Assembly (NCBI GenBank): GCA_964034945.1
Contig: OZ035961.1
Coordinates: 9,346,501-9,410,500 of the forward strand
Length of the DNA: 64,000 nt
Origin: Chrysopilus asiliformis
Lineage: Eukaryota; Arthropoda; Insecta; Diptera; Rhagionidae
Direction: 5' to 3'
This document shows, in pieces, positions 1-64,000 of this stretch. Position numbers and translations under genes: made by a program. Each line of letters begins with the position of its first letter. The first letter of the stretch is position 1. The notes beneath the pieces are model-generated. The model worked only from the letters and a program-made list of their open reading frames with translations, searched no databases and was not told the DNA's origin.

Positions 1-1060
1 TTGGATTAGGGCGTGGTGTCTTAAAATTGGTCGTTACGACCACACCAAGACCAGCGAATCCGCCTTATAAGGCGTGATGCCTTTCAAGGCTTTTGCAGTG
101 GTCGTCAAGCAGTCCGAGTGACCTAAATATATGCCCTGATAGTCTTAATGTTCGAATGCCTTGTTTTGGCTTTCATGGTCGTAGTGTCCTCCAGACGCCT
201 TCATAGTCGTCCTGCCTTATAAGACCAACCTTCCACCTTTCGTCCACGAAGTGCCTTATAGGGCATAATGCCTTTGAGAACACTCCAATGCCCTATTTGA
301 GAATGCTTCGAGCATGCGCAGATGAATATCTGCTTCGAGCTTGTTTCTAGCATACTTCGAATATGCTTCTAGCATTCACGGTGCGAGCCGCCATGACGTT
401 CATTGAAATGAAAAAATAAAACATTCCTACTGAAAATTTAAAATCTGTTTTTAAAGCACAATATGGAAAAACATCGAATAAAAAGTAATTTTATGTGTTT
501 GGGTACACAGCATAACTTTATTTTTACAAGAATTTTATTGAAATCGAATAAAAAAGAAAATTCTTTGAATAAATAATTTTCAAATTATATCACTAAAATC
601 GAGAATTGCTACGGCCCACGTAAATAGAGCTCCTGGCAAAACCACTTCCTACGTAAACTTTAAATCGCATGTGAATTGTGACAATAAAATCCACAAAAAA
701 CCTTAACATCACCGTATGAAATTATTTTGAACGTTTTTTTCCACAAAATATATCCATTAAACTTTATGATTCTTGTCTTATCTTTCTCTCCTCATGCGGC
801 CTATAGAATAGAGAAAGACAAATAATGTCGCCAGATGAAATGTCAACAAAATATTTCGTCATGGTAAAACAAGGCCCTATTTTGGCCTTCAAAGTCGTGA
901 AGCCTTATAGGGCGTGAAATAGGGCACTTCGTGGTCCGGCGGACCTTCCCCACTGTCGACGATAGGTCGACGATAGTGGGCATTACGACCAATAGGGACG
1001 CCTTTGAAGACGAAGTGTCCACTTTACGACCTATAAGGTTACTTGGGATTGCTTGAAACA
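1..1060. repeat. GC-richer region with CCTTATA-GGGC palindromic motifs
   Basis: CGCCTTATAAGGCG (about 61), GCCTTATAAGACC (213), GCCTTATAGGGCAT (252), GCCTTATAGGGCGTG (892) and CGACCTATAAGGTT (1027) recur together with GGTCGT/ACGACC in 1-400 and 860-1045, separated by AT-rich DNA (410-840). A GGTCGACGATAG motif is locally doubled near 956-975. No gene seen. Confidence 0.4.
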
Positions 1061-1189
1061 AATACGTAACTTTGATGACAATGCTTTATGTGTGTCTGAA
1101 TGGTGGCCAGCAGACACCCCTTTTTGACCAAGTCGAACAAACGAATTGCAAATCGTGTGGACTTAGAGGGAAAATTCGTCATATGGATA

Positions 1190-1480
1190 AAATCATTGTT
1201 AAATCAACAAAATTTTATCCTATATCAGCCAACAAAAGAATTTTGTTAAATTAACAAAGAGAATTTTATTCCTCGGTAAATGAAAAATTGCTGGTATAGA
1301 TAAAATTATTGTTAAATCCACAAAAATTGTGTTAAAATTACAAAAAAAATGTCAATTGGAACAAATATTTTTATAGGGAAATCTTTGTTCCTCAAAAAAA
1401 TGGTGTTTTAACAAAAATAAACTTACAAACGATGTTTTGTTAAATCAATAAAACAATTGTCAAATTTTGCCAATAGGAAG
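1190..1480. repeat. Degenerate TTGTTAAATCAACAAAA motif array
   Basis: Near-palindromic TTGTTAAAT(C/T)(A/C)A(C/T)AAA occurs at about 1196, 1244, 1311 and 1436, with weaker versions between. Spacing is irregular. Not coding. Confidence 0.4.
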
Positions 1481-1489
1481 GTTTTTATT

Positions 1490-1735
1490 ATTATTTTGTG
1501 TGTGTGGGGTCTCAAATGAAAGAACTTCGGAAAAGAGATATCAGCGTATTATCAGCGTGTAACTCAAGAAAAAACAAAATGGCGTACGCATGAACCGATT
1601 TTGTTAAAATCGTAGAAATGAAGAACCAACTATGTGGTGTCTTAAATGAAAGGGCTTGGAAAAATGATCCAGCCAAATTTTGTTCTCGAGAATAAACAAT
1701 CGAAAAAACGAGCCAACCATCGTCTAGGGCCGTAA
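1490..1735. repeat. Interspersed repeat R copy
   Basis: Shares ATATCAGCG, AAAACAAAATGG, TTTTGTTAAAATCG, AAATGAAGAAC, GTGGTGTCTTAAAT and TGTTCTCGA-type blocks in the same order with 20080-20330. No coding frame. Confidence 0.55.
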
Positions 1736-2409
1736 ATTAATAAGCGATTATTAGGACGTGTATGAAATGGTCTAATTGCATGCTAATTTCAGTTTTTATT
1801 GAGAAGTTGTCAGTTTGTCCGGATTCACACGATAAGTTTTTTGATTCACGTCTCGGCCAAACGATGGCAAGAAGGGCGAGATGTAGGAAGGGCGAAAAGT
1901 TGGTCAATCACCAACTTTTGATTCACCAAAAGTTATTGCAAGTTCGTTTTCTCTATTCCCTTTTGCTCTCATTCGTATTCGCTCATGTTCATTTACGACA
2001 AAAACTTTCATAAACGTCAAAAAGACGCACGTCAAAACATTCATTGTGTAAATGGCAGTGAATGATTCGTGGATGTTTAAAAGAGAATAGCCGTGATTGA
2101 TGAATCAAAAAACTTGTCGTGTGAATTGGGACTTTGCTGTGATAATTGTATGAAAAAGTACTAGAATCACTTTTAGCCCTTCCTTACGCTATATTACGAA
2201 ATGAATTTTCTCCGATACCTAAACTTTCGAAAAACACCTAAACTTCTGTATACTTAAATTTTTTAGTCCAATTTTTTCCCCCTTAAAAAAATGTTTGAAA
2301 AATTCGGTTCAATTTTAAGCACCCTCAAAAATGTTTAGCATTTATTATTTTTTCCATTTTCCAAAAAAAGAAAAATCTTGTTAAGAGTTGGATTAAAAAT
2401 AATACTAAC

Positions 2410-2547
2410 CGGTGCTTTCTGTACCATGTACATCCGGACACGCTTGAAAGCTTAATAATAATCGACTATCTTCTGTACAACTTTCGATGTTTGAAACAGG
2501 ACTCCTACATTCTCCATGGCCTCTATTATAAGTAAACGTAAATGGAC
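2410..2547 (-). CDS. Fourth visible exon of the DUF7042-7045-type gene
   Basis: This 138-base exon has a TTTTCTAG acceptor and an ACCG|GTTAGT donor, and is in phase with the exon 68 bases upstream. The peptide reads (G)PFTFTYNRGHGECRSPVS, then NIESCTEDSRLLLSFQACPD and VHGTEST. The F-x-F-x-Y-x-x-G-x-G-x-C-x-x-P pattern and LL-x-x-FQACPDV-x-G-x-EST are, as I know the family, its most conserved block. It ends with one base of a split codon, so the gene continues to the left; I found no convincing further exon in 1-2409, so the rest is probably outside the window. The Cys-rich ectodomain and lack of membrane segments in the visible part suggest a secreted or cell-surface protein; the biochemical role is unknown. 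Confidence 0.85.
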
Positions 2548-2615
2548 CTAGAAAATATCAACAAAAAAAATATTGAAAAAAAACAATTTTTTACAAAACG
2601 ATTAATAAATTTTAC

Positions 2616-2729
2616 CTTTAAGCGGGCATTTAACTGGTTCTGCATTTTCCTTAAATAAACTATACAACAGTGCATCACCAGGTATTTGATCGCATAGATT
2701 TTGTAAAGATTCACGGCCCTTACAATAAC
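2616..2729 (-). CDS. Third visible exon of the DUF7042-7045-type gene
   Basis: This 114-base exon has a CCCTTAG acceptor and an AAAG|GTAAAA donor. It encodes YCKGRESLQNLCDQIPGD, then ALLYSLFKENAEPVKCPLK, with one base of a split Gly codon at the end. The LC-x-x-IPGDALLYS-LF and VKCPL motifs are what I recall of the middle of the family. The single T left by the exon at 30872 plus the first GT here makes a Cys codon, so the two exons join in phase with no missing exon required, although a small exon inside the 28-kb intron cannot be excluded. The next intron is only 68 bases, a size typical of flies. Same strand as the exons at 31 and 34 kb. Confidence 0.82.
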
Positions 2730-3198
2730 CTAAGGGACATAATTTTTGGAAAAGAAAACAAAGAAAAAATCGAGATTAATGCACAATCACAAAAAATTCG
2801 CATAAACAAAAACTAAATTGATAAAATTGATTAAATTCATAATAAAAAAATGACACATATGAATATTTAATAAATTATAATTATGAATGCTTTCTAGTCA
2901 CGGTAAGAAAATTGAAAAAAAAAAATCTCTTTAAGCATTTTAAGTGTGATATTTTGTCTTAAAATTAAAAAAAAATTTAAACTAAAAGTAATTATTTAAA
3001 CTAAGGATTTGCTTGTGTAACATACAAACATGAATTTTTATAATTTACTTACTAATAATTAAACTACTAAATTTTAATTAAAAATTGTCTGAATTTATTA
3101 CCAAGGGGTATGAAGTTTTTGAATGGAATTATTGCTATAAAATATTAGCAATTTTTCACCATTGCATATTTTTTGTATGCCCAACTCGTTTATTTTTT

Positions 3199-3276
3199 GG
3201 TGTGTGGCACGCTACTGCCACCAAAATAGATACACTTCTAGTGACAGATACGTGCCAAAAACCAAAAAATGCTAAT
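3199..3276. repeat. Short hairpin repeat, copy 1
   Basis: GGCACGCTACTGCCACCAAA, ACTTCTAGTG and ACGTGCCAAAAACC match 25580-25650. GGCACGTATC and its complement form the arms. Confidence 0.5.
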
Positions 3277-3605
3277 AGGATTTATTTTCGAAGAGAATTT
3301 GTTATTAGTCATAATTCTGAAAATGTCTTTAGAACAAAACGAATTGAAAATTCAATTTTGTAACCTACTGAATTCTCGGAGTATTTTATTGTACTAAAAA
3401 AGACATTTGATTTTTCAAGTGCGATTTTGCTTCTTGTATTTATGAGAGGCGTAAACCGAAACGAAAATAATGTACATTTTTAATTACAAAATGTAATATT
3501 GTCTATCCAATACTGAAAAAATTCGTTAACTTGTTTCAGATGTAGCGGGCTAGGGAATCAGTCGGAAGGGGGAGGGGTGATTTTTTTCAGGTACTTGCTC
3601 TTTAA

Positions 3606-3847
3606 CACTAGATTTCCCAAGGAAGTCAAGCAGTCAAAATGACTGCTTTTGGCAATATAGGTATAACACATATATATATATACCGGAAATGAAGGAGGGG
3701 GGAGGTAACTTCAATATTATTAATAAACGCATTTATATGTTGTACAAAAAGTCACAAAATTCTAACAAATTGTGTCATTATATACATAATTGTTTTTCTG
3801 ATTGAAATTAAAAAGCAGTCAAAATGACTTGCTTGGGCAATCTAGTG
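3606..3847. mobile_element. TTAA-flanked MITE (piggyBac-type), 242 bases
   Basis: Flanked by TTAA on both sides (3602-3605 and 3848-3851). The termini are CACTAGAT...ATCTAGTG, with a second inverted pair CAGTCAAAATGACT near each end. TTAA target duplication is the hallmark of piggyBac elements; this is a non-autonomous copy with no ORF. It is close in length and terminus to the element at 51558. Confidence 0.8.
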
Positions 3848-3859
3848 TTAAAAAGTCCT

Positions 3860-6140
3860 CTTTCCAACGGAGGAAAGCTCATAAAAATCCGTTGAGCAAT
3901 TTAAGAGACAGCAGACGAGGGGGTCAGAGGAGAGGGAAACTCCTACTGCAAATATGGTTAAAAACATCATCCCGAGCAATCCAACTCAATGTGGTTTAAT
4001 GTTCTCCGTTGAGTGGTTCATAAGTTGTAGTGGAACATCCTTTTTTGATAACTACAACCGAACGCATATATCCTTCTTTTTTGGGTAATCGCAAAAAATT
4101 GGGTTAGATTTGAACTCTTTGAACTTTGCTATAATTTTTATATAATTTTTTATCTTTTGAAGTTATTTGTCCGCCAAGAGTTGTACTTTTCGTAATAATA
4201 AACTTTAATTATAATAATATATTTCAAGTTTACTGCGATATTTTTATAAAACGTAAACATTTTCATTAATTAAAAAATTGAATATTAATTAGTCATGTTA
4301 AAAAGTGTTTCAAAAGCAGAGCAAATATACTAAAAGGTAACCGGATAAAACAAATATTATTCGTAAAAGTTTTTAATTACTTGCAAGTTGAATGCAATAT
4401 TAATCTAATTAAATGAGAATCAGAGGACTTTTGAAAAATTTCAATTAAAATCATGTTTCAGCCATGACAATAATGATGACAACAAAGATTACCCATAAAA
4501 CGGGAATTTTAAACATTTTAATTTGGGTACGAGAAACATAAAACTGACGGAAAGAATCGAAACGTAACATAATATGAAAAACTGAAATAAAAAAATTCTT
4601 ATATAAATGAACAAAAAAAAAAAAAAAAACGAAATTGTGAATAAAATAATAAATAAAATGAAATTAAGCTCAAGTATACTAATGAATGGATATTTCAATA
4701 GCACCGACACGCAATCCATTCAAATGTGACATTGGTTTGTAAATATCAGAGGGCTTAAAATCAATAAATTAATGAGACATTATCTGAACAGAATACGTAA
4801 TGCATTATGAAACAAAATATTTAGTCCTTTTCATCAATGGCAGGGATATTGGTAGGTATGAGATAAAACATTGGTATTATGTTTGCGTTGAATATTCAAT
4901 GGTAAAAACATGGCAAAGCGGGTGGTTGGAATATTTCGGAAAGGTAAAATCCAAATGAAAATTGGACAACAAAGATGTCAAATTGCGAATCGTACTGTAT
5001 GCATACTGAAAACTCTGACTGGAAAACGTTTTCAGTTTTCAGCTTTTAGCGATAAATGCATTCAGAAATATCCTTCTAATTACTTTGTTTACTAATTGCA
5101 TATATATAGGCGAATGTAACAAATTTATAGGCGGTAAATTTATTTATTTGCTCTGTACAGTCATAAATAAATTCAGTTAAACAGGGATTTTCAACATTTT
5201 GTTATATGTTTAGTACCTTTTTTTTTTTTATTACGGAGCCCAAATTGTTATTACGAGGAAATGGAAAAAGGACTTAATGTCCAATTTTATCATTTCGATT
5301 GCAATGACAAATTATGTTATATTTTATGGTGTTGAAAATGTGGAAGCAGGTGCTAGCAACCAGAACTTTGGAATAAAATGTATTGAAACCTCAAGGCCGC
5401 TGGGACAGATTAAAATTGTATAAATTTTTATTTGTATAAGAAAACTATTAAAAAAATGTTCTCTATGAGTTCCAGATGCTGTCATATCGACTGCAGAGAA
5501 TTTGGAAAATTTGTATTACATCCGGCCAAGCGGTTCGTCCTGAGTGAAACCTTACAAGCAGTATTTATGTCAATCTTGAACTTACATAAGTGCTAGAGAT
5601 AGAACTAGAGATTTAAACAAAATGTTTTTTGAATCTGGTTCGGCTTTGGTTGAGGTTTGAATTAGCTTTTTGGTTTGGTTATCGTTCCCAAAATTTCCTT
5701 TTGGTCTCATTTTTGAACACGTGCTTCTCAAATGGAAGGATGCAACCTCATGGGTGTTGTTAAACATTTTGATGAGGTGCGCGATGTATTATCGTCGGGT
5801 CAGGCCTTGCCTCACGTGGCAAGCCAGGATACCAAAGAATTTCTAGGAATATGGATTTGTATGACCGCGGCCCAAGACCAAGGCGGGTCGTCTGGAAATC
5901 CTGGTTAAGCAAGCCAAGATCTGTACCCTGATTGTTATATAGAATTTACAAAAACCTTTCAATTTCCCAACAAACACTATTCACAAATTCTACCAACATA
6001 AGAATTTGGGTTTTGTATTCCTAGAACTTTGTAGTGAGAATTCTCATCTTTTTTGGAATAATCGCTATACTGATTTAGACTTTAATTACGATATTTGCTG
6101 TTGATGGGTTTTAATGGCTTACAAAATCGCAGTCTTATCA
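3860..6140. other. No gene seen (intron of the DUF-type gene)
   Basis: AT-rich intronic DNA with short uninformative ORFs. I see no splice-bounded coding block and no repeat with a partner here. Confidence 0.5.
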
Positions 6141-6150
6141 TTGATTCAAA

Positions 6151-6405
6151 ATTGAGGCGTTAAAAGCTAGAGTGGACCAACCCACATAATCGAGTTTTTG
6201 AAGCTTTTTTACTTTTGTACTATTATTTACTGTAAATTTTCGTAAAAAAAATTTTGTGTGGACTTTATTACTCAATGTTGAAATGTTCTTTTGTGCATCC
6301 AAACATTTTTATCTAGAAACTCACTAACTATAGTGATTCAAACACAAGAAAAAAAACACGATTTCGACATGTGGGTTGGTCCACTCTAGCTTTTGACGCC
6401 TCAAT
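6151..6405. mobile_element. Foldback MITE, 255 bases, 37-base arms
   Basis: The arms begin ATTGAGGCGTTAAAAGCTAG and AGAGTGGACCAACCCACAT and return as ATGTGGGTTGGTCCACTCTA and GCTTTTGACGCCTCAAT, with only one mismatch visible. No ORF. Such well-matched arms imply a fairly recent insertion. Confidence 0.82.
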
Positions 6406-7070
6406 TGATGTAAGTAACATTTCATGATGCCTTGAAGAATCCGAAAACGAGAGTTTTTTTTTTAAAAAAAGGCCCGTTTTTGGGTAAAGAATATTTTTTT
6501 GGTAACGACTGAAAACTCGAAGATCGTTTTAGAAGTATGAAAATTGAAAGACATTTTTAAGGACCAATCCCCGAAGATCTACCGAAATATGCCTCCCCTT
6601 TTTCCTGATCTGTTCAAATACTCGATAGAGTGAACAACTTATAGAAGCAATCAACACGTCTGTATTTATATTTGGTGTTTGATACTATTTTCGTTCTTGA
6701 GATACGTTGGAATAGGCTGGAATAAGAGTGGAGATAAATATCGGTTAAAACTCTAGTGTTAGTGTGAGGGCGAGAAATCCACTGAAAAAATTTTCAAAGA
6801 TTTTTTTTCAAATTAATTGTCAATCAATGCACTCCTTTTCTGTATGACGCCGGTTTATAAATATTTACGGCTTTATATAGGTACTATATTTAATATGAAG
6901 TACAGGCACGGAAATATCTTATGAACAATTTTTACTATTAAGCAGAGCCGAGATAAGGCAAAGCGCCACTCGGTGCGAAAACTGTATTTGGCGCCCTCTC
7001 CCTTTATAAAAAACTGATAAAAGCTCATTTTTGTGTGCCTGGGAATTTAGAAAGACCGATCAGAGAGAAG

Positions 7071-7381
7071 AATGGGCGCATTCAGCCGCTCAGAAGTTTT
7101 TTGAGCAGCTCACTGGCTCATTTATTGAATGCAACCGTTCTTTCTGAGCGGCTCAGCTTTTTTACTGAGCGGCATTAAAGTACGCTCAGTTAGTGAGCGG
7201 TGAGAAACGTCAAAAAATTTTATCCCGTTTTATTAAAATTGAAGGCAATTTGACAGGTAATGGTTTTCGATCAGCATGCACTGAGCAGTACATTCATGGC
7301 ATGCTGAGCGGCTCAGCTGCGCGCTTTTTTAACAACTACTGAACCGCTCCAGAGCGGCTCAGTTCACTGAATGCGCCCATT
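7071..7381. mobile_element. Inverted-repeat element rich in GAGCGGCTCA motifs, 311 bases
   Basis: The ends are AATGGGCGCATTCA and TGAATGCGCCCATT. Inside, GAGCGGCTCA and variants (GCTCA, TGAGC) recur on both strands at least eight times, which may be transposase-binding repeats or a tendency to form cruciforms. No coding capacity. Confidence 0.7.
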
Positions 7382-7389
7382 GTTTGTCT

Positions 7390-9515
7390 CAATTTTCGAT
7401 ATCTTAGTTGATATGTAATCAAAATTGCGCCGCAGGTATAATTTTTATTTAATTATTTCAATTTAAAAGTTGTATGTGGGGGGCAAGATTTTAGTTTAAA
7501 AATTGTATGTAGGGAGCAAGATTTTAGTTTAAAAATTGTATGTAGGGAGAAAACAAAAAAAATAACGCTGCAGGCAAAATTTTTTAAATGTAAAGGTCAA
7601 ATACACCCTTCTATTGACATGGCAGTTGCCAGAAAATCTCCATGTTTGTCCTTTGGGAGGTCCGAATTTGAGGCAAAGAATTTTCAAATGTCCGAGTGCC
7701 TTTAACTAGAACTCGGTTTCAATGTCTAAGTCGATAAGAATGATTAACTTGAAAAAGAAATTGAAGAAAATTTTCTTAACAATATTGTTGTATTCATCTA
7801 AAATTTACATCCCGGTAGTAGCAAATTTGGCGCCTTCATAAGGCGGAGGTTTATTCCCCCAATCCGCGCTTTCTGCACGACGGTTTTACTGTTAGTGGTT
7901 AATTTAAAATTCATTGAAATTTTATGTGCTATGCTTCGTTTATTGGGAAAATTATATAAACATAATTTGAAATTCATTATCAGACACAATTGCACTCGCG
8001 TGCAATAAGTTTAAAAGCCCCGGCTTTAAAATAAAGCGCAACTTTCATATGAGGCAATTATTTCGAGTATTCAATTAAACTGTATCGAATTGATTATTAT
8101 TTTACATAACTGCTTGCTATGGAGTGAATTTGAATTGAGAATGTAAAATGATAAATAATATTTGGATATTGAGATAATTGTGGTGAGTTTCGAATTAAAC
8201 TAAAATCAGTTTATATCACTATTACGGTAACAATAGAAAAAAGCTCATATCCTTTCGTTATCGTGCTGTATAGCATATCAGCATATCTTATATACGAGTA
8301 GATATTTATGTATGATCGCATTAGGTATTAGTACGTTTCTATATGAATCTGTACCATTCAGATGGTAAAACTTGCATGGATACAAAAAGGGGAAAAACGC
8401 ATAACAGACCGAATGAATGTTGGTTTGCTGTGGCAATATTAAAGTGAAACAAAGATATTCAGTGTAGGCGCATATTTTTCTCCCATACACGAAAATGTCT
8501 TCTCAATATAAAATATGAAAATATGAACGTGGCTATTCTTGTGTGTGAGAACGTTTTGTTAAAGGGAAGATATAGGATATTATGCTGCTTTTGAATTCAT
8601 ATCTCGTTTTCAAATGTTTAAATAGAAGAAAAGCCTTTTGAATCCGATGTGGAACAGTAGTTCAGCATGGCCGAGTTTAGTACAGCATAGTTTAGTTTAG
8701 TTCAGGTGCCTGGTAAGGGAAATAATTTCAGATGGGGAATTTATGCTTCAAATATACATAGCTATGTAGCAATATAATATCCTCAAATTCACTCCATCCT
8801 GTGTATGTTGTATATATATATATATACCACTCAGCCATACAATATCCTGTACAAATTGATGTGCATAGATAGCAGATAAGGATATAAAGGATCTTCACCA
8901 TCAAGGTACCCGGGGAAATGAAACAAAAAATAGACAAAACGAGATGTTCTTTATGTCAATGAAGAATATTTAGTTTCCAATTAGGAATGGATAAATGTTT
9001 GCATTTCAATTTCTGCATTTCGCATCTGGGGTAACAGTATTTGAAAGGGGAGCTGGAGAGGATACCAAGAATCAAATGTACCAGATAAAAGTATAAATCC
9101 ACAAAAATTAAAATATATAGCTATATTTATGTGAATCAGTGTTCGCTTTATTACAAATATACAAAGATTTATGAATTTTTCCATAACCGCAGACTACTTT
9201 AACAAAAACAAACATTTTTTTTGAGGTTTTGCATATCTCTTGAAATGAAGTTTTCAATTTTATACCGAAATTGTCATATTTTTTTTTAATTTAATATACA
9301 TACCCGTATGTCAATGTATGGTTTTTAAGCCCTTTGTTTTTTGTACTCTCATACTCGAAAGAATTCATGCCATGCTTTTTTACAATTCTGTTAAAAAAAT
9401 ACATTATTTTTCCATAAAAGTACACGTCAAACGGAAAATGCTTTGAAAAAATTAATTCACATACATATTATGTGTATATTTTTGTTGAAAACATTTATAG
9501 TAAACTGAAAATATC
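7390..9515. other. No gene seen (intron)
   Basis: AT-rich sequence with a short (TA)n tract near 8812 and a TAGTTTAGTTTAG run near 8690. ORFs of 65-70 codons are chance. Confidence 0.5.
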
Positions 9516-9519
9516 AGTT

Positions 9520-9805
9520 GTGATCAACACAAAACTTTCCTCTCCAATATTTAGTTTCAGAAAAAATATGAAGAACTTATTCACAAAAAATTTCTAGTCG
9601 CTAGCTCAATGCGTTCTCGAATTGTTCAAGATACTTACGTGAAACGGACAAACCCACAGGCTGACAGACAGATGCACGGACATCCTCAAAATTTTGCCTG
9701 AAACGGATTTCGAATTGAGCAGAAAGTTTCATCTGCCCCCATTCTCGAATCGGTCTCCGTTATGAATACAATACTTTCCCTCTATAGAAAAGGAAAGTAA
9801 AAACT
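9520..9805. repeat. Interspersed repeat S2 copy
   Basis: Runs from GATCAACACAAAACTTTCCT through GTCGCTAGCTCAATGCGTTC, a short CAGACAGA tract and GAAACGGATTTCGAATTGA to AATACAATACTTTCCCTCTA. Opposite orientation to 34545. Confidence 0.65.
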
Positions 9806-10285
9806 GTCACTGTTTGAAAAATACTTTTATTTTTCTCGATTCTCGTGGAATATGTGGCTGATTTTTCGACAGAAAAAATGATCTAAAGAGCTAAAAAATA
9901 CGATTTTTTCTTGTATTCACTTTCGATATCGTTTTCAAGAACATCGAGACTCGTTCGATTGAGCCAAAATTTTAATTCAAGTCTTCTTTTGGTAACTGAA
10001 GGGGGCTAGTCATGATATCCATAGTTGTAGGGAAAGATACTTAGAATTTTCGGTCATTTACAATAGCTTTTTTCTTTGGAGTCATCAACGTATTTTCGAT
10101 AGTAAGGAGTGAGGCAGGGATAACTAATAAGTTATGTGTTTAGCTTCTCAGTACCATAATTTTATGGGTGGGTCTGAGTGAGTTGTTCAAGAAAATTGAA
10201 AAAAAGTCATCGGCCTTTCCTTGAACGGATCTAGGCGGCAAGTTGAACTCCAGGACTATTTTATTTCCTCTTTCCGCTCTCCTGA

Positions 10286-10385
10286 GAGGAACGTGCGGCA
10301 CTTAGTTGTGCTCTCTCCCTTCCCCCTTCTCTGTGAGGAACGTGCGGCACCTAGTTGTGCTCTTTCCTCTCCCCCTTCATCAACG
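10286..10385. repeat. 49-base tandem duplication in pyrimidine-rich DNA
   Basis: GAGGAACGTGCGGCAC(T/C)TAG followed by TTGTGCTCT and a CT-rich run occurs twice in succession. Small ORFs across it only translate the duplication. Confidence 0.7.
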
Positions 10386-10750
10386 GACAACGTGGTTGTA
10401 TTCCATTAATCATTTACTTGTAATCGTAGATCTAAGAAGAATCACTGCGCCGCACCTTGATGTGCTCCTCCCTCGGTTCGGCTTAATTATATTGAATTGG
10501 TTTAGTAGTTCATAAATCTAAAATTTTAAACGATTTCGTTTAAATAAGCTTTGTTGTTTGTGACCCCTCCAAGATCCTTTGCTACCAGCCAGCCATCTTC
10601 ATTTGAGTTACTGGAGCCAGCAAACTTGTCTTCACAGCTTAAAAAACGTAATCCTGACGAGATATTCGGTTTCGAATTTCAATGTTCTAAAACCAAATTC
10701 GAGACCAGCAATTTGAATCGAGACCTCCCCAATGTTTTAAGAAATGAAAC

Positions 10751-10790
10751 CTCTGTTTACCTCTGTTTACATCTGTTTACCTCTGTTCAC
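10751..10790. repeat. Four 10-base tandem repeats
   Basis: CTCTGTTTAC repeated four times with single-base variants. Confidence 0.8.
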
Positions 10791-11764
10791 CCCCTTAGCG
10801 CCGGTATATAGAAAACCCTCAGCTTAGTGAGCGTCTAAGTAATAGAAGAAACATACTGTGCTAACGATACTATCCGGTTACTACAGCCTTCTGTATTTGA
10901 TAAGAAACAAAAAAAAAACCTTACAAATGTTGCACCTCTACCCATAGTGCGCAGTGGCATAGAAAAATTGCTACGAAACCGGAGTTTGTAGATATTGAGG
11001 TGGAAATCGGATTGTTTTGTCAATTAAGAAAAGGAAATCTAAAATTTCACTTAGCAGAGTAAATGAAAAATTATCAAAATTCCTTCAAGTAGGAGTATTT
11101 CGCAGAGAGAATAATTTTCTGTCAGGAATTAGATTACATCTAAGTAAAAAATTGCTGGCATGCTTCAAATTAAATTATATTAATGAAATGGGATTCAAAT
11201 GGAAACTTTGTGTCTACTCAAAACTTCCATAATTGCAACATACTTGGGAAATTACGGTTTAAAAGGTTCTTGTGTGCATGTGCATTTTATGCTTAATGTA
11301 AATTAGAATTAAGATGTAAAAGTTTTTATCATAAAAAAGTCATCATTATCAGCTTCTTAAAACTTCATGATATAATTTTAGCGAGATATTTTTCCCCTTT
11401 TCATTTCAGCAATTTAAAAGTTTTTGCAGTGTTAAGAGCTTCTTGCCTTGTAAAAAGTTGGAAAATATTTGCCGTAATTTTTTTTTCAGACTGAAATTTT
11501 TGATGTGGTAAATTAAATATTTCTCTCATTTTCAATTTGTGTTTTTATTTTGTTCGCAAATTTTTTTCCAGAAAATTCAGTTGAAAGTAATTAATGATTG
11601 CTTTTTTTGCGGTGTGGTAAAATATATTGGCTGTGGGAATAAGTTCTCAGAGATTGTGCTCTGCAAGCACGCGTCCATCATTACATGGCTTTGGAAGGTG
11701 CATGTGTGAGCTGTCAAACATAGTATGTGACTTAAACATAGTATTTGCTCTTGCTGAAAATGTC

Positions 11765-12125
11765 CAGTTTTATGCCGAGTAAGCGCCAGATTACATTTGG
11801 CTTAAGTAAGCCGGCAACTTTTGGGCTTAATAAGCCAATGTGCTTACATTTGTGGCTTAAATAAGCCAATCCTGTTTGCATATGCTACACAGGTTTACAT
11901 GGGTGTGTGTGTGGACTCAAACCTTTGAAATTGCTGCGGCTCATATACTTCCCAAGATCTTTACCTGCTGACGGTCAGAACGAAAATGATTTCTGCCTAC
12001 TACTTTTCCCAAACCGGTTCACACGCTTTGCATGTATGCAGATTGTCGATAAGCCATCATTTCGAGTGGCAACTTTTCCCTCCTCAGTCGTTTCTCCCAA
12101 AAATCGGCTTAAGTAAGCCCGAAAG
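11765..12125. repeat. GGCTTAAGTAAGCC palindrome cluster
   Basis: GGCTTAAGTAAGCCGG (11801), GGGCTTAATAAGCC (11824), GGCTTAAATAAGCC (11854) and GGCTTAAGTAAGCCCG (12105) form palindromic sites over about 350 bases. Possibly the remains of a short inverted-repeat element; no gene recognised. Confidence 0.45.
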
Positions 12126-12159
12126 TTTCCGTTTGTAATATCGCGCTAAGGGTTATTTG

Positions 12160-12640
12160 CGGGGTCGTGTCAGAGACAAATTGGGATTTGCAGGGCGTTG
12201 AGTACTATGAGCTCTTGAAACCATCAGAAACCATCAGTGGCGCAGTCTATCGACGTCAACTGATACGTTTGAAGCGAGCTATTGGCGAAAAACGTCCAGA
12301 AGAAGCGGATAGGCATGACAAGTTGATTCTACTCCACGACAATGCAAGTCCACACATTGCTAAGCCGGTCAAAACATAGCTAGAAGGGACCAACTGAAAA
12401 GTCCTCCCTCACCCGCAATACTCCCCAGATATTGCCTCTTCTGATTACCATTTCTTTAGATTGATTCAATCATGTTTTACTGAAATGTGGTTCCATTCAT
12501 ATGAGGAGGTGCATGACTCGATTAGTGCGAAAGAGCAAGTCTTCTTCATTTAAAGAAATCCGGCTTGTGCCTGACAGATGGGCTACAATTGTAGCTTCCA
12601 ATGGAACATACTTTGAATAAAATCCATTTGTAATTTGAAG
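12160..12640 (+). pseudogene. Mariner transposase remnant (C-terminal half)
   Basis: The plus strand encodes VEYYELLKPSETI, RRQLIRLKRAIGEKRPE and KLILLHDNASPHIAKPV, then past a stop VLPHPQYSPDIASSDYHFF and a tail matching mariner ends. HDNAxPH contains the second catalytic Asp and SPDxxxSDYHxF the third Asp of the DD34D triad. In-frame stops occur after KT and again downstream, and the N-terminal DNA-binding region is missing. Dead copy inside the 28-kb intron. Confidence 0.85.
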
Positions 12641-12649
12641 CACAATTAA

Positions 12650-14330
12650 ACAAGATTTTTCCGCTACGTGAAAAGAACTTATTACCCTAGCCAATATATA
12701 AAATATAATGGAAATTTAAAATGTTAATAAATTTGTTGAAAATTCAGCCACTAAAGTGCTTGTATTCGATAAAATCAATTTTCAGAATATAACCATATTT
12801 TAAACTAAATTATTTCAACATATAAAAATCAAATAATGTTATTAACATAATAGCTAATTAGTCAAATATGTTTTAATTGAACTATTTTATAAACAAGCTT
12901 TGATATAATTGATAAAATAGTTTTCATAAATTTTTGTCGAAAATTGAATTTACTTTGAATTAATTAAATTTGAAATTTGTTAATTCACGTTGTAAAATAT
13001 AAACGGCTTCATTTTTATGTAAAAAATTGTTTAGCGTTATTTGTTTATTAAGCAAAAAATGTCGCGTATTGCGAAATCACTTTTTTATTCTCGCAACTTG
13101 AAATTCTTGCAACAAAATTCTGCAAGAAAACTATTTTTTGTTATAAATTTAATGCAGGGAATTCCAACATATTTTCTCTCGCGGGCAGTGTCTTGAGAGT
13201 CAGAGAGAGATATACATGAATCTTGTGCCTTTCTTTCTAATGATGGTCACTAAAGTGTCAAATATGAAATTCAGATTGATTCATTAAGGCCGATTTGCGT
13301 GTACTATTCTTAAAAAATTAAATTGCGGTTAGCCTAATTAACTCCTAGAAATTCTGCTCCTTAAATAAATTTAAGTTGAACATAGGTTGCTACGTTATGT
13401 TGGTGCAAACTACTCTAAAGGTGGCAGCGGTCAACTCTAAAATTAACATTAAACAACTTTGAAAACAATAATTTCAGACTAAATATTTACGAAATTAAAT
13501 ATGAATGAGATAGTTTCATAATAAATAGCTTTTCAGAGTTATTAGGGCTAGTTTTTTTTTATTATCGATGGGGTTAAAGTTCATTGTTGGGATCATTAGT
13601 AATCAATAATATTGAAATATTTCTTGTGTGATTTCTTTTGGTTGAAGCTCTAATTTTGTTAGAGTTGAATTATCAATGATTTCAATATCTTCATTGGGGC
13701 TAGTTTCATCTTTCGAAGCCATGTAGGTCCCAAATATATAAGAATTTTTTTAAGTAATTTTAAGTCGAACATTCTGAATCTAACAAAAAGATTGTTGAAT
13801 TGCAAAATATGAAATAGATAAAAAAAAAACTTGATAAACCTCAGTTCATATCTCAAAAACTAGAGCTTACCCAACCAAACCACTAGCAGATTCAGAATCA
13901 GAGATCCCAAACTACCAAAACATACTCTTTATATCGAGCACATCAAAAGGTATGTTTTTGTCGGCCTGTACTATCGGACTTGTTATTGCGTTTAGTCTTT
14001 CTGAAGATTTTCGACGTTTTCTGTGGTTGTCGAGATTTTAACAGGTTGTAATCATTCTTTATGCTTTCAAAGTTTTTGTTCGTTTCTGATCTTGTCTGTG
14101 TAGTTCCCGAAATTATTACCATTTCTGACTGCTTTTCAGATTTTTCAAGACTTTGGTCTATTTTATGTCAAAGGTTGTTTATTTCTTTTTCTTTGCTTCA
14201 TAATGTTTGACTGACTGCTGAACTTTTTCCTTTTCGCCATTCGGTTTGATGTTATGGGAGAAAGATTTTAGTTTTTATAGCTCACCCTTCCCCTCTCACT
14301 TTCAACCCCCTCTCTATATAGTTTTGATTC
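12650..14330. other. No gene seen (intron)
   Basis: AT-rich, low-complexity intronic DNA between the mariner remnant and the minisatellites. Confidence 0.5.
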
Positions 14331-14337
14331 CTTCGAC

Positions 14338-14416
14338 CGATTTTGGCCCGATTTTGGCCCGATTTTGGCCCGATTTTGGCACGATTTTGGCACGATTATG
14401 GCCCGATTTTGGCCCG
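14338..14416. repeat. 11-base minisatellite
   Basis: About seven copies of CGATTTTGGCC with variants (GGCAC, GATTATGG). Confidence 0.85.
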
Positions 14417-14500
14417 CTTTTCGCTATTTGGTTGGCGATTAAGATTAAGTACTAAAAAATATCGTGATTAAAAAAAATGCTTTTTAAAAATTAAAACTTC

Positions 14501-14562
14501 ATTTACGGTGACCAGATTCTTTTTATTTACGGTGACCAGACTTTATTTATGGTGACTAGATA
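14501..14562. repeat. Three imperfect repeats of about 22 bases
   Basis: ATTTACGGTGACCAGA occurs twice, then ATTTATGGTGACTAGA. Confidence 0.75.
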
Positions 14563-14734
14563 TTTAAATTTTTTTAAAAATTCATCTATTCCTAAATCGA
14601 TTGATTTGATCATTCCATGCCCGAGTTAAACAAATTTTCTTTCACCATCAATCACCAAAAAGATTTCTCAAGTGCTCATCGTTGCAGAAAACCCGTAACA
14701 AGAAAATGACAACACTCAGCAAAATGGAGTAAAA

Positions 14735-15050
14735 GTTATCGATTTACGTACGACGTAATTGGCGACCTGCGAGAAAATTTAGCCTATGCTCGGCGTGCGT
14801 TGTTCGCCTGTGACGGGAGAAATTTGAAGATTAAACTTGCATCAAGGAAAGTAGGCCGTAAGGAGCTGCACGGGTTGACCGGAGATAAAAATTTCGAGTA
14901 TGTAATGTCATGTAATGGATAACTCCATCTGTGCCAAAAAGTTAACTTGGATCAGTTTTATAATTTTCCTGTAATGGATAACTCCATCTGCTTGCCACAG
15001 ACTAGAGTTGATTTGTCAAAAAGTTGACTTGGATTAGTTTTATAATTTTT
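14735..15050. mobile_element. Old, diverged copy of the 278-base element
   Basis: Shares ACGACGTAATTGGC, GCGTGCGTTGTTCGCC, GGAGCTGCACGGGTTGACC and GTCAAAAAGTTGACTTGGA with the copies at 59 and 61 kb. It also carries a private tandem duplication (GTAATGGATAACTCCATCTG at about 14915 and 14972). Confidence 0.6.
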
Positions 15051-15059
15051 TTTAAAATG

Positions 15060-17900
15060 CTCCAATGATTCTTTTATCCTTCTTAGTGCTGTGTGCACCA
15101 ACGTCTCAGAATTTCTATGGTTTAAGTAGGCTACCAGTTCTTTAAGAATTGTACGCGCAAATGGGCCTTAAAAGACTGGGATTTGTCAAATTTTTGATAT
15201 CTCCAGTGTTTTAACAAATACAAATTGAACGATTCTCCAGCTAAATCCGTCAAAACCAGAATTGTTTCACTTGTACATAATATAGCTAGAATAACTTATT
15301 AGTTGCTGCGTAATACAATAGCCTTACATGTAGGCGTTGACATGCGTTCAAAGATTATTTTTCTCACCCAAGTAACAATTTGAGGTTACATTCCGGTTAG
15401 GAAACGTATTTGAAACCATGGTAACAAAACTCAAAAGTTTCACATTTGGTTTCTGTAACCTTTCAGAAACGTTTCAGAAACCCTATTTAGAAGCTGGTTT
15501 CAAAATAACCTTTTTTGGCGGGTTTATTCGGAAACCATCTAAAATGTAACTAAAATGTAACCTAAATTAAAGGTTTTTTTGTTACCACGGTTACAAAATG
15601 TTTCATTCTTTTTTTTTACAAAATAGACGGGAAATTTTATAGATAAAATCGACCGTATATTTTAATCGACAGAAGTTCTCCTATTTTTTTTAGTAAAATT
15701 TAAAAAAATCACTTACACATTTGTGATGTCACTGTGTGAAAAATTTTACCATATAGTCAATAAGAAAATACCTACGCGATTTTTACATATATTCAATAAA
15801 AACTTGTTACGTTTTTTGGAGGGTAAATATTAACTGCTGTGAATTTAACAATAAAAACAATATTAACATTATTTACATAAATAACAAGCAAGCAAAACGT
15901 TTTAATATTTAAATAAGATTTTGTTTAAATTGCTATATCAAATGATATAAGCACAAGTCTCCATTTTCTGTACAAAAACATTATAATAAATGAAAATTTT
16001 TAGCACTAAACAACTTCATACTTGATACTTTCTAACTTAAAAGCCAAACTCTGTGTTATTCTTGTACGCAAGGTAAATTATATTAAAGAACATAAAACAT
16101 TTATATCAAAAATATTGAAAATTAGATATTGTATAGTTACACAAACAAATTCAAATATTCATCTATTATTGGAAAAAAAAATAATTAAGAATCAGTCATT
16201 GATAACTGCTAGTAACGATAATGAAAAAGAATAATTGTTTCTTGACTTTATTTCAAAAGAAAAACACAACTATAAACATTAACATGTATACTAATGGACG
16301 ATAATAAGAATTATAATGGAAAATCAATATTATCAATTTTTTTTTAATAACAACAAATGAGAAGTGTATAAATTCATATTTTTTTTTATCTTTTCTTTAA
16401 ATTTGATTTAAATACTAGGTCACCGGGCAGCCCATCCCAACATTTTTTTTTTAATTTATTTTATATCTTTTTAAATATATAAATAATTACATATTATATA
16501 TATTTTGGTTTAAATCAATATAAAAATGAAATCACAAAAAACACCTTAAATAAATAAATTTGTTAATCATATATTATGAAGAAAATTTTGAAACGAACCA
16601 AGAAATTATTGTGAATTAAAAGAAAAAGGGAAAAATATATTTTTGCTCTCCTCAAAACAATTTTTTTTTCGTGAAAAAAGCATAACATATAAATTTAAAT
16701 ATTAGTTTAGTTGTTTATCTATTTCTACTGAAATGAATTTAATTTATAATTTTGCATTCATAAAATTCATAAATGCAAAACATTAATTTTTATTTCGAAT
16801 AAAATAGAAAATTGAGAGAAATTTATACCTGGTGAGGTTCGGTTTTTTGTTTTTATCTAAATTCATTATTCTAACCGGTTAACCAGTTAATGGTGCACAT
16901 TAGTTTCATAAATTTTTGTATCAATCATATCAGATAATAATCTTGTCAAAATTTGCATAAAACATTTTTATATCTCATGTCAATACTATTAATTTTTGAA
17001 ATCATGAAAAATGTTTTTCTCTACCAGTTTTCAATTTTTTATAAATTTTTTTGATATTCAAATTTCGTTTCGTGCTTGATTTTTGCATAGATAAGAATCT
17101 GAATTTGATTTAAAAAGTAGCAGATAAAAAAAATTTGCATTTTCTTGTTTTGCTTTTTTCATTCAATCTTTTTTTCTGACTAAAAATATATTTTTCTCTT
17201 TTTGCGGTTTTAATTTTTTTTTCTAAAAAAAAAAATATGTAAAATATGAGTGTAATGAATGAATACGAAAAAATTATGTGGAACAACGTAAAAAAAGACA
17301 AACAACAGAAATAGAATAAATTTATGTACAAAAAGATTTTATTTTAAATTCTATTGATATTTTATTATATTTACAAAATTTGATATTATCTTACTTTCCT
17401 TGTTTTACTATCAAAAGTAGTGGTTTTTAAAGAGTATTTTTTATAAAATATAATTTAACATAATTATTTCCGATCATACAAAGACACCCATCTATTCTAA
17501 CTGCTAGTTTTGTGAATGTTAAAAACAGGTAGATTTAAAAAATCAAGACAGGGTGTGAAATACTATCAAAAAATTTATGGATTTTAGAGTTCAAGTGCAT
17601 TTAGAGATTTATTGATTAGGTGACAGACATCGAAAACTCAGATTTAGAAAAGGTGTGGTAAACACAGTTAGGGGAAGAATCAGTTTAGGTAGGTAAATAT
17701 TATTATAAAATACACATAATGTAAATATTTATTGTCTTTCCAGAATTTTTCTACTATCAAAATGTTTGAAATTCACCAAAATAGATTACGAAAGGAACAA
17801 AAAATTAAAAAAAAAATACTTATTAGATTTCTAGTCTATTATTTTATGGTGCAAATGCAACATAATTCTATTGGTAATGTCTTGCCCGCAGTATAAAAGA
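15060..17900. other. No gene seen; GTAAC/GAAACC-rich patch at 15360-15610
   Basis: The patch repeats GGTTAC/GTAACC and GAAACC/GGTTTC motifs on both strands and may be a decayed inverted-repeat element, but I could not define ends. The rest is very AT-rich. Confidence 0.4.
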
Positions 17901-17903
17901 TCA

Positions 17904-18046
17904 GTGGCCTATTTCATCAACTTACAAATTTGAATTTACAAGTTTTTTTCAACTGATTTTTAACAAAATTTGTAAATTGTTAGCTTAGGTATTTTGCTTT
18001 AGTACAAATTTGTAATTGTAATTTGTAGTTTGGTGAAATAGGCCAC
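17904..18046. mobile_element. Foldback MITE, 143 bases
   Basis: The ends are GTGGCCTATTTCATCAA and TTGGTGAAATAGGCCAC; the arms continue with TTACAAATTTG and CAAATTTGTAA. No ORF. Confidence 0.75.
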
Positions 18047-18741
18047 AGGTGTGGTACTATATTCAATCAATTGTGTCATTTAGACTATTAAGGGATACTT
18101 TTAAGGGGTCCTTTAGACTATTAAGGAAAATATATTGCCTATAAAAAAAGTTTTTGTGAAAGAGAAATAATCTTTAACGCAGAATTCAAAACATCATCAA
18201 AGGGGAAACATACCTTTTGTGGAGGCAATAAAGTGTAATCTCCTTGACGGAGCTTAAAAGTAGTGTAATGTGTTCATTGTATAAGAAAAAAACAGTTTTT
18301 AACGGGTTAACGGGTTTTTCACAGGACTCAGAAGATCATCACCATAAGTTATTGTCTAGCCCGCTAAGACTAAATCAAAATTTGTGCCTAACTAGCTTGC
18401 ATACCCGTCGTTACCAGGTTAAAGTTTTTTGCAAAAGTTTTTTCGCGCCAAAAATCAAGAAATAATTCAAAAACTTTTGAAAAAAAAAAAAGATTTACGT
18501 TTCAAATTTCGAAATTCTAACACCAGATTGGTGATCCCAAAACCCCCGTAACCCCCATAATGACAGTTTTTCCGAGTTAAAAAAATGTTTGCGTCATCCT
18601 TATAGAACGTTTCGTTTCGAATTTTAAAAAACCGTTTCTTAGTGAGCACCTATGAAGTATGATGTATTTTTGTGCAAAATTTGATGGCTAACTGATTGCC
18701 ATCAAAAAAGTGGTTCAGGAGATACTGTGATGAGAAAGTGG

Positions 18742-19589
18742 CAGTGACGTTTCTTCTAAGGTGCGAGGGTGTTCACTGCACACCCTACTGAAATCCAATA
18801 TGTATCGGAAATCTATTGTTAATTAATTTCTTTTTTTTGTGCCAATTCTTTCGACAATTTACCAATGGCAATGGTTGCCTAAAGCACCCGCACCCTACAT
18901 TACCAACCTGTTTCTTTATCTTTCGACCAACCAAGTGTTCTCCACTTTACAGCGAACCAAAGTAAAAATTGCTTGTGGCCTTCTTTCCTACTCGCCCCTT
19001 AGCGAAACACACTCGAAACGCAATACCGACTCTTTCGGTCGTTCGACCAACTCGAGTGTTCTCCAATTTACAGCGCACCAAAGCAAAGTAAAAACACATA
19101 TGACTAAGTAAAAGTCTATAATAAAAAACGTTTCACCGCACACAAAGTTCACAAGAAGTAACCGCACACAACGATGAATTTGGGTGCTCCAGAAAAAGCC
19201 GCACGGCGAACCGATGCGATGTTGGTTGCTGCTTGCCGCGATGCTGCGAAACCCGACAATAGAAAACCGACCATTGCATGGCCGTTCGGCTGACGTGCTG
19301 ATGCGTGTGGGTGTGTGTGCCAAGCAAAACAGCAATATTGCTTGCTCATCAGCTCAGTCGGTTTCTGATTTTACAGGTGTTCAGTTGGCTTTTGTGTATG
19401 AGAAATAATTAATTTAATATTATGGCTTGTGAATGCGGATGCGCAATCGAAAAATTGTTTGAGAAACCATTTTCTCTTCGTCTATCACGTCCCGGACGTG
19501 ATCCTGGATAAAACTAAGAGTAGACGTCTTATCATTTAACAGAAACTTAATATTGAACACCCTACTGAAAGCAGCACGCCACGTCACTG
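18742..19589. mobile_element. Non-autonomous hAT element, 848 bases, perfect 8-base target duplication
   Basis: The 8-mer GAAAGTGG flanks it exactly on both sides (18734-18741 and 19590-19597). The termini are CAGTGACGT...ACGTCACTG, followed inwards by an imperfect inverted GGGTGTTCA/TGAACACCC. The 8-base duplication and CAGTG start are hAT signatures. The interior is GC-richer than its surroundings and holds a tandem partial duplication (GTGTTCTCCACTTTACAGCG and GTGTTCTCCAATTTACAGCG). ORFs of up to 115 codons here overlap each other in several frames and resemble no hAT transposase. Confidence 0.85.
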
Positions 19590-20009
19590 GAAAGTGGTAT
19601 TTGGCTTTTACATTATACAGATTGAATTTTCCTCACAAACAGATAAAACGTAAAAAATAAAAAGATATAACCCTCAAGAGTGCCCATAAAATACATCATA
19701 ACTTTATAAGATTAAGGAAGGGGAAGCTGCGTTATTGTATCAGCGATTCTAAACTCCATTCAACAGATTGTTAACGTTTGGCGAGTAGGGCGAGGTGAAA
19801 AGTGGGGGTGGCGATAAAAAGCCTGAACATAGCGTAACGTATTTTATGGAAAGCTCCTTAAAGAAATTTTGTTACACTGGAAATAATTTAAAACTGTGTA
19901 GTGGCTTATTTTTAAAAGCATTTATCTAGCTTCCTTTTTTGTCTATTTGTCAGGGTCAAATTTTGTAATCCAATTTTGACTCAGTTTCACTCATTCAATT
20001 GACTTTAAA

Positions 20010-20335
20010 TTTTGCACACATACGTAACTCCGATAGGAAAGACACATATATGTATGCATGTGCGGGAAAAAACAACATGGCGGATACTAGACGCCATTAT
20101 GTCCAAATCGAACAAACGAAGTACCCATCGCATGGGATTTCAAATGGAAGGGCTTCCGAAACATAATATCAGCGTGTATTGGAAATTCAAGAAAATACAA
20201 AATGGTGGCCGCATGGTGACATTTTGTTAAAGTCGCACAAATGAAGAACTCGCCCTGTGGGTCTTAAATTAAAGCGGCTCGAAAAATAATCATAAAACCG
20301 TATTACGCTCTCGATAAAAAAAAAGAATATAAACT
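20010..20335. repeat. Interspersed repeat R copy
   Basis: Diverged counterpart of 1490-1735: CAAATGGAAGGGCTTC, AATATCAGCGTGTATTGGAA, TACAAAATGGTGGCCGCATG, TTTTGTTAAAGTCGCACAAA, GTGGGTCTTAAAT. Confidence 0.55.
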
Positions 20336-20510
20336 GCTGACGCATCCACAATTTTTTTGTAATCGGAAAAATCAATCATCGAGTGAGACCTTAACCGAAT
20401 AAAGGTGGCGAAAGAGACATATTTTTTGATTTTTAATATTCGATTACAAAATTACTAAATAGGATAATTTTTTTACAAAGGTTTTAATTTGTACTGAAAA
20501 AAAAATAAAA

Positions 20511-20612
20511 TTCTGGGCGTTGTATATCAGAAATAAAAACGAATTAAATGAATAGAAAATAAAATAAATATTTATTTTGCTTTTATTTCTGATACACAAA
20601 CGCCCAAAAAAT
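20511..20612. mobile_element. Foldback element of about 100 bases
   Basis: TTCTGGGCGTTGTATATCAG pairs with CTGATACACAAACGCCCAA, and AAATAAAA with TTTTATTT. A related one-armed sequence (TTATTTCTGATACACAA) is at 22622. Confidence 0.65.
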
Positions 20613-20693
20613 TATTTTTTCTTTTTAGTAGATTTTTAAAATAAAAGGTTTTGTTATTTCATTTTTGTTAAAGTTAGGCCCACAGATTTTGAT

Positions 20694-21624
20694 CTGTAGG
20701 GGAGACTCGTCCTCGTTGTCACAAGTACTAGTTGTCACAATGGCTATATCTCTTAATTCAGAAATATTTTTGAAATCGGTTCTTCGGCAATTTCGAAGCG
20801 CACTCCACCACTACCAACCTCAGAAAGTGTCCTGGCGATCGACCTCATGTGTTACGTTTTTTAACTCGAAATCAAAAAATATCGTTAGCGAGTAAATTCT
20901 AATGGATTTATTGATTTTGTTTTTTGTCATACATTATTAAGATAGAAGTGTGTTTTGATTGGTTTTTCTTAGGACATTGATGGACTTTAAACGTAATTTT
21001 GAGTGTTTAGGTTTTACGTTAAATGTTATAGGTGTAAATGGCTGTCAAAAATTAGTTGTCACAGGGGCTATTTGTTTGTCTCAGGGGTTACTGCAGAGCA
21101 GGAAAATCTGCAGAACAGAAAAATCTGAAGAATCTAAAACCCAAGAAACATAAGAAGCAGGAAAATAAAGGAGTTGAGATATAGAAATGAGTTGTTAACA
21201 GCTATGGAGACGAAGGCAACGAAGAACTACTGTGCGTGGTTTGTTATGAAACTTGGTCAAGTAACAAACCCAATGCAGGGTGCGTTCAGTGCATCAAATG
21301 CAGACTGTGGGCTCATGATAGATCTGCGGGGCAAAGAGTTTTTTTTGTTACCCTAATTACGCCGGGAATGACCTGTGACAACGAGGACCGCACGTTGTGA
21401 CAACCAACCCCAGCCTTGGGGTAAGTTGTCACAGTAGACTTAAATTTTTATTACATTATTTTCATGACGTTATTACTTGAAATTTTAAATAATTTGTACA
21501 ATTAATGAAGGACGAAAGCCCAAATATATGATTTATGCGTTTGACTTGGCAATTTAACTTCATTGTCTCCAGAAATAAGGATTTTTATGATTTTTGTGAC
21601 AACTAGGACCAGTCTCCCCTACAG
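20694..21624 (+). mobile_element. Internally deleted pogo-type element, 931 bases
   Basis: The inverted ends are CTGTAGGGGAGACTCGTCCT and AGGACCAGTCTCCCCTACAG, continuing into GTTGTCACA/TGTGACAAC. Between them, at about 21200-21320, one plus-strand frame reads DEGNEELLCVVCYETW, then CVQCIKCRLWAHDRSAG. This is a C-x2-C...C-x2-C-x4-WAH zinc-binding tail that I know from the C-termini of pogo-like transposases. The HTH and catalytic domains are absent and other stops occur, so it is a dead or non-autonomous copy. Confidence 0.75.
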
Positions 21625-22279
21625 ATAATTTCAAACATTTAAAAATACATCAAAAATGATAGGGCCAGAGATTGTAAATCAACTTATTTTGTTACTGCTG
21701 GATGCTAGCAACACTAATTGTCTAGAGGCCCTTGTAATCAAAACCTCACAAATGGTGCAATTTATTCCTGGTTCGCAATATATGGAAACTGTAGGTTTGG
21801 GCAGAAGGAAAGAAACATTTGATGACATCTCAATTGAGGATCGCTAATCCAGACTTGATATCTACAGATAAAAAGAAAATGAAGCCAAGAGATATGGAGA
21901 TTAACAAAGAAATTTAATTATATTACAATTATATTAAATTACTCAGCTTATATATCATAATACCTTCCATCGCGAGAACAAAAATGTTTTTCCACAATAC
22001 ACCGAAAAATTATATTTCACAACTATGACTTTTTGGGTCTGGCCGTTTAGTAAGTCCTTAGAGAGAGGATACTGGGATAGAAAGGCAATATTTCTTTTCT
22101 GAAAAGGACTCTGTTTTAGTTCATTTTGAAAATCAGCGACCTTTTTAAGATGCAGCTTAACTAGGGTTCAACTTGTTTTAAGCATAATTTTCGAAACATT
22201 TTTAAAAAACTGTATTTAAAAAAAAAATGATGGTCGGTACCTGTGATGGCCAACGTTACTTTTCCAAAAGTTGATAGAA

Positions 22280-22605
22280 AACTACGATTTGTGTAGAATT
22301 GATTTACACAAATTTCAAGGCGCTAGCTCAACTCGTTCTCGAGTTCTTTTAGATACTTAAAACGGACAGACCAACAGGCAGACCGACAGACAGACCAACA
22401 GACACGACAGACAGACTGACAGAGACACCACAGACAGACATACAGACAGACCAACAGACACGTCAGACCGACAGACGGACATCGTCATAATTTTATCCGA
22501 AATGGATTTCGTACTGATCAGAAAGTTTCTATATGCCCGCGTTCTCGAGTCGGTCTCACAATATATAAATACAATACTTTCCCTTTATAACAGAGGAAAG
22601 TAAAA
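22280..22605. repeat. Interspersed repeat S2 copy
   Basis: GGCGCTAGCTCAACTCGTTC, a (CAGACAGA/CCAACAGA)n tract at 22360-22490, GAAATGGATTTCGTACTGA and AATACAATACTTTCCCTTTA. Confidence 0.65.
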
Positions 22606-23027
22606 AGAGTCACTTGCGATTATTTCTGATACACAAGGTTCAACATTTATATTTTCCTTTTTAATACATTTTTAAATTAAAGCTTTTTTTAAAATGTCTT
22701 TATAGTTCTTTTATAGTCAATAAATAAGATTGAAAAATGTGAAAATATTTGAAATCTGGTGAAAATTTTAATATGACTTATACGGGAAGTATAGTATTTA
22801 AAACTGCACCCACTTAAAAACTTGCGTAAATTTTAAGGGAAAAATGTGGAAGAGGGCATGAGGAAGTACCTCTAGTCTTTGCTATCCTTATCAGGGCATG
22901 TCTTTATTTTAATACACCAATAAATTGATGTATGGTGCTGATTATAAAGAAATCTGTTTCACTGAGGTAAATTTAATTTTTTGAATTTTTTATTACTAAT
23001 ATACTAAATCGCATCGAACCAATCATC

Positions 23028-23590
23028 GGAGATAAAAATGAACTACACCAGGGTGTTTCGGATGGCAAAAGATTTTGATTTCCTCATGTCCGTCCGTCTG
23101 TCTGTTCGTGAACACCATAACTTTCGAAAGAATTGAGCTAGAAACTTGAAATTTTGTATAGATACGTTTCTCATTAATGACTACCGTAAGTTCTTGAACG
23201 GGAAAAATTGGAGTATTACTTCCATACAAACGAAACAGTTTTTCGCAATTTTCTCGAAAATGGCGAGTCATATTAAAAAAATTATAATGGTAAAATGTGG
23301 TTAGAATAGTATTTTACGTAACTCATATTTGCATCAAAATCCAGCTGGACTACTCCTTCCCCCTCTCCCATACAAATGGAACACCTTTTTTTCTATTTTC
23401 TCGAAAACGGTGAGTCGTATTGAAAAATTTATAAAGGTAAAATATGTTTAGAATATGATTTTACATAACTTATCCATACATCAAAATCCAATCCAACCTC
23501 TCTCCTATACAAATGGATTTTTTTAATGAACATTTTGTCTATCATAAAGAGTATTTGATGACTGGCCCCTGGAAATTATAGCTTTTCTTA
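23028..23590. repeat. Interspersed repeat S1, diverged copy
   Basis: ATGAACTACACCAGGGTGTT, GTCCGTCCGTCTGTCTG, TAACTTTCGAAAGAATTGAG and TAAGTTCTTGAACGGG match the family. The module with TTTTCTCGAAAACGGTGAGT and ATCAAAATCCA is tandemly repeated, unlike in the 44-kb copy. Confidence 0.65.
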
Positions 23591-23747
23591 TGCTTATTTC
23601 TGTCACAACTCAAATAAAAACTCACATAATTTCAGTTAAGTCGGGATTCATTGTTTACTATCATGATTGGTTGTATTTTAAGAGATTTGTTTAATTTATA
23701 AAAAACATGAATGTTTATAAAAACTAAAATTAGTTTCTTTAACGGCC

Positions 23748-23864
23748 AATTTATTCACTAGGAGTTAAATCGCCTTAACTCCCTTAACTCACCTTTTACA
23801 TGGAAAATAACACTAGCTAACTCCCTTAACTCACTAACTCGGCTTAACTCCTAGTGAATAAATT
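23748..23864. mobile_element. Perfect-arm foldback element, 117 bases
   Basis: The ends AATTTATTCACTAGGAGTTA and TAACTCCTAGTGAATAAATT are exact complements. The interior repeats AACTCCCTTAACTCAC. Confidence 0.78.
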
Positions 23865-23999
23865 AGGGGTAAGAGGGGGGCATCACTAAAATAAGAAATG
23901 TTGTCCGAAAAGACGAAAAGGGAGAAGATCATAATAATCCTATAAAAGAATGCACCATTAAGAAATTTTTAAAATAGGCGCCCTATTAGAATATCGAAA

Positions 24000-25570
24000 T
24001 TAAAAGACAGATTCTAACCGCATTTACAAGAAAAAAGTATTTTCACCTAAAATAATAATACCTTCCATTGTTAATTGTAATGCTTTTTGTTAGATGATTT
24101 TAGTTAATATTTAAAAACTTAGTGTATATTCTTGGTTAAATTAATTTTGTTTTTGTTTATCACTATTTTTCTGCATTTAAATCTAAAGCTTTCAAAAAGC
24201 ATATCATTTTAATGAAAAACAAGTAAAAAAAAGGATATATTTTATTATATATATATTTGTATTTGAAAAAATATATAACTAAAAAACGAAATAGTAAACG
24301 AAATGAAAGAAAATTGATATAAAAACATTTTATACAGAGCACTAGGAAAAAGCTTCTTGTGAAAGCAATTTTTACAGCTTAAAAAATCTAAATAAATATA
24401 TATATATGTATAAATGCAATGTACAAGTAAACTATAACGTCTCTCTGGATTTATAAATATTATTTAGTTATATACAAAAATATGTTTGCTTTTATACAAC
24501 TTTATGTTGATAAGGATGACGTCCTATATTCAAAAAAAAAAAAAAGAAATCTAGAGTACCAGTATGCACTCCAAGTTGAGATGGGGTTTTTTTCCCTTTT
24601 GCCGTTTTGTTCGTATTTTTTCCGTTTTTTTTTTTGGAAGAAATATATTTTGTACAATTATACGATAGAATCTACAGATATTTACAATACACGTGTATAG
24701 TTGTACAGATTTCGTTATATACAAAATACAAATATAGAAATTCGTATACAAAATGTTTTTCTTTTGACTGGTTCAGTACTTGTGTCGGATTTTGTGATGA
24801 AAATATTCGAGCCAAAAAAAAAAATAAAGAAGAAAATTTACTCTAATGGAAGGCCATTTAAGTGACAGTGTGTTTTCTTTTCTAGCAAAGAAATACATAA
24901 TTTGAATAATTTATTTTGTGCTTGCTAATCCTTTTCAACGGAGTGGAAAGGGTTCCATTTTCAGAAAATAAATTTCTATATATTTCATTCCCGTTTTTCC
25001 ACTGTGAATATAAATCGAGATAAACAGACTATAATCATAACACAAATAAAAAATATTTTAATTGGAAAATATCAATTGAAATAAATAGTTGGTAATTTAT
25101 CTCTCATAATTACGAATAAGAAATGTGCAAATTATTAACCATTAATTATAGCTAATGATATTTTCGTAAAAAAAGATATTTTATGTGAATAATTATTTAT
25201 GTGAAAATGAAATATTCATTTAAATGATTCTTATTGTGCTAAGAGTTAGACAATTTGGGGATTTCATGTCAGAAATATTGCGGATTAATAGAAAAAGTAA
25301 AGAAAAATTATACAAAAATACTAAAAAAATAAAACAAAACTGAAAAATTGGAAAAAAAAGAAAAAGGAAAATTACCATAACTGTTTTTTGTTTCACGTAT
25401 TACGATTTTATAAGGCAATTTGAATTCGTAAATCTTAAAAACTGTAGTTTAAAATGCAAGGTTGTTTATAATTAGTGGAAATTTGTATTGCATTTTAAAA
25501 AAAAATCCGAAATAAATAGAATCAACCCGAAATGTTATCACGATTTAAAAATATTTAAAGATTGGTCCCG
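24000..25570. other. No gene seen (AT-rich intron)
   Basis: Long A and T runs. The three overlapping ORFs near 24482-24846 arise from this composition. Confidence 0.5.
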
Positions 25571-25579
25571 AAAAGCGGT

Positions 25580-25650
25580 TTAGGTGCATGGCACGTATCT
25601 GCCACTAAAAAAGTGGCACTTCTAGTGGCAAATATATATACCAAATACCA
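25580..25650. repeat. Short hairpin repeat, copy 2
   Basis: GGCACGTATCTGCCACTAAA and CACTTCTAGTGGCA correspond to 3199-3276, 22 kb away in the same intron. Confidence 0.5.
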
Positions 25651-26115
25651 AAAATAACATTAGTTTGTCTCTTATTTTGCGGGGGCAAATTTGAAAAAGA
25701 AATTTTTAAAAAAGGTCTTCAAAATTGGGGAGGGGGGGGGGGGTCCTTAGAAAACCCAATATATGTTTAACCAGGAATTTAATTAAGAGTTTTTTGCGGG
25801 GAACCCGACATTTTTGTGGGTTTTGTAATTTTTGTGTAGTATTGGTTTTATGATCGACCCACATGTACACACATTGGTTTACCGACATTGTACAATTCGG
25901 CTATACCTATTTTTCCGTTAACTAGAACGTGTGTGTGTGTGATGAATTTCATGACTCTGGTGATCATTTCGGTGAACCAAAAAAGAATTCGGTGGCAACA
26001 AATCAAAGAGAGTGGTGCCTGATTGAAGGATTTTCCCCTTTTTGAGAGATTTTTTTCATGCAAATTTAAGGATAAAATATAAATAATTTTTTGTTTATGA
26101 AAATCTTTTACACGA

Positions 26116-26242
26116 AATTTGTATCAACTTGAATTTTTTTATTGACATTTGGTGTAAAATGTCAAAACAACACCAAACATTTTATCAAAGTTTTATGTTT
26201 GATCCCAAATGTCGATAAAAACGTGGGAGTCGATACAAATTT
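26116..26242. mobile_element. Foldback element, 127 bases
   Basis: AAATTTGTATCAACT...ATTGACATTTGG is mirrored by AAATGTCGAT...AGTCGATACAAATTT. Imperfect arms and no ORF. Confidence 0.65.
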
Positions 26243-26339
26243 GGTCTGTTGTAAATATAAACAAAAATTTTATTCATATAAATTCCTTAAATTTTTAACA
26301 GTGCGAGACTTTTCACTATGAATGCGAATGTAGATTTAA

Positions 26340-26529
26340 CCCTTCGTTGGTGTGGTGAGGTATGAATACGAAAGATTAAAACGTCGCCATTTTGGCCACT
26401 TCTGGTCAACGGAATTTCACAGAACTGACCCATTGAATGACCAAACATGTGTGCTAATGTAGTTTATAATGTATTTAACCATTCGTTACTGTGATGAGGT
26501 ATGTCATATTTCACCACACAAAAGAAGGG
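26340..26529. mobile_element. TTAA-flanked MITE (piggyBac-type), 190 bases
   Basis: Flanked by TTAA at 26336-26339 and 26530-26533. The ends are CCCTTCGTT...AAGAAGGG, with an inverted GTGTGGTGA motif inside. CCC...GGG ends next to TTAA match the piggyBac pattern. It lies in the 28-kb intron and has no coding capacity. Confidence 0.7.
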
Positions 26530-26811
26530 TTAATATGCAAAATAGCCAATTGTTTATTTGAAAATTTTCCCTGTGGCGTATCTTTTTAAGACATGTCTGT
26601 GTCTTTTCTGATTTCACATTTCTTCTAGAGCTTTCTGTACAAATCTCTGTTAGGTCCAGTTATAACCATCGGCAACTCGGGCAAAGAATTTAGTGGGATT
26701 TTTTTTTAAAAAAAGTGATTTTTTATGTCCAGTTGTGGGGTTTTTGCAGCTGCCCATCTGGCAACACTGGTCATAAGGACATTTTTTAATTTTTAGGCTA
26801 AGTCAAATTGT

Positions 26812-27385
26812 ACTAGGGTTTCAGGGATGATAAGAGATTTTGATTTCCGCATGTCCATCCGTCTGTCTGTCCGTGAGCACCATAACTTTCGAAAGCGTAG
26901 CGCTAGAGACTTGGACTTTTCTATAGCCACGTTTTTTGTAATTGGCTAGGCTAAGTTCTTGAACGGGCTAATTGGATCATTCCTTTCCCCCTCCCCTATA
27001 CAAACGAAACAGTTTTTTGCAATTTTCTCGAAAACGGTGAGTCCTATTGACAAATTTTTAAAGGTAAAATGTGTTTAGAATAGGATTTTACATAACACAT
27101 CCATACATCAAAATCCAATCGGACCACTGCTCCTCTCCTCTCCCATACAAATGGAATACTTTTTTTTCTATTTTCTCGAAAACGGTTAGTCGTATTGAAA
27201 AATTTATAAAGGTAAAATATGTTTAGAATATGATTTTACATAACCGTTACATATATCAAAATCCAATCGGACCACTCCTTTCCGCCTCTCCAATACAAAT
27301 GGATTTTTTAAAATAAACATTTTGTATATAATGTATTTGATGATTGGCCCCCGGCAATTGTAGCTTTTCGTATGTTTCCTATAAT
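26812..27385. repeat. Interspersed repeat S1, diverged copy
   Basis: Parallel to 23028-23590, with the same double module of TTTTCTCGAAAACGG and ATACATCAAAATCCAATCGG. It ends GGCAATTGTAGCTTTTCGTATG. Confidence 0.65.
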
Positions 27386-27746
27386 TTTCAGCCACAATTA
27401 CATTAATGTGATTTTTATATGATTTTCTAGCTTATCAACATTTTTAATGTTTAAATTATACGAAATTTCAATATCATACGATTTTCACGTCAAAACGGCA
27501 AACAATTCATGTTATGTGAAAATTTAACCTTCATCTTTCTTTTAGTTCAGATAGATATCCAAATTGTAGTGAAAGCGTTGCTTAGTGGGCAAAGTACTAA
27601 GTTTGTGTGGTTTTGTTTTCAATTCCAGTAACTTTTGTTTCATATTTTTAAAATGGCCCCCTTCCCCCCTCCTCCACCCCTCCTCCCTCTCCGGCCCCTT
27701 GAAATAGTCGTTCGCAGTCTATGTAAACACACTGGTTCTTCTGTGT

Positions 27747-27913
27747 AACCCGGCCTTTACACGTGACTGTAAAGTTTGTCAGTAGCACAGACTTCAAATG
27801 TCAAATTACTGACAACGAATCAAAACACATTTAGCGAACTGGCAGTCAGTGGATTTACACGAGACTGTGTCAGCGACTGTGTCAGCTTTACAGACGCGTG
27901 TGAGGGCCGGGTT
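27747..27913. mobile_element. Foldback MITE, 167 bases
   Basis: The ends AACCCGGCCTTTACACG and CGTGTGAGGGCCGGGTT are inverted with few mismatches and continue into GACTGTAAAG/CTTTACAG. The interior has repeated ACTGTGTCAG. Confidence 0.75.
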
Positions 27914-27989
27914 AGGATGGCCGAAGCCGGAATTGAAACAATAGTCGAAATTGGGTTATAGTGGCAATGACTATGATGTTTATTCAGAA

Positions 27990-30870
27990 GATTTTTAAAC
28001 AAAAAAAATTATGTTTTGTCAATACAGTGGAGCTACCAAATAACGAAATTTCTATATAACGAGAATTTTTTGTTCCTCTCTATTGACTTCATTATACTCC
28101 TCGGGATTTCTAAGAAAAGAAAAAAAGAGATTCTGCAAACATAAAAAATAAAAGACGCTCGGATATGTTCTACTATGAATCGATTTGTTTCAATTACCCC
28201 TAATTCTTTTGCCCTGATTTAATAAAGCACTCCATTATGGTACAAAAACGATTATTTAAAATATGTCTTTTAGGCGATATTTACATATTTATAATTACCT
28301 AAATAATTTGGATGGGTGCCCTATATCAAAATTATATTACAAAACGCATTTTTCTTACTAATAAAAATATCAAAAAATATTAAATTTTGTACAATTTTTT
28401 TTTTACAAAAGATTATCTTACAAATTTTGATTTTACCGAAAATTCATCAAAAATTTATCTCACGTTACATCAGATATTAATTTTATTTGAATCAAATAAT
28501 TATTTTGCTTTTTGTACAAACGACACACAAACACATATCGAAAATTTAAAAAAAAGTATATTTGAAAATTAGAGAGAATTTAAAATTGTGAAAATTAAAG
28601 TGTAACAAAAAAAACATTAAATTATATTAATTGTTAAAAATAATATTTGTATATATAAAAAAATTATTTATAATTATTGAATGTTGAATGGGTTAGACGG
28701 CACACACAAGGACACACACATATTTGGAAAAAAATATTATGTTAATTAATAAAAAATCAAATTCAAAAATCAAATCTTGAAAAAAACAGTATTCTATCGT
28801 TTTCAGTATAAGTTATTAATACCATTTCCATAGTTTCTTGTTCATTATTTAGCAAATTAATAAAAAAAAACTTCTTTTGTTGAAAAATTTGAGTTCTGTA
28901 AATATATTTTACCTCAAACATAAAAAAAGATTGTGTTTCAAATTATTTTTAAACTTTGTCGTTCTTGTTCTTTCAAAATGGCGTGCAATATTTTAAAAAC
29001 AAGTAGAAATTAATAATTAAATCTTATATAAAATTTAATTTCTCTCTTTTTTCGTTAAACTAAAAACAAATATATTTTCGTTAAAAAATAGACACACAAT
29101 TATATATAATATTGAGTTATGATATATTTACATATGAGATATTATGATTTGGAATAAAACAAAAGATTTTTCAAAGAAAAATTATTTTTTAGATGATAAG
29201 CGAATTAAAAGTAAAGAAAGAAATAAAAATAAAAAAAAGTTGAAAAAATCAAAATAAATTTGGAATGGATTTCAGGAGATTGGAAAAAATAATACTCGTA
29301 ATTTAATTTATTTATAAATCTAAAAAGTTAATTTTTTGATTTGATTTTTTTCATGATAAAAAATATAAGTAATAGTTTTTTGATTTAAAGCACACACAAT
29401 TAACATTAAAAAAATGTTTTCTGCAGGAAGATATTAAAATATTTACAAGATTTTTGTATTTTATTGAAAAAAAACTTAAAACTCAAAACATAAAACTGAT
29501 AAGAAAAAAATTTACAAAAAATATAAATGAATAAATAAATAGTTTTTTTTTTAGGAAAATCGCGTGAATATTTAATACAGTCAAGTATTTTATAACTTGT
29601 ATTATTTCCAAATTTTTGTTAAAAATGCTGGGACGGGTCGTTTTGCGTTTTATTATTAGTATTTGTTTTTTGTAATAATTTTTATTGTTTACGTACAAAG
29701 TTTTTATTCATAGTTGTTTTGTTTAAAATGATAAACGTACGAATATTGCAACATTTTTGGATAAAAATTTTCTTAGGCGATTCATAATTATCTTGTGCTG
29801 TAAAAATGGGGGCTTATTAGAATAGTTATGCTTTGAAATCTATTTCAAGTTAATGAATCTGATGTAAAATTGCTTTTGAATATCAAGAAACTTTTCCTCT
29901 ATGAAATTGTATCGTGAAATAGGGTGAGAACACCAGTTTTCAGCCGTTAACCAGGGTTTCCGGGGGAACTTTCGTTTTAATGGTAAGTTATTATTTTTAT
30001 GCAATTCACAATGAATTGTCCAAAAGCTCGTGTTTCACCCTATTTCCTATTTCAAAGATTACATTCTAAAGCCCTATAAAAAGTTGCCAATATATTTTAA
30101 TAGGGCTCCAGTAGTAAAATTTTTCTGTACAAATTTGAAATCATACTAAAAAAAATTAAACCTTGCAATTACAATAAACAAAATTAAATAAAAGGGTTTT
30201 AAAACTTTACAATTGGAGCCAATGTTCTAAACATTTTGATTATGGTTTTGATTTAGTAGTGATCGTTTTCTAACAAATGAACATTTCTGTGCTAACTTTT
30301 CTAACAAGGGAAGACGATGTTTTTTTTTTCTTGTTTTGATGCTAAAATTTTAATAATTTTGTTCATTTTAACTGACGAATTTGTCAAAATGACAACATGA
30401 AATGTAATAACAATTTTTCTTTATGCAGTTGTGAATCAGTTTACATAATTTTTTAGATTTTCTAAATGAAAATTTCAATAAAAAATAAATAAATATTGAA
30501 TAATTATAATAAAAAGATCATTCAAATGAAATTAAATTTGAATTGATATAAAATTTGACAAAATATCACAAATTAAATGTGAAAGAGGTGTGTTCGCAAA
30601 ATGATAATAAAAAAGAGATCTCTTTTGAAGACCATTTTGAAAATGAAACCAAAAAAATGAACAAATAAACAAATGATTAAAAATAAAAATGCTTTTTTAA
30701 CTGGTTGAAAAATTAATATGAACTTATAATGAATATCATTCATAAAAATATCATCATTATTATAACTTTAATTTTTTTTGATTGTAGATGTTTTTTTTTT
30801 TTGGTAGTTATTTTTTTTTTGTAAGAAATATGTAAAAAAAAAGTTTTGTTTAAATTTTAAAAAATGCTTA
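27990..30870. other. No gene seen; one possible pogo-type end at 28026
   Basis: ACAGTGGAGCTACCAAATAA and the following TATATAACGAGAA resemble one end of a pogo/Tigger-type element, but no partner end was found. The remainder up to the donor at 30872 is AT-rich intron. Confidence 0.4.
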
Positions 30871-30871
30871 C

Positions 30872-31110
30872 AATCATTGATATCATCATTGGATCGCATA
30901 ATATATTGATCCGATGAGGATAGTCTTGAATGCCCGTTCAAGTTGGGATGAGCTCCCCCCCTATGATCACTTTTTAATATGCTACGCATTGGCATTGCAG
31001 CCGGATTCGATTGATCCATGTACATACTGTCACCATCGCACTCACTTTCTTTATATTGTAGAACATTCTTATGTTTCTCATAGATAACCAGGCACCGATG
31101 ACATCCCCTA
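30872..31110 (-). CDS. Second visible exon of the DUF7042-7045-type gene, with a NAGNAG acceptor
   Basis: This exon continues the protein from the exon at 34140. It starts at a CAGTAG double acceptor, so the first base is 31110 or 31107; both keep the frame and give DRGCHRC or EGCHRC. The peptide carries GCHRCLVIYEKHKNVLQYKE and SECDGD, a conserved block of this family (paired Cys, H-x-NVLQYKE, then Cys). It then runs into a Ser/Asn/Asp-rich stretch containing MRSILKSDHRGG and SDQYIMRSNDDIND that looks like a linker. The exon ends at AATGATT|GTAAGC. The reading frame stays open past that donor for about 35 residues, but those residues are AT-rich intron translation. The upstream intron is 2.9 kb and the downstream one about 28 kb. 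The linker may be lineage-specific; the conserved first half is secure. Confidence 0.82.
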
Positions 31111-31619
31111 CTGTTGATATTCAAATCAAAGCGTCAAAATTTCCGGTCAAACGTCATCAAACGGAACGAATTTCGCAAAAAATTCGTTTAATCAAATTCC
31201 ATTTTGTGTTTGGATTTTATTTATTTTATTTTTTATTCCGGTGACAATTCGGATTGGTCAAATATCGATGGACGGATTTTGATGATCATATTTTATTGTT
31301 TTTTTTTTTTAAATAATTTTTGAGTTGTTTAGAAAGAGAAAACAAAAAGAAAAAACGCTTTTTAAATATATTTAAAAATTATAATCGAATTTCGAGTAAC
31401 TACTTAATTAAAATTATTGAATTTCTTAACTTTTAAATAATGTCTTAATAGTAACAATTCGTATTTTAATTAGCTTTGAATTAACTTAAAAGAATTTCAA
31501 ACTGAAAATGCTAGCAATTTGGTTTTAAAACACAGAAATTGATATATTCTATTAGTTTGTACAAAATTATTATTGTAGGAAAATCACATTAAGGAAATGG
31601 TGGGTCTTAATTTTTTTAT

Positions 31620-31840
31620 AAGTTTTTCCAACAAGATGACGCTACGTGCCACACAAGTCGCGAAACAGTTACTCTATTGCATGAAAAGTTCCATGGACGC
31701 GTGATTTTACGAATTGGCCGATAAGATCGTGTGATTTAATACCTTTAGGTTTTTTTTCTTATAACAAGTCAAATGTCTGTGCCAAAATACGAAGAAGGGT
31801 TCAAGGACTAAAGGACAACCTACGTCGCAAAATTACCACT
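31620..31840 (+). pseudogene. Tc1/mariner-superfamily transposase fragment
   Basis: The plus strand reads FFQQDDATCHTSRETVTLLH, then EKFHGRVI, followed by stops and a garbled C-terminal part. FQQDxAxxH is the second catalytic Asp motif in IS630/Tc1/mariner transposases, most like the rosa-type group also represented at 54-56 kb. Only about 70 residues are recognisable. Confidence 0.65.
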
Positions 31841-31883
31841 GTGGGGTCTTTATGCCAAAATGTAAACGAATATTGGACTCAAA

Positions 31884-32296
31884 CGCGGTTTAGATGACCG
31901 GAGCAAGTAACTCGTGGCAAGTAGACGTAAATACACGGGATTTGACCTAGTGTGCGAGGCTCGCATATATGTGAAAATACTTGCCGCTCTCTCGAAAATA
32001 ATAGAAAGCCATTCTATTTTTGTGGCAAGTAAAAACCAATACAAGAACATGGAACCGTGTACAAAAGAGGTGGTTTTATGTGAGTGTGTTTCGGTTCATT
32101 TTATATTTGCTGCTTTGCAAAAACTCGTCGGCAACAAAAAGTTTTAGGTCGAAATTCGCAAATTTTTCTACAAAAAAAAGTGGTAATATGTTTTCTCAGA
32201 AAATTTTAGGTTATGTTTTCCTTCGGCTGTCATTCTACTTGAAATGATTTAAACTACTTGCCTCTCTTTGCTTGCCGCGAGTTAAGTGTATAAACC
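31884..32296. mobile_element. Possible inverted-repeat element of about 410 bases
   Basis: The left side CGGTTTAGATGACC...AACTCGTGGCAAGTAG resembles the complement of the right side (CTACTTGCCTC...CTTGCCGCGAGTTAAG...AAACCGGG). The arms are imperfect and there is no target duplication. ORFs of 65-77 codons inside overlap in several frames and are not credible genes. Confidence 0.45.
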
Positions 32297-32304
32297 GGGC
32301 TTAA

Positions 32305-32591
32305 CCCTTTCAGACCTGAATTTTTGCTTGCGGTGAAATAATTTTTTTGATGTAAGATTCTTATGTTAGAGATAAAAAACAGCTTAAATTTAAATTTTTT
32401 TTAACGGTACTTGTCCATTTCCGACAAAATATGAAATATTTCTGACAAAAAAGTCAGATAATTGGTTTTTAGGGAGTTGAGTAATTAACAAAAGGCTCAT
32501 TCAAGGATTTAAATAGTAATTTCAACTTCGGATAGCTGTAAAAACTAGTTTAAGGAATTGTCCCACTGGTGGGACATCAAGTCTGAAAGGG
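32305..32591. mobile_element. TTAA-flanked MITE (piggyBac-type), 287 bases
   Basis: TTAA at 32301-32304 and 32592-32595 flank termini CCCTTTCAGACCTGA and TCAAGTCTGAAAGGG. Non-autonomous. It lies in the intron between the exons at 31 and 34 kb and abuts a possible further inverted-repeat element ending at about 32296. Confidence 0.8.
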
Positions 32592-32599
32592 TTAAGCAA

Positions 32600-33990
32600 T
32601 GCCTTTTAGCCATATCATTTCTATGATTAGATTGCGCTTTCACTGACAATAAAAATATTGTAGGAATTCTACTTTGTTTGTTTGCTATTCAATTTTAAAA
32701 TCCAGGCATTGAATATGAAAAACACTGTATTTTTATTTTTTGGAAGATTTTAAATTATTTGAGCTAGAAAGTTGAAATTTGCCTAAGCCGCGTATTTCAA
32801 AAAAACCGAAGGCTTGGTGACAATATTTATGATATATACGAGAAATATATGGTGCTATATTAGATAGACTTCTGGTGCTATATTAGATAGTGGAGGTGCC
32901 ACCCACTAAAAAAGCTAGTAGGGTTCTTTCTTCTCTCTCAAAAAACAATATTGATTTTAGATAACTTTCTGTACATCAAAGTTCAGCAGGAGTACTCCTT
33001 CTCCCTTCTTTCAGAGAAATGATTTTGTTTTCCACTAGTCGGGTTTCTTAATGTTTTGGAGAGCTTTTTAATCAAGCCTTTCTTGAAAACCATTACAGTT
33101 CTTACATAATATTGTGATTGTTCCTTCAACAATAAATCTGTACAACAGTCAAAAAAATTTTTTTGATATATTTTATTTCTGTGATATTGAAATTAAAAAA
33201 AAGTATTTTTTGGGTTTGAAGAAAAAAAAACAGAAATTTTTGACAACGACGTAGGATTTTCTCCTTTAACATTTCAATTCAATTCAAAACTACTTCATTT
33301 CATACAAATTAGCAAAAATTAAACAAAAAATTGTATAGTGATTTATTCCCACAAGTTATTTTTTTAAATGATTTACGTAAATATACGGTTAAAAATATCC
33401 AAAAATGGAATCAAAAGGAAAAAAAGTACGTAGATAGCAAAAATAAATATGGGAAAATTATTATCTATTGAAAAATCAAAAATCAAAATGAAAATTTTGT
33501 AAAATAGAATAAAAATATTGAAAATTCTTTTTAAAAAGAATCAAAAACAAAAGTAAAATAGAAAAATAAGACAAAAACAAAATCAAAAAAGGTAGTTTTG
33601 TCGATATTTACATAGTTTTTATTTCTTATAAACAAAAAAAACTCTTTATATATACGTCGTTTAAATAAAACAAGGATATTTTCCATGACTTCCAATGAAA
33701 TAGAAATTGCATATTTGTAACATGTGTTGTAAATATTTTTGTTTTATTTATCTCGATATGCACACACACAGCATAACAGCAGCAGCAAAACAAATTCCCA
33801 TTCATACAATGTTGGATAGTCTTTTTTTTTTCAAATATTATTCATCTTATTATATTAACTATACTTAAATTTGACAAGAAATAAAAGTCGAAAAAAAAAT
33901 TAAAAATATTTTTTATTTATACTAATTTTAGTAGATTTTAAATTATTATAAGAATGAAAATTTTGAAAATCAAATAACAATCTATTACTT
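32600..33990. other. No gene seen (intron between the 34-kb and 31-kb exons)
   Basis: AT-rich. It holds a local duplication GGTGCTATATTAGATAG at about 32850 and 32875. Confidence 0.5.
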
Positions 33991-33992
33991 AC

Positions 33993-34140
33993 TCGTCAAC
34001 TATTAAATATTTGTTACCATCCGATGCAATACATTTGCCCCGATAACTAAATATTGACCCCTTAATGTGTATTGATTGTTGATAGCCAGATAGAAACCAT
34101 GATCCCTCCCATCGTTGTGGAAATGTACAATTTGTTACAG
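33993..34140 (-). CDS. Exon (first visible) of a DUF7042-7045-type extracellular protein gene
   Basis: An internal exon of a spliced gene that reads leftwards. A TTATTTTCAG acceptor precedes it and a GA|GTAAGT donor follows it. It encodes 48 full codons plus split codons at both ends, with no stop. The peptide begins VTNCTFPQRWEGSWFLSG and contains SIFSYRGKC and SDGNKYLIVD. The C-x-FP-x-x-W-x-G-x-WF pattern followed by a second Cys and D-x-K-Y/F-L is the N-terminal module of an uncharacterised family of secreted insect proteins; I believe it corresponds to DUF7044 or a neighbour, but the exact Pfam number is from memory. Function is unknown. The split codon at its start means at least one upstream exon, probably with the signal peptide, is missing; I did not find it between here and 64 kb. 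The phase joins perfectly to the exon at 31110. Confidence 0.85.
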
Positions 34141-34544
34141 CTGAAAATAAATATTAGATTGGATTAATTAAAGGTCAAAATGGATTTATAATTTTCAATA
34201 AATATAGATTTTTTTGATATTTTAATTAATATACGACTTCAAGATCAGGTTATTTGTACAAATTAAATGAAATATATATTTCCCAATTGACCAATGTTGG
34301 AATTTTTGTACCGTGTCCAAATGTACCACGCAATTTTCCTTTATAAAGTTTAAGAATATTTGTGGGAACATTTATAATTATGGACCTTATGGTACAAAAA
34401 GGAAAAAAAATCTTGGATTTCCAGTCAAAATTCCATAAATCGTACCTTCGGTACTTGGTACAAGATGATTGGAAATCCAATTGGTTTCCAACCAATTTGG
34501 TCAATTGGGTTTAAATGTTTAAATGGGATTTTAAATAATTGATT

Positions 34545-35420
34545 TTTACTTTCTTCGACTATAGAGGGAAAGTATTGTATGCATGACGGATTCCGATTCG
34601 AAAACGGCGGCAAATAAAAACTTTCTGATCGGTACGAAATCCGTTTCAGGCATAATTATGAGAAAAATTCTGAGAATCTATCTATCGGTTTGTCTGTCTG
34701 TCGGTCTGTCTGTCGGTCTGTCGGTCTGTCAGTCGGTCTGTCTGTCCGTTTGTTTGTCGGTCTGTCTGTCGATTTGTCTGTCGGTCTGTCTGTCGGCCTG
34801 TCTGTCGCTCTGTCTGTCCGTCTTTCTGTCGGTCTGTCTGTCGGTCTGTCTGTCCGTCTTTCTGACGGTCTGTCTGTCTGTCTGTCTATCGGTCTGTCTG
34901 TCCGTCTGTTTGTCGGTCTGTCTGTCGGTCTGTCTGTCGGTCTTTCTGTCGGCCTGTCTGTCGCTCTGTCTGTCCGTCTTTCTGTCGATCTGTCTGTCTA
35001 CCTGTCTGTCTGTGCGTCTGTTTGCCGGCCTGTCAGTCGGTTTGTCGGTCTGTCTGTCCATTTCTTTGTCGGTCTGTCTGTCGGTCTGTCTATCGGTCTC
35101 TCAAATAATTCGAGAACGCGTTGAGCTAGCGACTTGAAATTTTTTGTAAAAGAATTTTCCGAAAATCGTAGGTTTTTTTCAACTTTTGAAAAAGTAACTT
35201 TTTTTCTGAAAAATAAAGCATTTTGATTTTTTTTCAAAAACTATGCGCTTTTATGAAAAAATGCATGTACCCAAATTTAAAGGAAATTAAATTTTCTACA
35301 TTTTTGGCTTTAACGAATTTTACGTATTTTTGAAAATATGTTATTTTTTACATATTTTCTGCGAAACTAAATATTGCAGAGGAAAGTTTTGTGTTGATCA
35401 AAACTGATATTTTTTTAAGA
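34545..35420. repeat. Interspersed repeat S2 with a 420-base TCTG-type microsatellite
   Basis: Ends in GGGAAAGTATTGTATGCATG on the left. A (TCTG/TCGG/TCCG)n tract fills 34683-35100, then CGAGAACGCGTTGAGCTAGC and GGAAAGTTTTGTGTTGATCA follow. Long frames on both strands (up to 184 codons, LSVC/SVGL or DRQT repeats) are products of the 4-base repeat and not genes. Confidence 0.8.
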
Positions 35421-35646
35421 AGATTGGTACGAAAAATCTTGACAGGATTTTCACCAAAAATTCATCATTCATCCTTGGCGCTAAAGCTTTTGAAGAACCT
35501 GTATCTCCTCAGAGGTTTCATAATAATTTCTTCTCTGCTTCGCACCTACAGTTTTACATGGATTGCGAACCATGAATAAATTACAAAATTGTAATGATTT
35601 TACCTTGCAACCTTTCAACAGCTGAGGACGTAATAACAATCTCGAC

Positions 35647-35946
35647 CAGTGGGTCTTAACCTGGGTTCGATCGAACCCCAGGGGTTCGGTGAGTCAATCT
35701 CCCGGGTTCAGAGGATATCAAAACACACACTTTTTGTTTTTATGTGAAAATCATGTTATAATGGTTTTGTTCTTTAATGGTTTGTTCTTTAATGGTTTTG
35801 TTAATTTTGTGCACCTATGTATAAATATATACCTATGTTTTGAATTTGAAAAAATCATGTTTTATTTTTCGAATTAAGAAGGGTTCGGTGAACGCGCATA
35901 TGAAACTGGTGGGGATCAGTACCTCCAACAAGGTTAAGAACCACTG
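35647..35946. mobile_element. Non-autonomous hAT element, 300 bases
   Basis: The ends CAGTGGGTCTTAACCT and AAGGTTAAGAACCACTG are of the widespread hAT type. The flanking 8-mers ATCTCGAC (35639-35646) and ATCTAGAC (35947-35954) agree at 7 of 8 positions, a slightly decayed target duplication. No transposase. Confidence 0.82.
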
Positions 35947-36129
35947 ATCTAGACCGATGATGTCGTTAACAACTGAGCGGCAACTATCACTACTCATTTC
36001 GTAAAGCAAGTTGAGTGGGGAATTGAACTGAAGTGGGGAATTGATATGGACCAAGTACTTTACCACTTGGACTACGCTGAACCTTTTCACCAAGAATATT
36101 ATTTTTAAAAATGCAAAGCTCATATTTCG

Positions 36130-39100
36130 CTTTTACTCAGCCTAGCTTTGAGCTTTATTGGTGTTTTATTGGTGTCGCGATCTGCATTTTCACAAATTTT
36201 GGAATGAAATTTTCCAACGCTCTTGCACAATTGTAGACCCACATCCTTCAATTGTAGACCCACATCCTTCACTCGTAAGATGTAACAGCTTTAAACATTT
36301 TCCATTGACTTATGTGTAAATTTTAACCTTGTTTTTCCAGTAATTATGAGCAAAAAGTTTCTTTTCGAATTGTTTATATTGCTTGGAAAAAAGTTCAAAA
36401 CTCTTCATAAATAATATGGGTTTCTGGTGAAAAAAATCCTTTTTCGTATTAAAAAATTACTCAAAATTTCCTTTTATAAATGAATTTAAATGTGCAGAGT
36501 TGAAAAAAAACGCCCACACATCTACCGAGAATAATGATTAAATACGGCAAATTTTTATTTAAAAATTTCATCTTCATCTCATGCTCGCACAAACAGATTT
36601 TCCGCCATTCCTCGAACACTTGAAACCAATGGGAAAAAATTGTGCTCACTCCCTTTGGCAAAGTTGAAGTCAGATGCAAAGTTGAGTGTTGAAAAGTTCA
36701 AAATTAAATCACGAACATTAGAATTTCGAGAATGTGCTCACAGTGTGAAGTAATCAGGGCAATATCTTGGAAAACTTTGGAAAACATTACTGAGAGTTTG
36801 GTGTAGAGCTCAGGGATGGAGTATTATTCGACAAAAACAACAACAAAAACAAAAACAACAGCAACAACAAAAATAGAACGCAATCAAATCGTCGTACTCT
36901 CAAGTCTAGAGTTGATAAAGTCGATTCTGTGCTATGTTACGTGTGTGTGTTCGTCCTTGTCCTTAGATTGTGAGTTTTGTGCATATTTTTTTTGCGTACA
37001 CAAGCGTATGTAAAATGTTTGGAAAATGGAGAAAAGTATAAGTAGATGGTCTCTTGTATTATGAAAAATGTCGTTAAATAAAATTGAATTAAGGCCGCTG
37101 AATCGCACTGAGAAAACGAAATAAAATCTAAGTATTTAAATGAAAAAAAAAGGAAACCGAAATATCAAACGGGGTGAGATTGAAATTTTTTTTTTACTGT
37201 GTTGAATTGCCATATCACCCAGAAATAATTACCTAGAAACTGTTATAAAATACTTAAGTAATTTTATAGTACTTCACCACGACGACTTGAAGTTAAAAAA
37301 ATTATACCAAGAAAAAAAAACATATGAAGTGATACTACTTTGAATTGTGGTTTTCATTCTCATATACGAGGAAATTTTTGAACCAATTGCTTTGAAATTC
37401 AGCATTTTGGGAATTTGCCTCTAACAGCAAAGTCTAAAACAAATATAAAAATATGAGCATATATTCGAACGAATGGTAGAGGACCGAGGAGGGAAGTTTA
37501 ACCCCAGTCACATATTTTTAGTAGTAGGGAGAGAAATCAAAATAATCCAAAAAGAAATGATTTTTCTCTACTAGTCGGGTTTCTTAATGCTTTGGGGAGA
37601 AAATTTAACCACAGTCACATCTTTTTAATAGTAGGAAGAGAAATCCAAATAGGAATATACGAGACAGTGGACTCTTTTGCAATGATTCCCTAAAAATAGT
37701 GAGTTATTCTTATAATATCGGGAAAATTTCCTATTTTTCGGGATAAATTCCCCTTTTGTTTGGGAAAATTCAAAAATTTTAAGGGCTGGCCACACTGAAA
37801 ATCAACAAAACTTTGACGGTTGAACAGAGTCAAGTGTTTGCACGAGTGACGTATAAAAGTTCCACCCTCATTTCAAATCGGCGTCGTTTTCTTCGTCTTT
37901 CATCTCGGCTTTCCTCATCGGTATTTGAAATATGAAAAATAAAATGAATGCCCGAAGGGTGGGAAGCGTAGCATAAAACGCTATCGTGTTTATTGTAAGT
38001 CGAGGAGCCCATTTTCCATATTTTCGCCCCCCTCCCCTCCACCTTTTTTTTTTGATAAAACTTTTCCATATTTTCCATTCGTATTTGCGTATTTTCCTCG
38101 GTTGTTTTTTTTTCTATTCCCCCGGATAAAACGAAACGATGAATTTTTTTTATCCTGCCGGGTGGATGAATCCTCGTCCTCGGCGCTTATTTCACAATGC
38201 TGTATGTTTCTTGATGTCGTAAAACGCATCAGAGGTTATCGTAAAAAAGTTTTCCCTTTCGTTTCATTTTTCATTTTCCAGACTATATGCCGAGCGGTAC
38301 ACAGCATGTACGTAATTGTATACAGCGTTTTTATTGTATCGTTAGAGTATTACTGTGATGATGGAACGCCGATATGAAAAGTAGGCATATTCGTATATCC
38401 TGTATGTGGGGGATGTAAAGAGGCGTGCAGGCGTCTCTGAGGTGTGTTGTGTTACTGAATATTCGAGGTATTTTGCGTAACTTGAGAATATAATTGCAAT
38501 CGAGGATTATGGGGCAACACCGACCGAGCAATATGAGCTACAAGTGAAAACGTAATGGATAAATCAATTTGTGTATTACGGGTTGGTACAAGAAATGAAA
38601 AAGCAGAAGTTTGTTGCCTATAAGAATATGCTTTCAAAATATGGGGGTTGTTGCGTTCTATAAATGTGTGCAACTTTAGTTCAGTTAAGGGATCAAGTTT
38701 GCTCTCTACACGAGTACTAAAATGATTTATATCGCGGTAATGTGAAGATAATAACCAGCCTGGTGATTATATCCGAAGAAATATTAGATCCTACGATTGA
38801 TCGAAATGTCATGGGAGTTCAGTATATTTTTTTTACCCTACATTTTGCGATTTCAGTGTGAAAATATGTTTTATATATGTCGAGTTGGCCATAAATCGTG
38901 TACTAGATTTGCAATTATTCATTAATGTTGATATACTTCAATACCCAACTTCATAGTTACATGTCACAGAAATTCAATTGAATTATCTCGATATCATTTT
39001 ACAACATCCATGCATTTTCTTGAATCGATCGATATTCCTTGTTGGTATAATTATTTTCATTTGATGGATTAATGTTTTGGAAACCTTAAAGGACATGAAT

Positions 39101-39300
39101 TGGATTTAAATTGTAAGGAATATTGTTCACATACTACAACCGAATTAAATTACTGTATCAATTATCAAAGTCTAATCAATATTTACTGGCATAATTAAGA
39201 TATTCTATGCAACATTAATCTGCAATTTTTTGTGCTCTTTTTAAGATTTGAAATCCACTTCTTAAAATTGAAGTTAGATTTGAAAGATGGCCGAATCGAA
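36130..39300. other. No supportable gene
   Basis: Mixed-composition DNA. 37800-38700 is less AT-rich and has several overlapping ORFs of 60-90 codons on both strands, but none shows a domain, splice-bounded exon or signal peptide that I recognise. Confidence 0.45.
36228..36269. repeat. 21-base tandem duplication
   Basis: CAATTGTAGACCCACATCCT followed by T, twice in succession. Confidence 0.8.
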
Positions 39301-39309
39301 CCAAAACCA

Positions 39310-40020
39310 AACCACTTTTAAAAATATCAGATGCGATCAACACAAAACTTTCCTCAGCAAAATTTAGTTTCGGAAAAATTTTTTTTTTTCAAATATCTCG
39401 AGAATTGTTAGAGATACGTAAAAACCGTTAAAGAAAAAAAATGCAGGAAATTTTATTTCCTTTGAATTTGGGTATAATTACTTTTTCTCAAAATCGTATA
39501 TGTAGTTTCCGAGAAATTTTCAAAAAACTTAATTTTTTTCAAATACAGTGATCCCTCCAACTGCGCGGTAGATACGTTCCACAAAAAGAGCGCGCAAATC
39601 GAAACCGCGCACGGTGAACTCTACTTTATATGAAATTTTGGGGTTAGGAACATGTTTTTTTAAACGAAAATTATGAAAAAAACCGCAAAACCGCGCAGCT
39701 GCGAAATTTTTACCACGCAGTTCGAAATTTTGGTATTAAAAACTTATCCGCGCAGTTGCGAAACCGCGCAGTTGCGAAACCGCGCAGTTAAAAACCGTGC
39801 AGTTGGAGGGATTACTGTATGTTAAGAAGCATTAGAGATACGTAAAAACCTTCAACGCAAAAAATGCGGTAAATTTTATTTCCTCTAAATTTGTTTATAT
39901 TGATTTTTTCATAAAAGCGCATAATTTTCGACAGATTTTCAAAAAGTTAAGTGAAATTGAATTTTCATGTCCTGCCAAAAAATGTTAAGGAAAAGGCCGA
40001 AGTTTCGCTTCGGCCAAAAA
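39310..40020. repeat. Interspersed repeat S2 copy split by the TA-flanked MITE
   Basis: GCGATCAACACAAAACTTTC starts the element. AATATCTCGAGAATTGTTAG and GAGATACGTAAAAACC occur before the MITE, and a second GAGATACGTAAAAACC after it. No TCTG tract remains. Confidence 0.55.
39546..39817. mobile_element. TA-flanked MITE, 272 bases, nested in an older repeat
   Basis: TA on both sides (39544-39545, 39818-39819) and ends CAGTGATCCCTCCAACTGC and GCAGTTGGAGGGATTACTG, as in Tc1/mariner/pogo-type elements. The interior carries direct repeats of GCGCAGTTGCGAAACC. It splits a copy of the GGAAAGTATTGTAT-type repeat, whose halves lie at 39310-39545 and 39818-40020. Confidence 0.82.
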
Positions 40021-40130
40021 CTGACCTTCGGTCCGTCTCTACCTGCAATTAAGGCCATTATATTTTGATTTATGTTTTTCACATCTTTCTGTCGTTAACA
40101 AATAATAAAAAAAACCTCATTGTCGTAAAA

Positions 40131-40190
40131 AAAATAGCAATTAAAACCACTTATTCCAAGAAACACATTTTATTTGAATCAATTACATTT
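40131..40190 (-). other. Isolated relic of the LRR upstream block
   Basis: The stretch AATTAAAACCACTTATT and the following ACATTTTATTTGAATCAATT match the distal end of the L-gene upstream block (AATTAAAACGACTTATTGCA, then TTTTTATTTGACTCAATT). It lies just beyond the 3' end of L1, where the upstream block of a next gene to the left would be. No gene body follows, so it probably marks a deleted unit. Confidence 0.5.
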
Positions 40191-40360
40191 TTAACTTTTT
40201 ATTAGAAATATCATTTTTTGTAAATATTCACACACAAGCGTGCTACAGTTTTCAATGCCAAACATATTGTTTTTTGTGATTTTAAAATATTTGAAATTTT
40301 CGAGTTTTATTTTTAAATATTACTCTGATAGAAATAAATTGTACTTTGGAAACATTAAAA

Positions 40361-41530
40361 TTATTTGATAGGCTTATAAAATTCTGGTCGTAAAGATCGT
40401 AGTGCAGAGATGGTCTCATTTGTGACATTAACACCATCAAACTGAAAACTTTCCAGATTTTTAAGTTGTTTAATGACATTCACATCGATGTCCTTACATT
40501 TCAATTGATTTATATACAACCAAGACAATTTCGGCATATTTAAAAATATTTTAAAATCTAGATTTTCAACTGGATTATTACTAATGTCTAATGTTTCCAG
40601 GCTGCGAGCTTTGGTCAGATTTTTAAGGTTTGTGATATTATTTGATGCAATGTTCAAATGTTTGACATCTTGAATATTTCCAATTTCAATGTTCGTTAGT
40701 TGATTATCAAAAGCATGCAGTTCTGTCACATTTCCAACAAATCTTTTGACGCCACTCTTATAAAAGTCGACAGAATCACAATGTCCAATGAAAATTTCGT
40801 AAATTGGATTATGGGGACAAGAAAATTTCACCAAATTCAAATGTTTAACGATTTTTTCTCCAAAAACTTTGATTTTGTTTGAATTCAATGTGATTACTTT
40901 CAAATTTGTATTGTACTCAAATACCTTGTCATCAAAAATTTCAATTAAGTTGCTTGCCACGCTTAAACTCAATAAAGATCTGAGAGGTTTAAACACATTT
41001 TTTGGAAGTGCAGAAATTCTGTTGAATTCAAGATTTAAATCCAAAATGTTTTCCAATCCATCAAAACTGTGAGTGTGTATTTTATTTATTTGGTTGTTGC
41101 GAAGATTTAGTTTTTCCAATCTTGTATTGTATTTGAATGTCCATTCCGGTACTTCAATAATATTATTGAACGTGTTAGAATATATTATCAATTTTTCTGA
41201 GCTGTTATCCAATTTCTCTAGTTTTTCAATTTTACAACCTACTAATTTCAAACTTTTGAGTTCATAAAATACTGTAAAAATATTTTTGGGCACTGTTTTC
41301 ATAATCGAATCCGTTATATAAAGACTGAAAAAATCCTTTTTCTCAGAAATATCGAATTTCGATTCAGGATCAAGTTTTAATTTGTGGCAACTTAAATCAG
41401 CTAAATCAGCTATGTCGTGTAGATATGAATTTTCTTTGCAGTTTTGCCTTAAATTTATAATAACACCACATGAAAACTTGAATATGATTAGGAAATAAAA
41501 TATTTCTAAGGTTCGTCCTATCGAAATCAT
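40361..41530 (-). CDS. Secreted leucine-rich-repeat protein L1 (389 aa, single exon)
   Basis: An intact intronless gene. Residues 1-23 form a signal peptide (hydrophobic core 10-19). Cys31 and Cys48 form an N-terminal cap, and LRRs of the LxxLxLxxNxI type run from about residue 75 to 378, for example LEKLNLRNNQINKI and LETLDISNNPVENL. Other Cys are at 99, 238, 251 and 345; Cys251 is not in the other copies. Possible N-glycosylation sites occur at NVT, NIT, NLT and NET. There is no transmembrane segment, coiled coil or GPI-type tail, so the product is probably secreted. The start is the Met 12 bases after a conserved TCAGTC block shared by all four copies. An AATAAA lies about 50 bases past the stop (40306-40311). 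It resembles the LRR part of dipteran extracellular LRR proteins such as the mosquito LRIM/APL1 group but lacks their coiled coil. A recognition role is inference only. Confidence 0.9.
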   Translation of the reverse strand: MISIGRTLEIFYFLIIFKFSCGVIINLRQNCKENSYLHDIADLADLSCHKLKLDPESKFDISEKKDFFSLYITDSIMKTVPKNIFTVFYELKSLKLVGCKIEKLEKLDNSSEKLIIYSNTFNNIIEVPEWTFKYNTRLEKLNLRNNQINKIHTHSFDGLENILDLNLEFNRISALPKNVFKPLRSLLSLSVASNLIEIFDDKVFEYNTNLKVITLNSNKIKVFGEKIVKHLNLVKFSCPHNPIYEIFIGHCDSVDFYKSGVKRFVGNVTELHAFDNQLTNIEIGNIQDVKHLNIASNNITNLKNLTKARSLETLDISNNPVENLDFKIFLNMPKLSWLYINQLKCKDIDVNVIKQLKNLESFQFDGVNVTNETISALRSLRPEFYKPIK

Positions 41531-41850
41531 TTTGTAAGTGTGACTGATTTTAAATTTACATAAATTGCTATGATTTGTAATCAGAACCCTTTTTATTTAT
41601 TCCATAGGGGGGCAATTTTCAAGTAATCTTATTGAGTTGCACTTCAAGTTAATCTGATACGAATGTTAAAATTCCCATAATCATAATTTTGAAATAAAAT
41701 AAAATGCGTAAAATGTTTCTCTTAAAATAAACGAGAAATTCTAATACTAATTTAGAAAACCATGAAACAGAAATGGTTCAATGGTTAAACACAAAAAATA
41801 ACTAATTTAGATAGATAAAATGACTGAATTAAAACGACTTATTGCAAAAC
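41531..41850 (-). promoter_or_regulatory. Conserved upstream block of L1
   Basis: About 300 bases upstream of L1 are homologous to the same interval before L2, L3 and L4. Read towards the gene, a TCAGTC initiator-like hexamer (41542-41547) lies about 12 bases before the ATG within the shared context AAAATCAGTC...CTTACAAAATG. The distal end is the motif AAACGACTTATTGCA (as read on the plus strand). Presumed core promoter and short 5' leader. The TATA-like TTTATATAGA seen in L2 and L3 is TTTATGTAAA here. Confidence 0.6.
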
Positions 41851-42510
41851 ATAAAAACTTGTGCGTAGATTAAATAAATAATGTGGTTTTTTGTTTTATG
41901 ATCAGATTTGGTTGTTTTTTGGGTAAATATCTATACAATTAGCATGATAGAATTATAATTTGAATATTACAGTTACTAGATTTTTCATTCTTTACATTCC
42001 TTACATTTTTTACTTTGATTTTAGTGTCCGTAAACAATTCTTTGTTTACACGTAAACTATGGCGTAATATTTGCACTACACTGCGTTTTATCTAAGATTT
42101 ATAATTGAATGAGTGGTAAAACTAATTATTATTATTATAAAGAAACAAAATGTTTCTGAGATTTCTTTTGTCTAATTAAAAAAAAATCGAATTTTAAGCT
42201 GTTTTTCGAGCTACATCCGTTTGCATAACCTTGACTATCGTTATATCCTTGACTTGATTACATTAATTTACTATTAATTTTTACTTACTATAAAATACAA
42301 AATATATTCAATTAGGTGTTAATATGTGTATAACAATGAAATGAAGTCAATAAAGCTCATATTTTTACTAGCGATGCCGTTATTTATATTTTTTAATTAT
42401 TTACTGAAAATGTGTGTTTTTGATACAATTACAAAAAACTTTTTGGAATAAAGCAATTTTATGTGAATAATGTTTTACTGAAATTAATCTCATTGTCAAA
42501 CTTATAGAAA

Positions 42511-43656
42511 CTAGGAAAAAAAAATTTGTAGTTGTAAAGACCGTAGTGCTGAGATGGTCTCATTTGTGACATTAACACCATAAAACTCAAAACTTTCCAG
42601 ATTTTTAAGTTGTTTAATGACACCCACATCGATGTCCTTACATTTTAATTGACTTATTCGCAACCTAGACAATTTCGGCATATTTAGAAATATTTTAAAA
42701 TCTAGATTTTCAATTGGATTATTACTAATGTCTAATGATTCCAAACTGCGAGCTTTGGTCAGATTTTTAAGATTTGTGATATTATTTGATCCAATGTACA
42801 AACGTTTGACGTCTTGAATATTTCCAATTTCAATGTTCGTTAGTTGATTACCCGGAGCTTGCAGTTCTGTCACATTTCCAACAAATCTTTTGACGCCACT
42901 CTTAAGAAAGTCGACAGAATCAGAATGTCCAATGAAAATTTCGTGAATTGAATTATAAGAACAAAAAAATTTCACCAAATTCAAATGTTTCACAATTTTT
43001 TGTCCAAAAACTTTGAACTTGTTTGAATTCAAATTTATCGCTTTCAAATTTGTATTGTACTCAAATACCTCGTCATCTAAAATTTCCATCAAATTTTCTG
43101 CTACGCTTAAACTTAACAAAGATGTCAGAGGGTTAAATATATTTTTTGGAAGTACAGAAATTCTGTTATTTCCAAGATGCAAATCCAAAATATTTTCCAG
43201 TCCATCAAAACTGTGAGTATGTATTTTATTTATTTTGTTGTTGTTAAGTTTTAGTTTCTCCAATCTTGTATTATATTTGAATGTCCATTCAGGTACTTCA
43301 ATAATATTATTGTACGTGTTAGAATATATTATCAATTTTTCTGAGCTTTTATCAAATTTTTCTAGTTTTTCAATTTTACAGTTTACTAATTTCAAACTTT
43401 TGAGTTCATAAAATACTGTAAAAATATTTTTGGGCACTGTTTTCATAATCGAATCCTTCATATAAATGCTGAAAAAATCCTTTTTCGCAGAAATATCGAA
43501 TTCCCATTCAGAAGAAAATTTTAATTTGTCACAATATAAATCAGCTTGATATGAATTTTCTCTGCAGTTTTGCCTTAAATTTATAATAACACCACATGAA
43601 AACTTGAATATGATTAGGAAATAAAATATTTTTAAGGTTCGTCCTATCGAAATCAT
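42511..43656 (-). CDS. Secreted leucine-rich-repeat protein L2 (381 aa, single exon)
   Basis: Paralogue of L1 with the same plan: a signal peptide (core YFLIIFKF), an N-terminal Cys pair in a region six residues shorter than in L1, about a dozen LRRs, and a C-terminus ending in SLQLQIFFS. The frame is open 31 codons further upstream, to a Met at 43749, but I start at 43656. That position is the Met shared by all four copies, it directly precedes a good signal peptide, and the TCAGTC initiator-like block at 43668-43673 lies upstream of it; the longer start would cover that block. L2 has the most distinct middle LRRs of the L1-L3 trio (KLNNNKINK and DLHLGNNRISVL). It is embedded in a unit (41861-44992) duplicated around L3. 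Function unknown; secretion is a firm inference. Confidence 0.9.
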   Translation of the reverse strand: MISIGRTLKIFYFLIIFKFSCGVIINLRQNCRENSYQADLYCDKLKFSSEWEFDISAKKDFFSIYMKDSIMKTVPKNIFTVFYELKSLKLVNCKIEKLEKFDKSSEKLIIYSNTYNNIIEVPEWTFKYNTRLEKLKLNNNKINKIHTHSFDGLENILDLHLGNNRISVLPKNIFNPLTSLLSLSVAENLMEILDDEVFEYNTNLKAINLNSNKFKVFGQKIVKHLNLVKFFCSYNSIHEIFIGHSDSVDFLKSGVKRFVGNVTELQAPGNQLTNIEIGNIQDVKRLYIGSNNITNLKNLTKARSLESLDISNNPIENLDFKIFLNMPKLSRLRISQLKCKDIDVGVIKQLKNLESFEFYGVNVTNETISALRSLQLQIFFS

Positions 43657-43952
43657 TTTGTAAGTCTGACTGATTTTAGATCTATATAAATTGCTGGGAT
43701 TTATTATCAGAATCCTTTTTATTTTTTCCATAAAGAGGGTAAGTTTCAATTAATCTTATTGTTAGTAATTTTAGTTTTATTAAGTTAAGCTTTAGGCTAA
43801 TCTGATACGCGTGTCAAAATGTCCATTATCATAATCATGAAACGTAGATGCGTAAAATTAAGGAGAAATATTAAATGTTACTTTAGATGGACAAAATGAC
43901 TGAATTAAAACGACTTATTGCAAAGCATAATTTTTATTTGACTCAATTAGAT
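43657..43952 (-). promoter_or_regulatory. Conserved upstream block of L2
   Basis: Homologous to the blocks before L1, L3 and L4. TCAGTC is at 43668-43673, 12 bases before the chosen ATG. A TATA-like TTTATATAGAT sits only about 18 bases before it, closer than a usual TATA-to-initiator spacing, so its role as a TATA box is doubtful. The distal end carries the shared AAACGACTTATTGCA motif and the following TTTTTATTTGACTCAATT. Confidence 0.6.
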
Positions 43953-44373
43953 AAAGTAAAACGTCCTATTACCGAACTGTAACCGATTGCCGGAAAATTC
44001 TTAAAAAACCGTTTAAAATAAGCTTCCCATTAATCAAAATTATCGAAAAATGTTTTTAATGCAATCCGTTATCATATTTTGTTAATTTAACCATCGAAAA
44101 TCAATATCACTAAATTGGGATTTTTGTTGAGAAGGGCTTTTTTGAATGCAAGTCACAAAACGCGCGGTTTTCTTAAGGTATGAGTTAAGAATTCGTATTT
44201 CTTGTTTTTAGTATTTCATTATGTAATAAAAAACACATTCTTTACTCAAATCCAATGTATTAAAAAAAAATCTCGAAAGTGCTTAAAATAATAAAAAAAA
44301 ACATTCTTACCGTAATAGGTTTGGTCGTCAAAATCAGTAAAACCTATTACCGGACCATATTTCGGTAATAAGG

Positions 44374-44992
44374 TTTTTTATACACGTATGGTGAAACCAA
44401 AGGGTATATTAACTTTGCCTTACCGTTTGTAATGCCAAGATCCCGTCATCACACACAAAAATGAATTACACCAGTGTGTTTAGAATGATAAAAATAATTA
44501 ATTTTTGCATGTCCGTCCGTCCGTCTGTCTGTCCGTCTGTCCGTCTGTCCGTCCGTCCGTCTGTCCGTCTATCCGTCCGTCCGTCCGTCCGTCCGTCTGT
44601 GGTGCGGATTGCGGGCGCACGGATTGAGCTATAGAATTGGAATTTTATGCAGATCGGTTTTTCGTAAAATGCGAAGCTAAGTTCGTTCATGGGCAAAAAT
44701 GGACCATTACGGGGGGGTACCCCCCATACAAACGAAAACGTTTTTTGTGAATATCTCAAAAACGGTGCATCTTATCAAAAAAGTCCAAGAACAAAAGTTA
44801 TTTAGGATATGATTCTACATAAAACTCCTATACATCAAAATCCGATTGGAATAAATTTTAAAAAATCTTATTGGAAAATTTGACTTCAAAGTGGAATTTT
44901 GGTACAACTGTTCGAATTTTGATACGAATATCACCATACGGGTTTTCAATAATTGCCACATTGGCAATTATAGCTTTTGTTATGTTTTGATT
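44374..44992. repeat. Interspersed repeat S1 with TCCG/TCTG microsatellite
   Basis: Starts TTTTTATACACGTATGG with a nearby AAAGGGTATATTAAC, passes a (TCCG/TCTG)n tract (44510-44600), GATTGAGCTATAGA, AAGTTCGTTCATGGGCA and AATATCTCAAAAACG, and ends CAATTATAGCTTTTGTTATG. It recurs at 50634, 23028 and 26812. A 97-codon minus frame here only translates the repeat. Confidence 0.7.
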
Positions 44993-44999
44993 GTGAAAG

Positions 45000-46650
45000 T
45001 TTAAACAGTAGAATTCAAAATTAAATTGTGGCAAAATGCTTTTCGAAAATGTACCGGAATATGAATTTTTAATTATTTATTGCAAAAAGTTAAGTTAAAA
45101 ATCATATTACGGTAATAAGAATTCATAATTCTGGTAATAGAATTTTATTAAAGCAAAATTTAAGGAAAAGATAATCACGTTATCCTTACAGATTTCTTAA
45201 TATCAGAATCGGGTTCAGCGATCCCAAAAACCACCAAATGAAATTTTTTCCGGTAATCAAGTTATCCTTACAGGACTTTCCCTTATAGTTATAAGCACGA
45301 ATTCATTGTATTGCCATCGGACTTATGTGTGTAAACGTATGTGCATATTTCTAAGTCGATCGGGTGAGTGGAAGGGGTCAAAATAAAATTTTAAGGTCGT
45401 TACCCTGACAGACAAACAAACTAATTTGAATTAAAATTTTTACATAATTTGAATCCAATGTCCCAATAGAACGAAATGGAGTCCATCAAATAATATATTG
45501 CGTGAAATCTATTATGTATAATTATAGAGAAATTGAAAATAATAGCCGCTTAAGTCGACTTAAGTCTGTTTGGAATGTCAGCTTTATTTGAACCTGCAAA
45601 ACGAATATTTTCGGTCCATATGAAATCGCAAGAAAGGAACGAAAAAATATTTGCGTTATCATAAGGTCGATGCCACATTGGCATCAGCTAATGATAACGA
45701 TATGATTCCGATATCTTTACGGTAGATGACTAATTGTAGCTGAGGCGTAACTGATATGACGGATAAAGTTGCCTTGATAATCGCGTTCGAATCGGTTTAT
45801 TGTATATCATAATGCAAAAATAATGTGGTTAAATATGATATTAGTTTCCAAATTTGTTATTTTAGCCATAATTTGGACATACATGAAAATTTAGGCATAT
45901 TTTTTATTACAAAATGTATTTTTGAATGTTTTGCATTTAAAAGTGTCGAGAAAATAGTTAACTTTAAACTGGCAACACTAAACTACATATTAAATTACAG
46001 GATTATTAAAAATTTCGCCTGCTGGAATTTCATCCCACCAGTTTTCTTGCAACCTCTGAAGAGTAAGATCCAATGCCGAGAGCCGAGGTCGATGGAAAGG
46101 CCGAAACCGCCGAGCGGTCAAAGACGTAGAATATTAAAAGAATTGCTCTGACTGACTGATTAACTGACTTATCAAATCCCTGAACCTTGACATCTCTATT
46201 TTTCACAGTAAATTTCCTGTATCACGTAGGCGAGGTTGTGTGAACTTTTACCCTGAAACGAGTATGATTGAGGATGGAAAGGTTTTTAAAATATCTATTT
46301 TAGCACAAATCCCCGCAGTTAGAAGGGTAAACATTGTTACATGTGGATTTTTGGGATCGGTGATCGCGAATCTGATGTTGGAATTTCAAAACTCGTAATG
46401 AGAGGTTCTAAATTGATAACGCTAATATCCTGTATCCCATTTTTTCGTATTAGGGGATCACGTCAAAGTTTTGAAATTCCAAATAGAAGGTCCTGCAAAG
46501 ATACACCCATGTGTTTTACGAAAGTTTCTATGAGTATACTAAAAATTACATTTCAAATAAAACAATATATGCAGGTGCAAGAGAAAATACTTTATTTCAG
46601 TTGTTTACATGTGTTGATATTTTTTTAAAATAAATATTTCTTAAACAGTA
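45000..46650. other. No supportable gene between L2 unit and LRR relic
   Basis: ORFs of 95 and 108 codons on the plus strand (46341, 45825) have no recognisable features. No repeat partner seen. Confidence 0.45.
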
Positions 46651-46663
46651 GAAATAATTTCTA

Positions 46664-46990
46664 GTGGTTAAGAACGAAGTGCAGAAAATGTTTTATTCGT
46701 GATTTTAATACTTAAAGAACTAAGATATTTTAGAACTAAAATATTTTATATCTACGTCTATGTTCTTCAACTTTAAGTCGTCTATTCGCAAAGAACATAA
46801 CTTTGCCAGGTTCATAAATATTTTGAAATCTAAAACGTTACTAGGATTAGAACTTTTATCCAATTCTTCAATGTTAAAAGCTTTAGTGAGATTCTTTAAA
46901 TCGATGATATTATTTGGTGTAAAGTGCAAAATTTTTAACTTTAGTAATTTTACCTCCACTGAATTAGTTTTAAAACGAATGGAATAAAAG
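46664..46990 (-). pseudogene. Relic of an L4-like LRR gene (C-terminal part)
   Basis: The minus strand encodes NNIIDLKNLTKAFNIEELD, then FKIFMNLAKLCSLRIDDLKL and KNIDVD, which align with the last LRRs of L4 (NNITDLKNLTKACNLKELDI and FQIFLNMPKLSMLRMDHLKL). The frame breaks after IDVD. Traces of the next LRR (KYFSS, then an end resembling TNKTFSALRS) follow in other frames, and upstream of about 46960 the similarity fades with stops. There is no signal peptide or promoter block. This is a decayed copy lying between the intact L2 and L3. Confidence 0.75.
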
Positions 46991-46999
46991 TCTTAATTT

Positions 47000-48000
47000 G
47001 AACATAGTAACGATTTTGACAAACGAAGTGTAAAATGTTTCAGATGAAATTAAAGAAAATTTTTAAATTATTTTTTAAGTTAATGGGCCGTGAGAATATT
47101 ACGCCTCCAGGGAGGATCGCAAAGCAACTAAAATACGGTGAGCGGCTGATCACAAATTACGTCACAATTTTATGGCGCAGAGGCAGGGGTCAGCGGCAAT
47201 GTATTGGCTATATTAAACTCCACAGAAACAATCCCGAAAAAATTTGTCGAAAGGGGAGGGATGAGGTCTTATGGACAGTCACTAATGAATTATCGAGAAA
47301 TAATAATAATAATAAGACTGTTTTAGTTAGTTTCTTTAATGTTTTGATGCCCTTTTCAAAAAAAAAAAAAGAAAATGGTTAATTTTTTTTAAATGTGTTG
47401 GGTGGGTAAAATTTGGGAAAATTCTGGTTAAGACTTATTATTCCATCCTCAGGCGTAAATCATACAAAATTGGTGATTTTTTCATAAAAATCGGAAAGAA
47501 ATACAAAAATTATTCACTATTATTCAAAATTCATAAAAGTTAGATTAGATACAAATTGCTAAGAAGTTTATTAGCATTACATACAAAGTTGAGGTCAAAA
47601 AAAAAAATATTTTCATATTTTTAACGATTTATCTGTAATAAAAATTTAGTATCTACAATAACAATTTCTGGGCTCAGAAACTTCAAATTTCAATACTACT
47701 AAAAATTTGGAATTTCTCACAAATTAACCTTCCAACTCTGGGTAGGAGATAAAAAGTCTGTTAACATGTTAATTGGCCTTAAGAAAGATTTAATAGAATC
47801 GATGCTAGAAGCAAATAAGTTAAAAGACGTTAAACGATCAGCTGCTTCTTAACCATTATCGAGACTTTTCTTTAAAGAATTTGGTATGCTGGGAACCAAA
47901 AAAAAAAAGTTTATTATCTGTGTGCTAAATTTCCTGAAAATCGGTTGAGTGGTCCGAGAGATACTGTGATGAGTGAGTGAGTAAACGGAATTTCACTGTT
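47000..48000. other. No supportable gene between LRR relic and L3 unit
   Basis: A 115-codon plus-strand ORF at 47035 is Lys/Asn-rich without recognisable features. GAGATACTGTGATGAG near 47962 recurs at 18719, so a short dispersed repeat is present. Confidence 0.4.
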
Positions 48001-48571
48001 ATAAAAATTTGTGCGTAAATTAAATAAATAATGTGGTTTTTTGTTTTATGATCAAATTTGGTTGTTTTTTGGGTAAATATCTATACAATTAGCATAATAG
48101 AATTATAATTTGAATATTACAGTTACTAGATTTTACATTCTTTACATTCCTTACATTTTTTACTGTGATTTTAGTATACGTAAACGATTCATTGCTTGCA
48201 CGTAAAGTATGGCGTAAAATCTGCACTACACTGCGTTAAAACGCATTTATTTAATTGAATGAATGGAAAACCTAATTATTATTATAAAGAATTAAAAAAA
48301 ATGAATTTTGAGTTGTTTTTCGAGCTGCATCCGTTTGCACAACTTTGACTATCGTTATATCCTTGACTTGAGTACATTAATTTACTATTAATTTTTACTT
48401 ACTATAAAACACAAATTATATTGAATTAGGTGTTAACATGTGTATAACAATAAAGTGAAGTCAATAAAGTTCATATTTTTACTAGCGATGTCGTTATTTA
48501 TATTTTTTAATTATGTACTGAAAATGTGTGTTTGTTGATACATTTACAAAATGTTGTCAAACTTATACAAA

Positions 48572-49717
48572 CTAGGAAAAAGAAATTTGTAGTTGTAAAG
48601 ATCGTAGTGCAGAGATGGTCTCATTTGTCACATTAACACCATAAAAAGTAAAAAAACGCAGGTTTTTAAGTTGTTTAATGACATTCACATCGATGTCCTT
48701 ACAATTTAAGTGATTTATAGACAATCTAAACAATTTCGGCATATTTAGAAATATTTTAAAATCTAGATTTTCAACTGGATTATTACTAATGTCTAAATAT
48801 TCCAGGCTGCGAGCTTTGGTCAGATTTTTAAGGTTTGTGATATTATTTGATCCAATGTACAAACGTTTGACATCTTGAATATTTCCAATTTCAATGTTCG
48901 TTAATTGATTACGTAAAGCATACAGTTCTGTCACATTTCCAACAAATCTTTTGACGCCACTCTTAAGAAAGTCGACAGAATCAGAATGTCCAATGAAAAT
49001 TTCGTGAATTGAATTATAGGAACAAGAAAATTTCACCAAATTCAAATGATTCACGATTTTTTGTCCAAAAACTTTGATTTTGTTTGAATTCAAATTGATC
49101 GCTTTTAAATTTGTATTATACTGAAATACCTCGTCATCAAAAATTTCAATTAAGTTGTTTGCTACGCTTAAACTCAATAAAGATCTTAGAGGTTTAAACA
49201 CATTTTTTGGAAGTGCAGAAATTCTGTTGAATTCAAGATTCAAATCCAAAATATTTTCCAATCCATCAAAACTGTGAGTGTGTATTTTATTTATTTTGTT
49301 GTTGCGAAGATTTAGTTTTTCCAATCTTGTATTGTATTTGAATGCCCATTCAGGTACTTCAATAATATTATTGTGTGTGTTAGAATATATTATCAATTTT
49401 TCTGAACTGTTATCAAATTTTTCTAGTTTTTCAATATTACAGCTTACTAATTTCAAATTTTTGAGTTCATAAAATACTGTAAAAATATTTTTGGGCACTG
49501 TTTTCATAATCGAATCCGTTATATAAATACTGAAAAAATCCTTTTTCTCAGAAATATCGAATTCCGATTCAGGAGCAAATTTTAATTTCTCACAATATAA
49601 ATCAGCTACATCTGAATTTTCTCCGCAGTTTTGCCTTAAATTTATAATAACACCACATGAAAACTTCAATATGATTAGGAAATAAAATATTTTTAAGGTT
49701 CGTCCTATCGAAATCAT
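48572..49717 (-). CDS. Secreted leucine-rich-repeat protein L3 (381 aa, single exon)
   Basis: Paralogue of L1 and L2 with an intact frame, signal peptide, N-terminal Cys pair, LRR array and a SLQLQISFS end. As in L2 the frame extends 31 codons upstream to 49810, but the shared Met at 49717 is preferred for the same reasons. Its flanks, N-terminal cap and second half are L2-like (SCSYNSIHEIFIGHSDSVDF, KRLYIGSNN). Residues from about 55 to 200 are nearly identical to L1 (KLNLRNN, LEFNRISALPKNVFKPL). That mosaic points to gene conversion or unequal exchange with L1. The exposed positions of the last LRRs differ from both relatives (LFRLSINHLN, LRFFTFYGVN). It lies in a duplicated unit (48001-51487) that later took in a 309-base inverted-repeat element. 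Confidence 0.9.
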   Translation of the reverse strand: MISIGRTLKIFYFLIILKFSCGVIINLRQNCGENSDVADLYCEKLKFAPESEFDISEKKDFFSIYITDSIMKTVPKNIFTVFYELKNLKLVSCNIEKLEKFDNSSEKLIIYSNTHNNIIEVPEWAFKYNTRLEKLNLRNNKINKIHTHSFDGLENILDLNLEFNRISALPKNVFKPLRSLLSLSVANNLIEIFDDEVFQYNTNLKAINLNSNKIKVFGQKIVNHLNLVKFSCSYNSIHEIFIGHSDSVDFLKSGVKRFVGNVTELYALRNQLTNIEIGNIQDVKRLYIGSNNITNLKNLTKARSLEYLDISNNPVENLDFKIFLNMPKLFRLSINHLNCKDIDVNVIKQLKNLRFFTFYGVNVTNETISALRSLQLQISFS

Positions 49718-50013
49718 TTTGTAAGTCTGACTGATTTTAGATCTATATAAATTGCTGGGATGTATTATCAGAACCCTTTTTATTTTTCCCATAAATAGGG
49801 TAATTTTCAATCAATCTTATTGTTAGTAACTTTAGTTTTATTAAGTTAAGCTTTAGGCTAATCTGATACGCGTGTCAAAATGTCCATTATCATAATCATG
49901 AAACGTAGATGCGTAAAATTAAGGAGAAATATTAAATGCTACTTTAGATGGACAAAATGACTGAATTAAAACGACTTATTGCAAAGCATAATTTTTATTT
50001 GACTCAATTAGAT
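49718..50013 (-). promoter_or_regulatory. Conserved upstream block of L3
   Basis: Almost identical to the L2 block, as expected from the L2/L3 unit duplication. TCAGTC is at 49729-49734 and the same TTTATATAGAT precedes it. The distal AAACGACTTATTGCA motif is retained. Confidence 0.6.
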
Positions 50014-50432
50014 AAAGTAAAACGTCCTATTATCGAACTGTAACCGATTGCCGGAAAATTCTTAAAAAATCGTTTAAAATAAGCTTCTCATTAATCAAAA
50101 TGATCAAAAAATGTTTTTAACGCAATCTGTTACCATAATTTGTTAATTTAACCATCGAAAATCAATATCACTAAATTTGGGTTTTTGTTGAGAAGGGGTT
50201 TTTTGAATGCAAGTCACGAAACGTGCGGTTTTCTTAAGGTATGAGTTAAGAATTCGTATTTCTTGTTTTTAGTATTTCATTATGTTGTTCTAGTCAAATT
50301 TGTGTAAATTTAATTTTTTATGTAATAAAAAACACATTCTTAACTCAAATCCAATGTGTTAAAAAAAATCTCGAAAGTGCTTAAAATAATAAAAAAAAAA
50401 CATTCTTACCGTAATAGGTTTGGTCGTTAAAA

Positions 50433-50622
50433 TATATTGTATATTGAGTCATGTGACTCACCATCTTTTGAGAGACCAGTGCCAGAAATGTAGGAAGGTA
50501 ACACTGGCGAGAGAATGAGGAGTCTTGTAGTGAATCCGCTGAATAAAGACGCATTCTTATTACATTCGAGTTTTAATTTAATACTTTGTACTTAGCATTC
50601 CCCATTCCTAAGGCCTCTGACA
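50433..50622. mobile_element. Possible solo LTR or other small insertion
   Basis: Absent from the L2 unit, where it replaces about 30 bases. It starts TGTATATTGAG a few bases in and ends GGCCTCTGACA (TG...CA), and has an AATAAA near CATTCTTATTACATTCGAG, as in retrotransposon LTRs. No clear target duplication is present and the element has no second copy in the window, so the LTR call is weak; that it is an insertion is firmer. Confidence 0.4.
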
Positions 50623-50633
50623 GGTAATAAGGT

Positions 50634-51487
50634 TTTTTATACCCGTATGGTGAAACCAAAGGGTATATTAACTTTGCCTCACCGTTTGTAACACCAAGAT
50701 CCCATTATTACACACAAAAATGAAATACACCAGTGTGTTTAGAATGATAAAAATAATTATTTTCGCATGTTTGTCCGTCCGTCCATCTGTCCGTCCGTCT
50801 GTGGCGCGGATTACGGGCGCACGGATTGAGCTATAGACTTGGAATTTTATGCAGATCCGTTTTTCGTAAAATGCAAGGCTAAGTTCGTTCATGGGCAGAA
50901 ATGGACCATTAGAGGGGATATCCCCCATACGAACGAAATCCTTTTTTGCGAATATCTCAAAAACGTTGCATTTTATCAAAAAAGTGCAAGAACAAAAGTT
51001 ATTTAGAATGGCTGCGTTCAGACGAGGTTGAAACTGGTTGAAGTCAACCAAGTTACTCTGGGTGAAAAAACCTGCTTGCGTTCTCACGTAGTGTTTTTCA
51101 ACTTTTGCACTGCAGTATATTTACACATGCTATGCCAATGTGTGCATGTAGCAAGAAAAATTTTGTGAACCCCCACCATTGAACTCTATGTGTGTATGTG
51201 TTTTCAACCAAGTTCACCCGGCCTAGCCAGCAGGTGAATTCCCCGCATACCCCCGATAGCGTCTGGCCCGTAAAATCGAGTGGAAACTTGGTGAAGTCAA
51301 CCAGTTTCAACCTCGTCTGAACGATTCTACATAAAACTCCCATACATCAAAATCCGATTGGAATAAATTTTAAAAAATCTTTTTGGAAAGTTTGACTTCA
51401 AAGTGGAATTTTGGTACAATTTTGATACGAATATCACCATACGGGTCTCCAATGATTGCCAGATTGGCAATTATAGCTTTTGTTATG
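50634..51487. repeat. Interspersed repeat S1, L3-unit copy
   Basis: Duplicated along with L3. Shorter TCCG tract (50770-50800) than the 44-kb copy and interrupted by the 309-base MITE at 51015. Confidence 0.7.
51015..51323. mobile_element. 309-base inverted-repeat element (MITE) in the L3 unit
   Basis: The ends are CGTTCAGACGAGGTTGAAAC and its complement, inverted over at least 27 bases and extending imperfectly through GGTTGAAGTCAACC. It interrupts sequence that is continuous in the L2 unit (TTTAGGATATGATTCTAC), which gives the empty site. The few bases at the junction are altered, so no clean target duplication is visible. No coding capacity. Confidence 0.85.
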
Positions 51488-51557
51488 TTTTTATATTGTT
51501 TTTTGGGTCTACACGTTTACTATTCTCGAAATGAACAAAAATTTGATTTTATATTAA

Positions 51558-51796
51558 CACTCTAACTGCTACGACGGTTTTAAGCCTTTTTCGAATATTT
51601 AGTTGTCAGTCAAAAAGGCACTAAGAGAAAAAAAAATTGAAACAAAATTATACCTAAATGTTATTTTATTACCATAAAATGTGTGCAACTACAAAAAATC
51701 GTTGCGGTTGCAGCGAACACTTTAATAATTTTCATTGTTTCACTGTACACAACAGTTAGGTGTCAGGTCTTTTTGACTGACGTGGCAGTTAGAGTG
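51558..51796. mobile_element. TTAA-flanked MITE (piggyBac-type), 239 bases
   Basis: TTAA at 51554-51557 and 51797-51800. The inverted ends are CACTCTAACTGC and GCAGTTAGAGTG, with a sub-terminal GTCAGTCAAAAAG. The CACT ends, sub-terminal CAGTCAAAA motif and length are shared with the element at 3606, so they may be one family. It sits between the L3 unit and L4. Confidence 0.8.
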
Positions 51797-52166
51797 TTAA
51801 TATATTTTTAATTTGTTAATTAAAAAATTCTTTGAAAATGAAAATTACATACTTTAAACTTAAAAATTTTCTATATTCCGGTAATAGGTCTCTCGTTTTC
51901 CGGCAATGGAAAAGTGGAAAGGTTTTTAATCCGGTAATAGGATGAAAAACTTGTTTTAGAAAATCATTAAAAAAACAATTACTGAACTCGTTTCTAATAA
52001 ATTCCACACGTTCAATCGAATTTAGAGACCCTAATTTACCGTACAATGGAACGAAAACAAAATTTAATAATATTTTGCGAATTAAAATATATAAACAGTT
52101 CTTAAGGTTCCGATAATAGGACGTATTGCCTCACTAATATTTTGTAATTTCCATTTACAAATATAT

Positions 52167-53336
52167 TTATAAAAATTTATATATAAGCTTTATTGGTAAG
52201 GTTTTCAATGCCAAAAGTGTTATATTTGGGATTTTAACACCCATAATACTGAAATATTTAAGATTTTTAAGCTTTTTCAAAACATCCACATCGATGACTT
52301 TCAACTTCAAATGATCCATTCGTAACATAGATAACTTTGGCATATTAAGAAATATTTGGAAATCCAAATCTTCAATTGGATTAGAACCGATATCTAACTC
52401 TTTAAGGTTGCAGGCCTTCGTGAGATTCTTTAAATCCGTGATATTATTTGAAGCAATTTGCAGAATTTCAACATCTTGAATATTTCCAATTTCAATATTG
52501 GTTAATTGATTAAAAGAAGCTTGAATTTCTTTTGCATTCCCGACAAAACGTTTAACACGATTTTCATAGAAGTTTATAGAACCGACACTTTTCACAAAAA
52601 TTTCGTTAATTTGGTTACTATAGCAATTAAATATCACTAAATTCAAATGTTTCACAATTTTTTGTCCAAGCATTTTTATTTTGTTGTGAGATAAAGTAAT
52701 TGCATTCAAATTTGCATTATGCTTAAAAATATCCTCATCTAACATTTCAATTAAGTTGTTGGATAGCCATAAAGATCTTAAAGATTGTAGAGGTTTGAAG
52801 ACATTTTTTGGTAGTACCGAAATTTGGTTGAGTCCAAGATTTAAATATAAAACACTCTCTAGTCCATCAAAACTGTAGGTATATATTTTCTTTATCTTAT
52901 TGTTGCCGAGACATAATTTTTCCAATCTCTTATTGTACTTAAATGTCCAATTAGGTATTTCAATGATATTGTTGTACGTGGTAGCAAATATTATTAATTT
53001 TTCTGCACTTTTATCAAGTTTTTGTAGAAATTCAATTTCACAGTTTTCTACTCTCAAATTTTTGAGTTCATAAAATACTGTAAAGATATTTTTAGGTAAT
53101 GTTTTCATAATCGAATTCACAATGTAAATACTAAAAAAATCTTTTTTCTCAGAAACGTCGAATTCCCAGTCAGTTGAAAACGTTAATTTATGACAATTTA
53201 AATCAGCCAGTATTGATATACCCGGCAGATATGAATTTTCTCTGCAGTTTTGCCTTAAATTTATAATAACACCACATGAAAACTTGAATATGATTAAGAA
53301 ATAAAATATTTCTAAGATTCGTCCTATCGAAATCAT
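52167..53336 (-). CDS. Secreted leucine-rich-repeat protein L4 (389 aa, single exon)
   Basis: The most diverged intact member of the cluster. The signal peptide is nearly identical to the other copies (MISIGRILEIFYFLIIFKF), and the N-terminal cap region is long as in L1 (ENSYLPGISILADLNC). The LRRs keep the same register but differ throughout (KLCLGNNKIKKIYTYSF, LRSLWLSNNLIEML). Two LRR-region cysteines of L1-L3 are replaced or moved: the late LKC is LKL here and the middle SC is NC. The C-terminus ends in LPIKLIYKFL. Two C-terminal relics in the window (46.7 and 53.7 kb) resemble L4 more than L1-L3, so an L4-like subfamily once had more members. No membrane anchor. The upstream block of about 300 bases is shared with L1-L3. 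Confidence 0.9.
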   Translation of the reverse strand: MISIGRILEIFYFLIIFKFSCGVIINLRQNCRENSYLPGISILADLNCHKLTFSTDWEFDVSEKKDFFSIYIVNSIMKTLPKNIFTVFYELKNLRVENCEIEFLQKLDKSAEKLIIFATTYNNIIEIPNWTFKYNKRLEKLCLGNNKIKKIYTYSFDGLESVLYLNLGLNQISVLPKNVFKPLQSLRSLWLSNNLIEMLDEDIFKHNANLNAITLSHNKIKMLGQKIVKHLNLVIFNCYSNQINEIFVKSVGSINFYENRVKRFVGNAKEIQASFNQLTNIEIGNIQDVEILQIASNNITDLKNLTKACNLKELDIGSNPIEDLDFQIFLNMPKLSMLRMDHLKLKVIDVDVLKKLKNLKYFSIMGVKIPNITLLALKTLPIKLIYKFL

Positions 53337-53632
53337 TTTGTAAGTCTGACTGATTTTTAAGTCTACATAAATTGCTGTGAACCGTTTTTATTTATTGCAT
53401 AAGGGAATAATTTTCAAATAATCTCATTTTCAGTAATTTTAGTTTTATAGTGTTACACTTGAAGCCAATCTGATACAAGTGCAAAAATTCCCATAATTTT
53501 AATCTTGAAACGTAGGTGCGTATAATGTTACTCGTAAAATTAATCGTCGTTACTCGTACTCGTCGAGAGACAAAATGATTGAATTAAAACGACTTATTGC
53601 ATAACATATTTTTTATTTGACTCATTAGATAC
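53337..53632 (-). promoter_or_regulatory. Conserved upstream block of L4
   Basis: A diverged copy of the upstream block. TCAGTC (53348-53353) and CTTACAAAATG are kept, as are the CAATCTGATAC motif and the distal AAACGACTTATTGCA motif. Conservation in the most diverged gene makes a regulatory role more likely than simple recent duplication. Confidence 0.55.
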
Positions 53633-53654
53633 TAACATTTTCAAATTTTTAGTT

Positions 53655-53815
53655 ACAAATATCTTTATAAATATTAAAATACAGGGGTTATTGATAAGGT
53701 TTTCAGTGCCAAAAGTGTTTTATTTGAGATTTTAACACCCTGAAAAGTGAGATATTTAAGGTTTTTAAGCTTTTTCAAATCATCCACATCGATTTCCAAT
53801 TACTTTCAATTTGTT
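53655..53815 (-). pseudogene. Relic of an L4-like LRR gene (last about 40 codons)
   Basis: Read on the minus strand, this stretch gives EIDVDDLKKLKNLKYLTFQG, then VKISNKTLLALKTLSITPVF and a stop. It matches the C-terminus of L4 (IDVDVLKKLKNLKYFSIMGV...TLLALKTL). Nothing of the gene body is left upstream beyond about 53830. It sits directly beyond the upstream block of L4, exactly where the next gene's 3' end would be expected in a head-to-tail array. It therefore marks a lost fifth unit at the right edge of the cluster. Confidence 0.72.
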
Positions 53816-54122
53816 CCATACTTAAATTGCTTAAATCGTAACCAAACTTTTTAGCAAGCAATTAGCGAAATTAGCAAGCAATTAGCCCGTATCGCACACG
53901 CCAAAAGTTGTTACTAATTTAGTTACAGCTCATTGGTAATGGTCATAGTGTAGAAATAATAGAAAATAAGTGCTAATAGAACATAACGATTTTGTATTGG
54001 AAATTGTTAGAAAATGTGAATGATTGAATAAAGGTCAGACATTGAATTGTGAAATAGAGTACTTCGAGTTTGAGTTTGTGATTCTTTAAGACATATATTT
54101 GCTAATTTTCTCGTGTTATATC

Positions 54123-54662
54123 GGGTCTTTTAACAAGGACATAACAATTTTGTATTTAAATAAAACACAGGGCTGAAATTTATTCCAGGTGTAGTGGACA
54201 TGTTACATTTAAGTATTAAATTCGATGTCGTTTATATGGCCACCGCAAGCATTGCACTGATTGATTCTTTGGAGCCATTTTTTCCACCACTCTTCCACAC
54301 ATATCGGCCGGAACGTTGGCAATTTCGCGTTCGATATTGCTCCTGAGCTCCTCTAACGTTGTTGGCTTGTTGGCACAAACCAACGACTTAACATAACCCC
54401 ATAAAAAGAAATCCAACGGCGTTAAATCGCATGAGCGAGGTGGCCATTCGACCGGACCATTTCTCGAGATTACACGATTGCGACCAGCGACTCAGAATTT
54501 CGGTAGTAAGTTTTAATAATTTCCAAACGTTGCTCGTACGTGAACTTCACCATGATGAAAACGTAAACCCTGACTGACGTTTTAGCATTGCCAGATGATA
54601 AAAAAAAGTTTTAGGGTGCGCTTTTATTAAAATACAAAATTTTATGTCCTTGTTGAAAGACC
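54123..54662 (-). mobile_element. Rosa-type Tc1/mariner derivative with an internal deletion, 540 bases
   Basis: The termini GGGTCTTTTAACAAGGACAT and ATGTCCTTGTTGAAAGACCC are inverted. On the minus strand an ATG at 54553 starts MVKFTYEQRLEIIKTYYRNS (transposase N-terminus). After SLVAIV there is a stop, and the sequence resumes in the catalytic end (WPPRSCDLTPLDFFLWGYVK and an EELRSNIEREIANVP tail). The middle of the transposase, with the first two catalytic Asp, is deleted; the last (LTPLDFFLWG) remains. Length and structure fit a MITE born by internal deletion. Confidence 0.85.
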
Positions 54663-55820
54663 CTTATGCAAATATCCAAACGAGCCCATCCGAGCCCATT
54701 ACAATATAATTGGCAAATTTTTATTTCAATTATCGTGAAAAACTTTCAATTTCCAGGAATATTTTTCTTAAAGACTTACATAATTCTTTAATATTTTTGC
54801 TAGTTAATTAGTAAAATGTATGGTAATCAATTTATTTGATATATTAAGGTAAAAAATATACTTTTGTTTTTACCACACCTACATCGATACCTATTTGATT
54901 AAGGACAACTTACAGTTGGTTAAAGAGAAAAACAATTTCCAGGAAAATATTTTATACATTATAATAGAATCAAAGACAAACTCAAGTATCTAAAAAGATA
55001 GTGAATTTGTGAAATTCGAAACCCATCATTATTATTGACATTATAGCACCGACACTCTGCCCGACAATAGCCAAAACTGAAATGAACTGAATTTAACTTG
55101 GGTTACCTACAAAAACTTTGAGAAGATTCTATTTATACTCGTAGCTATCTATCTATCTATTCATTTTATGGACGTGTATCTATATTTTTGTAGTATAAAA
55201 GTATCTACTATTAGTATTGTATCTATTCAAATGTCCACTCGTCCATCATCGTCTTTTCCACTTAAAGTTTCCGGTACTTCAAATAATGACCATCTCCTAT
55301 CAATTACTGTTTGTCTCCTCCTGTTATCATCATAGCTATTCTTTGGGGTTTGTTATTGTTGCTGTTATTATTTTTTTGTTGTTGCTATTTCTATTCCTAT
55401 TATTACGGTAGGGTCGATAAGTCCAGAATGAGGAGTGGAAAACGTTCTATTTTTCTACATTTTCCCTCATTTCATCCACAAAAATTAATTGGAATTTATT
55501 GATTTATGGTTTTGCCTTCGTTAATAGAAGCATTGTGAATCTGTCAAGCATTTGAAAAGTAAACAATTCCAAGGCTCCCATGAATACTGAAACGACAGCA
55601 CCAGGGGCCGTTTTTTTTTTGAAACGGAATAAGAGAATACCGATGGCTGAACTGTTGTAATGTCATAAAAATTGATAAAATTTAGGGAGTCTAGAAATTA
55701 TCAAACCGATTGATTTAATCCAGTAATATCGTTTTGTTATAGAAACAGCAGCTTTGCCACCTTAAAAGGTTTTCTTTTATTTCTATACCAACGGATTTTA
55801 TAGATCCCATTTTAATATAA

Positions 55821-56118
55821 AGGGTCTTTCAACAAGGACATAACAATTTTGTATTTTAATAAAGACGCACCCTTAAACTTTTTTTACAATCTGGCAATGC
55901 TAAAACATCAGTCAAGGTTTACATTTTTACCATGGTGAAGTTCACGAACGAGCAACGTTTGGAAATTATTAAAACTTACTACAGAAATTCTGAGTCGGTG
56001 GTCGCAATCGTGTAATCTCGAGAAATGGTCCGGTCGAATGGCCACCTCGCTCATGCGATTTAACGCCGTTGGATTTCTTATTATGGGGTTATGTTAAGTC
56101 GTTGGTTTATGCCAACAG
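55821..56118 (+). mobile_element. Truncated second copy of the rosa-type derivative
   Basis: It starts with the same terminus (GGGTCTTTCAACAAGGACAT) and runs through the same ATG, MVKFTNEQRLEIIKTYYRNS, the same deletion junction (TCGCAATCGTGTAATCTCGA) and DFLLWGYVKSLVYAN. Similarity ends abruptly at about 56118, so the 3' half and second terminus are missing. Opposite orientation to the 54-kb copy. Confidence 0.8.
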
Positions 56119-56119
56119 G

Positions 56120-57320
56120 CCACCCCGTCAAATTGACCTACTTCTGAAATATTTCATGGAAATAATGAACAAGGAATGTAGGCTCTCATCTTAAACCAAT
56201 GAAAATCGAAGAATTTCCCAATAAAACTTTTTAACGAAACATTAAAAAACCGTCTTTCATTCCCGAAATTTCAAAAATAGAACGTAAAGTTGTAATCCGA
56301 TTAAAATTTTTCTTCTCAAGTTGCTTACAAAACTTTGACACAAAATACCATAATAACTTTTTTTATACCTTGGAAAATTCATATCGATAATTTCATGAAT
56401 TTATTGTCGAAATTTAGTTTTCTTCAGTTTTATTGTATAGTGTTAGTAAAGATTGAGATTTTATAAACCCTTTGCCATTGAAAGGTTTTTTTAAAAGCCG
56501 ATTAATTACAGTCGAGTTAATTATGGTGAAGAACGTTTTATGTTGGTTAAACATTTTAAATTTTATGATCCAGTCGCCATTAAATGATTTGTAAAGTACT
56601 TCAAAAAAGTTTAAATATTTAATGTCTATTTCGGTATTTAAGGGGGTCTGCCTACCTGCAAACTTTGGAGAAATCGAATTTCTTTTGCATGTTCTTACAG
56701 TACAACATATTTATTTGACAAAATATTAAGTTGTTCGAATGAAAATTGCCCAAGCTATGTGACTTGTGACACGCGATTTTCTCGAAACAACGTTCCCAAA
56801 ATCGATGCCGTTGGTAACTCAATAATCACTCAATAATCACTCAACCGATTTCTTTAAAATTTTCGCATTAGTTTATCTAGTCCTCTAAAATAATTCACCA
56901 AGAAGTAAAATTCGCCAAGAAAACAGCGCCACAGTCGGTATTTTTTTACATCATCCCTAGAGTGGAATGGACTTTTAGAAAAATTGAACATTGTTGAAAT
57001 ATGTGTGGCTTAGATGAAAATACTTCAAAAAATTGCACCACAGGAGAAAATTCACCAAAAAAATGCGCCTCAGGCGAAAATAAAAACGTACAACAATGCA
57101 CAGGTCAAAATCGACTTTCAAAATTGTCAAATCTGGGTTAAAATTTGACAGCTCTACAAATTCATATTCTTTTTAGTGTTTATTTTAAGTATTTCTTGCC
57201 CCTCGTGGCATTCGGTCCTGTGTTACAACTGCTGCGTTTTCCGGTTACGGAGAAACAACGACAGACGAATAAACTGTTTAATGTGAACATAAAAATAACT
57301 AAATGTATATTTCCGCGTAA
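56120..57320. other. No gene seen
   Basis: Nothing recognised beyond short chance ORFs. A patch at 56880-57080 repeats ATTCACCAA(A/G)AA-type phrases. Confidence 0.45.
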
Positions 57321-57324
57321 AACG

Positions 57325-57505
57325 TATACTGAAACATCATTCATAAAAAATTTCAAGTCTCTAACTCAACGCGTTCTCGAGGGTTTTAAGATACCTACAT
57401 CGACAGATCATAATTTTTCTTGAAACGGATTTCGTATTGATCAGAAAGTTCTCGAGTCGAAATACAATACTTTCCTTATATGGCTACGCAGAGGAAAGCA
57501 AAAGC
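57325..57505. repeat. Interspersed repeat S2 copy, short
   Basis: AAAAAATTTCAAGTCTCTAA, CGTTCTCGAGGGTTTTAAGA, GAAACGGATTTCGTATTGA and AATACAATACTTTCC. Confidence 0.6.
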
Positions 57506-58684
57506 ATATACGCAGATACTGGTTATGCAACAGGAGTCCGTTTTAAAAGTCCTTTTAGAATCCTGTCCACTGAAACCCATTTATTCAAACACACAGAATT
57601 CCACTGAATAGAAATTTATCGATTTATTGAAATTGTGACGAATGTCGAGGTACACACACTAAAAGCAAAACAAAATAACCAAGTTGTTTCCAAGGGGTGG
57701 CATTCCGTAAATAATAACAGAAAAGGGAAATTGCAGAGACACGAAAAAAAAAATGAAAATAGAAGAAAAACAAAAAAATTTCCAGTCTTTCGTTATTTCA
57801 TTACAGTGTATGTCGGTTTTTGGCATTAGCAAATGGCATCATACTCGTCCGTTTCAGGACAGGCCATCCTTATAACAAACTGACAGTTCATGCGTTTGTT
57901 TTATTGGATCTCATTTGGGCTGTGTACACGCGTGTCTGCTCACGTCCGGAAAAAAATACTATACGGATGGGAAAAATCGAAATAGAATGGGAAATTCCAA
58001 CTTTCAACATCCCGGCATAAAATGAAAATTCAGTATGTTTGTTATGCCCAAAATGAAGATAGGGTGAATGGCGAATGGAAAGTAACCCGACCGAAGGACA
58101 TAATATCCTGGCGCCCGAAGAATCATGGTAAAATCCACAAACTGAAGAAAGGTGAAAAACATACATCGAATGAAAAACAAAAGCCTAAGAAAAACAACAT
58201 ATTGATGTTTTCAAGGGAAATTTTCCTTTTGTTGCTCACCATTTCGGATTTCGATGGATAAAAAACAAAATAATTTTGTTATGATATGGGAAAATACGGA
58301 TAGCGGTAAATCACTTACTGTGGGAAATAGTTAAGCAACCCACCATTGGAACGATGATGATGGTGCCATAAAAAATGCTATAAACTTGCTTATATTGACT
58401 ACGAAAAAAAAAAAAAATAAGTGACCATACATCTGTTATGAGAAGTTTTGTTTTATTTCCACTCATGCTCGTTTATACATTTTTTTCAATGGACTCTATA
58501 TAAAAGTACCTATGGGTACTTTGAAGGGAATTTTCCAATATGCATCATAGAATCATTCTTTATTGTGGTTAAAGTGGACATGGGGCATTTATGGGCCATC
58601 ACTAAAGATATATTGATAAGGGTCCTTAATTGATACTACTTACTATTTACAATAAGTTCACATTGTTATTTTGACGATACACAC

Positions 58685-58935
58685 TTGATAAGGATTTTTA
58701 CTTTCTTATACGAAGTCATAATAAAGTATTGTATTCATGAAAAACTTCGACCTCTTAATTTTGCATGAAAAACATTTACGAGCACTTCTGATTCGATTGG
58801 AATATTATTACTAAAATGTCTTTCTGTCTGTCAGTGCATTGGTCTGCCAGTCTGTCAGTCTATGTACAAGATTTCTCAAATACAATTGGAGCTAGAGCCA
58901 TGAAATTTTACAGGGATGTTTGATATTGGAATGGG
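58685..58935. repeat. Interspersed repeat S2 copy, reverse orientation
   Basis: TTTTTACTTTCTTATACGAA, AAAGTATTGTATTCATG, a short TCTGTCTGTCAG tract, and GGAGCTAGAGCCATGAAATT. Confidence 0.6.
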
Positions 58936-59166
58936 ACGATCCTGTCAGCTTTTGGTGGAAATCCGTTAACCTGTTATCCAAAATTCTCTTATTTTTTACC
59001 ACCCTCCATCACACCCTTCTGGAATCTCCTCAATTAGAAGCGGTTTTGATTTTTTTTTTGTCGAATGAAATCAACCTTACCCCTTCTATGACTGCCCCTC
59101 CCGTGTCAACTTGTGTGATTTTGATGGAATTTTGAAGCGATTTTTACACTTCAATATGTAATTTCT

Positions 59167-59415
59167 AGAGAAAAATTTTCTTCTAATTGGCCTCTAGCAG
59201 GCGCGCGTTCGCCTGCATGTGGGCAAGTAAAACTGAGTTGACCTGAGGTCGGAGAAATTCTGAAATTAAGCCACCAGCAGGTGAAGTAGGGCATTGGGAG
59301 CTGCACGAGTTGACCTTATATAGGTTAACTCTGACCGCTAGCTGGCTTACAGAAACCTCTGTAAGGTCAGAGTTAACCTGACAAAAAGTTGACCTGGACA
59401 TTTTTCTGAGTGTAC
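59167..59415. mobile_element. Second copy of the 278-base element, left end degraded
   Basis: Closely similar to 61555-61832 from TAATTGGCCTC to CTGAGTGTAC. About 30 bases after the left terminus are missing. Same orientation, 2.4 kb away. Confidence 0.75.
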
Positions 59416-59419
59416 GTTA

Positions 59420-61550
59420 TCCCTTTTTTGTTGACCTTTCTCCAGCAATTCCCTTTAATTGTGGCGGGATTTAAAAGCGCCTTTCACTATCAAACAGGTC
59501 ATCCCTGGCACAAACTTTTCTCCCAATAAATCTTACCTTTTCTCTGTATCATTTCATTTTTTAAGGAAATTTCCTGAACCATCTCATTCTGTAAATCGAT
59601 TAAACTTCGTCTCAATTTATATCCAGAAACTTTTCTACTATTGTTTCATAAATTGCTGGGTGTTTTACATCGGGATTCCTATTTATATATATAAGAAATT
59701 GTCCCTCAGAGAATTTTTTTGTTAATTTACCTCTCAGTTTCCTTGGAGGCGTATCCCTTTTCCTCTCCAGGCTACCGAAGTGATTAGATTTTCATCAGAT
59801 GAGGGGTATTTTATCGCGATGGTTGACATACCGAAGAGTTGTGAGGAATTTCCGAATTTGCATAATATTGCATTAAATATGTTATTTAGCATCGTTTGAA
59901 ATCATTTTTTAATACCTCTTGATAAATCAATTACCACAAAATCTTCAAAAACCCTTAGCAAATAAAAAATTACCCCAAATGAAAAAAATGCATGAAGGAT
60001 TGTTGCTTTATACAGCCAGCAAACCGTAATTTTGAATGACATAATGTTAATATTTGAAATTCAATAAATCCCTGCCATAACATGTTATAAAAATATTCAA
60101 ATCCTATTTTTTTCATAGCCACAATATATTAATTTTCATATTGCATACCACGTATGATACTGCACGCCAACAATATAATATGAAATTACCTCATAATTAT
60201 CCTTGATCCCTTCCTCTTCACATAAATTCACCCTATTTATCGTTTTTCATTATATCGATTCCTCTCCTGTGAGTACAACAGTATATGATTATATTCTTAA
60301 CGGTGCAGGCATAGTTTGAATATTTTTTCCATGAAAAATTTTTGCAGTCGGGGAAGTTTTCTAAAGACTCGCACTACCCTCGTATATGCACCGTTTTTGT
60401 TTTTCTAACATGATTCACGACGATGGAAAATTTGAAACTCTCATCGTCGGAACATTGGAAGTCACTTGATAAAATACATTTTCCGTAAAATATTTTAAAT
60501 CTTTTAGGAAAATATCTCACAAAAAAAAAATGTATGAAGAAAACTTTCATTAGAAGTGATGGCTTTTCATAAAGTTTTCCTGTTCGTCTATTTTATGCAG
60601 CGCAGCATGGCGTAGCATAACTAAGACCGTAGAGGACACAAAAGTGATCGCAAAATATTAAAATCAACAAAACCGAATAAATTCCTGTCGAATATTCTGT
60701 GAAATCGCAGCAGAAAATGGCATTCAAGAAATTTTCCATTCAAAACAGTTTAGATTTTTTCCCCCTTGGCAATAGGGAGGGATGTTTTTCAACATCGCGT
60801 GGCTAAGGGGTGGATGAATGGTGACCTACACTTGGACGTGTGTATATTTTGAGAGATTCCTGAATGAAAGGATGTCAAGGGATGTAAAAATCATTCGTGC
60901 TTTACCGCATTTTTTTTTGGTTGTCGATTCGGTTTTCACCCCTAAAACATTTTCTTTAGTTTGATTGCGACCATAAAGCGGAAACGGGAAAAATTTCCCT
61001 GTCTCCTTTAGGCTTCTAGGTGCGACTATAATGTGGATGGTTTATAGCTCGCTGACGTTTTTTTAAGCCAAATGTCACTTACTCTTCTACAGATTTATAC
61101 TGATTACAGTGAAACATGTTCAGATATTTTTTAGAATCTCTAGAAGGATTTTTTGAAACGCAGAAGAGATTTTTTGATAAACTAAATTTGAAAAAAAAAC
61201 TTTGGCGTTCTTTTTTCTCTTATTGCTCACACAAAATGTTGAGAAAGACGTTAAAATTTTGTCCACGTTTGCTTGCCCAAAAATTTAAGCCAAAACACCA
61301 ATTTTGAGAGACAAACCTAAATTTTTCGCCTACTTGGTCTTAAATTCGGGAACTTGCTTCAATTTTAAGTCAAATTTTGCTCTGAAATTTATCTTGTCGC
61401 TCTCTTCTTACACATATATTTAGCTCTCTCAAACCAATGAAAAAGGTCCCATTCATCATTTTAAGCTCAATTTTCAGACAATTTGAACTTATGTGGGATA
61501 ATACCTTTAGCCTACTGAAACAATAGCAATTCTGGGACTGAAATTATTTA
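59420..61550. other. No gene seen
   Basis: No domain-bearing ORF, splice-bounded exon or inverted repeat recognised. Confidence 0.45.
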
Positions 61551-61554
61551 AGTT

Positions 61555-61832
61555 GTACACTCAGAAAAATGGAGGCTAACTCGACGACCTACATACGGCG
61601 TAATTGGCCTCGGGCAGGCGCGCGTTCGCCTGCATGTGGGCAAGAAAAACTGAGTTGACCTGTGGTCGGAGAAATTCTGAAATTAAGCCACCGGCAGGTG
61701 AAGTAGGGCATTGCGAGCTGCACGAGTTGACCTTAGATAGGTTAACTCTGACCGCTAGCTGGCTTAAAGAAACCTCTGTAAGGTCAGAGTTAACCTGACA
61801 AAAAGTTGACCTGGACATTTTGCTGAGTGTAC
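61555..61832. mobile_element. 278-base inverted-repeat element, complete copy
   Basis: The ends GTACACTCAGAAAAATG and CATTTTGCTGAGTGTAC are inverted. The body is strongly similar to 59167-59415 (GGCGCGCGTTCGCCTGCATG, AGGTCAGAGTTAACCTGACA). The open frames across it in both copies are a property of the repeat and not a gene. Confidence 0.75.
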
Positions 61833-61839
61833 ATAAGTT

Positions 61840-64000
61840 GCTGAGTTTCGTTAGTGCAAAAGCTCTTAATTGGATATTTGAACCGACATAAGTATTTATT
61901 TGGAACGTATAACGTAGTAAACTAGCGTTAAATGGCATAAAACTTCATGCCAATCGGTTGAAGTGCCAAAAATTGCTCATATTTCATGTGGACGAAATTT
62001 TAAAAACATTTGCTGCAAATAACTGAACCTTTCAAAGATTTTGAATTGTGAATTGTCACCTTATGATTCCTTTCACCGCAGCTCTACTGTAGTAAAAGTA
62101 TTTTTTATACAAATTTTCAAAATCTATAGAATTTAGTCAGTACACATTTAATCGTATTGTAGGCATTTAAAAAGGGTCGCTCCGTTTGCTTTGCAGATTG
62201 GTCTGTGGCTTGTTCATAGAATTAAACCATTCTGTAATTCTGACCATTGAGTTTGGTTAAAAATTACGAAGAATAAAACTCAAGCACATAATTTCGTCCA
62301 GTGGATTAATGAGTTCTTGGGGCGTGGCGCCAAGGGTAGTACGAAAAAAAAAGGAAAAAAAAACATTCAACCCGGACCGAGACCACACAAAGAAAATTTA
62401 CAAACACTTTGAGAACAATTCGACAAGGATACGAAATTGTGACATTGGTAAAACGGCCATAAGCAAAGCATTGGCAGGAAGGATAATCTCGAAATTGTAT
62501 CGTGTTATAAAAAAAAAAACTGTGTGTGTACAGTCATGGGATCCAATTCCCTCGGTATTCACAATGTTGATAAATTTTATTCCCTTGAAAATGTGCTTTT
62601 CTCTTGGCTACGATCATATTTTTTTTTCTCGTCTTATATTAAGTCCTGGATCTCGAGGCTGTTATTCTTGGGTCCTGGCAGTCAGTCCTTTTTCATTCTT
62701 TGAGTACTTCAATTTAAGCGTTTTACGGTCGTTAGTGTGGGTAAATTATTTCTCTATAGTGAATGCATTGAGTTTTATGGTAAATTTAATACTGTGATAT
62801 ATCTCTTAATGTGACCATTTTTGAGGAAATTCTCCTGGTTAATGGGATTAAAAACGAGCTAAGCAAGTCAACTTATGTTGAATGAAAAAAAAAATCAGAA
62901 AAAAGGAAACCATTTAACACACAGCTTCGTATATAAATGAAAGGATAATTAAAAATTTATTTCCACTCGACCTGAAAGAAAACTGATTTCACAAGTTTTG
63001 AGATTGGACAAAATTTTATTTCATTATTAAAACTTGAATTGGCACGTGTGACACATTTAAGGGAAAAATTTATTGGTGGCCCAAAAGAAATACACATGAC
63101 ACATTTAACAGGAAATTTCATGAAATTTATTGTAGGTATATTTTATTTTTAGGTCGCTAAGCAACTTTTCATCCGAATTGGGTTCATTTCTTGGATTTTT
63201 GTTACTCGAGAAAGGATTTATTCGAAAAATTACCTGTTTTAGATCGAAGAGCTTTTTAAATGTTTTTTAGCTGATAAAGTTTATACATTTATACAATTCT
63301 AGGAATTTTTTTTTTTTGTCTTTTCGTTGAAAGTTAGAGATTTCAACGTTTTTGCGGTTTTTATGTTAAGAAAATTCTGATAAAAAAAATTTCATTTTGT
63401 CCAAATATATTGTTTGTTTTTCTAACGAAAATTTTGTGAAAACCAAAAAAGCGAAGGGTGTGCCGCCAATGACAATTATGAGTTTCTCTCGTTCTCTTTT
63501 CTATTAGCGAATTTTAAAAGCCTCGATATAGCTGCCTATACATTTAAAACAAGTGCTCGATTGGCGCATACACTGTCAGACAATCAAATCAACTGATTGG
63601 ATTTTTGTTTTAAATACTTTTTATTTAAATTATTTTAGATGTTAAGTACCGGCCCACATGAGAGTAAATACGCGAGTAACTCTCAAAAACTCTCGAGAGT
63701 TATTCGCAGGAGGTTGTCCATTTGAGAGTTAATTTCGGCGGTTTTTCTGTAGCGACAGAGAACAAATAATCTAGAGAATAAACTTAATTTTAATTTTAAT
63801 TATAATTTAATTATAATTATAATTTTTAATTATATAATTTTAGAGAAAATTTTTCCATTGTGAGATGAAGCAAGAGGATCCGATGTAATACGGAAAAAAT
63901 TATCCATTCGATTCCTCCATCTCATTGAATAGATACGACGAAAATGATTAGAAAATGTTCTCTCTGCTTCGTGCTCCCTAGTCTAAAAGTAATTAACTTT
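61840..64000. other. No supportable gene at the right end
   Basis: A 162-codon plus-strand ORF at 62309-62797 changes from Lys-rich to hydrophobic without any recognisable domain, and I treat it as chance. CTCTCGAGAG and GAGAGTTA-type palindromic phrases occur near 63660-63740. Confidence 0.4.

What the first reader, a model, noticed from the sequence alone, without database searches (positions are those of the whole stretch)
40436..40720. LRR paralogues differ mainly at the exposed positions of the LxxLxLxxN strands
Comparing L1, L2 and L3 in their last five repeats, the scaffold residues are constant while the x positions change: TELHAFDN / TELQAPGN / TELYALRN; KHLNIASN / KRLYIGSN / KRLYIGSN; LSWLYINQL / LSRLRISQL / LFRLSINHL; LESFQFDG / LESFEFYG / LRFFTFYG. 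In known LRR proteins these x residues line the concave, ligand-binding face. Concentrated change there between very young duplicates suggests diversifying selection for binding different partners, as in immune or recognition receptors. The role is inference.
Basis: partly seen in the sequence, partly recalled or inferred. Interest (0 to 1): 0.78.

Follow-up and report, generated by a model that had tools for sequence, protein, structure and literature searches.

The report
LRR paralogues diversify on binding face
A row of four neighbouring genes for leucine-rich-repeat proteins, probably secreted and probably from an insect, has changed mainly on the surface that such proteins usually bind with, which suggests selection for binding different partners, although the partner and any immune role are unproven.

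Summary
L1-L4 are four intronless tandem LRR genes, probably secreted. Among L1-L3, 32 of 70 concave-face x positions of LxxLxLxxN vary, against 17 of 159 other LRR and 7 of 84 scaffold positions; in the last five repeats 16 of 25 against 2 of 57. Odds peak when the mask is in register, and a confident AF2 model places strands on these triplets. Whole-gene dN/dS is below 1. At concave codons it is 1.96 (p=0.003), and about 3.6 in the last five repeats. Limits: three close sequences; N-terminal concave codons look neutral; free multinucleotide mutation removes significance (p=0.07-0.34), while fixed 2-5% keeps it. Concave replacement divergence exceeds flank divergence for L2-L3 only; for the L1 pairs it equals it, except L1-L3 in the last five repeats. 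L1 and L3 share a conversion-like segment. The pattern resembles plant resistance-gene clusters and differs from mosquito APL1, whose differences lie on both faces. An LRIM-like origin is only a lead. Immune function was not tested.

The parts
40361..41530 (-). L1: LRR protein gene, 389 aa, single ORF, 14 LRR units placed by motif
   Evidence: ORF; Pfam LRR_8 6e-24; AF2 mean pLDDT 86.5 with 45-row alignment
42511..43656 (-). L2: paralogue, 381 aa from the ATG that all four copies share (the listed TTG start at 43749 is a mechanical extension)
48572..49717 (-). L3: paralogue, 381 aa from the shared ATG (listed TTG start at 49810 is a mechanical extension)
52167..53336 (-). L4: older paralogue, 389 aa, 65% identical to L1
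40391..40729 (-). L1 repeats R10-R14 (codons 268-380): the most diversified part of the concave face
   Evidence: 16/25 concave x codons variable vs 2/57 others; omega 3.57 vs 0.10
42535..42873 (-). L2 repeats R10-R14
   Evidence: alignment
48596..48934 (-). L3 repeats R10-R14
   Evidence: alignment
40934..41131 (-). L1 codons 134-199 (R4-R6): conversion-like segment shared with L3
   Evidence: 25 of 30 two-state sites group L1 with L3, 5 group L2 with L3, 0 group L1 with L2; shuffle P=0.0002
49139..49336 (-). L3 counterpart of the conversion-like segment
41465..41530 (-). L1 signal-peptide-like N-terminus (residues 1-22)
   Evidence: most hydrophobic 19-residue window starts at residue 7 (KD 1.97); none above 1.04 after residue 40; no signal-peptide program was run
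41851..44991 (.). L2 with its flanks: one copy of a roughly 3-kb segmental duplication
   Evidence: three aligned pieces to 48001-51494: 88% over 2524 columns, 80% over 445, 91% over 181
48001..51494 (.). L3 with its flanks: the other copy
46685..46934 (-). degenerate fragment of an L4-like copy between L2 and L3
   Evidence: 71% identity to 52214-52468 over 255 columns; open frame 46720-46992 resembles R11-R13 by eye
53631..53793 (-). fragment like the 3' end region of L4 (52133-52295), lying upstream of L4
   Evidence: 85% identity over 163 bases

Best explanation
L1-L4 are tandem duplicates of a secreted LRR recognition-type protein. The LRR scaffold is held by purifying selection. [quoted passage not shown] Segmental duplication and gene conversion supply and reshuffle the copies. 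Shown: tandem array, predicted LRR fold, concentration of change on concave strands, conversion-like mosaic. Supported but not proven: dN/dS above 1 at those codons. Inferred: secretion, ligand binding by that face, and a role in recognising non-self (immune) rather than another fast-evolving partner.
For: Concave x 32/70 variable vs 17/159 other LRR codons; odds peak in register. AF2 model with block pLDDT about 90-99 over residues 71-380; predicted strands cover the x3-L4-x5 triplet of each of the 14 repeats as placed, exactly in 8. Fixed-sites omega: concave 1.96 vs rest 0.38, p=0.003 against 1; 3.57 vs 0.10 in codons 268-380 with own branch lengths, p=0.0005; 0 of 150 bootstraps in each case. 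M1a vs M2a 2dL 35.5. L2-L3 concave replacement divergence 0.185 (R10-R14 0.293) vs 122/1761=0.069 in their non-coding flanks; L1-L3 in R10-R14 0.346 vs 0.193 (p=0.02). Five of 70 concave codons differ at all three bases between L2 and L3, 0 of 311 other codons. Mosaic segment L1/L3. The same combination (positive selection only at x of xxLxLxx, plus conversion in a tandem cluster) is reported for coffee SH3 resistance genes (PMC3113787, passages).
Against: Three close sequences from one genome: no orthologues or polymorphism; codon model is my own script, not checked against a standard program. R10-R14 was chosen after seeing the data. Concave codons of 67-250 look neutral (omega 1.04, p=0.89). 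With L4 the all-concave omega is 1.30, p=0.11. With freely fitted multinucleotide mutation p is 0.07-0.34, and likelihood rises steadily with the MNM fraction (-2224.0 at 0, -2205.5 at 5%, -2200.2 at 8% doubles + 2% triples). Dropping the eight concave three-hit codons plus codon 361 gives 1.24, p=0.41. Concave replacement divergence of L1-L2 (0.209) and L1-L3 (0.191) over all repeats is no higher than in L1's 5' flank (0.180, 0.193; 161 bases; p 0.58 and 1), and the L2-L3 excess may partly reflect older, converted coding sequence, as L2-L3 dS (0.166) also exceeds the flanks. No ligand, expression or immune evidence.
Confidence: 0.52

Rival explanations
1. Relaxed constraint: the concave x residues carry little function in these copies and drift at about the neutral rate, while the scaffold is kept for folding.
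For: Concave codons of R1-R8 give omega 1.0-1.3, not different from 1; the all-concave 4-sequence value is 1.30, p=0.11; free MNM fits do not reject 1; concave replacement divergence of the L1 pairs equals that of L1's 5' flank over all repeats.
Against: R10-R14 exceed 1 significantly in each fit without a freely fitted MNM rate; L2-L3 concave replacement divergence is 2.7 times that of the flanks, 4.2 times in R10-R14; L1-L3 in R10-R14 exceeds the flank (p=0.02). The other LRR residues, many of them exposed on the convex side, barely change (2/57 in R10-R14).
Confidence: 0.3
2. Mutational or conversion artefact: clustered multi-base events, or short tracts copied from unsampled diverged paralogues, made the multi-hit codons.
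For: 8 of 9 three-hit codons among L1-L3 are concave and carry much of the signal; models with more MNM fit better; the 3' flank has one three-base and one six-base mismatch run (3-hit triplets 1.7 against 0.25 expected); conversion is evident elsewhere in the genes.
Against: The other four L2/L3 flank stretches (1191 aligned bases, 59 mismatches) show one two-base run and no longer one. Three-hit codons fall almost only on concave codons, mostly with untouched neighbours, which a position-blind mutational or block-copy process would not do. With MNM fixed at 2% and 5% omega stays above 1 at p 0.004 and 0.009 over the whole gene, 0.025 and 0.0496 over the LRR domain, and 0.0008 and 0.0018 in R10-R14.
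Confidence: 0.12
3. Diversifying selection is real but not immune: the proteins bind a fast-evolving self partner (for example reproductive, matrix or neuronal).
For: Nothing in the sequence says immune; structure hits include adhesion and hormone-receptor LRRs at similar Z (LGR4, LINGO-1, LRIG1).
Against: Tandem secreted LRR genes with conversion are known in mosquitoes as immune (APL1; passages), and APL1C is among the closest folds (rank 10); neither is decisive.
Confidence: 0.25

Closest known systems
Mosquito LRIM/APL1 proteins (Anopheles LRIM1, APL1A-C; Long and Coil-less LRIMs)
   Different: No C-CC cap, no terminal LxxLxLxxNx[WF]xC, no room for a coiled coil (7 to 9 residues after the last repeat), no intron. 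Differences between APL1A-C are spread over concave and convex faces (PMC4361550, passage); here they concentrate on the concave one.
Plant NBS-LRR resistance-gene clusters (coffee SH3-CNL)
   Same: Tandem cluster, gene conversion, positive selection only at the x residues of xxLxLxx (PMC3113787, passages).
   Different: Plant receptors with CC and NBS domains; here a bare LRR, probably secreted, probably arthropod.
Variable lymphocyte receptors of jawless fish
   Same: LRR proteins whose diversity lies on the concave strands (recalled).
   Different: VLRs are assembled somatically from cassettes (recalled); here diversity is among germline genes, and no cassette array was looked for.

Membership tests
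LRIM family (Waterhouse et al. 2010 definition) | Signal peptide | tested here: inconclusive
   Hydrophobic N-terminus by Kyte-Doolittle, peak window starting at residue 7 in all four; no dedicated predictor available
LRIM family (Waterhouse et al. 2010 definition) | 6 to 14 LRRs | tested here: met
   14 units R1-R14 placed by motif; LRR_8 in all four
LRIM family (Waterhouse et al. 2010 definition) | Leading C-C motif | tested here: inconclusive
   A Cys pair before the repeats is conserved (C31 and C48 in L1/L4, C31 and C42 in L2/L3); its spacing was not compared with that of LRIMs
LRIM family (Waterhouse et al. 2010 definition) | Last LRR LxxLxLxxNx[WF]xC and C-CC double-cysteine cap | tested here: not met
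   After R8 the Cys are: L1 251 and 345; L2 and L3 339 (column 345); L4 309; no double Cys and none after the last repeat
LRIM family (Waterhouse et al. 2010 definition) | C-terminal coiled coil (except Coil-less subfamily) | tested here: not met
   7 to 9 residues remain after the last repeat
LRIM family (Waterhouse et al. 2010 definition) | Short 19-aa LRR-g followed by LRR-h with Ala as third Leu | tested here: inconclusive
   R8 18 aa, R9 17 aa, then R10 (21 aa) with invariant Ala273: like it but not 19 aa. Control is weak: in 121 other LRR proteins 0 of 24 motifs after a 15-20 aa repeat have Ala, about 1 expected from 83 of 1633 overall, and the same pattern catches only L1 of our four
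LRR tandem clusters under diversifying selection at xxLxLxx | Ka/Ks above 1 confined to the x residues | tested here: inconclusive
   omega 1.96 vs 0.38 and 3.57 vs 0.10 in R10-R14; not robust to free MNM and not above flank divergence for the L1 pairs over all repeats
LRR tandem clusters under diversifying selection at xxLxLxx | Role in pathogen recognition | not testable with these tools
   No expression, infection or binding data

The most novel reading that the evidence does not exclude
A non-mosquito insect has an LRIM-like, cap-less and coil-less secreted LRR array in which the bare concave face itself is the direct, rapidly diversifying ligand-binding surface: a germline repertoire that works by the concave face, unlike APL1, where changes lie on both faces and the LRR is thought not to be the main contact.
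Probability: 0.22. Interest if true: 0.7.

Novelty: new member of a known kind. Interest (0 to 1): 0.42.

Why it matters
If the selection holds up, these four small single-domain genes would be a compact natural series of an animal LRR scaffold with exchanged binding residues. That would allow a direct test of whether insects use the concave LRR face for germline-encoded recognition of changing targets. It would also show by contrast why the APL1 genes, a well-studied insect LRR cluster, changed on both faces.

Tried and rejected
Homologues: three protein searches found no close relative. The best-scoring whole-protein hit is 34% identical over 40% of L1 (119 of 7987 scored candidates passed; candidates were capped). 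Residues 20-125 of L3 gave none of 78 candidates at E<=0.001. Residues 225-389 of L4 gave 2 of 346, both with LRR domains. So orthologue-based site tests were not possible. The 45-row alignment used for the second model mixes repeat registers and was not used for selection tests.

Organism: not named by any tool. The exon-like ORF at 30768-31124 matches Pfam DUF7044, which I recall as an arthropod family, and mariner-like fragments lie at 54216-54491 and 55994-56194 (label recalled; no Pfam match at E<=0.1). Rfam gave 0 matches at gathering threshold.

Data left out: L4 from the 3-sequence tests; columns gapped in L2/L3 were treated as missing.

Full report
WHAT IS THERE. The finding lies in L1, the first of four intronless minus-strand ORFs (L1 40361-41530, L2 42511-43656, L3 48572-49717, L4 52167-53336). 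L2 and L3 are 83% and 86% identical to L1, L4 65%. All four match Pfam LRR_8 above the curated cut-off. The proteins start with a hydrophobic stretch and have no second one (peak 1.95-2.24 at residue 7; at most 1.31 after residue 40), and carry 4 to 6 N-glycosylation sequons, so they are probably secreted (inference; no signal-peptide program was run). Fourteen repeat units R1-R14 can be placed by LxxLxLxxN. R8 and R9 are unusually short (18 and 17 residues), and R10 has Ala in place of the third Leu in all four copies.

OBSERVATION. The quoted strings are correct, and 40436-40720 is codons 271-365 of L1. I defined concave positions from the motif alone as x2, x3, x5, x7 and x8 (70 codons). 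Among L1-L3, 32/70 vary, against 17/159 other LRR codons and 7/84 scaffold codons. In R10-R14 it is 16/25 against 2/57, scaffold 1/30. Sliding the mask by up to 11 residues either way gives odds 7.7 in register; shifts +2, +3 and +5, at which the mask overlaps itself in part, still give 2.8-3.1 (p 0.0004-0.001), the rest at most 1.6. Per repeat, R13 varies at 5 of 5 and R14 at 4 of 5 concave positions, R10 and R11 at 3 of 5, R12 at 1 of 5.

STRUCTURE. With four rows AF2 gave mean pLDDT 66. With 45 rows (4 own + 41 of the 119 homologues) it gave 86.5 and pTM 0.82, with ten-residue blocks from 71 to 380 at 90-99. Predicted strands at 140-142, 164-166, 188-190, 212-214, 291-293, 313-315, 337-339 and 361-363 are exactly x3-L4-x5 of R4-R7 and R11-R14; longer strands cover that triplet in the other six repeats. 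That these strands line the concave face is established LRR architecture, not a new result.

SELECTION. Whole-gene NG86 dN/dS among L1-L3 is 0.41-0.71, dS 0.11-0.18. I wrote a GY94/F3x4 model (not checked against a standard program) for the three close copies; with three sequences the unrooted tree is a star, so conversion cannot give a wrong topology. Concave omega is 1.96 vs 0.38 for the rest (2dL 8.93, p=0.0028 against 1). In a three-class fit R10-R14 is 3.70 and the other concave codons 1.29. Codons 268-380 alone, with own branch lengths, give 3.57 vs 0.10 (p=0.0005); codons 67-250 give 1.04 (p=0.89). With L4: all concave 1.30 (p=0.11), R10-R14 2.13 (p=0.0005) (one topology tried). None of 150 bootstrap replicates under omega=1 reached the observed value, for R10-R14 or for all. 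M2a beats M1a (2dL 35.5; a class of 5% of sites at omega 17, the lowest class at its bound); 12 sites exceed posterior 0.7, 9 of them concave; 8 reach 0.9, 6 concave.

WHAT WEAKENS IT. Many concave codons differ at two or three bases. If double and triple mutations are fitted freely, concave omega is 1.51 (p=0.095) for all codons, 1.28 (p=0.34) for the LRR domain and 2.07 (p=0.073) for R10-R14. Those fits imply 13% (all codons) to 21% (R10-R14) of events being multinucleotide, and the likelihood favours such rates. The L2/L3 flanks show less of it: four of five stretches (1191 aligned bases, 59 mismatches) have a single two-base run; the 3' flank (570 bases, 63 mismatches) has seven doubles, one triple and one six-base run (two-hit triplets 9.0 against 6.1 expected, three-hit 1.7 against 0.25). 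With the fraction fixed at 2% or 5%, p is 0.004 and 0.009 for all codons, 0.025 and 0.0496 for the LRR domain, and 0.0008 and 0.0018 for R10-R14; at 8% doubles plus 2% triples it is 0.032, 0.14 and 0.006. Leaving out codons 360-363 keeps 2.75 (p=0.011) in R10-R14 and 1.68 (p=0.028) for all; leaving out the eight concave three-hit codons and codon 361 gives 1.24, p=0.41.

FLANK YARDSTICK. L2-L3 replacement divergence is 0.185 per site at concave codons (0.293 in R10-R14, 0.127 in R1-R9) against 0.069 in their flanks (p 2e-6, 2e-7, 0.04); against the more diverged 3' flank alone (0.111) R1-R9 is not higher (p=0.62). For L1 the only flank that I aligned is 161 bases long and differs by 0.180-0.193: L1-L2 concave 0.209 (p=0.58; R10-R14 0.237, p=0.45) and L1-L3 concave 0.191 (p=1; R10-R14 0.346, p=0.02). 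L2-L3 coding sequence may be older than its flanks because of conversion (dS 0.166), which would inflate the first comparison. So this yardstick supports selection in R10-R14 for two of three pairs and not for the whole face.

HISTORY. L2 and L3 lie in a segmental duplication with flanks (41851-44991 / 48001-51494). Codons 134-199 of L1 and L3 are nearly alike while L2 differs: 25 of 30 two-state sites, shuffle P=0.0002; site patterns run together more than chance (73 runs, 92.6 expected, P=0.0006). A second stretch, codons 313-369, groups L1 with L2 (15 of 25, P=0.011), and no stretch stands out for L2 with L3 (P=0.59). The first is the mark of conversion between L1 and L3; the second overlaps the fast codons and may be L3's own changes. 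A degenerate L4-like fragment (46685-46934) and a second fragment (53631-53793) show births and deaths of copies.

VERDICT. A real, non-random and structurally coherent pattern; diversifying selection on the C-terminal part of the concave face is the best reading (0.52), with relaxed constraint the main rival (0.30). Immune recognition is plausible and untested.

Noticed in passing
window 46685-46934 (-): Degenerate LRR fragment, 71% identical to the 3' part of L4, between L2 and L3: relic of a further copy.
   Followed up: partly
window 53631-53793: 163-base fragment 85% like the 3' end region of L4 (52133-52295), upstream of L4.
   Followed up: partly
L1 codons 381-389 vs L2/L3: The C-terminal tail after the last repeat differs almost completely between L1 and L2/L3 (7 of 8 aligned codons variable), with a different stop position.
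   Followed up: no
L1 codons 37-42: Six-codon insertion/deletion between the two conserved N-terminal cysteines: present in L1 and L4, absent in L2 and L3.
   Followed up: no
window 54216-54491 (-) and 55994-56194 (+): Two fragments in opposite orientation resembling a mariner-type transposase (label recalled; no Pfam match at E<=0.1).
   Followed up: partly
window 30768-31124 (-): Exon-like ORF with Pfam DUF7044 (E 6e-8), which I recall as an arthropod family.
   Followed up: partly
window 59184-59415 and 61601-61832: 232-base direct repeat, 96% identical, 2.4 kb apart, each with an open frame on the minus strand.
   Followed up: no
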